This document shows positions 1 through 64,000 of a DNA stretch of 64,000 nt, one piece after another. The stretch covers positions 1,736,001-1,800,000 of the forward strand of contig NZ_CP009631.1 of NCBI RefSeq assembly GCF_000959445.1, given 5' to 3'. Source of the stretch: Burkholderia vietnamiensis LMG 10929. GTDB taxonomy: Bacteria > Pseudomonadota > Gammaproteobacteria > Burkholderiales > Burkholderiaceae. The first letter of the stretch is position 1; the number at the start of each line of letters is the position of its first letter. The position numbers and the translations under genes were made by a program. The notes under the pieces were generated by a model, which worked only from the letters and a program-made list of their open reading frames with translations, did not search any database and had not been told where the DNA came from.

Positions 1-54
1 CCGGATGCGGCGCGACACTGGCCGTCTCCCCATTGCTGCGAGGCTGCTCGATGA
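1..54 (+). CDS. possible 3' end of an upstream gene (partial)
   Basis: Frame 1 is open from the window edge and ends in a TGA at 52-54. That stop overlaps the ATG of the next gene in an ATGA arrangement typical of translational coupling. Only 17 codons are visible, too few to identify a product. It could also be a chance open frame. Confidence 0.35.
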   Translation, partial: PDAARHWPSPHCCEAAR

Positions 55-782
55 CGACCCACGCGCTGTTCCGTGAAGACGCCTACCTGACACGATGCGA
101 GGCCGTCGTCGCTGCCGTCGGCGACGACGGCATCCGGCTCGACCGCACCGTGTTCTATCCGCTCGGCGGCGGCCAGGCCGGCGACGCCGGGACGCTCACG
201 CTGCCCGACGGCGGCACGATCGCGATCGCCGACACGCACAAGGCGCGCTTCGACGGCGCCACGCCCGACGACGCCGTGCACGTGCCGGCGCCCGGCCAGG
301 AGGCGCGCATCGCCGCGCTGCGGCCCGGCGCGCGCGTGGTGGCCGACATCGACTGGGCGCGCCGCTACCGGCACATGCGGCTGCACACGGCCGCGCACCT
401 GATGTGCGCGGTGCTGCCGTATCCGGTCGACGGCTGCAGCGTGACGGCCGACTACGTGCGGCTCGATTTCGCGACGTCGGACGCGATCGAGCGCGCCGAC
501 GTCGAACAGCGGCTCGCGGCGCTGGTGCACGGCGCGCATGCGGTCACGACCGAATGGATCACCGACGCCGAAATGGCCGAGCGCCCCGAACTCGTCCGCA
601 CGATGAGCGTGAAGCCGCCGATGGGGCTCGGCCGCGTGCGCTTGCTGCGCATCGAAGGCGTCGATCTGCAGCCGTGCGGCGGCACGCACGTGCGCAACAC
701 GGCGGAAATCGGCGCGCTGCGGGTCACGAAGCTCGAGAAGAAGAGTGCGCGGACACGGCGCGTGGTGCTGGCGTTCGCATGA
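51..782 (+). CDS. free-standing alanyl-tRNA editing protein (AlaX family)
   Basis: A 243-residue protein resembling the editing domain of alanyl-tRNA synthetase without the synthetase body. It would deacylate Ser-tRNA(Ala), and perhaps Gly-tRNA(Ala), in the cytoplasm. Both zinc motifs are present: HTAAH at residues 112-116 and CGGTH at 209-213, giving ligands H112, H116, C209 and H213. A Gly-rich segment near 38-44 (PLGGGQAG) matches the N-terminal barrel of medium-size AlaX proteins. The ATG at 51 is preferred over an upstream TTG at 33 because it overlaps a preceding TGA and gives a family-typical N-terminus. The next gene overlaps its end by 4 nt. Confident in family; exact substrate is inferred. 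Confidence 0.9.
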   Translation: MTTHALFREDAYLTRCEAVVAAVGDDGIRLDRTVFYPLGGGQAGDAGTLTLPDGGTIAIADTHKARFDGATPDDAVHVPAPGQEARIAALRPGARVVADIDWARRYRHMRLHTAAHLMCAVLPYPVDGCSVTADYVRLDFATSDAIERADVEQRLAALVHGAHAVTTEWITDAEMAERPELVRTMSVKPPMGLGRVRLLRIEGVDLQPCGGTHVRNTAEIGALRVTKLEKKSARTRRVVLAFA

Positions 783-1414
783 CCTTCGACGGCCCCACCG
801 ATCGCACGGATCGCACCGATCCCGCCGCGAGGCTCGATCCGCAAGCGCGCGAGATACTGGATTTCTGGTTCGGCGCGCCGGGTTCTGCGACGTTCGGCCG
901 CGCGCGCAAAATCTGGTTCAACGGCGGCGCGGCATTCGACGATCTGCTGCGCACGCGCTACGGCGCGCTGCACGATGCCGCGTGCGACGGCGCCTGCGAT
1001 CACTGGGCGGGCACGCCGCTCGGCGCGCTGGCGCTGATCGTCGTGCTCGACCAGTTCTCGCGCAACATCCATCGCGGCACGCCGCGCGCATTCGCCGCCG
1101 ATCCTCGGGCGCTGGCGCTCGCGCGGCGCGTCGTCGCGGCCGGCTGGGACGCGCAACTGCCGAGCGGCCATCATCGCGCGTTCGTTTATCTGCCGTTCGA
1201 GCACGACGAATCGGAGCACAGCCAGCGCGAGGCCGTGCGGCTCTGCGCGGGCATTCGCGACGAGGCCGGTTGCCGCGGCTATCACGACCACGCGTTGCGC
1301 CATGCGGCGGTGATCCGGCGCTTCGGCCGCTTTCCGCACCGCAACGCGATCCTCGGCCGTGTTTCGAGCGACGAAGAAATCGCGTTCCTGCGCGAGCCCG
1401 GTGCGTCGTTTTGA
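779..1414 (+). CDS. DUF924 family protein
   Basis: A 211-residue protein of the DUF924 family, recognised from the N-terminal ILDFWFG segment (near residues 23-29), a central LDQFSRNIHRG block and the C-terminal RFPHRNAILGR block. The family folds as an all-helical, TPR-like domain and has no established biochemical activity. The start ATG overlaps the stop of the AlaX gene (ATGA), so the two are probably translated from one message. It ends 67 nt before the convergent glycosyltransferase gene. Confidence 0.85.
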   Translation: MTFDGPTDRTDRTDPAARLDPQAREILDFWFGAPGSATFGRARKIWFNGGAAFDDLLRTRYGALHDAACDGACDHWAGTPLGALALIVVLDQFSRNIHRGTPRAFAADPRALALARRVVAAGWDAQLPSGHHRAFVYLPFEHDESEHSQREAVRLCAGIRDEAGCRGYHDHALRHAAVIRRFGRFPHRNAILGRVSSDEEIAFLREPGASF

Positions 1415-1481
1415 CGCGCGAAGCCGGATTCACGCCGTTCGCGGAGCCGGCCGCGTCAGGCGGCCGCGCCGCGTGCGGCGC

Positions 1482-3410
1482 TCACTGCAGCGCGTGCTGG
1501 TCGGGCGTGCGCACGTAGACGCGCAGCAGTTCTTCGTTGTCGCCCGGGCGCGCCCCGGTCCAGAACAGCTTCCATTCGCTGCCCGGCGCCGGATCGACGG
1601 CCCGCACGCCCTGGACGATCATCCACGTGCAGCGCGTCGTCGTCGCGTCGTCGATCGGCGTGTGCCGGATCCCGGAGAAGTAGTACAGCATCGGCGCTTC
1701 CGATTCGCCGAGCCCGTGCAGGCTCGCCATGCAGTCGCCGTCGTTCCATTCGAGCGCGAGATGCGCGTTCAGGTCTTCGAACACCGACCGGTAGCTTTTC
1801 GCGACGTCCAGCCACGGCAGCAGCAGCGTGTACACGAGCCCCCATGCGACCAGCGCGCCCGCGCCCCACGACAGCGCGCCGCGCCACGGGCCGGTCGTGC
1901 GCAGCTTCGGCAGCAGCCACAGCCAGCCCACCGTCAGCGCGAGCGCGCCGATCACGAATCCGGGCACGAGCGGCATCGTCCAGTCGAGCGGCAGCCAGCG
2001 GCCGAGCACCGCGACGCCGGCGCGCGACGCGTTCGGATCGGCCATCACCGCCCAGATCGCCCACGCGAGCATGACGACCGTGCCGAACAGCGCGCGGCTC
2101 AGGTAATCCCAGGCGAGATGCAGCGCGCGCGGCAGACGCTCGATCGCCTGCGCGGCGACCAGCGCGAGCGGCGCGAAGAACGGCAGGATGTAGAGCTGGC
2201 GGGACGTGGCGGACACCTGCAGCACGGCCAGCCCGATGCCGGCGAACAGCACGGGCAACGCAATGCGCGGCGTGCGCCATTCGCGCCACGCGCCGCGGGC
2301 GAGGGCGGCGATCGCGAGCGGCGCGACCGGGAAGCCGAGCAGCACGAACGCACGCAGGATGAAGAACGGCTTGTCGTTCTCCGCGCCGAGTTCGGGCACG
2401 GAGAAGCCGAAGAAGCGGCCGACGTTGTTGTCCCAGAACCACGTCATGAAGAGCGTCTCGGAGCGCAGGAACAGCGCGATCGGCCAGATCAGCGCGAATG
2501 GGGCGAACACGAGCGCCGCGAGCCCGAGCGAGCGCGCGAACGCGCGCGTGCGGCACGCGGGGTAGAGCGCCATCGCGGCCACGAGCGTCGCCGCGAACAC
2601 CAGCGGCACGAACAGTCCCTTCGACATCAGTGCGATACCGACGCCGGCGCCGAACAGCGGCGCAGCCCAGGGGCCGGACGGCCGCACCGGCAGCCCGTGC
2701 TGCAACTGGCGCCCGCGCGCGACGTGCTGCATCACCAGTTCGAGCAGTCCGCAAAAGCCCATCGCGGTGCCGGCGAATAGCGCGACGTCGGTCATCATGT
2801 CGTGCACGTGCTTGACGACGACGAGCGTGCCCGCGCTGAGCACCACGGGGCCGAGCACGCGCAGGTCGAGCCAGCGCTCGGCGCGGCTCGCGCTGCGCGC
2901 CGCGCGCGCGATGAAGCCGAACGCCAGCGCGGCGAACAGCGCGCTCGCGAGGCGCGCCGCATCGTGCAGCGGCATCACGCGCTGCAGCAACCATGCGAGG
3001 CTGGTCGCGACCGCCGCGTAGAGCGGCGGCTTCTCCATGAAGGGCTGGCCGGCGTTGGTCGGCACGACGAAGTCGCCGGTCTCCAGCATGTGCTGGATGA
3101 TGCCGAACGTATAGGTTTCGTCCTGCTTCCACGGATCGTGGCCCACTATGCCGGGCAGCAGGTACGCAGCCGCCAGTGCCGCGACCAGCAGCCACGCGCG
3201 CCAGGCCAGCCGCAGCGCGCGGTCGCGGGGCGCGTCGGCGACGCTCACGGCCACCGTCACGGCCGCAGCCGCGGCCGCGGCTGCCGCCCCGGACGGCGAG
3301 CCGGCGGTATGAAGCGTCGTATCGAGGTCGGGATCGGCGGTCGATCGGGTGTGGTGTGCCGAGGCGGGCACGGGCGTGCGTCGCCGGCCGGGCGCTGCGG
3401 TTCCTGGCAT
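1482..3410 (-). CDS. GT39/ArnT-like membrane glycosyltransferase
   Basis: A polytopic inner-membrane protein of about 642 residues with roughly a dozen hydrophobic segments. It matches the GT39 (PMT/ArnT) superfamily, which transfers sugars from polyprenyl-phosphate donors to lipids or proteins on the periplasmic face. The diagnostic acidic pair lies in the first periplasmic loop (QDET, about residue 97), followed by a KPPLY segment as in ArnT-like enzymes. An in-frame ATG at 3473 would add 21 residues; 3410 was chosen because the extra codons show weaker GC bias. Whether the acceptor is lipid A, another glycan or a protein cannot be read from sequence. It stands alone, convergent with DUF924. 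Confidence 0.8.
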   Translation of the reverse strand: MPGTAAPGRRRTPVPASAHHTRSTADPDLDTTLHTAGSPSGAAAAAAAAAVTVAVSVADAPRDRALRLAWRAWLLVAALAAAYLLPGIVGHDPWKQDETYTFGIIQHMLETGDFVVPTNAGQPFMEKPPLYAAVATSLAWLLQRVMPLHDAARLASALFAALAFGFIARAARSASRAERWLDLRVLGPVVLSAGTLVVVKHVHDMMTDVALFAGTAMGFCGLLELVMQHVARGRQLQHGLPVRPSGPWAAPLFGAGVGIALMSKGLFVPLVFAATLVAAMALYPACRTRAFARSLGLAALVFAPFALIWPIALFLRSETLFMTWFWDNNVGRFFGFSVPELGAENDKPFFILRAFVLLGFPVAPLAIAALARGAWREWRTPRIALPVLFAGIGLAVLQVSATSRQLYILPFFAPLALVAAQAIERLPRALHLAWDYLSRALFGTVVMLAWAIWAVMADPNASRAGVAVLGRWLPLDWTMPLVPGFVIGALALTVGWLWLLPKLRTTGPWRGALSWGAGALVAWGLVYTLLLPWLDVAKSYRSVFEDLNAHLALEWNDGDCMASLHGLGESEAPMLYYFSGIRHTPIDDATTTRCTWMIVQGVRAVDPAPGSEWKLFWTGARPGDNEELLRVYVRTPDQHALQ

Positions 3411-3637
3411 GGAAAAGATCTCGGTCTGGTGAAGCCGGGCCGGCGACATTGGCCGGGCCGTTTTGGTTTGCATCGACGCGACCTGGCAGCCGGATGGCCG
3501 GTTGCGTCGCTGGGCGCTAGTAGACCACGGAACTGTTACGAATGTTTACTGGGAGCGCCACGATATTGTGGAGATTTGTGGTGTTGTGACCACCGGGCGA
3601 GTCGGGCGGCGGCCGGGGCGGCCGCCCTGGGGCCGGA

Positions 3638-4402
3638 TCAGCGGCCGCCGCCGACGTCCAGTAGCGCGCCGGTCGTGTACGACGCCGCGTCGCTGATGAG
3701 CCACACGATCGCTTCGGCGATCTCATGCGCTTCGCCCGCGCGGCCGAGCGGCGTCTGCGCGCCGAGCCGGGCCGCGCGGTCGGGCTGGCCGCCGCTCGCA
3801 TGGATCTCGGTCTCGATCAGGCCGGGGCGCACCGCGTTGACCCGCACACCATGCGGACCCAGTTCCTTCGCGAGGCCGATCGTCAGCGCATCGACCGCCC
3901 CTTTCGAGCCGGCATAGTCGACGTACTCGTTCGGCGAGCCGAGCCGCGACGCGATCGACGACACGTTGACGATCGCGCCGCCGCGCCCGCCGCGGTCGGT
4001 GGACAGTCGGCGCGCGGCTTCGCGCGCGCACAGATACGCGCCGAGCACGTTGGTATCGAACATGCGCCGCAAGCGGTCGACCGACATGTCGGCGAGCGGC
4101 ATCGACGGCGCGACGATGCCTGCGTTGTTGACCAGCGCGTCGAGGCGGCCGAACGCGGTCGCGACGGCGTCGAACATCGCGATGACGTCCGCTTCGTTCG
4201 ACACGTCGCCCGCGACCACGCACGCGCGGCCGCCGGCGTCGCGCACGGCTCGTGCGGTCAGTTCGGCGGCCGCCGCGTCGCGCGTGTAGTTGATGCCGAC
4301 GTCCCAGCCGCGCGCCGCCGCGAGCACGGCGCTCGCGCGGCCGATGCCGCGGCTCGCGCCGGTGATGAGAACGGTCTTGCGGTCGGACGGCGAGGGCATC
4401 AT
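3638..4402 (-). CDS. SDR family NAD(P)-dependent oxidoreductase
   Basis: A 254-residue classical short-chain dehydrogenase/reductase. Visible motifs are the dinucleotide-binding TGASRGIG at residues 14-21, NNAG at 92-95, catalytic Ser149, Tyr163 and Lys167 (YxxxK), and a C-terminal YTTGALLDVGGG block. The arrangement resembles FabG/glucose-dehydrogenase-like SDRs. Basic residues after the Gly-rich loop suggest NADP(H), but this is inference. Substrate unknown. It lies 54 nt downstream of the LOG gene on the same strand and may be co-transcribed with tetR-LOG. Two adjacent ATG codons (4402 and 4399) are possible starts. Confidence 0.9.
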   Translation of the reverse strand: MMPSPSDRKTVLITGASRGIGRASAVLAAARGWDVGINYTRDAAAAELTARAVRDAGGRACVVAGDVSNEADVIAMFDAVATAFGRLDALVNNAGIVAPSMPLADMSVDRLRRMFDTNVLGAYLCAREAARRLSTDRGGRGGAIVNVSSIASRLGSPNEYVDYAGSKGAVDALTIGLAKELGPHGVRVNAVRPGLIETEIHASGGQPDRAARLGAQTPLGRAGEAHEIAEAIVWLISDAASYTTGALLDVGGGR

Positions 4403-4456
4403 CTGCGGACTCGGGTGAGTGCTCGGGCGGCCGAGCGTTGGAGCGTTGTCGGCGCG

Positions 4457-5038
4457 TTATTTGGCGGCGTCGGGCGCCCACTTGTCGCGCGCGGGCGGCT
4501 GGTAGCGGCGTAGCTGCTCGATCAGCGCGACCGGTTCGGCGCCGATGCACAGCGTGTCGAAATAGGTCGGCCGCATGAAGCCTTCGTCGACCGTATGGCG
4601 CAGCATCGCGATCAGCGGGTCGTAGAACGAATCGATGTTGTACAGCGCGACCGGCTTGCGGTGATAGCCGAGTTGCGCCCAGGTGTAGACCTCGAACAGC
4701 TCCTCGAGCGTGCCGGCGCCGCCGGGCATCGCGACGAATGCGTCGGCGAGATCGGCCATCATCTTCTTCCGGTGGTGCATGTCCGGGACGACGTGCAGCT
4801 CGGACAGCCCCGTATGGCCGACTTCCTTGTCGACCAGCAGTTCGGGAATCACGCCGACCGCACGGCCGCCGGCCGCCATCACTTCGTCGGCGATCGTGCC
4901 CATCAGGCCGACGCGCCCGCCGCCGTAGACGAGCGTGAGGTCCGCCGCGACGAGCGCACGGCCGAACGCGCGCGCGGCGTCCGCATAGACGGGCCGCACG
5001 CCGGACGACGAGCCGCAATACACGCAGACTGCCTTCAT
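4457..5038 (-). CDS. LOG family protein (nucleoside 5'-monophosphate phosphoribohydrolase)
   Basis: A 193-residue Rossmann-fold protein of the TIGR00730/LOG (lonely guy) family. It carries the PGGxGTxxE motif at residues 105-113, a preceding MHHRKK block (R90), and the N-terminal VYCGSS segment. Family members cleave AMP, or N6-modified AMP in the cytokinin pathway, to free base and ribose 5-phosphate. No isopentenyltransferase gene is nearby, so general nucleotide hydrolysis is as likely as cytokinin activation. Its ATG overlaps the TGA of the upstream TetR gene by 4 nt, which implies translational coupling. Confidence 0.9.
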   Translation of the reverse strand: MKAVCVYCGSSSGVRPVYADAARAFGRALVAADLTLVYGGGRVGLMGTIADEVMAAGGRAVGVIPELLVDKEVGHTGLSELHVVPDMHHRKKMMADLADAFVAMPGGAGTLEELFEVYTWAQLGYHRKPVALYNIDSFYDPLIAMLRHTVDEGFMRPTYFDTLCIGAEPVALIEQLRRYQPPARDKWAPDAAK

Positions 5039-5796
5039 TGCTTCACGTCCTTCGCGGCCGGCTTCGTGGCGGCGGCGGCGGTGCTGCCGGCGGCGCGCGG
5101 CGACCCGTCGCGCGGCGGCAGGTAGTCGGTGAACTCGCGCTTGGGCAGCTTGCCGGACACCAGATCGTCGAACAGCTGACGCGAACGGCCGCGCAGGTAC
5201 GGGGCCATGATCGAGATCACGTGCATGCTGACCTGGTGCAGCTCTTCGCGGATCGCATCCTGGTCGTTGTACTTGCGCGGATGCATCACGTACTGATACG
5301 ACAGCCAGTACGTCGAGATCACGGCCATGTTGGTGGCGATGACTTCGATTTCGGCAGGCGTCGCGACCATCTCGGCGTCGGACACGAGCAGCTCGCACAT
5401 GTCGTGCGCGAAGCGCACCTTGTGGCTGATGATCTGCTTGAAGTGGGTTTCGAGCGTGCGATTGCGCGCGAGCAGGTCGTTGAGGTCGCGATACAGGAAC
5501 CGGTAGGTCCACATGAAATCGGCCATGTACTGCAGGTACGACCAGGTCTCGTCGATGGTGGGACGGTGATCTTCGGGAAAGCGCAGCCGCCGTTCGATCT
5601 GCTGCTCGAACTGCGCGAAGATGCTGTTGATGATGTCGTCCTTGTTGCGGAAATGGTAGTACAGGTTGCCTGGACTGATTTCCATTTCCTCGGCGATCGT
5701 CGTGGTCGTGACGTTCGGCTCGCCGATCTCGTTGAAGAGTTTCAACGACAACTCGAGAATCCGTTCGCGGGTGCGGCGGGGAGGTTTCGCTTCCAT
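5035..5796 (-). CDS. TetR/AcrR family transcriptional regulator
   Basis: A 253-residue regulator with the TetR helix-turn-helix at about residues 30-50 (TIAEEMEIS then GNLYYHFRNKDD). A helical ligand-binding domain follows, and a low-complexity Ala/Lys/Thr tail begins near residue 225. The body resembles a DUF-type TetR C-terminal domain seen in betaproteobacterial regulators with unknown ligands. It is translationally coupled to the LOG gene downstream. A divergent promoter region of about 190 bp separates it from the lipid operon end. Target genes are not evident from the window. Confidence 0.9.
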   Translation of the reverse strand: MEAKPPRRTRERILELSLKLFNEIGEPNVTTTTIAEEMEISPGNLYYHFRNKDDIINSIFAQFEQQIERRLRFPEDHRPTIDETWSYLQYMADFMWTYRFLYRDLNDLLARNRTLETHFKQIISHKVRFAHDMCELLVSDAEMVATPAEIEVIATNMAVISTYWLSYQYVMHPRKYNDQDAIREELHQVSMHVISIMAPYLRGRSRQLFDDLVSGKLPKREFTDYLPPRDGSPRAAGSTAAAATKPAAKDVKQ

Positions 5797-5986
5797 GTCG
5801 TCCGGCCCTTTGTATGCCGGACAGGCGGGCGCTGCAATCGATGCTGCGAGATTCGTCCGGCGCGGGTTGCTGTTCTAAGTCTGGCGGACGATTATAAACC
5901 GCTGTTTCCCCGCGTCGCGCGCATTTCGTCATCGCAATGCGCGCGACGCATGGTGCGCCGCCGCACCGGCGCGCCGGCGTGTTCGG

Positions 5987-6523
5987 CTAGAAGCCCAGCC
6001 AGCCCGCCACCACCGGCCCCAGCACGAAGCCCCAGGTCGTCACGCAGGCGAACAGCGCGATCGTCACGGCCGCACTGCCGAAGTCCTTGGCGCGTTTGGA
6101 CAGCTCGTGGCGCTCGAGCGAGATGCGGTCGATCGCGGCCTCGACGCTCGAATTCAGCAGTTCGACAATCAGCACCAGCAGCACCGACGCAATCAATAGC
6201 GCGCGCGATGCGGCCGGCACCGGTGCGAACGCGCCGGCCGGCAGCATCACCGCGGCGAGCGTGAGCTCCTGCCGGAACGCGCTCTCCTCACGGATCGCGA
6301 CGCGCAGGCCGTTCAGCGAATGACGCAGCGCGTACCACGCGCGCGTGATGCCGCGATGGCGCTTGTACGGGTTCGGCGGCAGCGGCGCGAGGCCGTCGTC
6401 GGGGCCGAGCGGCTCGGACGCGTGCGCGTCGGTGTCGGCGTGCGGCTCTTCTTCGTCGAACGGGCGATGCGTGGGTGCCGTTGCGGCAGTCGGTGAGGTG
6501 TGGTCGTTCAGGTCTCGTTTCAA
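5987..6523 (-). CDS. dgkA: diacylglycerol kinase (DgkA type), TTG start
   Basis: A 178-residue integral membrane kinase that phosphorylates diacylglycerol to phosphatidate with ATP. Conserved DgkA blocks are EESAFRQE, the VELLNSSVEAAIDR segment with the catalytic Glu, and KDFGSAAV. Three membrane helices are visible. There is no in-frame ATG before the domain. The TTG at 6521-6523 overlaps the TGA of the upstream glycosyltransferase (TTGA), which fits a coupled start. The result is a hydrophilic, acidic and His-containing N-terminal extension of roughly 60 residues not present in E. coli DgkA. As the last gene of the operon, it would recycle or drain the DAG produced or used by its neighbours. 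Confidence 0.9.
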   Translation of the reverse strand: MKRDLNDHTSPTAATAPTHRPFDEEEPHADTDAHASEPLGPDDGLAPLPPNPYKRHRGITRAWYALRHSLNGLRVAIREESAFRQELTLAAVMLPAGAFAPVPAASRALLIASVLLVLIVELLNSSVEAAIDRISLERHELSKRAKDFGSAAVTIALFACVTTWGFVLGPVVAGWLGF

Positions 6524-7554
6524 ATGGCAGCACCTTCGGCGGGCGAGTACGCAGTCTTCGGCAGCGGCTGCAGATGCGACGCGAACTGCTCGGACGCCGC
6601 GCGCCACGAGAAGCGCTCGGCCCACGCGCGCGCGGTGTCGCGTTCGATCTTCAGCGCCTCGAGGCAGGCTTCCTGCAGGTCCTCGTGCATCGCGCCCGCA
6701 TTGCCGCCGCCGAGCACGTCGATCGGGCCGGTGACGGGGTACGCGGCAACCGGCGTGCCGCACGCGAGCGCCTCGAGCAGCACGAGGCCGAACGTGTCGG
6801 TGCGACTCGGGAACACGAACACGTCGGCCGCAGCATACACCTTCGCGAGCTCGGCTTGCGACAGGACGCCGAGATAGTTCGCTTCCGGGTAGCGCGATTT
6901 CAGCTCCGCGAGCGCCGGGCCTTCGCCCGCGACCCACTTCGAGCCCGGCAGATCGAGACGCAGGAACGCCTCGACGTTCTTCTCGATCGCGACGCGCCCG
7001 ACGTACAGGAAGATCGGCCGCGCCGTGTTGAGCACCTTCGAGTCCATCGGCCGGAAGATGTCGAGGTCGACGCCGCGGGTCCACAGCACGACGTTCGTGA
7101 AGCCGAACTTCTCGAGATCCTGCTTCACGACCGGCGTCGGCGCCATCACCGCGCGCGACGGCGCGTGGAACCAATGGAGGAAGCGGTAGGTCGCCGCCAG
7201 CGGGATGCCGAAGCGCGCCTGCACGTATTCGGGAAAGCGCGTGTGATACGCGGTCGTGAACGGCAGCTTGCGCGCGCGCGCGTAGCGGCGCGCGGCGAGA
7301 CCGAGCGGGCCTTCGGTCGCGATGTGCAGCGCATCGGGCGCGAACGCGTCGATCCGCGCGCGCAGCTTGCGGTACGGCAGGATCGACAGACGGATCTCCG
7401 GGTAGGTCGGGCAGGGCACCGTACGGAATTCGAGCGGCGTCAGCATCTCGACCCGATGGCCGAGCGCGGCGAGCTCGCGCGACGTGCTCTTGAGCGTGCG
7501 TACGACGCCGTTGACCTGCGGTTCCCACGCGTCGGTGACGAGCATGATCTTCAT
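6520..7554 (-). CDS. GT4-family glycosyltransferase, candidate diacylglycerol glycosyltransferase (Agt-like)
   Basis: A 344-residue GT-B fold glycosyltransferase of family GT4. The N-terminal acceptor domain begins with a nucleotide-independent Rossmann strand (MLVTDAWEPQVNG). The C-terminal donor domain has FLYVGRVAIEKN near 182-193 and the EX7E-type motif with D253 and E261 (TDTFGLVLLEALACG). It sits between a PlcP-like phosphodiesterase and DgkA, the arrangement of plcP-agt loci in which Agt glycosylates DAG to replace phospholipids during phosphate starvation. Lipid-glycosylating activity is an inference from context; the fold is certain. There is a 29-nt gap to the upstream gene and a 4-nt overlap with dgkA. 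Confidence 0.85.
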   Translation of the reverse strand: MKIMLVTDAWEPQVNGVVRTLKSTSRELAALGHRVEMLTPLEFRTVPCPTYPEIRLSILPYRKLRARIDAFAPDALHIATEGPLGLAARRYARARKLPFTTAYHTRFPEYVQARFGIPLAATYRFLHWFHAPSRAVMAPTPVVKQDLEKFGFTNVVLWTRGVDLDIFRPMDSKVLNTARPIFLYVGRVAIEKNVEAFLRLDLPGSKWVAGEGPALAELKSRYPEANYLGVLSQAELAKVYAAADVFVFPSRTDTFGLVLLEALACGTPVAAYPVTGPIDVLGGGNAGAMHEDLQEACLEALKIERDTARAWAERFSWRAASEQFASHLQPLPKTAYSPAEGAAI

Positions 7555-7583
7555 CGCGGCTGTGTCCTGTAAGTTGGGTTGTG

Positions 7584-8522
7584 TCAGGCGGCCGCCTTGG
7601 CCTTGCGCGACGGGGCTGCGGACGGTGCGGCGCGCATCGCCGTCCAGTAGACGACCTTCAGTTCACCTTCCGTCGTCTCGACGAGCGCGGACAGGCTTTC
7701 GACCCAGTCGCCGTCGTTGCAGTACAGGACGCCGTCGATGTCGCGGATTTCGGCCTTGTGGATGTGTCCGCACACGACGCCGTCGCAGCCGCGGCGGCGC
7801 GCTTCGTCGGTCATCACGTTCTCGAACTTCGAGATGAAATTGACGGCGTTCTTCACCTGGTGCTTCAGGTACTGCGACAGCGACCAGTATTGGAAGCCGA
7901 GCCGGCTGCGGATCCGGTTGAACCATCGGTTCAGCACGAGGATCAGCGTGTACAGCGTGTCGCCGAGGTACGCGAGCCACTTCGCGTGCTGGATCACGCC
8001 GTCGAACAGGTCGCCGTGCACGATCCACAAACGTTTGCCTGCGAGCGTCGTGTGGAACGCTTCGCCGCGCACCTGGATGTCGCCGAACGCGAGATCGCAG
8101 AACTGCCGCGCGCCTTCGTCGTGATTGCCGGGGATGTAGACGACCTGCGTGCCCTTGCGCGCCTTGCGCAGGATCTTCTGCACGACGTCGTTGTGCGCCT
8201 GCGGCCAGTACCAGCCCTTCTTCAGCTGCCAGCCGTCGATGATGTCGCCGACCAGGTACAGGTATTCCGAATCGTTGTGGCGCAGGAAGTCGAGCAGGTA
8301 CGGCGCCTGGCAGCCGCTCGAGCCGAGGTGGATGTCCGACAGCCAGATCGTGCGGTAGCGATGCATCGACGATTCGGAATCGTCGTGCTGCGTCGCGTGC
8401 GCAGCGGGCGGCTCATGCGGCGACAGCGCGCCGGCCGCGGCGGCGCCGGACAGGAAGGCGGTGGCGGCGCGGGCGCCGATCGGTTGACGGAACAGTGAGG
8501 TCGCGGACGTTTTCTGGCCCAT
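7584..8522 (-). CDS. calcineurin-like metallophosphoesterase, PlcP/LpxH-related
   Basis: A 312-residue dimetal phosphoesterase. All five motifs are present: SDIHLG (62-67), GDIIDG (92-97), GNHDE (132-136), HGD (169-171) and GHIH (252-255). Such proteins are often labelled UDP-2,3-diacylglucosamine pyrophosphatase (LpxH). A subset, PlcP, instead hydrolyses phosphatidylcholine/phosphatidylethanolamine to DAG under phosphate stress. Adjacent agt-like and dgkA genes and a Pho-box-like element upstream favour PlcP. The ATG at 8522 is chosen because the Pho-box element lies 46 nt upstream. An internal ATG at 8366 would remove a low-complexity 52-residue N-terminus and leave the catalytic domain intact. 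Confidence 0.85.
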   Translation of the reverse strand: MGQKTSATSLFRQPIGARAATAFLSGAAAAGALSPHEPPAAHATQHDDSESSMHRYRTIWLSDIHLGSSGCQAPYLLDFLRHNDSEYLYLVGDIIDGWQLKKGWYWPQAHNDVVQKILRKARKGTQVVYIPGNHDEGARQFCDLAFGDIQVRGEAFHTTLAGKRLWIVHGDLFDGVIQHAKWLAYLGDTLYTLILVLNRWFNRIRSRLGFQYWSLSQYLKHQVKNAVNFISKFENVMTDEARRRGCDGVVCGHIHKAEIRDIDGVLYCNDGDWVESLSALVETTEGELKVVYWTAMRAAPSAAPSRKAKAAA

Positions 8523-8568
8523 GCATGACTCGCGCCGGTTGACATTACCGGCATTGCGCCACGCGGGC

Positions 8569-8586
8569 GTGACCATGCCATGACAG
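8569..8586 (-). promoter_or_regulatory. candidate Pho box upstream of the plcP-like operon
   Basis: On the minus strand the element reads CTGTCAT-GGCA-TGGTCAC. This matches the PhoB direct repeat CTGTCAT-N4-CTGTCAC at all 7 positions of the first half and 5 of 7 in the second. A weaker third unit with a GTC core (ACGTCTC) lies exactly 11 nt further upstream, the expected helical repeat. It ends 46 nt before the start codon. The same bases also contain a GTGAC...GTCAC dyad, an alternative reading. Confidence 0.6.
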
Positions 8587-8816
8587 TCACGAGACGTTCT
8601 TATTACTGTCGTGATTGCTTGTTTAGTCGGGGGTGGGGTGGTGTTGCGTGATTGGGCGCCCGGGTTTGGGGTGCTGGCTCGCGGGTGGCGGGACGGCCGG
8701 GCGTTTGCGGAGACCGCGTGCGGTTTCGTCAGGGGAATGTGAAGCCGGCCGCTAGCGGCGACGGAGCGGCGGGGAAGCAAAGCAGGCCGAGGAAGCGGCC
8801 CGAGCAGCTCAGCGCA

Positions 8817-9329
8817 TCAACGCGAAACCGCGACGACGCGCGTGCGCGCGAGTCGATCGTGCGGAAACTGCCGCCCGGCGTGCAGACGGGCCGCGCCGGC
8901 CCAGGCCGCGATCCACGCGGCCGCGAGCGCGAGGGTGACGGGCACCGACAGGCCGAGCAACGGATGCAGCGCGAGCGGCGGCAGGAACCACAGCCAGGCG
9001 AGCGCATAGCGCACGAGCGCGTGACCGGCGGTCAGCGGCTGGCCGTTCGACGATTCGAGCCGCAGCCGCCAAGTTTTCATCGGCAACGTCTGACCGCCGT
9101 GGGTCCAGAACCACAGGAAGTAAGCGCCGACCACGAGCGCGATCCACGCGGCGAGCAGGTCGTGATGGACGAGGCCGTTGCGCTGTTGCAGCACGACGCT
9201 GAAGGCGAGCGCGGCGAAGAACACCACGCCGAACAGCAGGACGGCTTCATACAGCATCGCGGCGAGGCGCCGGCGCACGGACGGCACGGCGTCGCTCGAG
9301 TCTTGGGTGGCTGCGGGAGCGCTCGCCAC
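8817..9329 (-). CDS. RDD family membrane protein
   Basis: A 170-residue inner-membrane protein with hydrophobic segments at about residues 26-47, 58-76 and 105-145. The RDD pattern includes the basic pre-helix segment VRRRLAAMLYE and the GQTLPMKTWRLRL loop. RDD proteins are small membrane proteins of mostly unknown or transport-related function. It is the last gene of the sigma/DUF3619/DUF3106 cluster, 6 nt after the DUF3106 stop, so it is almost certainly in the same transcript. Confidence 0.8.
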   Translation of the reverse strand: MASAPAATQDSSDAVPSVRRRLAAMLYEAVLLFGVVFFAALAFSVVLQQRNGLVHHDLLAAWIALVVGAYFLWFWTHGGQTLPMKTWRLRLESSNGQPLTAGHALVRYALAWLWFLPPLALHPLLGLSVPVTLALAAAWIAAWAGAARLHAGRQFPHDRLARTRVVAVSR

Positions 9330-9335
9330 GGCAGT

Positions 9336-10082
9336 TCAGGAACCCTTGAACAGTGACGGGGCGTCGACGGGCGACACCGGCGTGGCGGCCGGCGGTGCGC
9401 CGGAGGTGGCCGAGGCGGCGGGCGGCACGCCCGCGCCGGCCGAAGCGGGTACCGCGGCGGCCGGGTTGCTGGCCGGATGCTCGCGCGCATGCACGAGGCG
9501 GCGCACGTCGCGGTCCGCGCCGGTCGGCGGCGCGCTGACGACGCTCGGCCGGCGCCGGCGTTCGGTCGCGGCGAGCCGCTCCTTCTGTTCCTCGGGCAAT
9601 TGCTGATAGGCCTTCCACGCGCGTTCGCGCGCCTGCGCGGACAGTTCCTTCGCGCTCTGATAGTTCTCGCGCGCGACGCGTCGCTGCTCGGGCGTCATGT
9701 GCGCCCATTCGGCCATTCGCTCCTGCAGTTGTTTCTGCGCTTCGGGTGTCAACTTCGCGAAACGTGACGCGATCCTCAGCCATTTTCGCTTGCGAGCGTC
9801 GCTGAAGCCGTCCCACTGATCGGCAAACGGCGCGAGCGCCGCGCGCTGGGCCGCGCTCAGGCGCGCCCACGACAGCGGGCCGTTGGCGGCCGGCAGCGGA
9901 AGCGGAAGTGGCGCGAGATCGGCGGTCAGCCCGACGGCGGAGGAGGTCGGCGCGGGCGCACTGGTGGCCGCGGGCGAGACCGCCGCGGGCGGCGGGTTGA
10001 ATCGGGAGTAGGTGGCGACGTACGAAACGGCGATCGCGATCACGCATCCGAAAAATACGGCCAGGCCGCGTTTCTGACTCAC
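9336..10082 (-). CDS. DUF3106 protein, membrane-anchored, CpxP/Spy-like repeats
   Basis: A 248-residue protein with an N-terminal signal or anchor helix (residues about 5-24). A Pro/Ala/Ser-rich linker follows, then a helical region of roughly residues 65-165 with recurring Leu/Met-Thr-Pro-Glu-Gln-like motifs (LTPEAQKQLQ, MTPEQRRVAR, LPEEQKERLA). These resemble the LTxxQ repeats of the periplasmic stress proteins CpxP, Spy and ZraP. The C-terminus is another Pro/Ala-rich low-complexity tail. Cellular location is probably periplasmic with a membrane tether. Its place behind a sigma factor and a one-TM protein suggests an envelope-sensing role, which is inference. Confidence 0.8.
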   Translation of the reverse strand: MSQKRGLAVFFGCVIAIAVSYVATYSRFNPPPAAVSPAATSAPAPTSSAVGLTADLAPLPLPLPAANGPLSWARLSAAQRAALAPFADQWDGFSDARKRKWLRIASRFAKLTPEAQKQLQERMAEWAHMTPEQRRVARENYQSAKELSAQARERAWKAYQQLPEEQKERLAATERRRRPSVVSAPPTGADRDVRRLVHAREHPASNPAAAVPASAGAGVPPAASATSGAPPAATPVSPVDAPSLFKGS

Positions 10083-10109
10083 CCGTGCGATCCCCTCGTT
10101 TATTGTCTG

Positions 10110-10535
10110 TTAGCGTGCGCGCGAAAGATACGCGTTGAACCCGTGATCGAGATACGCGTTGAGCGGCAGGTCGTCGCTGAGCATCGCCGCGTCGATGTCG
10201 GCGAGTTCGGCGGTGCGCTGCATGTCTTCCCAGTAAGCAATGCCGACGAGTCCCGCGAGCAACAGCGCGAGCGGCCACGCGCGCAGCAGCCGGCGCGCGA
10301 ACGACGCGCGCGGGCGGCTCGCGGGCGGCGTGCCGTAGGCACCGGCCGCACCGGCGAAGGCCGGCACGAACACCGGCGCGCTGGCCGCTTCCGGCTTCTT
10401 GCGCGCGAGCGCGGCGCGGCGCGCGGCGGCCAGGCGATCGGTGGTCGCGGCAGGCAGCGCCGCGGCACGTTCGTCCAGCGCGCGGCGAACCTTCAGCGCG
10501 AATTCGTGTTCTCGATTTACGGGGGCGGAGCTCAT
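10110..10535 (-). CDS. DUF3619 family single-TM protein, possible anti-sigma factor
   Basis: A 141-residue protein with a cytoplasmic N-terminal domain (HEFALKVRRALDERAAALP, residues 10-28), one membrane helix at about 84-102, and a short periplasmic tail. This topology, and its position immediately after an ECF-like sigma gene, match anti-sigma factors, though no zinc-binding ZAS motif (HxxxCxxC) is present. Its ATG overlaps the sigma stop by 4 nt (ATGA), so sigma and DUF3619 should be made in coupled amounts. Family assignment is good; the anti-sigma role is inferred. Confidence 0.8.
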   Translation of the reverse strand: MSSAPVNREHEFALKVRRALDERAAALPAATTDRLAAARRAALARKKPEAASAPVFVPAFAGAAGAYGTPPASRPRASFARRLLRAWPLALLLAGLVGIAYWEDMQRTAELADIDAAMLSDDLPLNAYLDHGFNAYLSRAR

Positions 10536-11095
10536 AGCGTGATTCCTTTGGCCTTGAGCGCGTGCGCCAGCGTGTGGGTGGCTCGCGAGCAGTGCGTCTT
10601 GACGCTGCCTTCGGAGCACCCCATTGCGGCGGCAGTCTCGGCGACATCCATATCTTCCCAATAACGCATCAGGAACGCTTCCCGTTGACGCGTCGGGAGT
10701 TTCTGGATTTCCTCGTCGATGAGGGCCAGGACCTGCTCGCGCTCGAGGCGGTGCTCGGTGCTTTCGACTCCTGCATTGTCATCCGCGGATTCGAGCGTTT
10801 CCAGCGGATCGAAGTCTTCGTCGTCGCCGCTGTTGAGCGACGAGAACAGCGTGACCCACGTATTGCGGACTTTCTGACGGCGGAACCAGTCGTGGATCGC
10901 GTTCTGCAGGATCCGCTGGAACAGCAGCGGCAGCTCGGCCGCCGGCCGGTCGCCGTATTTCTCCGCCAGCTTGATCATCGCGTCCTGCACGATGTCGAGC
11001 GACGCATCGTCGTCGCGCACGGCGTACGCAGCCTGCTTGAACGCGCGCCTTTCGACGCCCGCCAGAAAGTCGGCGAGTTCCTTGTCTGATGCCAT
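10532..11095 (-). CDS. ECF-like RNA polymerase sigma factor
   Basis: A 187-residue sigma-70 family protein with only regions 2 and 4. Region 2 includes DIVQDAMIKLAEKY (near 30-43) and FQRILQNAIHDWFRRQKV. Region 4 includes LPTRQREAFLMRYWEDMDVAETAAAMGCSEG with its helix-turn-helix at about 145-165. An acidic linker (GDDEDFDPLETLESADD) separates them. The ATG at 11095 gives a normal N-terminus (MASDKELADFL). It heads a four-gene minus-strand cluster with DUF3619, DUF3106 and RDD, and is divergent from ilvI across a 352-bp region. Its regulon is not visible, although it could autoregulate the cluster. Confidence 0.88.
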   Translation of the reverse strand: MASDKELADFLAGVERRAFKQAAYAVRDDDASLDIVQDAMIKLAEKYGDRPAAELPLLFQRILQNAIHDWFRRQKVRNTWVTLFSSLNSGDDEDFDPLETLESADDNAGVESTEHRLEREQVLALIDEEIQKLPTRQREAFLMRYWEDMDVAETAAAMGCSEGSVKTHCSRATHTLAHALKAKGITL

Positions 11096-11447
11096 TCCGT
11101 AAAGGTATGCGCTGCGGACTGCGGCGTGTGAAAGGTCGAAAAATTTCGTAAAACCCGCGGATGCTAACAAATTTTCGCGCGGCTTGGCACCGGTTGCGGC
11201 GCGGCACGTTGCGCGCGAGCACCGGGCATGGGGCGGGCGGCCGCGGCAATGATGCGGCGCGGGATATTTTGCTTGACGACCCTTTCGCGACCGGATATCG
11301 TAAGCGATTCGCAACATGAAGTGATGGTCTCATTTGAGGCTGGCCCATGAAGCCCGCCCTTCAAACTAGACGCGCCGCTTGAACCCGAGCCACAAGCCCG
11401 GCAGAGAGCACCCGATCAATTTTTTGCCGAAAATTCGAAAGGTCAAA
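11096..11447. other. divergent intergenic region, sigma cluster / ilvI
   Basis: This 352-bp region separates the minus-strand sigma gene from ilvI. It holds a good plus-strand promoter (11273-11301) and a transcribed leader of about 140 nt before the ilvI start. That leader contains only very short ORFs (3 to 11 codons) and none is rich in Leu, Ile or Val, so I see no classical branched-chain attenuator peptide. A T-tract at 11420-11425 lacks a convincing preceding stem. AT-rich stretches near 11130-11180 probably hold the sigma-gene promoter. Confidence 0.6.
11273..11301 (+). promoter_or_regulatory. sigma-70-type promoter for the ilv genes
   Basis: TTGACG at 11273-11278 and TATCGT at 11296-11301 are separated by exactly 17 nt. 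Transcription would start near 11308, about 140 nt before the ilvI start codon. Confidence 0.6.
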
Positions 11448-13211
11448 ATGAACATGCCCAGCGCGGAATTCTCCACGTCGGAACCCCTTTCCCCTCCCGA
11501 TAGCGACTCCATCGGCGCCACCGTGCTCATGAAGGCACTGGCCGACGAAAAGGTCGAATTCATCTGGGGTTATCCCGGCGGCTCGGTACTCTACATCTAC
11601 GACGAGCTCTACAAGCAGGACAAGATTCAGCACGTGCTGGTGCGCCACGAACAGGCGGCCGTGCACGCAGCCGATGCGTATGCGCGTTCCACCGGCAACG
11701 TCGGCGTCTGTCTCGTCACGTCCGGCCCCGGCGTCACCAATGCGGTGACCGGCATCGCGACGGCCTACATGGATTCGATCCCGATGGTCGTGATCAGCGG
11801 CCAGGTGCCGACTGCCGCGATCGGTCAGGACGCGTTCCAGGAGTGCGATACGGTCGGCATCACGCGTCCGTGCGTGAAGCACAACTTCCTCGTGAAGGAC
11901 GTGCGCGACCTCGCCGAGACGGTCAAGAAGGCGTTCTACATCGCCCGCACAGGCCGTCCGGGCCCCGTGCTGATCGACATCCCGAAAGACATCTCCAAGA
12001 CGCCGTGCCCGTACGAGCCGGTCAAGAGCGTGTCGCTGCGCTCGTACAACCCGGTCACGAAGGGGCATTCGGGCCAGATCCGCAAGGCCGTGTCGCTGCT
12101 GCTGTCCGCGAAGCGTCCGTATATCTACACGGGCGGCGGCATCATCCTCGCCGATGCGTCGCGCGAGCTGAACCAGTTCGCCGACCTGCTCGGCTACCCG
12201 GTCACGAACACGCTGATGGGCCTCGGCGGCTATCGCGCGTCGGACAAGAAATTCCTCGGCATGCTCGGCATGCACGGCACGTACGAAGCGAACATGGCGA
12301 TGCAGCACTGCGACGTGCTGATCGCGATCGGTGCGCGCTTCGACGACCGCGTGATCGGCGACCCGGCGCACTTCGCGTCGCGTCCGCGCAAGATCATCCA
12401 CATCGACATCGATCCGTCGTCCATTTCCAAGCGCGTGAAGGTCGACATTCCGATCGTCGGCGACGTGAAGGAAGTGCTGAAGGAGCTGATCGAGCAGCTG
12501 CAGACGGCCGAGCATGGCCCCGACACCGAAGCGCTCGCGCAGTGGTGGAAGGACATCGAAGGCTGGCGCGGCAAGAACTGCCTGAAGTTCGACCGCGAAA
12601 GCGAGATCATCAAGCCGCAGTACGTGGTCGAGAAGGCGTGGGAGCTGACGGACGGCAACGCGTTCGTGTGCTCGGACGTCGGCCAGCACCAGATGTGGGC
12701 CGCGCAGTTCTACCGTTTCAACAAGCCGCGTCGCTGGATCAACTCCGGCGGCCTCGGCACGATGGGCTTCGGCCTGCCGGCAGCGATGGGCGTCAAGATG
12801 GCGCACCCGGACGACGACGTGCTGTGCATCACGGGCGAAGGCTCGATCCAGATGTGCATCCAGGAACTGTCGACCTGCCTGCAGTACGACACGCCCGTGA
12901 AGATCATTTCGCTGAACAACCGCTATCTCGGCATGGTCCGCCAGTGGCAGCAGATCGAATACAGCAAGCGCTATTCGCATTCGTACATGGATGCGCTGCC
13001 CGACTTCGTGAAGCTCGCCGAGGCGTACGGCCATGTCGGCATGCGGATCGAAAAGACTTCGGATGTGGAGCCGGCGCTGAAGGAGGCGCTGCGCCTGAAG
13101 GACCGCACCGTGTTTCTCGACTTCCAGACCGATCCGACCGAAAACGTCTGGCCGATGGTACAGGCCGGCAAGGGCATCACCGAGATGCTGCTCGGCTCGG
13201 AAGACCTGTAA
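11448..13211 (+). CDS. ilvI: acetolactate synthase, large (catalytic) subunit
   Basis: A 587-residue ThDP- and FAD-dependent enzyme condensing pyruvate with pyruvate or 2-ketobutyrate, the first common step to Val, Leu and Ile. Visible features are the N-terminal ThDP domain with the activating Glu in LVRHEQAAVHAADAYAR, TSGPGVTN, the central FAD domain (TGGGIIL...), and the C-terminal ThDP/Mg motif GEGSIQMCIQEL...NN. The start at 11448 has AAGG upstream; an ATG at 11454 is equally possible. The small subunit follows 111 nt downstream, then ilvC, forming an ilvI-ilvH-ilvC cluster. ilvB is an equally valid name. Confidence 0.97.
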   Translation: MNMPSAEFSTSEPLSPPDSDSIGATVLMKALADEKVEFIWGYPGGSVLYIYDELYKQDKIQHVLVRHEQAAVHAADAYARSTGNVGVCLVTSGPGVTNAVTGIATAYMDSIPMVVISGQVPTAAIGQDAFQECDTVGITRPCVKHNFLVKDVRDLAETVKKAFYIARTGRPGPVLIDIPKDISKTPCPYEPVKSVSLRSYNPVTKGHSGQIRKAVSLLLSAKRPYIYTGGGIILADASRELNQFADLLGYPVTNTLMGLGGYRASDKKFLGMLGMHGTYEANMAMQHCDVLIAIGARFDDRVIGDPAHFASRPRKIIHIDIDPSSISKRVKVDIPIVGDVKEVLKELIEQLQTAEHGPDTEALAQWWKDIEGWRGKNCLKFDRESEIIKPQYVVEKAWELTDGNAFVCSDVGQHQMWAAQFYRFNKPRRWINSGGLGTMGFGLPAAMGVKMAHPDDDVLCITGEGSIQMCIQELSTCLQYDTPVKIISLNNRYLGMVRQWQQIEYSKRYSHSYMDALPDFVKLAEAYGHVGMRIEKTSDVEPALKEALRLKDRTVFLDFQTDPTENVWPMVQAGKGITEMLLGSEDL

Positions 13212-13322
13212 CGGCGCGACGCGCGCTTGGTCCGGAGCGGCCGCCTTCACGAAGGGCGGTGCGGCACCGGGCGGCGCGCGGCGCGAGTGAATCGACACGG
13301 ACACATTCTGGAAGAAGCGAAC

Positions 13323-13814
13323 ATGAGACACATCATTTCCGTCCTGCTGGAAAACGAACCGGGCGCGCTGTCGCGCGTGGTCGGTCTGTTTTCCGCACGC
13401 GGCTACAACATCGAAACCTTGACGGTGGCGCCGACCGAAGACCAATCGCTGTCGCGGCTGACCATCGTTTCCATTGGCTCGGACGACGTGATCGAACAGA
13501 TCACGAAGCATCTGAACCGCCTGATCGAGGTGGTGAAAGTGGTGGACCTGACCGACGGTGCCCACATCGAACGCGAGCTGATGCTGATCAAGGTACGTGC
13601 AGTGGGCAAGGAGCGCGAAGAAATGAAGCGGATGTCGGATATTTTCCGCGGCCGCATCATCGACGTGACCGAAAAGACCTACACGATCGAATTGACGGGC
13701 GCGAGCGACAAGCTCGACGCATTCATCCAGGGGCTGGACGCGAGCGCGATCCTCGAGACCGTGCGCACCGGCAGCTCCGGCATCGGACGCGGCGAGCGCA
13801 TCCTGAAGGTGTGA
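13323..13814 (+). CDS. ilvH: acetolactate synthase, small (regulatory) subunit
   Basis: A 163-residue regulatory subunit with an N-terminal ACT domain (MRHIISVLLENEPGALSRVVGLFSARGYNIE region) that binds valine for feedback inhibition. A C-terminal ferredoxin-like domain (SDIFRGRIIDVT) activates the large subunit. Length equals the E. coli IlvH type. It lies between ilvI and ilvC and is cytoplasmic, forming the heteromeric AHAS holoenzyme. Confidence 0.97.
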   Translation: MRHIISVLLENEPGALSRVVGLFSARGYNIETLTVAPTEDQSLSRLTIVSIGSDDVIEQITKHLNRLIEVVKVVDLTDGAHIERELMLIKVRAVGKEREEMKRMSDIFRGRIIDVTEKTYTIELTGASDKLDAFIQGLDASAILETVRTGSSGIGRGERILKV

Positions 13815-13901
13815 TGCCGACCAGGTGGCAACCAGCACGCCGGGTGCGCCGTCATGTCCCGGCTCGCAGTATCCAATCCGAACGAATTGTTGAATTTTTG
13901 A

Positions 13902-14936
<1,035 letters not shown>

Positions 14937-14975
14937 GCTCCGCGTGCTGTTCCGGCCCTCCGAGTGGAGGGTCGG

Positions 14976-15023
14976 TAGCAAAAAGCCGCCCGAAGGCAAC
15001 GGTGCCCCGGGCGGCTTTTGCTA
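14976..15023 (+). terminator. rho-independent terminator after ilvC
   Basis: Inverted arms TAGCAAAA(A)GCCGCCCG and CGGGCGGCTTTTGCTA flank a 15-nt loop. The run of T in the right arm and of A in the left arm would let it act on either strand. Confidence 0.8.
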
Positions 15024-15063
15024 TCCTACGGGCTTTGCAATTCACCGAACACCGAACGAACCC

Positions 15064-15708
15064 ATGAACTATCCTCATCCGATCATCGCGCGCGAAGGCT
15101 GGCCGTTCATCGCGATTGCAGCCGTCATCGCGTTGTTGATCCACGCCATCGGGGGCTTCGGCTTCGCATGGCCGTTCTGGCTGCTGCTCGTCTTCGTGGT
15201 CCAGTTCTTCCGTGATCCGCAGCGCCCGATTCCGGCGCAGCCGAACGCGGTGCTGTGCCCGGCGGACGGCCGTATCGTCGCGGTCGAGACCTCGCACGAT
15301 CCGTATGCGAACCGCGAAGCGCTGAAGATCAGCGTGTTCATGAATGTCTTCAACGTCCATTCGCAGCGCTCGCCGGTCGATGGCGCGATCTCGAAGGTCG
15401 AGTACTTCCCGGGCGCGTTCCTGAACGCGGCGATCGACAAGGCGTCGACCGAGAACGAGCGCAACGCGGTCGTGATCCAGACGGCGAGCGGCAAGACCGT
15501 CACCGCCGTGCAGATCGCCGGCCTGATCGCGCGCCGGATCCTCTGCTACGTGCGCGCGGGCGAGCCGCTGTCGCGTGGTCAGCGTTACGGTTTCATCCGC
15601 TTCGGTTCGCGCGTGGACGTCTATCTGCCGCTCGGCAGCCGCGCGAAGGTGTCGATCGGCGAGAAGGTGTACGCATCGTCGACGATCCTCGCCGAACTCG
15701 AACAGTAA
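15064..15708 (+). CDS. psd: phosphatidylserine decarboxylase proenzyme
   Basis: A 214-residue short-type (PSD-A) decarboxylase that makes phosphatidylethanolamine from phosphatidylserine at the inner membrane. Two N-terminal hydrophobic segments (about 14-48) anchor it. The self-cleavage site is the Gly181-Ser182 pair in [11 protein letters not shown], which would generate the pyruvoyl group on the small subunit. Other conserved blocks are CPADGRI and [16 protein letters not shown], with the His of the active site. It is followed 15 nt later by pssA, which makes its substrate. Confidence 0.96.
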
Positions 15709-15723
15709 ACGGCGGGACGCACG

Positions 15724-16596
15724 ATGGCCGCATTCAAACCGCGCCGGCCGCGCAACGGCACCAGCCAGACGCCGCGCCCGTTTCGCCGCAACAAGGTGAT
15801 GGCATCGGATCCGGTGCCGAGCGAAAGTCGCCGCGCCGCGCGCCAGCGGTTCCTGAAGACGCGCGGCATCTATCTGCTGCCGAACGCGTTCACGACCGCT
15901 GCGCTGTTCTGCGGCTTCTTCGCGGTCGTGCAGGCGATGAACGTGCGCTTCGAGATCGCCGCGATCGCCATCTTCGTCGCGATGGTGCTCGACGGGATGG
16001 ACGGGCGCGTCGCGCGCATGACGCATACGCAGAGCGCGTTCGGCGAACAGTTCGACAGCCTGTCCGACATGGTGTCGTTCGGCGTGGCGCCCGCGCTCGT
16101 GATGTACGAGTGGGTGCTGAAGGATCTCGGCCGCTGGGGCTGGCTTGCCGCCTTCGTCTACTGCTCGGGCGCGGCGCTGCGGCTCGCGCGCTTCAACACC
16201 AACATTGGCGTCGTCGACAAGCGCTTCTTCCAGGGGCTGCCGAGCCCGGCCGCCGCTGCGCTGATCGCCGGCTTCGTGTGGCTCGCCACCGACAACCGCG
16301 TGCCGATGAAGCTCGGCTGGCTGCCGTGGGTCGCGTTCGTGCTGACGATCTACGCGGGCGTGACGATGGTGTCGAACGCGCCGTTCTACAGCGGCAAGGC
16401 GCTCGACGTGCGGCATCGCGTGCCGTTCGCGGCGATCCTCTTGGTGGTGGTGGCGTTCGTGCTGGTGTCGTCCGATCCGCCGCTGATGCTGTTCTGCCTG
16501 TTCGTGCTGTACGGGCTGTCCGGCTACGTGTTCTGGGCGTACATGGCCGTGCGCGGCCGTGCCAACCCGGCGCGCTCGTCGCAGCGCGAGCACTGA
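15724..16596 (+). CDS. pssA: CDP-diacylglycerol-serine O-phosphatidyltransferase
   Basis: A 290-residue polytopic membrane enzyme of the CDP-alcohol phosphatidyltransferase family. It joins CDP-DAG and serine to give phosphatidylserine. The full catalytic motif is visible: D90, D93-G94, A97-R98, G107, D111 and D115. About eight hydrophobic segments follow a basic N-terminus of some 50 residues. It lies directly after psd, so substrate-producing and substrate-using enzymes are co-expressed. An ilvC-psd-pssA-leuA order is common in Burkholderia. Confidence 0.95.
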   Translation: MAAFKPRRPRNGTSQTPRPFRRNKVMASDPVPSESRRAARQRFLKTRGIYLLPNAFTTAALFCGFFAVVQAMNVRFEIAAIAIFVAMVLDGMDGRVARMTHTQSAFGEQFDSLSDMVSFGVAPALVMYEWVLKDLGRWGWLAAFVYCSGAALRLARFNTNIGVVDKRFFQGLPSPAAAALIAGFVWLATDNRVPMKLGWLPWVAFVLTIYAGVTMVSNAPFYSGKALDVRHRVPFAAILLVVVAFVLVSSDPPLMLFCLFVLYGLSGYVFWAYMAVRGRANPARSSQREH

Positions 16597-16698
16597 CGCA
16601 CATCTGCACCGAACCACGGAACGACGGCGGCCATGAGGCTGCCGTTTTCATTTGTCCCTTATCCTGCTGCGCGCCCGCGCATCCCGGGTGCGGGCGGA

Positions 16699-16727
16699 TT
16701 GCACACCCGGCGGATTGTCGCTATAGT
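16699..16727 (+). promoter_or_regulatory. promoter of the leuL-leuA transcript
   Basis: TTGCAC at 16699-16704 and TATAGT at 16722-16727 have a 17-nt spacer. The predicted start site, around 16733-16735, coincides with the first base of the leader-peptide ATG at 16735. Confidence 0.7.
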
Positions 16728-16734
16728 CGTCGGC

Positions 16735-16815
16735 ATGACCGCATTTTCCCGCCTCTCCCTCCTTCTAGCCGGTGCGCCGCTACGCGCGCTAGCTTTGGCG
16801 CGCCTGCCGCGCTGA
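16735..16815 (+). CDS. leuL: leuA leader peptide (leucine attenuator), probably leaderless mRNA
   Basis: A 26-residue ORF containing eight Leu codons, clustered in three blocks. Three of them are CTA, a codon that is rare in this GC-rich genome, plus CTT and TTG. E. coli leuL likewise uses rare Leu codons to sense charged tRNA-Leu. The ORF ends 102 nt before leuA, and a promoter with optimal spacing ends only 7 nt before its ATG, so the message may start at or next to the AUG with no ribosome-binding site. A GC-rich stem (CGCCA/TGGCG, 16857-16870) follows, but no perfect U-tract, so the terminator structure remains unresolved. Confidence 0.7.
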   Translation: MTAFSRLSLLLAGAPLRALALARLPR

Positions 16816-16917
16816 CCGTTCTCGCCCCCCGTCAAGCTTCGTCTGTTGTTGAGCGTCGCCAGCGGTGGCGCGATCTCATTACGTTTGATTCCCGCATAAA
16901 GAGCCCTGGAGCCCCCC

Positions 16918-18462
16918 ATGACAGACAAGCTGATCATTTTCGATACGACGTTGCGTGACGGTGAACAATCGCCCGGCGCGTCGATGACGAAGGAAGAGAA
17001 AATCCGCATCGCGAAGCACCTCGAGCGGATGAAGGTCGACGTGATCGAGGCCGGTTTCGCGGCCAGCTCGAACGGCGACTTCGACGCGATCCACACGATC
17101 GCCGGGCTCGTGAAGGACAGCACGATCTGCTCGCTCGCGCGCGCCAACGACAAGGACATCCAGCGCGCAGCCGATGCACTGAAGCCGGCCAGCAGCGCGC
17201 GGATCCACACGTTCATCGCGACGTCTCCGCTGCACATGGAAAAGAAGCTGCGCATGACGCCGGACCAGGTGTTCGAGCAGGCGCGGCTCGCGGTGCGCTT
17301 TGCACGCAAGTTCACCGACAACGTCGAGTTCTCGCCGGAAGACGGCAGCCGCTCGGATCTCGACTTCCTGTGCCGCGTGCTGGAAGCGGTGATCGCCGAA
17401 GGCGCGACGACGATCAACATCGCCGATACGGTCGGCTACGGCGTGCCGGAGCTTTACGGCAACCTGGTGAAGACGCTGCGCGAACGCATTCCGAACTCGG
17501 ACAAGGCGATCTTCTCCGTGCATTGCCACAACGACCTCGGGATGGCGGTCGCGAACTCGCTCGCGGGCGTGAAGATCGGCGGCGCGCGTCAGGTCGAATG
17601 CACGATCAACGGTCTCGGCGAGCGCGCGGGCAATACGTCGCTCGAAGAAATCGTGATGGCCGTGAAGACGCGCAAGGACTACTTCGGCCTCGACGTCGGC
17701 ATCGACACGACGCAGATCGTGCCGACCTCGAAGCTCGTGTCGCAGATCACCGGTTTCGTCGTGCAGCCGAACAAGGCCGTGGTCGGGGCGAACGCGTTCG
17801 CGCACGCTTCCGGCATCCACCAGGACGGCGTGCTGAAGGCGCGCGACACCTACGAGATCATGCGCGCGGAAGACGTGGGCTGGACCGCGAACAAGATCGT
17901 GCTCGGCAAGCTGTCGGGCCGTAACGCGTTCAAGCAGCGGCTGCAGGAACTCGGCGTGTCGCTCGACAGCGAAGCCGAACTGAACGCCGCGTTCATGCGC
18001 TTCAAGGATCTCGCCGACCGCAAGGCCGAGATCTTCGACGAGGACATCATCGCGATCGTCTCCGAAGAATCGGCGCTCGCGCAGGAGCAGGAGCACTTCA
18101 AGTTCGTGTCGCTGTCGCAGCATTCGGAAACCGGCGAGCAGCCGCAAGCGAAGGTCGTGTTCGCGGTCGAAGGCAGCGAGGTGACCGGCGAGGCGCGCGG
18201 CAACGGCCCGGTCGATGCGACGTTCAACGCGATCGAGGGCGAAGTCGGCAGCGGTTCCGAGCTGCTGCTGTATTCGGTGAACGCGATCACGACCGGCACG
18301 CAGGCGCAGGGCGAAGTGACGGTGCGGCTGTCGAAGAACGGGCGCATCGTGAACGGCGTCGGCACCGACCCGGACATCGTCGCGGCTTCCGCGAAGGCGT
18401 ACATCGCCGCGTTGAACAAGCTGCACTCGAAGGACGACAAGCTCAACCCGCAACGCGCGTAA
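16918..18462 (+). CDS. leuA: 2-isopropylmalate synthase
   Basis: A 514-residue enzyme condensing acetyl-CoA with 2-ketoisovalerate, the committed step of leucine synthesis. The N-terminal TIM barrel has [12 protein letters not shown] (metal-binding Asp and Arg) near residues 9-20 and the HCHND metal ligands near 201-205. The C-terminal LeuA regulatory domain for leucine feedback spans about residues 390-514. Length matches the E. coli-type enzyme. It is preceded by a leader peptide and followed by a strong terminator, so it is probably monocistronic. Confidence 0.97.
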
Positions 18463-18487
18463 GCGTCGCGCGCCGGTAACACCTGAA

Positions 18488-18524
18488 ATGCCCCGTGCGG
18501 CCATACGCCGCACGGGGCATTTTT
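18488..18524 (+). terminator. rho-independent terminator after leuA
   Basis: A perfect 13-bp stem (ATGCCCCGTGCGG / CCGCACGGGGCAT) with a 7-nt loop is followed by a run of five T, 25 nt after the leuA stop. Confidence 0.92.
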
Positions 18525-18534
18525 CATGGGCCGG

Positions 18535-20085
18535 TCATTCGGCGGCCGGCGCACGCCACGACCAGCGGCGGGCAGCCGCGGCGGCGGCCGGCTTGCGGCG
18601 CCGGAACTCGACCGTGATCGCGCGCCGCGGCGCCTCGGCGATGAACGCGTCGAGCAGTTCGAGCACGTCGTGATCGATGTAGTCGGCGCGCGTCGCGTCG
18701 ATGATCACGGCAGCCCGATCGGGGATGTGGCGCAGGTGATGCTTGACCTGCACCTTGCCGAGGAACGACACGTCCTTGCGGAACGACAGCAGGAAGTGGT
18801 CGTCGTGCTGCGCGAGCGTGACGGGGCTCTTCAGGTTCGCGACCGCGACGGCCAGCACGCTGCAGGCGAGGCCGAGCGCGATGCCGAACAGCAGGTCGAC
18901 GGCCAGCACGCCCGCGATCGTCGCGGCGAACGGCACGAACGCCGCGGGGCCCTGGTTCATCACCGAGCGGAACAGCGCGGGTTTCGCGAGCTTGATGCCC
19001 GTATGGATCAGGATCGCGGCGAGGCTCGCGAGCGGGATCAGGTTGATCAGGCCGGTGAGCGCGAACACGCTGGCGAGCAGCAGGATGCCGTGCACGATCG
19101 CCGACATCCGGCTTTGCGCGCCGGCGTTGACGTTGGCCGAGCTGCGCACGATCACCGACGTGATCGGCAGGCCGCCGAACGCGCCCGCGACGAGGTTGCC
19201 GACGCCCTGCGCCTTCAACTCGCGGTCCGGCTGCGCCGGCCGCCGCTTCGGATCGATCTGCTCGACCGCTTCGAGGCACAGCAGCGTCTCGAGGCTCGCG
19301 ACGACCGCCAGCGTGATCGCGACGCGCCACACGTCCGGATTGACCAGTTGCGCGAAGTTCGGGCCGAGTTCCGCGTGCTTGAGCGACGCCGCGAGCGCGG
19401 CGAACGAGTCGAATTCCGGCAGCGTCACGCGATGCGCGGCGCCCGGCGCGGCCGACGGCGCCAGCGCGCCGAGCACGAGCGTCGCGCCGATGCCGAGCAC
19501 GACGACCGCGAGCGGCGCGGGCACCGAGCGCACCCATGCGAAGCGGCGCAGCGCGGGCGTGTCCCAGGCGAGCAGCAGCGCAAGCGACGCGATCGCGATG
19601 GCGGTTGCCGCCCACGCGGTCGGCAGCGCCATCCACGAGCCAAGCGCTGGTGAGCCCGCGCCGCCGATGCCGAGCGCATACGGAATCTGTTTGACGATCA
19701 GCAGGATGCCGATCGCGGCGAGCATGCCCTTGATCACGGGCGACGGGACGTAAGCGGCGAAGCGGCCGGCGCGCAGCATGCCGAAGCCGAACTGCAGCAC
19801 GCCGGACAGCAGCACGGCGAGCAGGAACGCGGAGAAGCTGCCGAGCTGCGCGATGCCTTCGACGACGATCACGACGAGGCCGGCCGCGGGGCCGCTCACC
19901 GACAGCGACGAGCCGCTGAGCAGCGCGACGACGATCCCGCCGACGATGCCGGACACGAGCCCGGCGAACGGCTCGACGCCGGATGCATTCGCGATACCGA
20001 GGCAAAGCGGCAGCGCGACGAGGAACACGACGATGCCGGCGACCATGTCGCGCGGCAGGGTGGATAGATGCTCGTTCAGTTTCAT
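18535..20085 (-). CDS. SulP family anion transporter with STAS domain
   Basis: A 516-residue inner-membrane transporter with about 10-12 hydrophobic segments typical of SulP/SLC26 (GVEPFAGLVSGIVGGIVVALLSGS, then GLPITSVIVRSSANVNAG). A shortened cytoplasmic STAS domain spans about 425-500 (AVIIDATRADYIDHDVLELL). SulP proteins move sulfate, bicarbonate or other anions. The carbonic anhydrase gene 38 nt upstream suggests bicarbonate as substrate, as in SulP-carbonic anhydrase pairs and fusions. The C-terminus is Arg/Ala-rich. The transport substrate is inferred. Confidence 0.88.
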   Translation of the reverse strand: MKLNEHLSTLPRDMVAGIVVFLVALPLCLGIANASGVEPFAGLVSGIVGGIVVALLSGSSLSVSGPAAGLVVIVVEGIAQLGSFSAFLLAVLLSGVLQFGFGMLRAGRFAAYVPSPVIKGMLAAIGILLIVKQIPYALGIGGAGSPALGSWMALPTAWAATAIAIASLALLLAWDTPALRRFAWVRSVPAPLAVVVLGIGATLVLGALAPSAAPGAAHRVTLPEFDSFAALAASLKHAELGPNFAQLVNPDVWRVAITLAVVASLETLLCLEAVEQIDPKRRPAQPDRELKAQGVGNLVAGAFGGLPITSVIVRSSANVNAGAQSRMSAIVHGILLLASVFALTGLINLIPLASLAAILIHTGIKLAKPALFRSVMNQGPAAFVPFAATIAGVLAVDLLFGIALGLACSVLAVAVANLKSPVTLAQHDDHFLLSFRKDVSFLGKVQVKHHLRHIPDRAAVIIDATRADYIDHDVLELLDAFIAEAPRRAITVEFRRRKPAAAAAARRWSWRAPAAE

Positions 20086-20123
20086 GATGAGGGCGATGTC
20101 ATTGGCGTGGAAGAAGGCGCGGA

Positions 20124-20768
20124 TCAGCCGACTGCCGCGGCCGTGGCGGCGTGCTCGAGGTCGGATTCGGCCGGCTCGGGCGCCGTATAGCCGGAGTCGA
20201 GCTCCTTCAGGCGGCCGTCGGCGAGCGAAAAGATCCAGCCGTGCACGAGCGGCGGGCGCTCGCGGCCGCGCACGATCGGCGACGCGCGCAGCAGCCGCAC
20301 CTGTTCGAGGACGTTCAATTCGGCCAGACGATCGGCGGCAGCCGTTTCGTCGAGGCCGCCGAGCGTGTCGCGATGGCGTCGTGCGAGCGCGCAGAGCGGA
20401 GCGATGCGCCGCGCCACGTGCGGCAGGTCGGCCGGCGGCGGCAGCAGCGACGCGCGCACGCCGCCGCAACCGTAGTGACCGCAGACGATCACATGGTCGA
20501 CCTTCAGCACGCGCACGGCGTACTCGAGCACGCTCGCGGAATTGTCGTCGTCGGGATGGAACAGGTTCGCGATGTTGCGATGGACGAACAACTCGCCGGG
20601 CACGCTGTGCGTGATGGTTTCGGCGGGCACGCGGCTGTCGGAGCAGCCGATCCACAGCACGCGCGGATTCTGACCGCGCGCGAGCGTATCGAAGAAGCCG
20701 GGCGTGTGTTCGCGCGTCTCGCGGGCCCAGGCGATGTTGGCAACCAGCATGCTCTTCGGGCGGTTCAT
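20124..20768 (-). CDS. can: beta-class carbonic anhydrase
   Basis: A 214-residue cytoplasmic zinc enzyme interconverting CO2 and bicarbonate. Zinc ligands C42, H98 and C101 and the catalytic dyad D44/R46 (CSDSR, HYGC) are all present. The ATG at 20768 is preceded by AGGAG at ideal spacing and is favoured over an ATG at 20801 that would add 11 residues. It is followed closely by the SulP transporter, so bicarbonate import and hydration chemistry are probably coupled. The C-terminal tail is acidic and Ala-rich. Confidence 0.93.
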   Translation of the reverse strand: MNRPKSMLVANIAWARETREHTPGFFDTLARGQNPRVLWIGCSDSRVPAETITHSVPGELFVHRNIANLFHPDDDNSASVLEYAVRVLKVDHVIVCGHYGCGGVRASLLPPPADLPHVARRIAPLCALARRHRDTLGGLDETAAADRLAELNVLEQVRLLRASPIVRGRERPPLVHGWIFSLADGRLKELDSGYTAPEPAESDLEHAATAAAVG

Positions 20769-21152
20769 GAGGACTCCTTTTCGACAGAAACGAATAGACA
20801 CCGCACAAAACGTGAGCGGTCAGATGCTTTCTAAATTGAAAGGTTTGATTCGACCGATATTAGGGGTACGCCCTAGTGCCAGGGGTCATTGATACAAATT
20901 GTTTCAACTCGATTCGGCAAGGTGCATCAATTGCACCAATTCAACGCACGGAACGGATAGTCCATGCGCGGGGTTGCTGGCGTTGCGCCACAAGCGATTC
21001 GGCATGTCGCCACGCGAGCGTTGTGGCATCGGAAAGCATTACCGCGGAGGAATCGCGATTAATGAACCAGGGCGGAAAAAACGAAATGGCCATTCACGCA
21101 TCAATACGTAAATGGCCATTGTGAAAATTGCGCGAAAATGCGCAATCGAAGC
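20769..21152. other. intergenic region upstream of can, with dyads
   Basis: This 384-bp region is unusually AT-rich for the window and holds no convincing gene. It contains dyads that could be operators: TAGGG-N5-CCCTA (20861-20875) and GGTGCA-N5-TGCACC (20921-20937), plus ACAAATTGT (20895-20903). A minus-strand terminator for the lipoprotein gene lies at 21076-21120. Confidence 0.5.
21076..21120 (-). terminator. terminator for the lipoprotein gene
   Basis: Two copies of the self-complementary decamer AATGGCCATT (21085-21094 and 21111-21120) form a stem. On the minus strand it is followed by CG and six T. Confidence 0.7.
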
Positions 21153-21665
21153 TCAGAACAGATTACGACGATCGGGGTCGTGCAGCGGATCGGGCGTTTT
21201 CTGCGTCGTGCGCAGGATGCCCTGCGGATCGAAATAGAAGCTGTACATCATGTACCAGACGTTGTCCTCGAGATACCGGTACGTCCACACCTCGCGCTTC
21301 ATCAGCGGGAAGTATGAGGTTTCGACCGGGCGGCCGAAGTTGACGAGCACGTCGGTCTTGGTCCACTTGCCGATTTCCGCGCGATAGAACTCGCTCGGCT
21401 GCAGCACCTGGCGCACGTTGACGATCCGATGGGCCGCATCGATGTCGGCCGCGATCGTGATCTCGCCCATCGGCTGGGTCGGCCACATCATCCGCTTGCC
21501 GCCGCCGGGGAGGTCGTAGATCTCGCGCGGCGGGCCCATGCGCGCGACGATCGCCGACTCGTCCTGGCCGGCCTGGTATTGCTGCCACGGTTGGGCGCAG
21601 CCGGCGACGAGCGTCGCCGCGCAGGCGATCAGCACCGGCAGGCGCATGGGAATGCGAATGCGCAT
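21153..21665 (-). CDS. small outer-membrane-type lipoprotein
   Basis: A 170-residue protein with a lipoprotein signal: a hydrophobic segment (residues 8-18) then lipobox LVAGC with the lipidated Cys at 23. Residue 24 is Ala, so there is no inner-membrane retention Asp at +2. The mature part has ARMGPPREIYDLPGGGKRMMW and a second block NFGRPVETS, two GxP-type repeats reminiscent of the BamE/SmpA fold. It is rich in Tyr and Trp near the C-terminus. Function unknown. An alternative start is the Met at residue 7. Confidence 0.8.
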   Translation of the reverse strand: MRIRIPMRLPVLIACAATLVAGCAQPWQQYQAGQDESAIVARMGPPREIYDLPGGGKRMMWPTQPMGEITIAADIDAAHRIVNVRQVLQPSEFYRAEIGKWTKTDVLVNFGRPVETSYFPLMKREVWTYRYLEDNVWYMMYSFYFDPQGILRTTQKTPDPLHDPDRRNLF

Positions 21666-21845
21666 GGGTTTCTCCAGAACTCGCTAACCGTTCCGTTGTA
21701 TCACGGACCGCGCGTGCCCGCGCACGCGCGCGCAAAAATCGGTGCGGATCGCCGGCCGGCGCCGCGTCGCGCGATGCTTGCGGGCGGCGGCGCGGGCGGC
21801 CTATGATCCGCGCTTTCCCCGGACAGATTCAGCGGCAGGTAACGG

Positions 21846-23105
21846 ATGCAATCATGGAAGCGATGGGCGCTCGCGTGGAGCGCCGGATGGATGCTGGCGT
21901 CGTGCGCGCAGGCGGCAGGCGAGCCGGTGCGGATCGCCTTGATCGAAGGGATGTCGGGCCCGTTCGCGAATGCGGGCGCGGCAGTCGAGCGCAACCTGCG
22001 GTTCGGCGTCGAGCAGGTCGATGCGGCGGGCGGCGTGAAGCTGCGCGACGGCAAGCATCCGCTGGAACTCGTCGTGCTCGACAGCAAGGGCAGCCCGGAA
22101 GAGGCGCTCGTGCAGTTGCGCGCGGCGGCCGACCGTCACATCGGCTTCGTCGCGCAGGGCAACAGCTCGGCGGTGGCGGCCGCGCTGGTCACCGCGCTCG
22201 ACAAGCTGAACGCGCGCACGCCGGACAACCGGATGCTGCTCCTCAATTATTCGGCCGACGATCCGGCGCTCACCGGCGCGCGCTGCAGTTTCTGGCATTT
22301 CCGTTTCGACGCGCACGCCGGGATGCGGATGGCCGCGCTCGCCGACGTGATGGCGCGCGACCGCGCGCTGCGCAAGCTCTATCTGCTGAACCAGGACTAC
22401 AGCTTCGGCCATGACGTCAGCACGCTCGCGCGGCAGGCGCTGGCCGAGCGGCGCCCCGACGTGACGATTGCCGGCGACGAATTCCATCCGATCGGCCGCA
22501 TCAAGGATTTCTCGCCGTATATCGCGAAGATCCGCGCGAGCGGCGCGGACGCCGTCGTGACCGGCAACTGGGGCAACGACCTCACGCTGCTCGTGAAGGC
22601 GGCGCGCGAGCAGGGGCTGAACGCGAAGTTCTACACGTTCTACGGCAACAGTCTCGGCGCGCCGGCCGCGCTCGGCGACGCGGGCGTCGGACGGGTCGTG
22701 GCCGTCGCCGACTGGCACCCGAACGCGGGCGGCGCGAAGTCGGACGCGTTCTACCGTGCGTTCCGCACCCGTTTTCCCGCCGCGCAGGACGACTATCCGG
22801 TGCGGCGCATGAGCCTGATGATCGAGATGCTGGCGGCCGCGATGGAGCGGGCCGGTTCGGCCGACCCGGTCGCGGTGGCCCACGCGCTGGAAGGGCTGTC
22901 GTTCGACGACGGCTTCCATGCGTCGACGATGCGCGCCCAGGATCATCAACTGATCCAGCCCCTTTACGTGATGGAGATGGACAAGGCCGGCACGCCGGGC
23001 GTTCGCTTCGACAACGAGGGCTCGGGCTACGGCTTCCGGACGATTCTGGCGGTGCCGGCGCAGCGCACGCCGCTGCCGTCCGCGTGTTCGATGACGCGCC
23101 CGTGA
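21846..23105 (+). CDS. ABC transporter substrate-binding protein (branched-chain amino acid type)
   Basis: A 419-residue periplasmic protein of the type I binding-protein fold (LivJ-like; VRIALIEGMSGPFANAGAAVERNLRFG near residue 28). It starts with a signal sequence. LASC at residues 17-20 could act as a lipobox, or cleavage could follow AQA near 24. No permease or ATPase gene is adjacent, so it may serve a transporter encoded elsewhere, or act in sensing. The body is otherwise complete. Ligand unknown. Confidence 0.85.
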   Translation: MQSWKRWALAWSAGWMLASCAQAAGEPVRIALIEGMSGPFANAGAAVERNLRFGVEQVDAAGGVKLRDGKHPLELVVLDSKGSPEEALVQLRAAADRHIGFVAQGNSSAVAAALVTALDKLNARTPDNRMLLLNYSADDPALTGARCSFWHFRFDAHAGMRMAALADVMARDRALRKLYLLNQDYSFGHDVSTLARQALAERRPDVTIAGDEFHPIGRIKDFSPYIAKIRASGADAVVTGNWGNDLTLLVKAAREQGLNAKFYTFYGNSLGAPAALGDAGVGRVVAVADWHPNAGGAKSDAFYRAFRTRFPAAQDDYPVRRMSLMIEMLAAAMERAGSADPVAVAHALEGLSFDDGFHASTMRAQDHQLIQPLYVMEMDKAGTPGVRFDNEGSGYGFRTILAVPAQRTPLPSACSMTRP

Positions 23106-23131
23106 CGGGCGGCGGTAGGAGCGGCGCGTAG

Positions 23132-23143
23132 TTGTGCTACAAT
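23132..23143 (+). promoter_or_regulatory. extended -10 promoter of rpsO
   Basis: TTGTGCTACAAT has an extended -10 (TGC before TACAAT at 23138-23143) about 80 nt before rpsO. A good -35 is not evident, as expected for an extended -10 promoter. Confidence 0.55.
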
Positions 23144-23223
23144 GCGCGCCGGTTGTAAGTCACGGCACGGCCATTCTTCCGTGTCCGCGTGTACAGTTGG
23201 AAAGTCGAAATCAAGGAAATCAC

Positions 23224-23493
23224 ATGTCTGTTGCAGATATCAAGAAGTCGGAAGTCGTTGCTCAGTTCGCCCGCGGTACCAACGACACGGGTTCGCCCGA
23301 AGTCCAGGTCGCACTGCTGACCGCACGTATCGTCGAACTGACGGGTCACTTCAAGACCCACGCGAAGGATCACCACAGCCGCCGCGGCCTGCTGCGCATG
23401 GTGAGCCGCCGCCGCAAGCTGCTCGACTACCTCAAGGGCAAGGATGCCGACCGTTACCGCGCGCTGATCGAGAAGCTGGGTCTGCGTAAGTAA
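23224..23493 (+). CDS. rpsO: 30S ribosomal protein S15
   Basis: An 89-residue ribosomal protein binding 16S rRNA helices h20-h22 in the platform of the 30S subunit. Conserved [26 protein letters not shown] and [11 protein letters not shown] blocks are all present and the length is standard. It is followed by its own terminator, then pnp, the universal rpsO-pnp order. The leader of about 75 nt could host S15 translational autoregulation, although I cannot define the structure. Confidence 0.98.
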
Positions 23494-23516
23494 TCGAGGC
23501 GATTGCCGCCAGCAAG

Positions 23517-23555
23517 ATGCCTGTGTCAGTCCGCTGATGCAGGCATTTTGTTTTT
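23517..23555 (+). terminator. terminator after rpsO
   Basis: Arms ATGCCTG and CAGGCAT enclose a 16-nt loop and are followed by TTTTGTTTTT, 23 nt after the rpsO stop. Incomplete termination here would give read-through into pnp. Confidence 0.75.
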
Positions 23556-23646
23556 GCGCGGTGCGTAGCGTCACACGCATCGCAGGTAGTCCGGCACATC
23601 GCGGCCGGGCTGCCGGAACGGCTGATACCGGGGTCGGGATTTGTGT

Positions 23647-23685
23647 CATTCCAGCGCGCCGCTCGACGAGCGTCGCGCTGGAATG
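23647..23685 (+). other. long hairpin in the pnp leader, candidate RNase III site
   Basis: A perfect 12-bp stem (CATTCCAGCGCG / CGCGCTGGAATG) encloses a second 4-bp stem (GCTC/GAGC) with a 3-nt loop, separated by CC and GT. It is 100 nt upstream of the pnp start and not followed by a T-run, so it is not a terminator. In E. coli an RNase III-cut stem at the same place mediates PNPase autoregulation. Confidence 0.6.
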
Positions 23686-23784
23686 GCATAAAAAACACAC
23701 CTTGCTCCGGGTGATTCGGTCGGGACGCCGCCGCGCGGGATGGCCCACGCGGCGAATGAAACGAATGAGTTCAAAGGAGCAACC

Positions 23785-25932
23785 ATGTCCATGTTCAACA
23801 AGGTCGTGAAGGAATTCCAGTGGGGCCAGCACAAGGTGCGCCTCGAAACCGGTGAAGTCGCCCGTCAGGCGAGCGGTGCCGTCATCGTCGACGTGGAAGA
23901 CACCGTCGTGCTGGCGACCGTCGTCGGCGCCAAGTCGGCGAAGCCGGGCCAGGATTTCTTCCCGCTGACCGTCGACTACCTCGAAAAGACCTACTCGGCC
24001 GGCAAGATCCCCGGCGGCTTCTTCCGTCGCGAAGGCCGTCCGTCGGAGCATGAGACGCTGACGTCGCGCCTGATCGATCGTCCGCTGCGCCCGCTGTTCC
24101 CGGAAGGCTTCTACAACGAAGTGCAGGTCGTGATCCACGTGCTGTCCGTGAACCCGGACATCCCGGCCGACATTCCCGCGCTGATCGGCGCGTCGGCCGC
24201 GCTGGCCGTGTCGGGCCTGCCGTTCAACGGCCCGGTCGGTGCCGCGCGCGTCGCGTACATCGACAACGCCTACGTGCTGAACCCGACGCGTGACCAGATC
24301 AAGGCGTCGAGCCTCGATCTCGTCGTCGCCGGTACGGAGCGCGCGGTGCTGATGGTCGAATCGGAAGCCGACCAGCTGCCGGAAGACGTGATGCTGGGCG
24401 CGGTCGTGTTCGGCCACGAACAGATGCAGATCGCGATCGACGCGATCCACGAGCTCGTGCGCGAAGGCGGCAAGCCGGAGTGGGACTGGCAGCCGGCCCC
24501 GAAGAACGAAGCGCTGATCGCGCGCGTGACGGAACTGGCGCACGGCGATCTGCTCGCCGCTTACCAGCTGCGCGACAAGCAGGCGCGCTCGACGAAGCTG
24601 AAGGAAGTCTACGCGGCGACCTCGGCGAAGCTCGAAGAAGACGCGCTGGCGGCCGGCACGGTCGCGGCCGACAAGGCCACCGTCGGCAACATCCTGTTCG
24701 ACATCGAAGCGAAGATCGTCCGCTCGCAGATCCTGAACGGCGAGCCGCGCATCGACGGTCGCGACACGCGCACCGTGCGTCCGATCGAGATCCGCACCGG
24801 CGTGCTGCCGCGCACCCACGGTTCGGCGCTGTTCACGCGTGGCGAGACGCAGGCGCTCGTCGTCGCGACGCTCGGCACGAAGGGCGACGAGCAGATCATC
24901 GACGCGCTCGAAGGCGAATACCGCGAGCGCTTCATGCTCCACTACAACATGCCGCCGTTCGCGACGGGCGAAACGGGCCGCGTCGGCTCGCCGAAGCGTC
25001 GTGAAATCGGCCACGGCCGTCTCGCGAAGCGCGCGCTGGTCAAGTGCCTGCCGAGCGCCGACGAATTCGGCTACTCGATCCGCGTCGTGTCGGAAATCAC
25101 CGAATCGAACGGTTCGTCGTCGATGGCGTCGGTGTGCGGCGGCTGCCTCGCGCTGATGGACGCCGGCGTGCCGATGAAGGCGCACGTCGCCGGTATCGCG
25201 ATGGGCCTGATCCTCGAGGGCAACAAGTTCGCGGTGTTGACCGACATCCTCGGCGACGAAGATCACCTCGGCGACATGGACTTCAAGGTGGCCGGCACCG
25301 AGCACGGCGTGACCGCGCTGCAGATGGACATCAAGATCCAGGGCATCACGAAGGAAATCATGCAGGTCGCGCTCGCGCAGGCGAAGGAAGGTCGCATGCA
25401 CATCCTCGGCAAGATGACGTCGGCAGTGTCGGGTGCGAACACGCAACTGTCCGAGTTCGCGCCGCGCATGATCACGATCAAGATCAACCCGGAAAAGATC
25501 CGCGACGTGATCGGCAAGGGCGGTTCGGTGATCCGCGCGCTGACCGAAGAAACCGGCACGACGATCGACATTTCGGACGACGGCGTCGTGACGATCGCGA
25601 GCACGAGCAGCGAAGGCATGGCCGAAGCGAAGAAGCGCATCGAGAACATCACGGCCGAGATCGAAGTCGGCCAGGTGTACGAAGGCACGGTGCTCAAGCT
25701 GCTCGATTTCGGCGCGATCGTGAACCTGCTGCCGGGCAAGGATGGCCTGCTGCACATCTCGGAAATCGTCAACGAGCGCGTGAAGGACATCAACGACTAC
25801 CTGAAGGAAGGTCAGCAGGTTAAGGTCAAGGTGATCCAGACGGATGAGAAGGGTCGCGTGCGCCTGTCGGCGAAGGCGCTGCTGAACGAAGCGGCTGCCG
25901 CGTCGCAGTCGGACACGCCGCCGCAGCAGTAA
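23785..25932 (+). CDS. pnp: polyribonucleotide nucleotidyltransferase (PNPase)
   Basis: A 715-residue trimeric 3'-5' phosphorolytic exoribonuclease and degradosome component. It has two RNase PH domains (about 10-225 and 325-545). The catalytic region includes the [26 protein letters not shown] segment. A KH domain (about 555-615, with [15 protein letters not shown]) and an S1 domain (about 623-695, [30 protein letters not shown]) follow. The start [14 protein letters not shown] at 23785 has a strong AAGGAG ribosome-binding site. A strong terminator follows. Confidence 0.98.
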
Positions 25933-25948
25933 GCGGACCCGCGTGAGA

Positions 25949-25986
25949 ACGGCCGGCAGCGCGAGAGCGCGCCGGCCGTTTTTTCT
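25949..25986 (+). terminator. rho-independent terminator after pnp
   Basis: AACGGCCGGC and GCCGGCCGTT form a 10-bp stem with an inner GCGC-GAGA-GCGC tetraloop hairpin, followed by TTTTTT. Confidence 0.92.
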
Positions 25987-26082
25987 GTAGCATCGTTGTG
26001 CGGCGCAGCAGCGCCGGCGCAGCATCCGCGCCGCGCGCGGGCGCCTCATTCGCCATCCGATTCCGAGCCTGGAGCCATCACC

Positions 26083-27102
26083 ATGAAAGCCATTGAAATC
26101 ACCGAATTCGGTGCCCCCGACGTGTTGAAGCTGACGGAGCGCGTGCGCCCCGAACCGGCGCGCGGCGAGGTGCTGATCAAGGTGGCGGCTTCGGGCGTGA
26201 ACCGGCCCGACGTGTTCCAGCGCAAGGGCGCGTATGCGCCGCCGCCCGGTGCGTCGGACCTGCCGGGCCTCGAGGTCGCGGGCGAGATCGTCGGCGGCGA
26301 CCTCTCCGATCCGGCGCTGAACCCGTTCGGGCTGAAGCTGGGCGACCGCGTCTGCGCGCTGCTCGCCGGCGGCGGCTACGCCGAATATGCGGTCGCGCCG
26401 CTGCCGCAATGCCTGCCGGTGCCCGGCGGCCTGACCGACATCGAAGCCGCGTCGTTGCCCGAAACGTTCTTCACGGTGTGGAGCAACGTGTTCGACCGTG
26501 CGCTGCTCGGCGCGGGCGAGGGCGGCGAGCAGGAAACGCTGCTGGTGCAGGGCGGCTCGAGCGGGATCGGCGTGACGGCCATCCAGATCGCGCATGCGCT
26601 CGGTTTCCGCGTGTTCGCGACGGCCGGCACGGCGGACAAATGCCGGGCATGCGAGGCGCTCGGCGCCGAGCGTGCGATCAACTACAAGACCGAGGATTTC
26701 GTCGAGGTCGTCAAGTCGCTGACGCACGACCGCGGCGTCGACGTGATCCTCGACATGGTCGGCGCGGCGTACCTGCCGCGCGAACTCTCCGCGCTGGCGG
26801 ACGGCGGCCGGATCGTGCTGATCGCGCTGCTCGGCGGCGCGAAGGCCGAGATCAACCTGGGCGAGATCCTGCGCCGCCGCCTGACGGTGACGGGCTCGAC
26901 GCTGCGTCCGCGTCCGGTCGAGTTCAAGGCGCGCATCGCCGCCCAGCTGAAGGCGCGCGTGTGGCCGCTGCTCGCGGACGGCCGCATCAAGCCGGTCATC
27001 TACCGCGTGCTGCCTGCCGGCGACGCCGCCCAGGCGCATGCGCTGATGGAAAGCGGCGAGCACATCGGCAAGATCGTGCTGGATTGGGGCGCGATCGCCT
27101 GA
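26083..27102 (+). CDS. NAD(P)H quinone oxidoreductase, MDR superfamily
   Basis: A 339-residue medium-chain dehydrogenase/reductase of the zeta-crystallin/PIG3 (TP53I3-like) quinone oxidoreductase group. The N-terminal GroES-like domain has SGVNRPDVFQRKG and lacks the structural and catalytic zinc ligands. The Rossmann domain has GGSSGIGVTAIQIA near 163-176, the pattern of NADPH-binding quinone reductases. It would reduce quinones in the cytoplasm. It sits between pnp and tpiA, a common order in Burkholderia. GGAGCC precedes the ATG. Confidence 0.9.
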   Translation: MKAIEITEFGAPDVLKLTERVRPEPARGEVLIKVAASGVNRPDVFQRKGAYAPPPGASDLPGLEVAGEIVGGDLSDPALNPFGLKLGDRVCALLAGGGYAEYAVAPLPQCLPVPGGLTDIEAASLPETFFTVWSNVFDRALLGAGEGGEQETLLVQGGSSGIGVTAIQIAHALGFRVFATAGTADKCRACEALGAERAINYKTEDFVEVVKSLTHDRGVDVILDMVGAAYLPRELSALADGGRIVLIALLGGAKAEINLGEILRRRLTVTGSTLRPRPVEFKARIAAQLKARVWPLLADGRIKPVIYRVLPAGDAAQAHALMESGEHIGKIVLDWGAIA

Positions 27103-27133
27103 CGGTCGTGCGGCCGGGCTTGACATCGGCGGT

Positions 27134-27163
27134 TTGACCGGTTCAAGCCGGGCGCAGTAAAAT
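27134..27163 (+). promoter_or_regulatory. promoter upstream of tpiA
   Basis: TTGACC at 27134-27139 and TAAAAT at 27158-27163 have an 18-nt spacer, ending 80 nt before the tpiA start. A second TTGACA lies at 27120-27125 without a matching -10. Confidence 0.55.
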
Positions 27164-27243
27164 CGCGGGTTTACTTCGCCAGAATCCACCTGACGGCCGG
27201 TTTTTCGGCACGTTAATGACAAGATAGTGACGAGACGGACACG

Positions 27244-27999
27244 ATGTCGAAACAACGAACAAAGCGAGTGATCGGCAACTGGAAGATGCACGGCCGGCTG
27301 GCCGGCAACCAGGCGCTGCTGAACGAAGTGGTGCAGGGCGCGGACGCAGTGGCGGCCGGCACGTCGATCGGCGTATGCGTGCCGTTCCCCTATCTCGCGC
27401 AGGTTCAGGCGGTGCTCGGCGGCAGCCGGGTGGCGTTCGGCGCACAGGACGTGTCGGCGCACGAGCAGGGCGCGTACACCGGCGAAGTGGCGGCCGCGAT
27501 GGTCGCGGAATTCGGCGCGCAGTATGCGATCGTCGGTCACTCGGAGCGTCGCGCGTATCACGGCGAGCGCAACGAGACCGTCGCCGCGAAGGCGCAGCGC
27601 GCGCTCGCGGCGGGCCTCACGCCGGTCGTGTGCGTCGGCGAAACGCTCGACGAGCGCGAAGCGGGCACGACCGAGCGGGTCGTCGGTGCGCAGCTCGACG
27701 CCGTGCTTGCCGTGCTGACGGCCGACGAGGCGGCGCGCATCGTCGTCGCGTACGAGCCGGTCTGGGCGATCGGCACCGGCAAGAGCGCGACGTCGGCGCA
27801 GGCGCAGGACGTTCACGCGTTCCTGCGTGCGCGTCTCGCGGCGAAGGGTGCGGCGCACGTGTCGGTGCTGTACGGCGGCAGCGTCAAGCCGGACAACGCG
27901 GAAGAACTGTTCGCGCAGCCGGACATCGACGGCGGCCTGATCGGCGGCGCGTCGCTGAAGGCTGAAGATTTTCTGGCGATCTGCCGGGCTGCGCGTTGA
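27244..27999 (+). CDS. tpiA: triosephosphate isomerase
   Basis: A 251-residue TIM-barrel enzyme interconverting dihydroxyacetone phosphate and glyceraldehyde 3-phosphate. Catalytic residues are visible: Lys14 in GNWKMHG, His99 in VGHSERR and Glu171 in [11 protein letters not shown]. The phosphate-binding [10 protein letters not shown] loop is also present. secG follows 72 nt later, the frequent tpiA-secG pairing. Confidence 0.98.
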
Positions 28000-28071
28000 G
28001 CGGTCCGCGATCGAATTGAACCATGATGGCGGCCGGGTGGTCCGGTCGCCAGATCCAACCGGGTGGGTGTG

Positions 28072-28458
28072 ATGCTGTTATTCAAAACGCTGATTATTGT
28101 GGTGCAGGTGCTGTCCGCGCTGGGCGTGATCGGGCTCGTGCTGCTGCAGCACGGCAAGGGTGCCGACATGGGCGCCGCATTCGGCAGCGGCGCGTCGGGC
28201 AGCCTGTTCGGCGCGACCGGCTCGGCGAACTTCCTGTCGCGCACGACGGCCGTGCTGGCTACGGTTTTCTTCATCGCGACGCTCGCATTGACGTACCTCG
28301 GTTCGTACAAGGCGACGCCGTCGGCAGGCGTACTGGGCGCGACCGCGACCGCGCCGGCATCTGCGCCGGCGGCCTCGGCGCCGGTCGTCGCAGCCTCTGC
28401 CGCAGCGGGTTCCGCCGCGTCGGCGGCAAGCGCCCCGGGCCAGGACGTGCCGAAATAA
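28072..28458 (+). CDS. secG: preprotein translocase subunit SecG
   Basis: A 128-residue inner-membrane component of the SecYEG translocon. Two hydrophobic helices (about 4-24 and 57-77) flank the conserved cytoplasmic loop LLQHGKGADMGAAFGSGASGSLFG. An Ala/Ser-rich C-terminal tail of about 40 residues ends in DVPK. The ATG at 28072 is preferred; GTG codons at 28063 and 28069 are alternatives. No strong ribosome-binding site is seen, suggesting coupling to tpiA mRNA. The tRNA-Leu gene and nuo operon follow. Confidence 0.95.
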   Translation: MLLFKTLIIVVQVLSALGVIGLVLLQHGKGADMGAAFGSGASGSLFGATGSANFLSRTTAVLATVFFIATLALTYLGSYKATPSAGVLGATATAPASAPAASAPVVAASAAAGSAASAASAPGQDVPK

Positions 28459-28484
28459 AAAGTTAAAATTTTTGCCGTTGTGCG

Positions 28485-28513
28485 TTGAACAAACCGGGAA
28501 CTCGGGTTACAAT
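28485..28513 (+). promoter_or_regulatory. promoter of tRNA-Leu
   Basis: TTGAAC at 28485-28490 and TACAAT at 28508-28513 have a 17-nt spacer, ending 56 nt before the tRNA. Confidence 0.75.
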
Positions 28514-28569
28514 TTAATTCTTGAAGCGATTCGCGGGAAACGTGCAGTACGACCCGAGTTGCATGCAGT

Positions 28570-28654
28570 GCCGACGTGGTGAAATTGGTAGACACGCTAT
28601 CTTGAGGGGGTAGTGGCGAAAGCTGTGCGAGTTCGAGTCTCGCCGTCGGCACCA
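28570..28654 (+). tRNA. tRNA-Leu (anticodon GAG)
   Basis: An 85-nt class II tRNA with a 7-bp acceptor stem (GCCGACG/CGTCGGC), encoded CCA end, and a long variable arm. The anticodon loop is TTGAGGG closed by CTATC/GGTAG, giving GAG at 28604-28606, which reads CUC and CUU. The T-arm contains GTTCGAGTC. Confidence 0.96.
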
Positions 28655-28663
28655 AAGTTACTC

Positions 28664-28696
28664 AATGCCAGCCGCTTCTAGTGGCTGGCATTTTTC
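28664..28696 (+). terminator. terminator after tRNA-Leu
   Basis: A 10-bp stem AATGCCAGCC/GGCTGGCATT with a 9-nt loop is followed by a T-run. It separates the tRNA transcript from nuo. Confidence 0.85.
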
Positions 28697-28808
28697 ATTT
28701 GTGGGGTGTGTCTTGCGATTGTCTTGGAATCGCGCGTACTCCGAAATGATTCCTTCCGCCGGAAGTGGTATTCTCCGGACGCTCAGAACCAACCGATAGA
28801 GGATTGCC

Positions 28809-29168
28809 TTGAACCTCGCAGCCTATTACCCCGTCTTGTTGTTCCTCCTCGTGGGCACTGGTTTAGGTATAGCGCTGGTCAGTATCGGCAAGCTCCTTGG
28901 GCCCAACAAGCCGGACGTCGACAAGAACGCACCGTACGAGTGCGGCTTTGAAGCCTTTGAAGACGCCCGGATGAAGTTCGACGTCCGGTACTACCTCGTC
29001 GCCATCCTGTTCATCATCTTCGATCTCGAAACCGCATTCCTGTTTCCGTGGGGCGTCGCGCTCCGGGACATCGGCTGGCCGGGTTTCAGCGCAATGATGA
29101 TTTTTCTGCTCGAATTCCTGCTGGGCTTTGCCTATATCTGGAAGAAAGGCGGGCTCGACTGGGAGTGA
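28809..29168 (+). CDS. nuoA: NADH-quinone oxidoreductase subunit A, TTG start
   Basis: A 119-residue membrane subunit of complex I with three hydrophobic helices (about 5-27, 62-82 and 88-110). The conserved [12 protein letters not shown] loop between helices 1 and 2 lies at the quinone site. No ATG fits; the TTG at 28809 preceded by AGAGG gives the standard N-terminus MNLAAYYP. It is the first gene of the nuo operon. Confidence 0.95.
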
Positions 29169-29231
29169 TGGGTTTAATCGCCGGTTTGCATGGGCGACCA
29201 CGCTGGGTCGCTCGTCTGGAGTGGAAAGCAA

Positions 29232-29711
29232 ATGAGTATCGAAGGGGTCTTGAAGGAAGGGTTTGTCACCACGACGGCTGACAAGCTGATCAACTGGACG
29301 CGCACCGGCTCGTTGTGGCCGATGACGTTCGGGCTCGCGTGTTGCGCCGTCGAAATGATGCATGCGGGCGCGGCGCGCTACGACCTGGACCGGTTCGGGG
29401 TCGTGTTCCGCCCGAGTCCGCGCCAGTCCGACGTGATGATCGTCGCCGGCACGCTCTGCAACAAGATGGCGCCGGCACTGCGCCGCGTGTACGACCAGAT
29501 GGCCGAGCCGCGCTGGGTGATCTCGATGGGATCGTGCGCGAACGGTGGCGGTTACTACCACTACTCGTACTCGGTGGTGCGCGGCTGCGACCGGATCGTG
29601 CCCGTCGACGTCTACGTGCCGGGCTGCCCGCCCACGGCCGAGGCGCTGGTCTATGGCGTGATCCAGTTGCAGGCGAAGATCCGCCGCACCAATACCATCG
29701 CCCGTCAATAA
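29232..29711 (+). CDS. nuoB: NADH-quinone oxidoreductase subunit B
   Basis: A 159-residue peripheral subunit carrying the terminal [4Fe-4S] cluster N2, which passes electrons to quinone. Ligands C37, C38 (tandem CC), C102 and C132 are present. The ATG at 29232 ([10 protein letters not shown]) is the conserved start; an upstream in-frame alternative at 29190 would add 14 residues of unlikely sequence. It follows nuoA by 63 nt. Confidence 0.97.
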
Positions 29712-29732
29712 AGCCCCGAGCGTCCCCTCAAT

Positions 29733-30335
29733 ATGGCAAGCAAAATCGAGACTCTCAAGGCAAACCTCGAAGCCGCGCTCGGCGCGCGCGTGGTGAGCCT
29801 CACCGAAGCGATCGGTGAACTGACGCTCGTCGTGAAGGCGAGCGATTACCTCGAAGTCGCAAAGACGCTGCGCGACGATCCGAAGCTCCGTTTCGAGCAG
29901 TTGATCGACCTCTGCGGCATCGACTACCAGACCTACGGCGACGGCGCGTACGACGGCCCGCGTTTTGCGGCCGTGTCGCAGCTGCTGTCGGTCACGAACA
30001 ACTGGCGCCTGCGCCTGCGCGTGTTCGCGCCGGACGACGATCTGCCGATCGTGCCGTCGCTCGTCGACACCTGGTCTTCCTCGAACTGGTACGAGCGCGA
30101 AGCGTTCGACCTGTACGGCCTCGTGTTCGAAGGGCACCCCGACCTGCGCCGCCTCCTCACCGACTACGGCTTCATCGGCCACCCGTTCCGCAAGGACTTC
30201 CCGGTGTCGGGCTACGTCGAAATGCGCTACGACCCGGAAGAGAAGCGGGTCGTCTACCAGCCGGTGACGATCGAGCCGCGCGAAATCACGCCGCGCGTGA
30301 TCCGCGAGGATCGCTATGGCGGTCTGAAACATTAA
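29733..30335 (+). CDS. nuoC: NADH-quinone oxidoreductase subunit C
   Basis: A 200-residue subunit (30-kDa/NDUFS3 family) of the peripheral arm. Conserved blocks are the ERE(A)[33 protein letters not shown] segment near 122-158 and [10 protein letters not shown] at the end. nuoC and nuoD are separate genes, not a nuoCD fusion as in E. coli. It ends 9 nt before nuoD. Confidence 0.97.
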
Positions 30336-30344
30336 GGGGGCGTC

Positions 30345-31598
30345 ATGGCAGAAATCAAGAACTACACGCTCAACTTCGGCCCGCAGCACCCGGCAGCGCA
30401 CGGCGTGCTGCGCCTCGTGCTCGAGCTCGACGGCGAAGTCATCCAGCGTGCCGATCCGCACATCGGCCTGCTGCACCGCGCGACCGAAAAGCTCGCGGAA
30501 AACAAGACCTTCATCCAGTCCGTGCCGTACATGGACCGTCTCGACTACGTGTCGATGATGGTCAACGAGCACGGCTATGTGCTCGCGATCGAGCGTCTGC
30601 TCGGCATCGACGTGCCGGAGCGCGCGCAGTACATCCGCGTGCTGTTCGACGAGATCACGCGCGTGCTGAACCACCTGATGTGGATCGGCGCGCACGCGCT
30701 CGACGTCGGCGCAATGGCCGTGTTCCTGTACGCGTTCCGCGAGCGCGAAGACCTGATGGACGTGTACGAAGCGGTGTCCGGCGCACGGATGCACGCGGCG
30801 TATTACCGTCCGGGCGGTGTCTATCGCGACCTGCCGGATGCGATGCCGCAATTCAAGGCGTCGAAGATCCGCAACGAGAAGGCGCTCGCGAAGATGAACG
30901 AAGCGCGCAGCGGCTCGGTGCTCGATTTCATCGACGACTTCTTCACGCGCTTCCCGAAGTGCATCGACGAATACGAAACGCTGCTGACCGACAACCGGAT
31001 CTGGAAACAGCGTCTGGTCGGGATCGGCGTCGTGAGCCCGGAACGTGCGTTGCAGATGGGCCTCACCGGCCCGATGCTGCGCGGCTCGGGGATCGCGTGG
31101 GACCTGCGCAAGAAGCAACCGTACGAAGTGTACGATCGCATGGATTTCGACGTGCCGGTCGGCGTGAACGGCGATTGCTACGACCGCTATCTGGTGCGTG
31201 TCGAAGAAATGCGTCAGTCGGTCCGTATCGCGAAACAGTGTATTGAGTGGCTCCGCAAGAATCAGGGGCCGGTGATGACCGACAATCACAAGGTTGCGCC
31301 GCCGTCGCGCGTCGGCATGAAGACCAACATGGAAGACTTGATTCACCACTTCAAGCTCTTCACCGAAGGTTTTCACGTGCCGGAAGGCGAAGCGTACGCG
31401 GCAGTCGAGCATCCGAAGGGCGAGTTCGGCATCTATCTCGTGTCGGACGGTGCCAACAAGCCGTATCGCCTCAAGATCCGCGCACCGGGCTTCGCGCATC
31501 TCGCGTCGCTCGACGAAATGGCGCGCGGCCACATGATTGCCGACGCCGTCACGATCATCGGTACGCAGGACATCGTGTTCGGCGAGATCGATCGCTAA
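30345..31598 (+). CDS. nuoD: NADH-quinone oxidoreductase subunit D
   Basis: A 417-residue subunit (49-kDa/NDUFS2 family) forming the quinone-binding cavity with NuoB. Its N-terminal GPQHPAAHG motif carries the conserved His near residue 17. Conserved RLDYVSMM and the C-terminal [14 protein letters not shown] segment are intact. A 180-nt gap without a gene follows before nuoE. Confidence 0.97.
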
Positions 31599-31778
31599 TG
31601 GTTGCGCCGCCCGCGCGAGCGGGCGGCGAGCAGTAAGTCACACGCGAAGTCTGATGCTGCATGCGCTGAACCGGCGCGGCTTCGCAAGCTGTCAACAGTG
31701 AGCGCCAGGTCTGCCGTCCGTGCACAGCAGTGCGGCAGGTTGTTCGTTCGGTAGGAATTGAAAGAGTCGTGTCTGAAA

Positions 31779-32264
31779 ATGATCTCAGCTGAAGGCCTGA
31801 AAGAAATCGATCGAGCGTTGACGAAGTATCCCGCCGATCAGAAACAGTCCGCCGTGATGTCGGCGTTGGCCGTCGCTCAGGAAGAGCACGGCTGGCTGTC
31901 GCCCGAACTGATGCAGTTCGTCGCGGACTATCTCGGCATGCCGGCCGTTGCCGTGCAGGAAGTCGCGACGTTCTACACGATGTACGAGCTCAAACCGGTC
32001 GGCAAGCACAAGATCACGCTCTGTACGAACCTGCCGTGTCAGCTTGGCCCGCACGGCGGCGCCGAGGCGACGGCCGACTACCTGAAACAGAAGCTGGGCA
32101 TCGGCTTCGGCGAGACCACGCCTGACGGCAAGTTCACGCTGAAAGAAGGCGAATGCATGGGCTCGTGCGGCGATGCGCCGGTGCTGCTGGTGAACAATCA
32201 CAGAATGTGCAGCTTCATGAGCCGCGAGAAGATCGACCAGCTGCTTGAGGAGCTTTCGAAATGA
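31779..32264 (+). CDS. nuoE: NADH-quinone oxidoreductase subunit E
   Basis: A 161-residue subunit (24-kDa) with a thioredoxin-like [2Fe-2S] domain holding cluster N1a. Ligands are C82 and C87 (CTNLPC), and C126 and C130 (CMGSC). The ATG at 31779 is preferred over a TTG at 31758. Its stop overlaps the nuoF start by 4 nt (ATGA), so E and F are coupled, matching their pairing in the NADH dehydrogenase module. Confidence 0.96.
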
Positions 32265-33571
32265 CGTCCCTTCACGACCGTCACATCAAACCGCTGATCC
32301 TCGCAGGCCTTAACGGCGAGAACTGGCATCTCGAAGATTACGTCGCGCGCGGCGGCTACAAGCAGCTGCGTCGCATTCTCGAAGAGAAGATTCCGCCGGA
32401 GCAGGTGATCGCCGACGTGAAGGCGTCGGGCCTGCGCGGCCGTGGCGGTGCGGGCTTCCCGACCGGCCTCAAATGGAGCTTCATGCCGCGCCAGTTCCCG
32501 GGGCAGAAGTACCTCGTCTGCAACTCGGACGAAGGCGAACCGGGCACGTTCAAGGATCGCGACATCCTGCGCTGGAACCCGCACGCACTGATCGAAGGGA
32601 TGGCCATCGGCGCATACGCGATGGGCATCACCGTCGGCTACAACTACATCCACGGCGAAATCTTCGAAGTCTATCGACGCTTCGAGGCTGCCCTGGACGA
32701 GGCGCGCGCCGCCGGCTTCCTCGGCGACAACATCATGGGCTCGGAATTCTCGTTCCAGCTGCACGCGCACCACGGTTACGGCGCGTACATCTGCGGCGAG
32801 GAAACGGCGCTGCTCGAATCGCTCGAAGGCAAGAAGGGCCAGCCGCGCTTCAAGCCGCCGTTCCCGGCGAGCTTCGGCGTGTACGGCAAGCCGACCACGA
32901 TCAACAACACCGAGACGTTCGCCGCGGTGCCGTTCCTGCTGTCCATCGGGCCGCAGAATTACCTCGAGATCGGCAAGCCGAACAACGGCGGCACGAAGAT
33001 CTTCTCGGTGTCGGGCGACGTCGAGCGTCCGGGCAACTACGAAGTGCCGCTCGGCACGCCGTTCGCGACGCTGATGGAGCTCGCCGGCGGGATGCGCGGC
33101 GGCAAGAAGATCAAGGCCGTGATTCCGGGCGGCTCGTCGGCGCCGGTGATTCCGGGCGACATCATGATGCAGACGGATCTCGACTACGACTCGATCGCGA
33201 AGGCGGGCTCGATGCTCGGCTCCGGCGCGGTGATCGTGATGGACGAGACGCGCTGCATGGTGCGTTCGCTGCTGCGCCTGTCGTACTTCTATTACGAGGA
33301 ATCGTGCGGCCAGTGCACGCCGTGCCGCGAAGGCACCGGCTGGCTGTATCGCGTCGTGAACCGCATCGAGCACGGCGAGGGCCGCCAGGAAGACCTGGAC
33401 CTGCTGAACTCGGTGGCGGAGAACATCATGGGCCGTACGATCTGCGCGCTCGGCGACGCGGCGGCGATGCCGGTTCGCGGGATGCTCAAGCACTACTGGG
33501 ACGAATTCGCGTACCACGTCGAGCACAAGCACTGCATGGTCGGCGGCCACACACACGCGGCGGCAGCCTGA
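32261..33571 (+). CDS. nuoF: NADH-quinone oxidoreductase subunit F
   Basis: A 436-residue NADH-oxidising subunit with FMN and cluster N3. The FMN/NADH-binding [14 protein letters not shown] is near residues 52-65. The [4Fe-4S] ligands lie in [11 protein letters not shown] (near 348-358) plus the later Cys in TICALGDAA. All expected residues are present. Confidence 0.97.
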
Positions 33572-33655
33572 AGCGAAGTACCGGTTGCGGAATTTGAGCG
33601 CACGGTCGGGCGAACGCGCGAACGGGCGGAAATAGGTTAAGGACCATTCACCATC

Positions 33656-35986
33656 ATGGTTGAACTTGAAATAGACGGCAAGAAGGTCGAGGTGCCCGAA
33701 GGCAGCATGGTGATCCAGGCTGCGCACAAGGCGGATACGTACATTCCTCACTTCTGCTATCACAAGAAACTGTCGGTTGCGGCCAACTGCCGGATGTGCC
33801 TCGTCGAAGTCGAGAAGATGCCGAAGGCCGTGCCTGCCTGCGCGACGCCCGTGTCGGCCGGCATGGTCGTGCACACGCAATCCGACAAGGCCGTGAAGGC
33901 GCAGCAGTCGGTGATGGAATTCCTCCTCATCAACCACCCGCTCGACTGCCCGATCTGCGATCAGGGCGGCGAATGCCAGCTGCAGGATCTGGCGGTCGGC
34001 TACGGCAAGTCGTCGTCGCGCTATTCGGAAGAAAAGCGCGTGGTGTTCCACAAGAACGTGGGCCCGCTGATCTCGATGGAAGAAATGTCGCGCTGCATCC
34101 ACTGCACGCGCTGCGTCCGCTTCGGCCAGGAAATCGCCGGCGTGATGGAGTTCGGCATGCTGGGCCGCGGCGAGCACTCGGAAATCACGACGTTCGTCGG
34201 CAAGACGGTCGACTCCGAGCTGTCAGGCAACATGATCGACCTGTGCCCGGTCGGCGCGCTGACCAGCAAGCCGTTCCGCTACAGCGCCCGGACCTGGGAA
34301 CTGTCGCGCCGCAAGTCGGTGAGCCCGCACGATTCCGTCGGCGCGAACCTCGTCGTGCAGGTGAAGAACAACCGCGTGATGCGCGTGCTGCCGTTCGAGA
34401 ACGAAACGATCAACGAATGCTGGATCTCGGACAAGGACCGCTTCTCGTATGAAGCGCTCAACAGCACCGAGCGCCTGACGAAGCCGATGCTGAAGCAGGG
34501 CGGCCAGTGGATCGAAACCGACTGGCAGACCGCACTCGAATATGTCGCGAAGGGCCTGAAGGGCATCGCCGCGGATCACGGCGCGAACGCGCTGGCGATG
34601 CTCGCGAGCGCGCACAGCACGGCCGAAGAGCTGTTCCTCGTGAAGCAGCTCGCCAATGAACTGAAGACGCCGAACGTCGACTTCCGTTTGCGCCAGCAGG
34701 ATTTCTCGGCGCCGGTCGCCGGTGCGCCGTGGCTCGGCATGCCGATCGCCGATCTGTCGAACCTCGGTGCCGCATTGGTCGTCGGCTCGTTGCTGCGCCG
34801 CGACCACCCGCTGTTCGCCGCACGCCTGCGTCAGGCCGCGAAGAACGGCGCGAAGCTGCACTTCCTGAACGCAACCGGCGACGACTCGCTGATCCCGACC
34901 GCGCAGCGCATCGTCGCCGCACCGTCGGCATGGCTCGACGAACTGGCCGGCATCGCCGCGGCGGTCGCGCAACTGCGCGGCGTCGCGCTGCCCGATGCGC
35001 TCGCCGGCGTCACGGCGTCGGCGGCCGCCCAGGCCGTCGCGCAATCGCTCGCCAACGGCGAACGCCGCGCGGTGCTGCTCGGCAACGTCGCCGTGCGTCA
35101 CCCGCAATTCGCGCAGCTGCACGCGCTCGCACAGTGGATCGCCGAGAACACCGGCGCGACGCTCGGCTTCCTGACGGAAGCGGCGAACACGGTCGGCGCG
35201 CACGTGGTCGGCGCACTGCCGGGCGAAGGCGGCCTGAACGCTCGCGAAGCGTTCGCGCAGCCGCGCAAGGGCTACGTGCTGCTGAACGTCGAACCGGAAT
35301 TCGACACCGCCGATCCGGCGCAGGCGCTTGCCGCGCTGAACCAGGCGGAAATGGTCGTCGTGATGTCGCCGTTCAAGCACGGCGTCGATTACGCCGACGT
35401 GCTGCTGCCGATCGCGCCGTTCACCGAAACGGCCGGCACGTACGTGAACGCCGAAGGCACGGTGCAGAGCTTCAACGGCGTCGTGCGCGCACTCGGCGAC
35501 ACGCGCCCCGGCTGGAAGGTGCTGCGCGTGCTGGGCAGCCTGCTCGGCCTGCCGAACTTCGAATACGAGACGGCCGAAGAAGTACGTCTCGCCGCGCTCG
35601 GCGACGCAGGTGTCGCAAGCCGCCTGTCGAACCGCACGTCGGTCGCGCCGGCACGTGTCGCAGCCAGCGCCGCGAACGGCGGCTTCGAGCGCCTCGCCGA
35701 CGTGCCGATCTATCACGCCGACGCACTCGTGCGCCGCGCAGGTGCGCTGCACCTGACGGCCGCCGCGAAGGCCGCGAACACCGTCGGCCTGCCGGCCGGG
35801 CTGTTCGACAAGCTGGGCTTGAAGGAAGGCGACGCGGTGCGCGTGCGTCAAGGCGAGCGTGCGGTGCAGTTGCCGGCCGTGCGCGACGCGAATCTTGCGG
35901 AGACGGTCGTTCGCGTGTCGGCGGCGACGCCTGCCGGCGCAGCGCTCGGCAGCCTGTTCGGTGAACTGGTGGTGGAGAAGGCGTAA
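33656..35986 (+). CDS. nuoG: NADH-quinone oxidoreductase subunit G
   Basis: A 776-residue subunit (75-kDa) with three N-terminal cluster sites. N1b uses C34, C45, C48 and C62; N5 uses H94, C98, C101 and C107; N4 ligands lie in [10 protein letters not shown] near 145-154 and a later Cys. The C-terminal molybdopterin-oxidoreductase-like domain (about 215-690) is structural. A typical Burkholderia tail follows. Its stop abuts the nuoH ATG with no spacer. Confidence 0.96.
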
Positions 35987-37054
35987 ATGAGCTTGTTCGA
36001 TACGATCAACGCGGGCGGAGCCCAGCTTCTCGGCGTCGCGTGGCCGACGGTGTGGGCGCTCGTGCGCATCCTCGTCGTCGCCGTCGTGATCCTGCTGTGC
36101 GTCGCGTACCTGATTCTGTGGGAACGCAAGCTGATCGGCTGGATGCACGTGCGTCTCGGGCCGAACCGCGTCGGCCCCGCCGGTCTGCTGCAGCCGATCG
36201 CCGACGTGCTGAAGCTGCTGCTGAAGGAAGTGATTCAGCCGAGCGCAGCGAGCCGCTGGCTGTACCTGGTCGCGCCGGTCATGACGGTCGTGCCCGCGTT
36301 CGCGGTGTGGGCGGTGATCCCATTCCAGGCCCAGGCGGTGCTCGCGAACGTGAACGCCGGCCTGCTGTACGCGATGGCGATCTCGTCGATCGGCGTGTAT
36401 GCGGTGATTCTCGCCGGCTGGGCGTCGAACTCGAAGTACGCGTTCCTCGGCGCGATGCGCGCCGCTGCGCAGATGGTCTCGTACGAAATCTCGATGGGCT
36501 TCGCGCTGGTGCTCGTGCTGATGACGGCCGGCAGCCTGAACCTGTCGGAAATCGTCGGCTCGCAGCAGCACGGCTTCTTCGCCGGCCACGGCGTGAACTT
36601 CCTGTCGTGGAACTGGCTGCCGCTGCTGCCGGCGTTCGTCGTCTACTTCGTGTCCGGCATCGCCGAAACGAACCGTCACCCGTTCGACGTGGTGGAAGGC
36701 GAGTCGGAAATCGTCGCGGGTCACATGATCGATTACTCGGGTATGGCGTTCGCGCTGTTCTTCCTCGCCGAGTACATCAACATGATCGTGATCTCGGCGC
36801 TGGCGGCGACGCTGTTCCTCGGCGGCTGGGACGCGCCGTTCGAATTCCTGTCGTTCATTCCGGGCATCTTCTGGCTGGTGCTGAAGGTATTCGCGCTGCT
36901 GTCGGTGTTCATCTGGGTGCGTGCGACGTTCCCGCGCTACCGTTACGACCAGATCATGCGCCTGGGCTGGAAGGTGTTCCTGCCCGTCACGGTGATCTGG
37001 GTGGTCGTGGTCGGCTTCTGGATGATGTCGCCGCTGAACATCTGGGTGAAGTAA
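35987..37054 (+). CDS. nuoH: NADH-quinone oxidoreductase subunit H
   Basis: A 355-residue membrane subunit (ND1) with about eight helices linking the peripheral and membrane arms and forming the quinone entry. Conserved segments are [39 protein letters not shown] and [15 protein letters not shown], the latter supplying the acidic loop. Translation starts immediately after the nuoG stop. Confidence 0.97.
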
Positions 37055-37069
37055 AGATCGGACGAAATC

Positions 37070-37558
37070 ATGACGGCAATCCAACACTTCTTTAAGACCT
37101 TCTTCCTGACGGAGCTGCTGAAGGGGCTCGCGCTGACCGGTCGCTACACGTTCCGGCGCAAGTTCACGGTGCAGTTCCCGGAAGAAAAGACCCCGATCTC
37201 GCCGCGTTTCCGCGGGCTGCACGCGCTGCGCCGCTACGAGAACGGCGAAGAGCGCTGCATCGCGTGCAAGCTGTGCGAGGCCGTGTGCCCCGCGATGGCG
37301 ATCACGATCGAATCGGAAACGCGTGCGGACAACACGCGCCGCACGACGCGCTACGACATCGACCTGACGAAGTGCATCTTCTGCGGTTTCTGCGAAGAAA
37401 GCTGCCCGGTCGATTCGATCGTCGAGACGCAGATTCTCGAGTACCACGGCGAAAAGCGCGGCGACCTGTATTTCACGAAGGAAATGCTGCTCGCGGTGGG
37501 CGATCGCTACGAGAAGGACATCGCCGCGGCGAAGGCTGCCGACGCGCCGTATCGTTGA
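37070..37558 (+). CDS. nuoI: NADH-quinone oxidoreductase subunit I
   Basis: A 162-residue ferredoxin-like subunit with two [4Fe-4S] clusters (N6a, N6b). Ligands are C63, C66, C69, C73 and C102, C105, C108, C112 in the two CxxCxxCxxxCP motifs. An N-terminal amphipathic segment attaches it to NuoH. A 114-nt gap separates it from nuoJ. Confidence 0.97.
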
Positions 37559-37672
37559 TTGTGTTTGCAGTGCCGGCCCGGCATCGACGGGCCGTGCCGC
37601 CGCGACGGGTGCGGCACGCGAGAGCGTCCCGCAAGCCGCGCCTGACTATGGCCTAACGATGAACCGGTAATC

Positions 37673-38323
37673 ATGGAATTCACGACCGTACTGTTCTACA
37701 TCTTCGCGCTGCTCCTGGTGGTATCAGGGCTGAAGGTGATCACTTCGCGCAACCCGGTGGCGTCTGCGCTTTTCCTTGTGCTGGCGTTCTTCAACGCCGC
37801 CGCGATCTGGATGCTGCTGGAAGCGGAGTTCCTCGCGATCCTGCTGGTGCTGGTCTACGTGGGCGCCGTGATGGTGCTGTTCCTGTTCGTCGTGATGATG
37901 CTCGACATCAACATCGACTTCCTGCGGCGCGACTTCAAGAAGTTCGTGCCGATGGCCACCGTCGTCGGCGCGATCATCGTGGTCGAGACCGCGCTGATCC
38001 TGTGGCGCGGCTACGGCGACACGCACACGGTCCACGCGATGGCGACCGGCGCGATGGCCGACTGGTCGAACACGCGCCTGATCGGCAAGGTGATCTACAC
38101 CGACTACATCTTCGCGTTCGAAATCGCCGGCCTGGTGCTGCTGGTGGCGATCATCGCCGCGATCGGGCTGACCGCGCGTCACGGCAAGGACAGCAAGCGC
38201 CAGCGCGTGTCGGATCAGGTCAAGGTGCGCCGCAACGATCGCGTGCGCCTCGTGAAGATGGAAGCGGACAAGCCGCAGCCGGCAACGGCGCAGAGCGAAG
38301 CCGGTACGAGCACCAACGGCTAA
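37673..38323 (+). CDS. nuoJ: NADH-quinone oxidoreductase subunit J
   Basis: A 216-residue membrane subunit (ND6) with five hydrophobic helices and the conserved FLAILLVLVYVGAVMVLFLFVVMML segment containing the pi-bulge region of helix 3. A hydrophilic tail of about 45 residues (rich in Lys, Arg, Ala and Thr) extends past the last helix, longer than in E. coli. Confidence 0.95.
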   Translation: MEFTTVLFYIFALLLVVSGLKVITSRNPVASALFLVLAFFNAAAIWMLLEAEFLAILLVLVYVGAVMVLFLFVVMMLDINIDFLRRDFKKFVPMATVVGAIIVVETALILWRGYGDTHTVHAMATGAMADWSNTRLIGKVIYTDYIFAFEIAGLVLLVAIIAAIGLTARHGKDSKRQRVSDQVKVRRNDRVRLVKMEADKPQPATAQSEAGTSTNG

Positions 38324-38341
38324 GCGGAGGAAACCCATACC

Positions 38342-38647
38342 ATGCTGACTCTTGCCCATTACCTCGTGCTCGGCGCGATCCTGTTTGCGATGTCGATCGT
38401 CGGGATTTTCCTGAACCGCCGCAACATCATCATCATCCTGATGGCGATCGAACTGATGCTGCTGGCCGTCAACACCAACTTCGTCGCGTTCTCGCACTAT
38501 CTCGGCGACGTACACGGCCAGATCTTCGTGTTCTTCGTGCTGACGGTCGCCGCAGCGGAAGCCGCGATCGGCCTCGCGATTCTGGTGACCCTGTTCCGTA
38601 AGCTCGACACGATCAATGTCGAGGATCTCGATCAGCTCAAAGGTTAA
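38342..38647 (+). CDS. nuoK: NADH-quinone oxidoreductase subunit K
   Basis: A 101-residue membrane subunit (ND4L) with three helices. Membrane-embedded glutamates essential for proton translocation are present in [11 protein letters not shown] (helix 2) and [12 protein letters not shown] (helix 3). The ribosome-binding site GGAGGA is well placed before the ATG. Confidence 0.96.
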
Positions 38648-38664
38648 TTTCAGGCAACGCTGTT

Positions 38665-40719
<2,055 letters not shown>

Positions 40720-40735
40720 GGCGGGGGGACAACTA

Positions 40736-42226
40736 ATGCACGCTTTTCCGATTCTCAGTACCGCGATCTGGCTGCCGATCGTTTTCGGCCTCCTCGTGCT
40801 CGCGGTCGGTAACGACAAAAACCCGGGGGCGGCCCGCTGGCTCGCGCTGATCGGCTCGCTGCTGGGCCTCGCGGTCACGCTGCCGCTGATCACCGGCTTC
40901 GATTCGAGCACGGCCGCGCTGCAGTTCGTCGAGCAATCGACCTGGATCGAACGCTTCAACATCTCGTACCACCTCGGCGTCGACGGCATCTCGATGTGGT
41001 TCGTCGTGCTGACCGCGCTGATCACGGTGATCGTCGTGATCGCCGCGTGGGAGGTGATCACCGAGAACGTCGCGCAGTACCTGGCGGCCTTCCTGATCCT
41101 GTCCGGGATCATGATCGGCGTGTTCTCGGCGGCCGACGGCCTGCTGTTCTACGTGTTCTTCGAGGCCACGCTGATCCCGATGTACATCATCATCGGCGTG
41201 TGGGGCGGCCCGAACCGCGTGTACGCGGCGTTCAAGTTCTTCCTGTACACGCTGGCCGGCTCGCTGCTGATGCTGGTCGCGCTGATCTACCTGTACACGC
41301 AGACGCATTCGTTCGATCTCGCGACGTGGCAGAACGCCAAGATCGCGATGACGCCGCAGATCATGCTGTTCATCGCCTTCTTCCTCGCGTTCGCGGTGAA
41401 GGTGCCGATGTGGCCGGTGCACACGTGGCTGCCGGACGCGCACGTGGAAGCGCCGACGGGCGGCTCGGTCGTGCTGGCCGCGATCATGCTGAAGCTCGGC
41501 GCATACGGTTTCCTGCGCTTCTCGCTGCCGATCACGCCTGACGCGAGTCACTTCCTGGCGCCGGTCGTGATCACGCTGTCGTTGATCGCGGTGATCTACA
41601 TCGGCCTCGTCGCGATGGTGCAGGCCGATATGAAGAAGCTGGTCGCGTATTCGTCGATCGCGCACATGGGCTTCGTGACGCTCGGCTTCTTCATCTTCAA
41701 CCAGCTCGGCGTCGAAGGCGCGATCGTCCAGATGATCTCGCACGGCTTCGTGTCGGGCGCGATGTTCCTGAGCATCGGCGTGCTGTACGACCGCCTGCAC
41801 TCGCGCCAGATCGCCGATTACGGCGGCGTCGTGAACGTGATGCCGAAGTTCGCCGCATTCGCGATGCTGTTCTCGATGGCCAACTGCGGCCTGCCGGGCA
41901 CGTCGGGTTTCGTCGGCGAGTTCATGGTGATTCTCGCGGCCGTCCAGTACAACTTCTGGATCGGCTTCGGTGCGGCATTCACGCTGATCCTCGGCGCTGC
42001 CTACACGTTGTGGATGTACAAGCGCGTGTATTTCGGCGCCGTCGCGAACGACCACGTCGCGAAGCTGACGGACATCGGCCGTCGCGAATTCGTGATGCTG
42101 GCCGTGCTCGCCGCGTTCACGCTGCTGATGGGCCTGTATCCGAAGCCCTTCACCGACGTGATGCACGTTTCCGTGGAAAACCTCCTCTCCCATGTCGCGC
42201 AGTCGAAGCTGCCGCTGGCCCAGTAA
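40736..42226 (+). CDS. nuoM: NADH-quinone oxidoreductase subunit M
   Basis: A 496-residue antiporter-like subunit (ND4) with about 14 helices. The conserved FFEATLIPMYIIIGVWGG carries the pump Glu, and HTWLPDAHVEAPTGGSVVLAAIMLKLGAYGFLR carries the channel Lys. It follows nuoL by 16 nt. Confidence 0.97.
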   Translation: MHAFPILSTAIWLPIVFGLLVLAVGNDKNPGAARWLALIGSLLGLAVTLPLITGFDSSTAALQFVEQSTWIERFNISYHLGVDGISMWFVVLTALITVIVVIAAWEVITENVAQYLAAFLILSGIMIGVFSAADGLLFYVFFEATLIPMYIIIGVWGGPNRVYAAFKFFLYTLAGSLLMLVALIYLYTQTHSFDLATWQNAKIAMTPQIMLFIAFFLAFAVKVPMWPVHTWLPDAHVEAPTGGSVVLAAIMLKLGAYGFLRFSLPITPDASHFLAPVVITLSLIAVIYIGLVAMVQADMKKLVAYSSIAHMGFVTLGFFIFNQLGVEGAIVQMISHGFVSGAMFLSIGVLYDRLHSRQIADYGGVVNVMPKFAAFAMLFSMANCGLPGTSGFVGEFMVILAAVQYNFWIGFGAAFTLILGAAYTLWMYKRVYFGAVANDHVAKLTDIGRREFVMLAVLAAFTLLMGLYPKPFTDVMHVSVENLLSHVAQSKLPLAQ

Positions 42227-42250
42227 GCGCGAGCGGAGGAACTCAAGATC

Positions 42251-43726
42251 ATGAACGCACCTATGAATGTCCTGTTGCCTGACGCGCTGGTGATGGCCGC
42301 CATCATCGTCGCGTGGCTGAACGACACCTTTACCGGTGCCGCCGGCCGCCGCCTGACCTATCTGATCGCGGTGGTGGCGTCGGTCGTCGCCGGCGTCTGG
42401 TTTGCCGTGCAGGCGCTCGATCCGCATCAGTACTACTTCTTCTCGCGGATGGTCGTCGTCGACTCGTTCGCGAGCATGATGAAGGCCGTCGTATCGTTCG
42501 GCTTCGCGGTCACGCTCGTCTACTCGCGCAAGTACCTCGAAGACCGCGACATGTTCCGCGGCGACGTGTTCCTGCTGGGCATGTTCTCGCTGCTCGGTCA
42601 GCTGGTGATGGTGTCGGGCAACAACTTCCTGACGCTGTACCTCGGCCTCGAACTGATGTCGCTGTCGCTGTATGCCGTGATCGCGCTGCGCCGCGACGCC
42701 GCGCAGTCGAGCGAAGCCGCGATGAAGTACTACGTGCTGGGCGCGCTCGCATCGGGCTTCGTGCTGTACGGCATCTCGATGCTCTACGGCGCGACCGGCT
42801 CGCTCGAGCTCGGCGAAGTGTACAAGGCGGTCAGCGGCAACACCGACGCGGCCGTGCTGATGTTCGGCGTGATCTTCATCGTCGCCGGTATCGCGTTCAA
42901 GCTCGGCGCCGTGCCGTTCCACATGTGGGTGCCGGACGTCTATCAGGGCGCACCGACCGCGATGACGCTGTTCGTCGGCGGCGGTCCGAAGGTTGCCGCG
43001 TTCGCGTGGGGCCTGCGCTTCCTGGTGATGGGCCTGCTGCCGCTCGCGCAGAACTGGCAGACCGCGCTCGTGATCCTCGCCGCGCTGTCGCTGATCGTCG
43101 GTAACATCACCGGTATCGTCCAGCGCAACATCAAGCGGATGCTCGCTTACTCGGCGATCTCGAACATGGGCTTCGTGCTGCTCGGCCTGCTGGCCGGCAT
43201 CGTGAAGGGCGACGCGGCCGCACCGGCGAACGCATACAGCTCGGCGATGTTCTACGCGATCGTCTACCTGATCACGACGCTCGGCTCGTTCGGCGTGGTG
43301 ATGCTGCTCGCACGCCGCGATTTCGAAGCCGAAACGATCGACGACTTCAAGGGCCTCAACAAGCGCAGCCCGGTGTTCGCGTTCGTGATGATGGTCATGA
43401 TGTTCTCGCTGGCCGGCATCCCGCCGACCGTCGGCTTCTACGCGAAGCTCGCGGTGCTCGAGGCCACGGTCAACGCCGGCCTCACGTGGCTCGCGGTGCT
43501 CGCGGTGATCACGTCGCTGTTCGGCGCGTTCTACTACCTGCGCATCGTGAAGCTGATGTACTTCGATGCACCGCAGGACGCGTCGCCGATCACGGGCGAC
43601 TTCTGCAAGCGCACGATCCTGGTGGTCAACGGCCTTGCGGTCGTTGCGCTCGGCCTGGTTCCGAGCCCGCTGCTGACGGCTTGCCTGCAGGCGATTCGTC
43701 ACACGCTGCAAACGCTGCCGCTGTAA
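42251..43726 (+). CDS. nuoN: NADH-quinone oxidoreductase subunit N
   Basis: A 491-residue antiporter-like subunit (ND2) with about 14 helices. The GLELMSLSLYAVIAL segment carries the pump Glu, and KLGAVPFHMWVPDVYQGAPTAMTLF and the later KRMLAYSAISNMGF carry Lys residues. A second ATG at 42263 is possible. Its stop codon shares one base with the DUF2818 start (TAATG). Confidence 0.96.
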   Translation: MNAPMNVLLPDALVMAAIIVAWLNDTFTGAAGRRLTYLIAVVASVVAGVWFAVQALDPHQYYFFSRMVVVDSFASMMKAVVSFGFAVTLVYSRKYLEDRDMFRGDVFLLGMFSLLGQLVMVSGNNFLTLYLGLELMSLSLYAVIALRRDAAQSSEAAMKYYVLGALASGFVLYGISMLYGATGSLELGEVYKAVSGNTDAAVLMFGVIFIVAGIAFKLGAVPFHMWVPDVYQGAPTAMTLFVGGGPKVAAFAWGLRFLVMGLLPLAQNWQTALVILAALSLIVGNITGIVQRNIKRMLAYSAISNMGFVLLGLLAGIVKGDAAAPANAYSSAMFYAIVYLITTLGSFGVVMLLARRDFEAETIDDFKGLNKRSPVFAFVMMVMMFSLAGIPPTVGFYAKLAVLEATVNAGLTWLAVLAVITSLFGAFYYLRIVKLMYFDAPQDASPITGDFCKRTILVVNGLAVVALGLVPSPLLTACLQAIRHTLQTLPL

Positions 43727-44022
43727 TGTCGGCAGCCGGCTGGTTCATCGTGCTGTTGGCGCTCCTGTGCGCCAACCTGCCGTTCCTGAATCAACGCCTG
43801 TTCGCCGCGGTGCCGATCGGCGCGGCGAAGAAGAGTGCGTGGATTCGGATCGGCGAGCTGATCGTGCTGTACTTCGTGGTCGGCGCGCTCGGCTTCTGGC
43901 TCGAATCGCGCGCCGGCAACCGCTTCGAACAGGGCTGGCAGTTTTACGCGATCACGTTCAGCCTGTTCATCGTGTTCGCGTTTCCCGGCTTCACGTTTCA
44001 GTATCTCGTCAAACGACGCTGA
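43726..44022 (+). CDS. DUF2818 membrane protein, coupled to nuoN
   Basis: A 98-residue inner-membrane protein with three hydrophobic segments (about 6-21, 42-60 and 73-94) and the conserved CANLPFLNQR motif near 15-24. Translation restarts through a TAATG overlap with nuoN, so it is made with complex I. DUF2818 is found in betaproteobacteria at the end of nuo operons. A role in complex I assembly or as an accessory subunit is plausible but unproven. Confidence 0.88.
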   Translation: MSAAGWFIVLLALLCANLPFLNQRLFAAVPIGAAKKSAWIRIGELIVLYFVVGALGFWLESRAGNRFEQGWQFYAITFSLFIVFAFPGFTFQYLVKRR

Positions 44023-44063
44023 CGGCTGCGGCCGTCGCGTGCTCATTTCCCCGGAGCCCGCCG

Positions 44064-44654
44064 ATGGCCGAACTACCCAATCACGACGCCGCACTCACCG
44101 AAACCTGCCTCGACAGCGAGGCGATTTTCGACGGCGCATTCCTCAAGCTCAAGCGCGATACGGTGCGTCTGCCTGACGGCAAGCAGGCGACGCGCGAGTA
44201 CGTCCAGCATCCGGGCGCGGTGATGGTGATCCCGTTGTTCGACGACGGCCGCGTGCTGATGGAAAGCCAGTACCGCTATCCGATCGGCAAGGTCATGGCC
44301 GAATTCCCGGCCGGCAAGCTCGATCCGAACGAAGGCGCGCTCGCGTGCGCGGTGCGCGAACTGCGCGAGGAAACCGGCTACACGGCTCGCGAGTACGTGT
44401 TCCTGACGCGCATTCACCCGATCATTTCCTATTCGACCGAGTTCATCGACCTGTACCTCGCGCGCGGGCTCACGGCCGGCGAGCGCAAGCTCGACGAAGG
44501 CGAATTCCTCGAAACCTTCACGGCGACGCTGCCCGACCTGCTCGAATGGGTGCGCACCGGCCAGATCTCCGACGTGAAGACGATCATCGGCACGATGTGG
44601 CTCGAGAAGGTGCTGTCCGGCAACTGGCCGCTCGGCGCGCTGCAGAACCCCTGA
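44064..44654 (+). CDS. Nudix hydrolase, ADP-ribose pyrophosphatase-like
   Basis: A 196-residue Nudix enzyme. The Nudix box is complete: G84, E90, R98, E99, E102, E103 and G105 (GX5EX7REUXEEXGU). The extra Pro/Tyr-bearing segment downstream (YSTEFIDLYLARGLTAG) is typical of the NudF/ADP-ribose subgroup, which would give AMP and ribose 5-phosphate. Being 41 nt after DUF2818 it may be on the nuo transcript, linking NAD-derived metabolite clearance to NADH oxidation. Confidence 0.88.
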   Translation: MAELPNHDAALTETCLDSEAIFDGAFLKLKRDTVRLPDGKQATREYVQHPGAVMVIPLFDDGRVLMESQYRYPIGKVMAEFPAGKLDPNEGALACAVRELREETGYTAREYVFLTRIHPIISYSTEFIDLYLARGLTAGERKLDEGEFLETFTATLPDLLEWVRTGQISDVKTIIGTMWLEKVLSGNWPLGALQNP

Positions 44655-44790
44655 GCGGGCGTCGGCGGCGAGCCGGACACGGCGTTACAATCGCGTGACG
44701 CGCCGGCCGCCGGGCCGCGCGAAGCCGGTTTAGCACGGTCGTTCAAAAAAGCGCGATTTGCGCTACACTCGTCACACGCCCTGATTCAGC

Positions 44791-45219
44791 ATGAAGGTCC
44801 TCGATTTACAGTGTCCGCACGGTCATCGGTTCGAAGGCTGGTTCGCTTCCGCCGATGAATTCGAAGCGCAGTTGTCTCGCAAGCTGGTCGAATGTCCGGT
44901 GTGCGGGACGACCGACATCAACCGGATGCCGTCGGCGCCGCGTCTGAACCTTTCGGGCGCGACGCAGGCGCAGCCGCAGCCGGCCGATCCGCGCGCGCTG
45001 CAGGCCCGGGCGATGCGGGCGCTGCGCGAGGTGCTGGAGAAGACCGAGAACGTGGGCGAGCGCTTCGCCGAGGAAGCGCGGCGCATCCATTATAACGAGG
45101 CGCCGGCACGCAGCATTCGCGGCGTCACGACGCCCGAGGATGCGCGCTCCTTGGTTGAAGAAGGCATCGAAGTGATGCCGCTGCCGATTCCCGCCGCGCT
45201 GAAAGAACCGCTGCAATGA
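44791..45219 (+). CDS. DUF1178 family zinc-ribbon-like protein
   Basis: A 142-residue protein with an N-terminal zinc-ribbon-like region: C8 (LQCPHGH) with C35 and C38 (CPVCG). A Gln/Ala-rich linker and a C-terminal helical domain (ALREVLEKTENVGERFAEEARRIHYNEAPARSIRG) follow. DUF1178 has no known function. A promoter-like TACACT (44764-44769) lies just upstream. The acyl-CoA dehydrogenase operon starts 55 nt after its end. Confidence 0.88.
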   Translation: MKVLDLQCPHGHRFEGWFASADEFEAQLSRKLVECPVCGTTDINRMPSAPRLNLSGATQAQPQPADPRALQARAMRALREVLEKTENVGERFAEEARRIHYNEAPARSIRGVTTPEDARSLVEEGIEVMPLPIPAALKEPLQ

Positions 45220-45274
45220 CCTTGTGCAGTGAGTCCTGGCCGGGCCGGACGGCCGCGGACAGGAGACACTGCGC

Positions 45275-46471
45275 ATGGATCTGAATTACTCCCCCGCCGA
45301 CGACGCATTCCGCGCCGACGTCCGCGCCTGGCTCGAGGCGAACCTGCCTCATGCACTGCGCGCCAAGGTACTCGACCATAAACGGCTGAACCGCGACGAT
45401 TTCGCAAGCTGGCACCGCATCCTCGGCGAGCGCGGCTGGTCCGCGCCTGCGTGGCCGGTCGAGTACGGCGGCCCGGGCTGGAACGCGACGCAGCGACACA
45501 TCTGGGAAGAAGAGTGCGCCCGCATCGGCGCGCCGATCGTGCTGCCGTTCGGCGTGTCGATGGTCGCGCCGGTGCTGATGAAATACGGCAGCGAAGCGCA
45601 GAAGCGCCACTACCTGCCGCGCATCCTCGACGGCACCGACTGGTGGTGCCAGGGCTATTCGGAGCCGGGTTCCGGTTCGGATCTCGCCTCGCTGCGCACG
45701 CGCGCCGAGCGCGACGGCGACCACTACGTGGTGAATGGCCAGAAGACCTGGACGACGCTCGGCCAATATGCGGACATGATGTTCTGCCTCGTGCGCACCG
45801 ATTCGTCGGCGAAGAAGCAGGAAGGCATCTCGTTCCTGCTGATCGACATGAAGACGCCGGGCATCACGGTGCGCCCGATCATCACGCTCGACGAGGACCA
45901 CGAAGTCAACGAGGTGTTCTTCGAGGACGTGAAGGTGCCGGTCGAGAATCTCGTCGGCGACGAAAACCGCGGCTGGACCTACGCCAAATATCTGCTGGGG
46001 CACGAGCGCACCGGCATCGCGCGCGTCGGCGCGTCGAAGCGCGAGCTGGCCTTCCTGAAACGCGTCGCATCGAACCAGCGCAAGAACGGCAAGCCGTTGC
46101 TCGCCGATCCCGTGTTCGCCGCGAAGGTCGCAGCGCTGGAGGTCGAGCTGATGGCGCTCGAGGTGACGGTGCTGCGGGTCGTGAGCCGCGAGACGAGCGG
46201 CAAGGGGCCGGGGCCCGAGGCGTCGATGCTGAAGATCAAGGGCACCGAGGTCCAGCAGGCGCTCACCGAGCTGATGTTCGAAGCGATCGGGCCGCTCGCC
46301 GCGCCGTTCGACATCCCGTTCCTCGACGGCGAGCGCGAGCACAGCGTCGCGGGCGACGACGACGCGGCGCCGCTCGCCGCGTACTACTTCAATTACCGGA
46401 AGACGTCGATCTACGGCGGTTCGAACGAGATTCAGAAGAACATCATCGCGCAGATGATTCTGGGGCTGTAA
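45275..46471 (+). CDS. acyl-CoA dehydrogenase, PimC-like large subunit
   Basis: A 398-residue FAD-dependent acyl-CoA dehydrogenase. Visible features are the N-terminal helical domain, the flavin-contacting WCQGYSEPGSGSDLASL block near 128-145, and the C-terminal YGGSNEIQKNIIAQMILGL with adenine-binding elements. Pairing with the next gene matches heteromeric dehydrogenases such as pimeloyl-CoA dehydrogenase PimC/PimD and steroid side-chain FadE pairs. The substrate is therefore probably a medium-chain, dicarboxylic or branched acyl-CoA. Cytoplasmic. No CoA ligase is adjacent. Confidence 0.88.
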   Translation: MDLNYSPADDAFRADVRAWLEANLPHALRAKVLDHKRLNRDDFASWHRILGERGWSAPAWPVEYGGPGWNATQRHIWEEECARIGAPIVLPFGVSMVAPVLMKYGSEAQKRHYLPRILDGTDWWCQGYSEPGSGSDLASLRTRAERDGDHYVVNGQKTWTTLGQYADMMFCLVRTDSSAKKQEGISFLLIDMKTPGITVRPIITLDEDHEVNEVFFEDVKVPVENLVGDENRGWTYAKYLLGHERTGIARVGASKRELAFLKRVASNQRKNGKPLLADPVFAAKVAALEVELMALEVTVLRVVSRETSGKGPGPEASMLKIKGTEVQQALTELMFEAIGPLAAPFDIPFLDGEREHSVAGDDDAAPLAAYYFNYRKTSIYGGSNEIQKNIIAQMILGL

Positions 46472-46490
46472 CCAGGCAACGGAGACAACC

Positions 46491-47624
46491 ATGGATTTCA
46501 GCTTTACCGACGAGCAGCAACAGTTCGCCGACGCGCTGCGCCGTTACCTCGGCGAGCAATACGGGTTCGACGCGCGGCAGGCGATCGTGCGCAGCGATGC
46601 GGGCGTATCGGAAGCGCAATGGAGCGCGTTCGCCGAGCTCGGCCTGACCGCGCTGCCCGTGCCCGACGCGCAAGGCGGCTTCGGCGGCGGCCCGGTCGAC
46701 ATGCTGGTCGCGATGCAGGAGCTCGGCCGTGCGCTCGTGGTCGAGCCGTACTGGGCGACCGCGGTCGCGGTCGAGGCATTGCGGGTCGCGGGCTCGGGCA
46801 GCGGCGACGATGCCGCGCTGCTGGAAGCGGTCGCGCAGGGGCACAAGCGGCTGGCCGTCGCATTCCACGAGCCGCACGCGCGCTACGAGCTGTACGAGCT
46901 CGGTACGCATGCGCACGAGCAGGGCGGCGCGTGCCGGCTGAGCGGCACCAAGTCGGTCGTCCAGCATGGCGCGCAGGCGCATGCGTGGATCGTGCCGGCG
47001 CGCGTCGACGGCGGCGGTATCGGCCTGTTCGTCGTCGAGCGCGACGCCGCGGGCGTGACGCTCACCGATTACCGGACCATCGACGGCCAGCGCGCCGCGA
47101 CGATCGCGTTCGACGACACGCCCGCGCGGCAATTGGCGGGCGGCGTGCGCGATGCGGCCGCGCTCGAGCAGATTGCCGATTACGCGACGTTCCTGCTCTG
47201 TGCGGAAGCGGTCGGCGCGCTCGACGAACTGAACCGGGCGACCGTCGAATATACGAAGACGCGCGAACAATTCGGCGTGCCGATCGCGCGTTTCCAGGCG
47301 CTGCAGCACCGGATGGTCGACATGCTGATACACGCGGAGCAGGCGCGTTCGCTGACCTACCTGGCCGCGGTCCGATATGCGGGCGACGATGCCGACGCGC
47401 GGCGCAAGGCCGTGTCGGCGGCGAAGGCGCGCGTCGGCGCGGCCGCGCGCTTCGTCGGTCAGCAGGCCGTGCAGTTGCACGGCGGCATGGGCGTGACCAA
47501 CGAGGTCGCCGCGGCGCACCTGTTCAAGCGGCTGTCGATCATCGAGACGACACTCGGCGACACCGATCATCACCTTGCGCGCATCGCGGCCCTGCCGGAT
47601 TTCGCGCAAGCCGACGCGGCATGA
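46491..47624 (+). CDS. acyl-CoA dehydrogenase, PimD-like small subunit
   Basis: A 377-residue acyl-CoA dehydrogenase family protein. Length and divergence from its neighbour fit the second chain of an alpha2beta2 enzyme. It has TKTREQFGVPIARFQALQHRMVDM and a C-terminal QLHGGMGVTNEVAAAHLFKRL block. It lacks the WxxGxSEPxxGSD flavin loop of the large subunit; the matching region reads AVAFHEPHARYEL, so FAD and active sites are probably completed by the partner. It starts 19 nt after the large subunit with a GGAGA ribosome-binding site. Confidence 0.88.
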   Translation: MDFSFTDEQQQFADALRRYLGEQYGFDARQAIVRSDAGVSEAQWSAFAELGLTALPVPDAQGGFGGGPVDMLVAMQELGRALVVEPYWATAVAVEALRVAGSGSGDDAALLEAVAQGHKRLAVAFHEPHARYELYELGTHAHEQGGACRLSGTKSVVQHGAQAHAWIVPARVDGGGIGLFVVERDAAGVTLTDYRTIDGQRAATIAFDDTPARQLAGGVRDAAALEQIADYATFLLCAEAVGALDELNRATVEYTKTREQFGVPIARFQALQHRMVDMLIHAEQARSLTYLAAVRYAGDDADARRKAVSAAKARVGAAARFVGQQAVQLHGGMGVTNEVAAAHLFKRLSIIETTLGDTDHHLARIAALPDFAQADAA

Positions 47625-47658
47625 CGGTCACGCGCGAGCGTGGCACAGGAGAGACACA

Positions 47659-48120
47659 GTGGGAATCAGTTTCGAAGATCTGGAAGTCGGCAGTACCACC
47701 GAAATCGGACGCTATACGTTCGAAGCGGACGACATCAAGGCGTTTGCGCAACGCTACGATCCGCAGCCGTTTCATCTCGACGAGGAGGCGGGCAAGGCAT
47801 CGCCGTTCGGCGGCCTGGTCGCGAGCGGCTGGCATACGTGTTCGGTATTCATGGGCCTGCTGATCGCGAAGCTCGGATCCGATTCGACCAGCATGGGCTC
47901 GCCCGGCGTCGACTCGATCAGCTGGCTCAAGCCCGTGCGCGCCGGTGACACGATCACGATGTATCAGAAGATTCGCGACAAGCGCGTGTCGGCGAGCAAG
48001 CCGGATCGCGGCATCGTGTCGACCGAATGGATCGGCGTCAACGGCGCCGGCGACACGGTGATCATCGTGCTCAGCAAGGTGATCTTCGGGTTGCGCGATC
48101 CGCAGGGAGCGAGCGCATGA
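47659..48120 (+). CDS. MaoC family dehydratase, GTG start
   Basis: A 153-residue hot-dog-fold hydratase. The catalytic Asp/His are present in QRYDPQPFHLDEEAG (about residues 33-47), with the SPFGGLVASGWHT segment following. It would hydrate 2-enoyl-CoA to (R)-3-hydroxyacyl-CoA. The GTG at 47659 has an ideal AGGAGAG ribosome-binding site and the standard N-terminus (MGISFEDLEVGS). Its stop overlaps the next MaoC gene by 4 nt (ATGA). Confidence 0.88.
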   Translation: MGISFEDLEVGSTTEIGRYTFEADDIKAFAQRYDPQPFHLDEEAGKASPFGGLVASGWHTCSVFMGLLIAKLGSDSTSMGSPGVDSISWLKPVRAGDTITMYQKIRDKRVSASKPDRGIVSTEWIGVNGAGDTVIIVLSKVIFGLRDPQGASA

Positions 48121-48593
48121 GCGACGTCGCGTTGCCGCTGATCGCGTCGGCGCAGGCGCTGCGTGCGCTCGTCGGCGCCGAGCCGTTCGCGAGCGGCTGG
48201 GTCGAGATCGATCAGCGTCGCGTCGACGGTTTCGCCGACGCGACCGACGATCACCAGTGGATTCACGTCGATCCGGAGCGTGCGCGGCGCGAGTCGCCGT
48301 TCGGCGGCCCGATCGCGCACGGGTTCCTGACGCTGTCGCTGATTCCCGCGCTGATGACCGACGCGATGCGCTTCGAGCAGAAGATTGGCGTGAACTACGG
48401 TCTGAACCGCGTGCGGTTCCTGAAGCCGGTGCCGGTCGGTGCGCGCGTGCGTGCGCTGTTCGCCGTGAAGGAAGCAGCCGACGCCGCGCAGGGCGGCGTG
48501 CAGGTGACGTGGCGGGTGTCGATGCAGGTCGAGCAAGCCGATGCGCCGATGCTCGTCTGCGCGGCGGAATTCATCACGCTGCACTACTTCTGA
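48117..48593 (+). CDS. MaoC family dehydratase
   Basis: A 158-residue hot-dog-fold hydratase with catalytic Asp/His in ATDDHQWIHVDPERAR and the SPFGGPIAHGFLTLSL segment. It resembles R-specific enoyl-CoA hydratases of the NodN/PhaJ type. Because both MaoC copies keep catalytic residues, they are probably two active enzymes or a dimer of unlike chains, not an active/inactive pair. Translational coupling to the preceding gene implies joint production. Confidence 0.88.
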   Translation: MSDVALPLIASAQALRALVGAEPFASGWVEIDQRRVDGFADATDDHQWIHVDPERARRESPFGGPIAHGFLTLSLIPALMTDAMRFEQKIGVNYGLNRVRFLKPVPVGARVRALFAVKEAADAAQGGVQVTWRVSMQVEQADAPMLVCAAEFITLHYF

Positions 48594-48650
48594 CGCTGCG
48601 GCGTGCGCTGCGGCAGCGCCGATGCCGCAGCGTTGCACGCGGCGCGTCGT

Positions 48651-49343
48651 TCAGTGCTTCGCGTATTGCGTCGCCCCGAACAGGATCTCGCGCGCCTTGT
48701 CGTCCTGCAGCGCCTTGCGCAGCGACGCGAGCACCTCGACGCCGCGCTGCACGGCCGGGCGCGCGGCGATCGCCTCGTGCCAGCGTTTCACGTTCGGCAG
48801 CTCGTCGAGCACGATGCCCTGGTTCTGCCACGAACGCGTCCACGGGAACGTCGCGATGTCGGCGATCGTGTACGTGTCGCCCGCCAGATATTCGGATTGC
48901 GCGAGGCGTTTTTCCATCACGTTGTACAGCCGCTTCGCTTCGTTCGTATAGCGATTGATCGCGTATTCGATCTTCTCCGGCGCGTACAGGCGGAAGTGAT
49001 GCGCCTGGCCGAGCATCGGGCCGACCCCGCCCATCTGAAACATCAGCCATTCGAGCGTCGCGTAGCGCTCGGCCGGATCGGCGGGCAGGAACTTGCCGGT
49101 CTTCTCCGCGAGGTACACGAGAATCGCGCCCGATTCGAACAGCGAGATCGGTTTGCCGCCGGGCCCATCCGAGTCGACGATCGCGGGAATCTTGTTGTTC
49201 GGGCTGATCTTCAGGAACTCGGGCTTGAACTGGTCGCCTGCACCGATATCGACCGGATGCGCGTGGTATGCGAGGCCCGTTTCCTCGAGCATGATGTGGA
49301 CCTTGTGACCGTTCGGGGTCGCCCAGCTGTAGACGTCGATCAT
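48651..49343 (-). CDS. glutathione S-transferase, YghU/YfcG-like
   Basis: A 230-residue protein with an N-terminal thioredoxin domain (TPNGHKVHIMLEETGL near 9-24, NNKIPAI and the FESGAILVYLAEKTG gamma-Glu contact). An all-helical C-terminal domain follows. The TPNG motif is characteristic of Nu-class enzymes with disulfide-bond reductase activity. Its minus-strand ATG at 49343 has GGAGTTGACG upstream. Convergent with the MaoC operon. Confidence 0.88.
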   Translation of the reverse strand: MIDVYSWATPNGHKVHIMLEETGLAYHAHPVDIGAGDQFKPEFLKISPNNKIPAIVDSDGPGGKPISLFESGAILVYLAEKTGKFLPADPAERYATLEWLMFQMGGVGPMLGQAHHFRLYAPEKIEYAINRYTNEAKRLYNVMEKRLAQSEYLAGDTYTIADIATFPWTRSWQNQGIVLDELPNVKRWHEAIAARPAVQRGVEVLASLRKALQDDKAREILFGATQYAKH

Positions 49344-49498
49344 CGTCAACTCCTTGGTTGCGTGCGCGAACACGGCGCCGGGAGCGCGCCGCGACAGGCG
49401 GCCATTACAGCACGGATCGGCGAGTGCTGCAGGCGCTGCCCTGCTTGCTCCTCGCCGCGGCCGCGGCAAGGCGGCCGGCACGTTGCGAACGCGCGCGA

Positions 49499-50290
49499 TC
49501 AGCGCTTGTAATGCGGCTGACGCTTCTCCAGGAATGCGGTGATGCCTTCGAACGCGTCGGCGTGATGTAGCGCCGCGACGAAATGATCGCGCTCGGTCAC
49601 GAGGTGTGCGTCGAGCGGCTGGGCGGTCGCGTCGTCGAGCAGTTGCTTGATGCGCGCAAGCGCGTTCGGCGAGACGCCGGCAAGCGAGTCGGCCCACGCG
49701 AGTGCGTCGCGCAATGCGGCGCCGGGCACCGCGAGCCGATTGACGATGCCGAGCGCATGCAGCCGTTCGGCCGCGATCGGTTTGCCTTCGAGCAGGATTT
49801 CGGCCGCGAGCGCCCGCGGCAGTGCGCGCGCGAGAAACCACGAGCCGCCCCCGTCGGGCGTGAGGCCGACGCGCGCGTACGACATCACGAACTTCGCGTC
49901 GTGCGCGGCCACGACCATGTCGCAGGCGAGCGCGAGCGAGAAGCCTGCACCGGCCGCCGCGCCTTCCACTGCGGCGATCACCGGCTTCGTCGACGCGCGG
50001 ATCGCCGTCACCCACGCGGCGAGCTGATCGATGCTGTCGGCCTGACAGGACGGATCCTTCGAACGGTTGTCGAGCAGGCGGTTCAGGTTGCCGCCCGCGC
50101 AAAAGAAGCGATCGGCGCCCGTGAGCACCACGGCGCGAATCTCGGGATCGCGTTCGGCGGTCGCGAGCGCTTCGACGCCGGCCGCATACATGTCGGGATG
50201 CAGCGCGTTGCGCGCGCCGGGATTGGACAACGTGAGGACGAGCGTCGATTCGCTCTCGGGCGGCCGCGAAGCCAGCAGTTCGGCACTCAT
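49499..50290 (-). CDS. crotonase family protein, probable enoyl-CoA isomerase
   Basis: A 263-residue crotonase-fold protein. The oxyanion-hole segment AGGNLNRL (near 65-72) and GAAAGAGFSLALACD (110-124) are visible. The two catalytic glutamates of enoyl-CoA hydratase are replaced (S118 and A139 by motif alignment), while Asp146 sits in GLTPDGGGSW, as in PaaG-type isomerases. It is better called an isomerase than a hydratase. Divergent from the glutathione transferase gene at 50492 across about 200 bp. Confidence 0.82.
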   Translation of the reverse strand: MSAELLASRPPESESTLVLTLSNPGARNALHPDMYAAGVEALATAERDPEIRAVVLTGADRFFCAGGNLNRLLDNRSKDPSCQADSIDQLAAWVTAIRASTKPVIAAVEGAAAGAGFSLALACDMVVAAHDAKFVMSYARVGLTPDGGGSWFLARALPRALAAEILLEGKPIAAERLHALGIVNRLAVPGAALRDALAWADSLAGVSPNALARIKQLLDDATAQPLDAHLVTERDHFVAALHHADAFEGITAFLEKRQPHYKR

Positions 50291-50491
50291 GCGAGTGTGT
50301 CTCCATCGAATGGCGCGGCGGCGGTGAGCCGCGCGTCGCGCGTGCGGACCGGCGGCTGCCGCAGCGGATGTAATGTCGTCGTGGCGGGCGGGAAACTGCT
50401 TTAGACTAGCACGAACGTGCTTTTCAGCGCGACGAATCCCGAGCCGGTCGGGCTCTGCCGCGACCGCGCCCACGCCACGAAGGAGGCTCCG

Positions 50492-51148
50492 ATGCTGCAG
50501 TTGTGCGGTATTCCGTTGTCCAACTACTACAACAAGGTGAAGTTCGTGCTGCTCGAGCACGACATCCCGTTCGAGGAAACCAAATGCAGCCTGCCGATCA
50601 GCGATCCGGCGCTGCTGGCCGATTCGCCGCTCGGCAAAATCCCGTTCGTGAAGACCGAAGAGGGCGCGCTGTTCGAGTCGCAGGCGATCATCGAGTATCT
50701 GGCCGCGCGGCATCCGGACAAGGCGATCTTCCCGTCGGCGCCGTTTGCGGCCGCGAAGGTGCGCGAGCTCGTCGAGACGCTCGAGCTGTATCTCGAATGG
50801 ACCGCGCGCGAGGTCTATACCGAGGCGTTTTTCGGCGGGAAGGTGAGCGACGCGATGAAGGCGCACGTCGAGAAGCGCCTGCCGCGCGCGATCGATGCGT
50901 TCAAGCGGCTCACGCAGTTTTCACCGTACGTGCTCGGCGATAGCTTCGGTCTTGCCGACATCGCCGCGTTCGTCCATCTGCCGGTGCTCGGGATGGCGAC
51001 GAAGGCGATCTACGATCGCGATTTTCTCCTCGACGCGGGCATCGACTGGAAGGCGCACGCGAAGCTGGTGGGCGCACGGCCCGCCGCGCAGCGCGTGGCC
51101 GCCGACCGCAAGGCGTACGTTGAAGCGGCAAACCTCGCGCGTTCGTAA
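50492..51148 (+). CDS. glutathione S-transferase family protein
   Basis: A 218-residue protein with an N-terminal thioredoxin-like domain (IPLSNYYNKVKFVLLEHDIPFEE; Ser near residue 10 as possible catalytic residue; GKIPFVK; FESQAIIEYLAARHP). A helical C-terminal domain follows (SPYVLGDSFGLADIAAFVHLP). AGGAGG precedes the ATG at 50492. Substrate unknown. Confidence 0.88.
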   Translation: MLQLCGIPLSNYYNKVKFVLLEHDIPFEETKCSLPISDPALLADSPLGKIPFVKTEEGALFESQAIIEYLAARHPDKAIFPSAPFAAAKVRELVETLELYLEWTAREVYTEAFFGGKVSDAMKAHVEKRLPRAIDAFKRLTQFSPYVLGDSFGLADIAAFVHLPVLGMATKAIYDRDFLLDAGIDWKAHAKLVGARPAAQRVAADRKAYVEAANLARS

Positions 51149-51189
51149 GCACGGCCCGGCCGCCCGCGCGGCTCGCGGCGGCGCCCCGG

Positions 51190-52362
51190 TTACAGGCGCG
51201 CCAGCCGTTCCAGTGCGGACGCGAGCGTGCTCTCCTGTTTGGCGAAGCAGAAGCGCACGACGCCCGATTCGTGCGGCGCGTGATAGAACGCCGACACGGG
51301 AATGGCCGCCACACCGATCTCCGCCGTGAGCCACTTGGCGAATTCCGCTTCGGACACGTCGCTGATCGCCGAATAATCGACGCACTGGAAGTACGTGCCC
51401 GTGCACGGCAGCAGCTTGAAGCGCGTACGCTCGAGGCCGGCCCGGAAGAAGTCGCGCTTCTTCTGATAGAAGTCGGGCAGCGTCAGATACGGCGCCGGGT
51501 CGCGCAGATAATCGGCGATCCCCACCTGCATCGGCGTGTTCACCGTGAACACGTTGAACTGATGAACCTTGCGGAATTCCGCGGTCAGCGCGGCCGGCGC
51601 CGCGACGTAGCCGATCTTCCAGCCGGTCACGTGGAAGGTCTTCCCGAAGCTCGACACGATGAAGCTGCGCGCGGCCAGTTCGGGATAGCGCGCGACGCTC
51701 TCGTGCCGCGCGCCGTCGTAGACCATGTGCTCGTACACCTCGTCCGACAGGATCAGCACGTTGGTGCCGCGCACGATCTCCTCGAGCCTGCGCAGGTCCG
51801 CCTCGCGCCACACGGTGCCGGTGGGGTTGTGCGGCGTATTGATCAGGATCATGCGCGTCTTCGGCGTGATCGCGGCGGCGAGACGGTCGAACGGAATCGC
51901 GTAGTCGGGCGCGTCGAGCGTGACGAACACCGGCTTGCCGCCGGCGAGTTCGATCGACGGCAGGTAGCTGTCGTAGGTCGGCTCGATCACGATGACCTCG
52001 TCGCCCGGATGCACCGCGCAGAGAATCGCCGTGAGCAGCGCCTGCGTCGCGCCGGCCGTCACCGTGATCTCGGTGGCGGCATCGTAGCGCCGGCCATACA
52101 GGTGTTCGATCTTGTCGGCGATCGCGCCGCGCAGCGACGCGACGCCCGCCATCGGCGGATACTGATTGTGGCCGTTGCGCATCGCGGCCGCGACCGCGTC
52201 GACGATGCGCGGGTCGCAGTCGAAATCGGGGAAGCCCTGGCCGAGGTTGACGGCGCCTTTTTCGGCGGCGAGCGCGCTCATGACCGTGAAGATCGTCGTG
52301 CCGACGTTCGGCAGGCGCGAAGGGAAAACGGGAGCGGTGGGCATGTCGGAAGGAGCGTTCAT
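51190..52362 (-). CDS. PLP-dependent class I/II aminotransferase (methionine aminotransferase-like)
   Basis: A 390-residue fold type I aminotransferase. Motifs include NLGQGFPDFD near the N-terminus, NTPHNPTG (175-182), SDEVYE (206-211), and the PLP lysine K241 in SSFGKTFHVTGWKIGY. The pattern matches the YbdL/kynurenine-oxoglutarate aminotransferase subgroup acting on methionine and aromatic acids. The start at 52362 (MNAPSDMP) fits. The PIN gene lies 33 nt upstream on the same strand, probably in one transcript. Confidence 0.88.
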   Translation of the reverse strand: MNAPSDMPTAPVFPSRLPNVGTTIFTVMSALAAEKGAVNLGQGFPDFDCDPRIVDAVAAAMRNGHNQYPPMAGVASLRGAIADKIEHLYGRRYDAATEITVTAGATQALLTAILCAVHPGDEVIVIEPTYDSYLPSIELAGGKPVFVTLDAPDYAIPFDRLAAAITPKTRMILINTPHNPTGTVWREADLRRLEEIVRGTNVLILSDEVYEHMVYDGARHESVARYPELAARSFIVSSFGKTFHVTGWKIGYVAAPAALTAEFRKVHQFNVFTVNTPMQVGIADYLRDPAPYLTLPDFYQKKRDFFRAGLERTRFKLLPCTGTYFQCVDYSAISDVSEAEFAKWLTAEIGVAAIPVSAFYHAPHESGVVRFCFAKQESTLASALERLARL

Positions 52363-52395
52363 CGATACGGTCGCAAGCGGTTGGCGCCGGGCCGT

Positions 52396-52893
52396 TCAGG
52401 CCGGCGTGGGAGTGGTGGCCGACGCGGTGTCGAGTGCGCACGCTTCGGCAAACGGCGCGGGCTGCGCGATCCGGAAGCCGAAGTCGCGCGCGGTGCGTTT
52501 CGCGAGCTTGAGCAGCGCGCGATCCTTCGACACGAGCCAGTCGGCCTGTGCCGCGCGCGCGAGTTCGAGAAACTTCTGGTCGTCGCGGTCCTTGCACTTC
52601 GGCAGCGGCGGCGCGTCGGCCGCAAGCGGCGGCGGCTCGACGAGGCTCGCCAGGCGCGCGACGATCGCGAGCGCTTCGGTCTTGTCGATCGCGCGAGCCT
52701 GGAACTGCGGGTAGTCGAGCACGAGCGTGAGTTCGTTCAGGCAGCGGCTGTCGATCACGGCGGCGAGCGTGCCGTGTTCGAGCGCGGCGCGGATCGGGCG
52801 CGTGGCAGGGTCGTCGAATACGAGAATGTCGATCCAGACGTTCGAGTCGAGCACGACGCGGTGCGCGGCATGCGGGGCGAGTGAGCGGGTCAT
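52396..52893 (-). CDS. PIN-domain protein, putative toxin-type ribonuclease without antitoxin
   Basis: A 165-residue PIN-domain protein. The conserved acidic residues are visible in VLDSNVWIDIL (Asp16), the helix with Glu near 54, KDRDDQKFLELA (Asp103/104) and the SKDRALL block. These PIN proteins are RNases, often VapC-like toxins of the COG1569 group. No small antitoxin ORF lies next to it; the neighbours are an aminotransferase and divergent yaaA. It could be an RNA-processing enzyme rather than a toxin. Confidence 0.85.
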   Translation of the reverse strand: MTRSLAPHAAHRVVLDSNVWIDILVFDDPATRPIRAALEHGTLAAVIDSRCLNELTLVLDYPQFQARAIDKTEALAIVARLASLVEPPPLAADAPPLPKCKDRDDQKFLELARAAQADWLVSKDRALLKLAKRTARDFGFRIAQPAPFAEACALDTASATTPTPA

Positions 52894-52897
52894 TCGT

Positions 52898-52903
52898 TAC
52901 AAT
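52898..52903 (+). promoter_or_regulatory. possible -10 box of yaaA
   Basis: TACAAT lies 48 nt before the yaaA start in the 57-bp divergent region. No good -35 is visible and it overlaps the PIN gene start region. Confidence 0.35.
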
Positions 52904-52950
52904 CGGTGGTTTTCGTCTGACCGCAAGGCACGGCGTGCCAGCGAGCCTCT

Positions 52951-53733
52951 ATGATAATCGTTCTCTCTCCCGCCAAATCTCTCGACTACGACACGCCCGC
53001 CCACGTCCCGTCCTACACGCAGCCCGCCTTCGTCGACGATGCCTCGGAGCTGATCGACGGCCTGCGCAAGCTGTCGCCGCAGGACATCGCGACGCTGATG
53101 GACATCTCCGACCCGCTCGCGCGCCTGAACTTCCAGCGCTACGCGGACTGGTCGCCGACCTTCACGCCGGCCAACGCGAAGCAGGCCGTGCTCGCATTCA
53201 ACGGCGACGTGTACGAGGGGTTCGATGCGAAATCGCTGTCGGCCGCGGATCTCGACTACGCGCAGCAGCACGTGCGCGTGCTGTCGGGCCTGTACGGGCT
53301 GCTGCGGCCGCTCGATCTGCTGCAGCCGTACCGGCTCGAAATGGGCACCCGTTTCGCGAACGCACGCGGCAAGGATCTGTATGCGTTCTGGGGCGACCGG
53401 ATCACGCGCGCGCTGAACGAGCAGCTCGAGACGCGCAGCGGCGCGGCGCGCGTGTTGATCAACTGCGCGTCGACCGAGTACTTCAAGTCCGTCAAGCCGA
53501 AGCTGCTGGCCGCGCCGGTCGTCACGCCGGTGTTCGAGGACTGGAAGGGCGGCCGCTACAAGATCATCAGCTTTCATGCGAAGCGCGCGCGTGGCCTGAT
53601 GGCGCGCTACATCGTCGAGAACCGCATCGCCGAGCCGGCGGCGCTGAAGGATTTTGCGCTGGAAGGCTACGCGTTCGACGCAGCGGCGTCGAACGATTCG
53701 ACTTACGTATATCGCCGGCGCATCGGCGAGTGA
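52951..53733 (+). CDS. yaaA: peroxide stress protein YaaA (DUF328/UPF0246)
   Basis: A 260-residue YaaA family protein, which in E. coli is induced by OxyR and lowers free iron under peroxide stress, with a DNA-binding fold. Conserved blocks are [13 protein letters not shown] at the N-terminus, FNGDVYEGF near 82-90, [23 protein letters not shown] and [17 protein letters not shown]. Length is standard. Its promoter region is short and shared with the divergent PIN gene. Confidence 0.95.
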
Positions 53734-53738
53734 GCTTG

Positions 53739-53761
53739 CCGGCCGTTCACGAGACGGCCGG
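53739..53761 (+). other. stem-loop after yaaA
   Basis: CCGGCCGT and ACGGCCGG form an 8-bp stem with a 7-nt loop, 6 nt after the stop. No T-run follows, so it may protect the mRNA 3' end instead of terminating. Confidence 0.4.
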
Positions 53762-53818
53762 TCCATGGACGACCCCGGGCGCGGCAATCCGCCGTTGCGC
53801 TCGACACTGGAGAGACAG

Positions 53819-54973
53819 ATGACCCTTTCGATCACCAGCAATTTCGATGCGGGCGCGATCGACGTCGTGTCGTGCGAGCGCGCGGACGCGATCCGGCTGC
53901 GCGTACGCGGCGACAGCCGCTCGGAGTTCGCGCAATGGTTCTACTTCCGGTTGACGGGCGCACGCGGCGAACGCTGCGTGATGTCGTTCGAAAATGCAGC
54001 GGAATGCGCGTATCCGGCGGGGTGGCGCAACTACCACGCGGTCGCGAGCTACGACCGCGTCGACTGGTTCCGCGTGCCGACGACGTTCGACGGCAAGACG
54101 ATGACGATCGACCATACGCCCGAATTCGACAGCATCTACTACGCGTATTTCGAGCCGTACTCGGAAGAGCGGCACGCGGCGTTTCTCGGCGCGGTCCAGC
54201 AGTTGCCGCAGGCGAGCGTCGTCGAGCTCGGCCGCACGGTCGAAGGCCGGCCGATGTCGCTGCTGACGCTCGGCACGCCGGAGCTCGACGGCGTGCCGAA
54301 GAAGAAGGTGTGGATCATCGCGCGCCAGCATCCGGGCGAGACGATGGCCGAGTGGTTCGTCGAAGGGCTGGTCAAGCGGCTTGCCGGATGGGGCGATTGG
54401 TCCGGCGATCCGGTGGCGCGCAAGCTGTACGACCGCGCGACGTTCTACATCGTCCCGAACATGAATCCGGACGGCAGCGTGCACGGCAACCTGCGCACCA
54501 ACGCGGCGGGCGCGAACCTGAACCGCGAGTGGATGGCGCCCGATGCCGAGCGCAGTCCCGAAGTGCTGGCCGTGCGGGATGCGATCCATGCGACCGGTTG
54601 CGACATGTTCTTCGACATCCACGGCGACGAGGATTTGCCGTACGTGTTCGTCGCGGGTTCCGAGATGCTGCCGAGCTTTACCGATCAGCAGCGCATCGAG
54701 CAGGCCGCATTCATCGATGCGTTCAAGGTGGCGAGCCCGGACTTCCAGACCGAGCACGGCTACGCGGCGAGCAAGTACCGGGAAGACGCGCTCAAGCTCG
54801 CGTCGAAGTACATCGGTCATCACTTCGGCTGCCTGTCGCTGACGCTCGAGATGCCATTCAAGGACAACGCGAACCTGCCCGACGAGCGCGTCGGCTGGAA
54901 CGGCCAGCGCAGCGCGGCGCTCGGTGCGGCGATGCTCGCGGCGATTCACGCGCAGGTGGAAGCGTTCGCGTAA
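53819..54973 (+). CDS. M14 zinc carboxypeptidase, cytosolic carboxypeptidase (CCP)-like
   Basis: A 384-residue protein with an N-terminal beta domain typical of the M14D (CCP/Nna1-like) subfamily (residues 1-120) and a C-terminal zinc carboxypeptidase domain. Zinc ligands H171 and E174 (HPGE) and H268 (DIHGD), substrate-binding N214/R236 (NMNPDG, NREW) and catalytic E344 (LTLEMPFKD) are visible. No signal peptide, so cytoplasmic. Eukaryotic relatives deglutamylate tubulin; the bacterial substrate is unknown. GGAGAG precedes the ATG. Confidence 0.88.
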   Translation: MTLSITSNFDAGAIDVVSCERADAIRLRVRGDSRSEFAQWFYFRLTGARGERCVMSFENAAECAYPAGWRNYHAVASYDRVDWFRVPTTFDGKTMTIDHTPEFDSIYYAYFEPYSEERHAAFLGAVQQLPQASVVELGRTVEGRPMSLLTLGTPELDGVPKKKVWIIARQHPGETMAEWFVEGLVKRLAGWGDWSGDPVARKLYDRATFYIVPNMNPDGSVHGNLRTNAAGANLNREWMAPDAERSPEVLAVRDAIHATGCDMFFDIHGDEDLPYVFVAGSEMLPSFTDQQRIEQAAFIDAFKVASPDFQTEHGYAASKYREDALKLASKYIGHHFGCLSLTLEMPFKDNANLPDERVGWNGQRSAALGAAMLAAIHAQVEAFA

Positions 54974-54995
54974 GCGCAGGGTCGGCACGATGAAA

Positions 54996-55029
54996 AAAAG
55001 CCGGCGCATCGTGCGATGCGCCGGCTTTT
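54996..55029. terminator. bidirectional terminator between convergent genes
   Basis: AAAAGCCGGCGCATC and GATGCGCCGGCTTTT form a 15-bp stem with a 4-nt loop. The A and T flanks serve both the peptidase gene (plus) and the Lys-tail gene (minus). Confidence 0.92.
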
Positions 55030-55057
55030 CTGCTTCTGTCGTTGCCGCTCCGTCGTA

Positions 55058-55705
55058 TCAGGACTTCTTCGCGGTCTTTTTCTTGACGGCTTTCTTCGTG
55101 CCGCTCGATTTCTTCGTTGCTGCGGCCTTTTTGCCGGTGCGGCCGGACGCCTTGACCTTGCCGCGGTGCGACTTGCCCTTGAACTTCTTCGACGACGACG
55201 ACGGGCGCTCGACGTGCGCCTTCAGCGGCGGCACCGGGTCGTTCCAGCTGAACGCCAGCATTTGCTGACCGACGTAGCCGCAACGGAACTTCAGCGGTGT
55301 CGGGTCACTGCCGTCACTGTGGACGCCGAGACCGTCGACGGTGACGATGTTGTCGACCTTCACGCGTTGCTTGCCCTGATCGAACGAATCGTTCCACGGC
55401 GTGATCGTCGCGTTGCCGCTTTCGAATGCGTTCGGCGCGAAGTCGACGCGGTCGAATGCCGACGACGTACTGGCGATGAAGCTGCCGTGCGCCGCACAAT
55501 CGGCGACGATCGGATCGGCATGCATGTCGTTGACGAACTTGTTGATCAGTTCGGAGCGCTGGTCGAGGAGGTCGGCGAATACCGGTGCCGGAAGCGCAAG
55601 CGACAAGCCCGCGACACAGGCTGCCAGCTTGCCGAGCGCCCGAACGATCCGGAGCGAGGCAGAAGTGCTGTCCATCTGGTTATTGGTGAGGAGCGAATGA
55701 GGCAT
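55058..55705 (-). CDS. exported protein with lysine-rich C-terminal tail
   Basis: A 215-residue protein with an N-terminal signal peptide ending near residue 44 (PVFA|DL). A globular domain follows (about 45-165) with two Cys and a FRCGYVGQQMLAFSWNDP block. The last 47 residues are dominated by Lys, Ser, Thr and Ala, like a histone H1 tail. I half-recognise the domain as the BspC-type protein of Burkholderia but cannot confirm it. The tail could bind anionic cell-wall polymers or nucleic acid. A later start at 55675 would retain the signal. Confidence 0.75.
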   Translation of the reverse strand: MPHSLLTNNQMDSTSASLRIVRALGKLAACVAGLSLALPAPVFADLLDQRSELINKFVNDMHADPIVADCAAHGSFIASTSSAFDRVDFAPNAFESGNATITPWNDSFDQGKQRVKVDNIVTVDGLGVHSDGSDPTPLKFRCGYVGQQMLAFSWNDPVPPLKAHVERPSSSSKKFKGKSHRGKVKASGRTGKKAAATKKSSGTKKAVKKKTAKKS

Positions 55706-55827
55706 CGGGCAGGTATAGAGGCCCGGTGAAGATCAGGAGTTCAATCTTAGCGTAAAAAAGTTGTGCGGCCTTAGATGCCGTACTCTGCCGCGCTGCGCAA
55801 TACGACCCGGCGCACGGCGCGTGCCGT

Positions 55828-56511
55828 TTACGCCCGCGGACCGCCGAGGCGATAGCGCCGGACGTCGAACGTCGTCACCCACGCGGGCCGATAGACGGCG
55901 ATCAGTGCTGTCGCCATGCCGGTGAACCACGCTTCACCGAGCGCGAGCAGTGCGGTGTTGAGCAGATAGCCGGCCGGAATCACGACGGGCACGCCGTCCG
56001 CCAGCGCGAGCTGCACGCCGGCCGCAGCCGCGGCGACCGAGATGATCGCGATGGCCGGTGAGAAAAAGCCCTGGCCGATGATGAACGACGCGAGGTTATG
56101 CGGCAGCCACGCGATGGCGGCGCGCTGCAGCACCGCGGACACGGCGACGGGCAGCGCGCCGTACACCAGATAAGTGAGGCCGATGCCTTGCCATGGCGCA
56201 TCGAAGACCACTGCGGCGATGCACGTGACCACGCCCATCGCAACCAGCGCGAGCGTCCAGTCGAACAGCGTGACGAGCAGCGTCGCGCCGAGCAGATGCA
56301 TGACGATGCCGTCTTCGAGCCATGCATTCGACGCCCACAGGACGGTGATCGCGGTGACGAGCGCCAGCCACACGTGCTGAAGCGTCGCGTCCTGCAGACG
56401 AATGAATGGGCGCTTCCAGATCGCGAGCGCGAGCAGCATCGCGGCGGCGATCCAGCCACCAACACCAACCCAGAGCGGAAGCGGTGTGAAGAGAAAACCC
56501 ATGGCTTCCAT
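55828..56511 (-). CDS. CbiM-like energy-coupling factor permease, no partners
   Basis: A 227-residue polytopic membrane protein with about six helices that resembles the CbiM/NikM S-component family of cobalt/nickel ECF transporters. The conserved helix with DGIVMHLLGATLLVTLFDWTLAL near 67-90 is present. The N-terminus (MEAMGFLF) lacks the MHI metal-binding start of true CbiM/NikM, so metal specificity is doubtful. No ECF ATPase (CbiO) or transmembrane partner (CbiQ) is adjacent. Alternative start: ATG at residue 4. Confidence 0.75.
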   Translation of the reverse strand: MEAMGFLFTPLPLWVGVGGWIAAAMLLALAIWKRPFIRLQDATLQHVWLALVTAITVLWASNAWLEDGIVMHLLGATLLVTLFDWTLALVAMGVVTCIAAVVFDAPWQGIGLTYLVYGALPVAVSAVLQRAAIAWLPHNLASFIIGQGFFSPAIAIISVAAAAAGVQLALADGVPVVIPAGYLLNTALLALGEAWFTGMATALIAVYRPAWVTTFDVRRYRLGGPRA

Positions 56512-56578
56512 ATTACTCGTTGAGCATCAAAGCTGGGAATTCGCGAATGCCGACCGTCGCAATATCGATACTGTCCGA

Positions 56579-57415
56579 CTAACGCTCGCGCCGAAACCGT
56601 ACGCTCGGCTCGGCTGCGATCGGCAGATCGTGGGGGCCGGCGTTCGCCGCGGGCGACGGATAGCGGCGATCGTTCCGGTGCTTGCGCAGCGGAATCGGGC
56701 CGCGCTCGCCGATGGCGGGTTTGCCGGCCCGGTCGCGGTTGGCCAGCAACACCTCGAGATGCGGCGACAGCCAGCCGTTGTAGATCGCCACCGCGGCCGC
56801 CCGGTTTGCGGCGCCGAGCTGCTGGAAGATGCTGGCGAGATGGATTTTCACCGTGCCCTCGCTGATGCCCAGCGTCCGGGCGATCATCTCGTTCGTGCTG
56901 CCCATGTGGACGAAGCGCATGATCTGCGCCTGTCGCGGCGATAGCAGCCCGCTCGGCGGGCGGCGCGGCAACGTGCCGGCGAGCGTCTGGAAATGGGTGT
57001 CGTTGCGTGTCCCGGCAGGCGAGGGCAGCAGGCTCAGCGCGATGGGGGGAATGTAATGTCCGCCGAGCAGCACGATTTCAAGTGCGCGCACGATCAGATG
57101 TGGCCGTGTGGCGTGCGGGATCACGCCGGCGACGCCGTAGTCGTAGAACCGCTGGATGGCTGCCGGCGTCGACTCGTCGACCATCACCGCAACGGGCGTC
57201 GGCGAGCACGCGCTGCAGAGCGCCTGCAGTTCACCGTGGCGGCCGACATCCGGCCAGTTGATCGCGACCAGGTCGAAGCGCTCGGTGCGCAGCAGCCGAC
57301 GCGCCTGGAAACCGTCGGGCGCATCGTTGATGGTGGCGTGACGGTCGATCTGTCGTAGCAGCACCTTCAGTCCGTCACGCCGTTCGGCGTCTGAGTTCAG
57401 CACCAGGAACCGCAT
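56579..57415 (-). CDS. LuxR-type response regulator with degenerate receiver domain
   Basis: A 278-residue regulator with an N-terminal receiver-like domain (1-125) and a LuxR helix-turn-helix at about 159-215 (LSPRQAQIMRFV...NEMIARTLGISEGTVKIHLASIFQQL). The residue at the phosphorylation site is Asn53 (FDLVAINWP) instead of Asp, and the conserved Lys after strand 5 is His101. Phosphorylation is thus unlikely. A basic tail of about 50 residues follows the HTH. Start at 57415 is supported by GGAGG; an upstream ATG at 57457 is less likely. No histidine kinase is adjacent. Confidence 0.88.
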   Translation of the reverse strand: MRFLVLNSDAERRDGLKVLLRQIDRHATINDAPDGFQARRLLRTERFDLVAINWPDVGRHGELQALCSACSPTPVAVMVDESTPAAIQRFYDYGVAGVIPHATRPHLIVRALEIVLLGGHYIPPIALSLLPSPAGTRNDTHFQTLAGTLPRRPPSGLLSPRQAQIMRFVHMGSTNEMIARTLGISEGTVKIHLASIFQQLGAANRAAAVAIYNGWLSPHLEVLLANRDRAGKPAIGERGPIPLRKHRNDRRYPSPAANAGPHDLPIAAEPSVRFRRER

Positions 57416-57555
57416 ATCCAACCTCCATGAGATGAGTCGTTGATCCGCCGTCGGCATGTCTTCGATCCGATAGTGACAAAGACCTTACACGATGTCTGCT
57501 TGGCTGAAAGGCTTAGGAGAAGTCTGAAATTTGGACGGGAAGGCGCGCCGGTGCG

Positions 57556-57590
57556 AAAAAAAGCCGCTCCGGCAGAAACCGGAGCGGCTT
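57556..57590 (-). terminator. terminator of the DUF2863 gene
   Basis: On the minus strand AAGCCGCTCCGG and CCGGAGCGGCTT form a 12-bp stem with a 6-nt loop, followed by seven T. Confidence 0.92.
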
Positions 57591-57614
57591 CGGGCAGGTG
57601 GCCCGCGGCGTGGT

Positions 57615-58832
57615 TCAGTGAAAGTGCGGCTGGGCGGGAGAGGCGTCTTCCGGCATTTCCGCATGGACGATTTCGCCGAGCGGATCCGCATAGAGCGGCA
57701 CACCGCAGTCGTCGCAATACTCGGGCTCGAAACGGCCTGCGTGCCGTCGGACGTCGGTTACACCGCATTCCTTCAGCAGACTCACGATCTCCTCGAGCGG
57801 GCCCTCGATCGGCGCCTCGCCTTCGAGCGTCGCGTTGTCGGTCGACACGTCGCCGTTCTCGCGACCGTAGAGCGGCCACACGACGCCATAGATCACGTCG
57901 TTGCTCGCCCTTCGCGTAAAGCCCACGCGGTACTCGTCGATCCGGCGTTCGCCGAAGCCTGCGACGACGGCGCGCAGTTCCTGCGGAGCCGCACCAAGTG
58001 TGTCGAAAAGATAACGAATGGCCGTTCGGACGGTGTGCGGACGGATTCGTTCGTCTGCATCACGGCATGCCGAATAGTACGCGTCCGGAAGCAGGCATTC
58101 GAACTCGCAGCCGGGAAGGGCGATCGACAGGTTCGGGCCGCCTTGGGCGGTCCATTGCTCGAGGCACTGGCCGCGCTCGATGCGATTGCCGTGTTCTTCT
58201 TCCTGCCAGCGGAACAGCGGCGCGCCGGCCGGCGCGGCGACGACGGCGAGCAGGAAGCGTGGATCGGCAAGAATCGGTGACGTTTCCGGCAAGTCGCCGA
58301 AGCTCAGCTTGGCGGCGTGCTGCCCGATCGCCGCATGCGCGAGTTGCTGCGCGAGCCGGTACGTTTCGACGTGGTGCCGCGGCAACTGGTCGATGCTGTA
58401 CAGGAATGGGGCTAGGCCGACCCGCGTGCCGCTTGCGAGCACGTGCGCTTGCAGGTGCGCACGCAGTGCATCGGCGACGTCGCCTTTCAGCGGCCCCGAC
58501 GGAATCATGTAGCGCGTCCAAGCGAGCACGGGCACGGCGACGAGCAGCGCATCGTACGGTTGGCCATCGTGCTCGATCACCAGCGACTCGCTGTGGGTCT
58601 CGGCCATGTCGGCGAGCGCCCCGTATGCGTCGGGGTGATTCTGTTGCAGATGGTCGAGTGCGGCGTCGAGCGTCGTCTGGTTGCCGTTGCGAACGATCTT
58701 CGCGAGCAGCGCATCGAGCTTCGCTTCCCAGAAGCGATCCTCGATGCGGCTGCCCGAGGCAAAGAGCGCAAGCGACAGGCCGACCAGTTTGTCGGCATCG
58801 GGGGGGAGGCGTTTGGCGATTCGCTGGCGCAT
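57615..58832 (-). CDS. DUF2863 family protein
   Basis: A 405-residue cytoplasmic protein of the DUF2863 family, seen in betaproteobacteria and of unknown function. The N-terminal part is helical (VGLSLALFASGSRIEDRFWEAKLDALL). The middle carries RYMIPSGPLKGDVADALRAHL, and the C-terminus has a small zinc-ribbon-like pair (CDDCGVPLYADPLGEIVHAEMP) with an acidic surround. The start is uncertain: an ATG at 58832 or a GTG at 58865. The upstream AT-rich stretch probably holds its promoter. A good terminator follows. Confidence 0.85.
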   Translation of the reverse strand: MRQRIAKRLPPDADKLVGLSLALFASGSRIEDRFWEAKLDALLAKIVRNGNQTTLDAALDHLQQNHPDAYGALADMAETHSESLVIEHDGQPYDALLVAVPVLAWTRYMIPSGPLKGDVADALRAHLQAHVLASGTRVGLAPFLYSIDQLPRHHVETYRLAQQLAHAAIGQHAAKLSFGDLPETSPILADPRFLLAVVAAPAGAPLFRWQEEEHGNRIERGQCLEQWTAQGGPNLSIALPGCEFECLLPDAYYSACRDADERIRPHTVRTAIRYLFDTLGAAPQELRAVVAGFGERRIDEYRVGFTRRASNDVIYGVVWPLYGRENGDVSTDNATLEGEAPIEGPLEEIVSLLKECGVTDVRRHAGRFEPEYCDDCGVPLYADPLGEIVHAEMPEDASPAQPHFH

Positions 58833-59121
58833 ATTAAATACATATAAAGGGGCGAAGAACCTCACATTCTAGTCCGTTCTTCGCACCTTAAGCGCCATCG
58901 TGCCCGGGCATGCCTCCGGGCCGGCGCCGGGAAGACGAAGAAAAGTTCGTCAAACCCCTTGCGCGATTGCCGTGAGCTGCATAGAATCACGCCTCTTTCG
59001 CGCTACCGGAAACGCGGCGCGGAAGGAAGAAGGGAAGCGGTGCGGTTGGGGTGGTTGTAGTGACCCGAACGCACACGAAGCTGAACCCCTCACCGTCGCA
59101 GCGAAGCAGTTCAAAAAGTTG

Positions 59122-59150
59122 TTGACGAGTGAAGAAAGACGGTTCATAAT
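59122..59150 (+). promoter_or_regulatory. rRNA operon promoter P1
   Basis: TTGACG at 59122-59127 and CATAAT at 59145-59150 have a 17-nt spacer. An A-rich block (TTCAAAAAGTT) just upstream fits an UP element. Transcription would begin about 240 nt before the 16S gene. Confidence 0.8.
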
Positions 59151-59210
59151 CTCGCTTCTCTGCTGCTGAAAACGCAGCGCTGCTGAGAAACACGAAGTTC
59201 CTCGCAGAAA

Positions 59211-59224
59211 TGCTCTTTAAAAAT
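59211..59224 (+). promoter_or_regulatory. boxA antitermination site, 16S leader
   Basis: TGCTCTTTAAAAAT matches the boxA consensus (TGCTCTTTAACA) bound by NusB/S10 in rRNA leaders, about 60 nt after the predicted transcription start. Confidence 0.75.
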
Positions 59225-59396
59225 TAACAGCCGATAAGTGTGGGCGCTTGATGGAAGCGGGCTGATCTTCGGATCAGAAAGCGAAAGTATCAAGAGTCTC
59301 ACACTAAAGTAAGTCAGGTTTATGAAGAGATTCATATACCTGTCAGCTTTGAGTGAGCGACCGGTTCTTAACGGAACCGAAAACAGTAACAGGTTT

Positions 59397-60929
<1,533 letters not shown>

Positions 60930-60993
60930 CCAGAGCTATCTCGCAAAATTGAGCGCTCACGCTTATCGGCTGTAAATTTAAAGACAGACTCAG

Positions 60994-61070
60994 GGGTCTG
61001 TAGCTCAGTCGGTTAGAGCACCGTCTTGATAAGGCGGGGGTCGTTGGTTCGAATCCAACCAGACCCACCA
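60994..61070 (+). tRNA. tRNA-Ile (anticodon GAT)
   Basis: A 77-nt tRNA with acceptor stem GGGTCTG/CAGACCC, encoded CCA, and anticodon GAT at 61028-61030. It lies in the 16S-23S spacer. Confidence 0.97.
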
Positions 61071-61160
61071 TTTGTCTGACGTGTCGGTGATCGTTAGCGC
61101 TTTAGCGCTTACGAGTACCCCAAGCCGACCGGCTGAAATACCTGAGGCATCTGTACTCAT

Positions 61161-61236
61161 GGGGGCATAGCTCAGCTGGGAGAGCACCTGCTTTGCAAGC
61201 AGGGGGTCGTCGGTTCGATCCCGTCTGCCTCCACCA
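61161..61236 (+). tRNA. tRNA-Ala (anticodon TGC)
   Basis: A 76-nt tRNA with acceptor stem GGGGGCA/TGCCTCC including the G3:U70 pair that identifies alanine tRNA. CCA is encoded. The anticodon is TGC at 61194-61196. It lies in the 16S-23S spacer after tRNA-Ile. Confidence 0.97.
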
Positions 61237-61325
61237 ATCCTCAATGACAAGCGTTCGACGCGTCGAGCTTTTGTCATTGGCGATTGAGCCAGTCAGAGTG
61301 ATATGAGTAACACCATATCGGCTGT

Positions 61326-61339
61326 CGTTCTTTAACAAT
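61326..61339 (+). promoter_or_regulatory. boxA antitermination site, 23S leader
   Basis: CGTTCTTTAACAAT is a second boxA-like element between tRNA-Ala and 23S, matching the E. coli rrn spacer boxA. The rest of the spacer to 61520 is AU-rich and should form the 23S processing stem; no ORF. Confidence 0.7.
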
Positions 61340-61520
61340 CTGGAAGAAGTAAGTAATTTGGATAGCGGAAGCGTCTTGAGATGGACGTGAAAGCTATCCG
61401 GGTTGTGATTGTATCGATGTATCTCAAAATGATTCGAACTCTATGTTCGACTCAATTGGAATACGGCACAACGCGAGAACTCAACCTGTAGCGACTGTCG
61501 ATGAGACAGACTCGTTATAG

Positions 61521-64000
<2,480 letters not shown>

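Follow-up and report, generated by a model that had tools for sequence, protein, structure and literature searches.

A probable Pho-controlled plcP-agt-dgkA operon for membrane lipid renovation in Burkholderia vietnamiensis

The locus reported here lies in a window of 64,000 nt from Burkholderia vietnamiensis LMG 10929, the window being the whole stretch of DNA that was analysed. It holds three genes on the minus strand, and a check of the open reading frames confirms the coordinates and strand given to them in the original prediction, with the products assigned by Pfam to calcineurin-like phosphoesterase, GT4 and DAGK_prokar, respectively. The features are as follows, in positions of the window.

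plcP, 7584..8522, minus strand: dimetal phosphoesterase of 312 aa, start ATG at 8522, N-terminal extension of 52 aa
agt, 6520..7554, minus strand: GT4 glycosyltransferase of 344 aa, Agt clade
dgkA, 5987..6523, minus strand: prokaryotic diacylglycerol kinase of 178 aa, TTG start
Candidate Pho box CTGTCAT-GGCA-TGGTCAC, 8569..8586, minus strand: 12 of 14 positions matched; repeats phased at 11 nt recur before plcP across the order
Conserved block GTAATAAGAACGTCTCGTGA, 8587..8606, minus strand: adjoins the box on its upstream side, with 18 of its 20 columns invariant among 30 sequences of the genus
15-bp hairpin, 5911..5950, minus strand: candidate operon end after dgkA, without a T-run, seen in a fold of 5890-5990

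The plcP stop and the agt start are 29 nt apart, and the agt stop overlaps the TTG start of dgkA by 4 nt (TTGA). This TTGA overlap is kept in all six other Burkholderia loci read and becomes ATGA in one locus each of Paraburkholderia, Caballeronia and Trinickia, and it is absent from the one locus read in each of Cupriavidus, Ralstonia, Polynucleobacter and Jezberella. At the other end of dgkA, the fold of 5890-5990 reaches -53.5 kcal/mol (z -3.32), with none of 200 shuffles equally stable; the terminator scan did not report the hairpin at 5911-5950. A simple sigma-70 scan of 5800-8830 found no promoter, which says little because only 0.2 would be expected. Judged by its sequence, the gene trio looks like a kit for swapping phosphorus-containing membrane lipids for sugar-containing ones at low phosphate.

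Within the order, 126 places score above 240 bits, of which 110 were studied (15 of the 16 left out are among the more diverged, below 300 bits), and a strong agt directly follows plcP in 57 of these 110 loci, our own included. The 80 named loci were the best out of 589 and lean to near relatives for that reason. In 79 of them agt comes after plcP, and the remaining locus is truncated by the end of its contig; 71 have the whole triad plcP-agt-dgkA, the genera in this set including Burkholderia, Paraburkholderia, Caballeronia, Cupriavidus, Ralstonia, Polynucleobacter and others. A dgkA match is present in 30 of 30 genus loci; for loci L001-L030 no more than about 1.5 kb of downstream sequence was available, which makes the dgkA counts there lower bounds. 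Class-wide, Agt is found in 78 of 369 genomes, where 29 loci were read besides our own. There are also 47 plcP loci without an adjacent agt, and in ten of them, chosen by eye, the downstream ORF was scanned, giving DUF3419, the MGDG-synthase family, an OlsB-like acyltransferase (twice), GT4, dgkA, pstS and patatin, with two of the ten not fitting (an AMP-binding enzyme and one ORF without a Pfam match). The DUF3419 protein is presumably BtaA-like.

The dgkA product scores 109.5 bits with PF01219 (cut-off 22.3), finds structures of E. coli-type DgkA among its matches (best E 5.6e-26), aligns to 3ze3 and has the conserved active-site segments, preceded by an N-terminal extension of about 57 residues ahead of the kinase domain. 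That it would recycle surplus diacylglycerol (DAG), as originally predicted, is a plausible role, which is helped by the recurrence of the dgkA linkage. As a counterpoint to lipid renovation, a DAG kinase spends ATP on remaking phosphatidic acid, which runs against the phosphate saving.

The gene order also bears on an alternative that overlaps in part with lipid renovation, namely a head-group turnover cycle, in which PlcP and DgkA strip head groups and rebuild phosphatidic acid while the glycolipid is a side branch. Such a cycle would be phosphate-neutral per lipid yet free the head group, and it suits the other layouts in which dgkA adjoins plcP, that is, directly after plcP without agt in one locus (L160), and either preceding plcP-agt or in divergent orientation to it in 5 of the 29 class-wide loci. 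However, it hardly explains why agt so constantly follows plcP in the named loci, and we consider it unlikely.

The candidate Pho box lies 46 nt before ATG 8522 and agrees with CTGTCAT-N4-CTGTCAY in 12 of its 14 positions, or in 11 if the final T is taken strictly, its two units matching at 7 of 7 and 5 of 7 and being flanked by weaker units. The original prediction thus holds for the distance and the match, while the third unit that it named, ACGTCTC, is weak (4 of 7); a further unit, CAGTAAT, matches at 5 of 7. When the 450 nt upstream were shuffled 1000 times with dinucleotides preserved, 12 matches were reached in 3 shuffles. Over the genome, 159 sites have at most three mismatches versus 108 in the reversed control, so a single box proves little, and the genome-wide pattern scan was set aside as proof of the box. 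When the 21 sites with at most two mismatches were read by eye, the pstS site was a clear Pho target and the two sites with one mismatch were not obviously so. It is the comparative phasing, not the single site, that carries the case for a putative Pho box. Direct 7-mer repeats at 11-nt phase, as in the Pho regulon, recur upstream of plcP across Burkholderiales, with a mean score of 15.4 versus 11.9-12.6 for other spacings, and the mean score peaks at 11 nt in the 56 plcP-agt loci as well as in the named loci, of which 78 of 80 had sufficient sequence before plcP to be scored. No good box is found within 700 nt in L147, L149 and L167, three loci with agt beside plcP, and L262 and L271 have weak boxes only. 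The genus consensus is CTGTCAC-GGCA-CAGTCAC, the box in this strain being poorer. Conservation of the box columns averages 0.956 (14 of 18 invariant in 30 genus sequences) versus 0.816 in 60 columns farther upstream, and from the box on to the ATG conservation is just as high (0.977), showing that the whole stretch is conserved in the genus and not the box alone. The block at 8587-8606 possibly represents degenerate further PhoB units. In addition, the same genome has ORFs for pstS, pstB, phoU, phoB and phoR in a row behind a multi-unit box, the pstS-linked response regulator and sensor, like the others, being named by eye from sequence.

A module that is on at all phosphate levels, with DgkA serving ordinary DAG recycling and phosphate only modulating, is in our view somewhat less probable still than the turnover cycle. 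Membrane-derived oligosaccharide synthesis is a possible source of such ordinary DAG. Some expression at rich phosphate would be expected, because DgkA is the only PF01219 kinase among the matches listed for this genome, a point in favour of a constitutive module; the phased repeats upstream of plcP, present in three locus sets, speak against it.

DAG-dependent Agt enzymes are characterised by a His-Asp dyad, GRVAxEKN and FPSxTDTFG, according to the excerpted text of PMC8231724. In the protein studied here we find GRVAIEKN at 186, FPSRTDTFG at 248 and His104 within HTRFPEY, the His/Asp dyad being kept, and among 57 order-level Agt proteins the two sugar motifs in relaxed form occur in 57 and 55, and HxRFPEY in 47. 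The glycosyltransferase beside P. aeruginosa plcP, which is taken to be Agt1, is 52.4% identical to it over 336 aa, and a PDB sequence search returned generic GT enzymes. Agt would be classed with enzymes using DAG as acceptor and a UDP-sugar, UDP-Glc or UDP-GlcA, as donor, and its resemblance to Agt1 makes glucosyl-DAG the likeliest product. Its best NCBIfam model is GlcNAc-phosphatidylglycerol synthase, and with another acceptor such as phosphatidylglycerol this step would save no phosphorus; but the score of 85 bits is far below the cut-off of 480, the presumed Agt1 shares the same best model (60 bits), and the Asp marking the Agt clade is present, so that we regard this as quite improbable.

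The plcP product matches PF00149/PF12850 and carries all the catalytic dimetal motifs expected of it (SDIHLG, GDIID, GNHD, HGD and CGHIH). Among 90 order-level PlcP proteins with at least 60% identity, the first motif occurs in 85 and each of the remaining four in all 90. A phospholipase C activity giving DAG is predicted for the plcP product. It is 53.0% identical over 236 aa to PlcP of P. aeruginosa, a reference locus picked by gene order and taken to be PA3219-PA3218; the S. meliloti match was dropped as a characterised reference because it is a pSymB paralogue without an adjoining agt. The start at ATG 8522 is favoured because all 30 genus sequences keep MGQK (26 of them with exactly MGQKTSATSLFR), whereas the other 29 lack the alternative ATG 8366, which is present in L003, a locus of another genus; in every member of the genus set the 52-aa extension has an open frame and can be recognised. 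In a PDB search the nearest structures are weak LpxH matches (best E 0.0063). In a tree of 30 PlcP-like and 10 LpxH proteins (3 of 13 LpxH loci, without a usable ORF, were left out), the protein is placed with PlcP of P. aeruginosa and away from true LpxH, across a long branch with support 100; a rooted group check came out False for LpxH, which is attributed to rooting, and the split was read from the printed tree. Although relatives are often labelled UDP-2,3-diacylglucosamine diphosphatase in public records, a second LpxH for lipid A synthesis can be dismissed, since TIGR01854 gives 34 bits against a cut-off of 190.35, a separate LpxH at C3:1952704-1953357 scores 227 bits, the tree divides the two groups, and the operon partners belong to DAG-using families. 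The result suggests that PlcP is the actual identity of many genes carrying an LpxH-type diphosphatase label.

On the whole, we interpret the locus as a Pho-controlled PlcP-Agt lipid-renovation operon with DgkA returning surplus DAG to phosphatidic acid, at a probability of roughly 0.8. The original reading of PlcP-Agt lipid remodelling is supported by the separation from LpxH, the Agt fingerprint and the recurrent 11-nt repeats; clustering with true LpxH, which the original prediction had named as a refutation, did not occur. At low phosphate, phosphorylated PhoB would bind the box at 8569-8586 and turn on plcP-agt-dgkA; PlcP would strip the phosphate-bearing head group from inner-membrane phospholipids to leave DAG, and Agt would move a sugar from a UDP-sugar onto it, giving a phosphorus-free glycolipid. 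DAG unused by Agt would be phosphorylated by DgkA to phosphatidic acid, a step that may limit DAG build-up and let lipid synthesis recover when phosphate returns. PlcP-Agt is of a known type, and what departs from it here is the conserved dgkA arm. We judge it evenly balanced whether lipid renovation under phosphate starvation has in Burkholderiaceae a dedicated third arm, DgkA: a single PhoB-driven, translationally coupled operon would then hold the DAG source and both DAG sinks, and therefore DAG would be shared out to both glycolipid and phosphatidic acid, in a switch that can be reversed. Burkholderia, Paraburkholderia, Cupriavidus and freshwater Polynucleobacter are predicted to be able to swap phospholipids for glycolipids at low phosphate, beside ornithine lipids, and the conserved dgkA makes the cellular handling of the DAG intermediate clearly testable.

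In the literature, plcP is named in Alphaproteobacteria, Gammaproteobacteria and Verrucomicrobia, and Baltic Betaproteobacteria transcripts are reported without the degradation-associated genes (PMC13086504, in part). The portions of the literature covered, including PMC11828411 and PMC13086504, contain neither a plcP-agt-dgkA operon nor Burkholderia PlcP glycolipids; a B. cenocepacia phosphorus-stress proteome may report these proteins. In Paraburkholderia xenovorans LB400 at 0 or 0.02 mM phosphate, ornithine lipids replaced PE (data not shown there), and the sections of PMC7814305 covered make no mention of a glycolipid, which counts against lipid renovation. LpxH shares the metallophosphoesterase superfamily and the common database name with PlcP, but forms a separate clade and is a separate gene here. 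As in P. putida BIRD-1, a diacylglycerol kinase is grouped with lipid remodelling and PHO regulation: in the excerpts of PMC5082522, the discussion states PlcP and DagK to be PHO-dependent, while the list of proteins lost in the mutant names PlcP and not DagK; these excerpts make no statement on an operon linkage of the two, and this DagK may be of another kinase type than DgkA. SAR11, Methylosinus trichosporium OB3b and marine bacteria likewise have plcP beside an Agt-type GT, and clusters of that type come with predicted Pho boxes (PMC4796936, in part) and mutant data (PMC9239053, in part). The phrase "diacylglycerol kinase" does not occur in the main text of these two papers, nor in that of PMC8528852, whose excerpts report that P. 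aeruginosa PlcP and its two Agt enzymes give MGDG and GADG under phosphate stress. Unlike in P. aeruginosa, our genome has no close second Agt (the next GT scores 44 bits), PlcP bears a long N-terminal extension, and dgkA is part of the locus, whereas no dgkA is among the annotated genes of 8.7 kb around the P. aeruginosa locus. For the rest, the Burkholderia locus resembles PA3219-PA3218 (plus PA0842) in having the same two genes in the same order with a Pho box (PMC8528852, in part), at 53% and 52% identity to the locus taken for that pair.

The three genes and the predicted Pho box lie together in a genome of 6.93 Mb (4 contigs), arranged as follows.

8569-8586, minus strand: predicted Pho box CTGTCAT-GGCA-TGGTCAC, upstream of plcP
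7584-8522, minus strand: plcP, dimetal phosphoesterase gene, downstream of the box
6520-7554, minus strand: agt, GT4 glycosyltransferase gene, after plcP
5987-6523, minus strand: dgkA, diacylglycerol kinase gene, after agt

On the whole, the locus is real, and its original reading as a phosphate-starvation lipid-remodelling operon is upheld as what we infer from it. The plcP start is most likely ATG 8522, since MGQK at the N-terminus is conserved in 30 of 30 Burkholderia sequences (the longer MGQKTSATSLFR is identical in 26) and ATG 8366 is missing in the other 29; the latter is present in L003, a locus from a third genus, while L002, from a second genus, has its plcP start in a similar position. 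From the coordinates, plcP and agt are separated by 29 nt. The 4-nt overlap of agt and dgkA is TTGA here and in six other Burkholderia loci read, and ATGA in Paraburkholderia, Caballeronia and Trinickia (one locus each); such an overlap is missing in the single loci read from Cupriavidus, Ralstonia, Polynucleobacter and Jezberella. Downstream of dgkA is a strong hairpin that lacks a T-run. Elsewhere in the window, the G+C content drops to 52.9% at 60001-64000, compared with 62-72% in the rest, and this may be an acquired segment.

The identity of the phosphoesterase was considered against LpxH, the lipid A enzyme whose name PlcP relatives commonly carry in databases. The LpxH reading is rejected on three results: the product scores 34 bits on the LpxH model TIGR01854 (cut-off 190.35), the genome has a separate LpxH (C3:1952704-1953357, 227 bits), and a tree built from 30 PlcP-like and 10 LpxH sequences shows the two groups divided by a long branch with support of 100. 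The tree also answers whether the protein clusters with true LpxH, for it sits apart from LpxH and groups with P. aeruginosa PlcP, several nodes within the PlcP side being poorly supported. The P. aeruginosa reference is a record annotated as a plasmid, in which a glycosyltransferase gene and then an adenylate-cyclase gene are found downstream of plcP; from this order, PA3217 being a cyclase, we take it to be the PA3219-PA3218 locus. Its PlcP is 53.0% identical to ours over 236 aa. PlcP is present in all 61 Burkholderia genomes searched, one of which holds a second PlcP-like protein with 47% identity (G256:C6:31633-32355), and the top eleven among the named loci listed for it are Burkholderia with 93-97% identity. 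Among 250 Burkholderiales genomes, the PlcP query matches in 135, weak LpxH-level matches counted in, and 124 genomes together hold 126 places scoring above 240 bits; LpxH is matched in 240 of the 250, with 230 over the cut-off. G015 and G214, two of the 10 genomes without an LpxH match, have PlcP-like proteins with 52-53% identity (loci L172 and L173 in G015, and G214). In a Parabacteroides distasonis record (L109:3983-5904), a PlcP-like protein with 45% identity bears the annotation UDP-2,3-diacylglucosamine diphosphatase, and a glycosyltransferase gene comes after it; this protein may act either as LpxH or as PlcP.

According to PMC8231724, the diacylglycerol (DAG)-dependent Agt clade is marked by His104-Asp256, GRVAxEKN and FPSxTDTFG. 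When checked for these published motifs, our Agt carries His104, GRVAIEKN and FPSRTDTFG, and it is 52.4% identical over 336 aa to the glycosyltransferase beside P. aeruginosa plcP. No close second Agt is evident in the genome, because the best further relative reaches only 44 bits. The dgkA product satisfies PF01219 with conserved active-site segments, its nearest solved relatives are DgkA crystal structures, and it is the sole match listed for the genome in a search of this family alone; two such matches are found in 4 of the 14 Burkholderiales genomes with the plcP-agt-dgkA order (G076, G225, G128 and G152).

As to gene order, a strong agt lies immediately 3' of plcP in 57 of 110 Burkholderiales loci, our own counted. 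In 20 of the 110, dgkA is downstream in the same direction, 14 being plcP-agt-dgkA (own counted) and six otherwise arranged (L160, L166, L169, L177, L179 and L180); two more, L026 and L118, have a divergent dgkA upstream. The best 80 of 589 named loci include 71 with the plcP-agt-dgkA order, six with plcP-agt and no nearby dgkA (two of them Polynucleobacter), and three that run out too early to judge dgkA. All 30 Burkholderia loci have a dgkA match. In the class-wide Agt search, plcP is immediately upstream of agt in 23 of 29 loci besides our own, and dgkA is downstream in none, so that the three-gene order found in the Burkholderiales and named sets occurs in 0 of these 29; dgkA is upstream in the same direction in L286 and L287 and divergent in L291, L293 and L313. 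Because dgkA thus recurs beside plcP in several layouts, gene order supports a functional link between the two, the genomes being related and the counts not independent.

The downstream gene was scanned in 10 chosen loci of the 47 without agt.

L139:1683-2882: DUF3419 gene, overlapping the plcP end by 4 nt
L168: MGDG-synthase-family glycosyltransferase
L166:1719-2513: OlsB-like acyltransferase by Pfam (NCBIfam 164 bits, below the cut-off of 350)
L169:2619-3407: OlsB-like acyltransferase by Pfam
L172: patatin-like phospholipase (best model CBASS lipase, 128 bits, below the cut-off of 200)
L178: GT4 glycosyltransferase
L153:1911-3005: pstS, 194 nt past plcP, which is thereby physically joined to the Pho system
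L160: dgkA
L137: AMP-binding enzyme
L165: gene without a Pfam match

The DUF3419 protein, presumably BtaA-like, suggests a betaine-lipid version of the operon in L139. Likewise L166 and L169, both from 1.3-Mb genomes with dgkA within 3 kb of plcP after the OlsB-like gene, suggest an ornithine-lipid version. Most of the ten neighbours fit a PlcP that would supply DAG or accompany phosphorus-free lipid synthesis, as described for marine bacteria (PMC4796936).

The predicted Pho box lies 46 nt before the plcP ATG. Its 12 of 14 match to the Pho repeat was found again and is modest taken alone: 3 of 1000 dinucleotide shuffles of the 450 nt upstream reach as many, and it does not stand out genome-wide. 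The comparative test of 11-nt phasing gives strong sequence-level evidence for the box; it scores the best-matching series of three CTGTCAY units within 300 nt on the upstream side of the conserved plcP core. With the units 11 nt apart, the mean over the other 56 plcP-agt loci is 15.39, versus 11.89-12.55 when the spacing is 8-10 or 12-16 nt, 12.39 for the reverse strand, 11.52 within plcP itself and 11.94 in dinucleotide shuffles (sd 0.14, 20 rounds). The mean at 11 nt is 14.66 for the 32 loci that lack agt and have 60% identity or more, 14.45 for 20 loci below 55%, and 15.88 (versus 12.29-13.06 at other spacings) for the 78 of the best 80 named loci with sufficient upstream sequence. Weak runs are seen in L262 and L271, which reach only 13, and in Pandoraea L242 (14); L147, L149 and L167 have no good CTGTCAY run in the 700 nt scanned. 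The box is more distant, at about -341 to -353, in two Ralstonia loci, Cupriavidus L253 and the MAG locus L250. Within the genus, conservation is 0.956 in the box, 0.997 in the 20 nt upstream of it and 0.816 in the 60 nt farther out; it is not box-specific, since the box-to-ATG stretch is equally well kept (0.977). The genome also has consecutive ORFs identified by eye as pstS, pstB, phoU, phoB and phoR, and pstS is preceded by a multi-unit box.

In the proposed mechanism, PhoB would turn the operon on at low phosphate, PlcP would release DAG, Agt would convert it to glycolipid, and DgkA would turn the DAG left over back into phosphatidic acid. For PlcP and Agt, these steps are the most likely course by analogy with experimentally studied relatives, as described in PMC8528852 and PMC9239053. 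The DgkA step, which we infer, has partial support in P. putida, where the discussion in PMC5082522 describes DagK and PlcP as PHO-dependent; the list of mutant-lost proteins there does not name DagK. The main counter-observation comes from P. xenovorans, in which PE is replaced by ornithine lipids at low phosphate (stated in PMC7814305, data not shown there), and the passages concerned do not mention a glycolipid. Compared with what is known, the phosphate-starvation reading would extend the PlcP-Agt system to Burkholderiales, the added part being the conserved dgkA arm.
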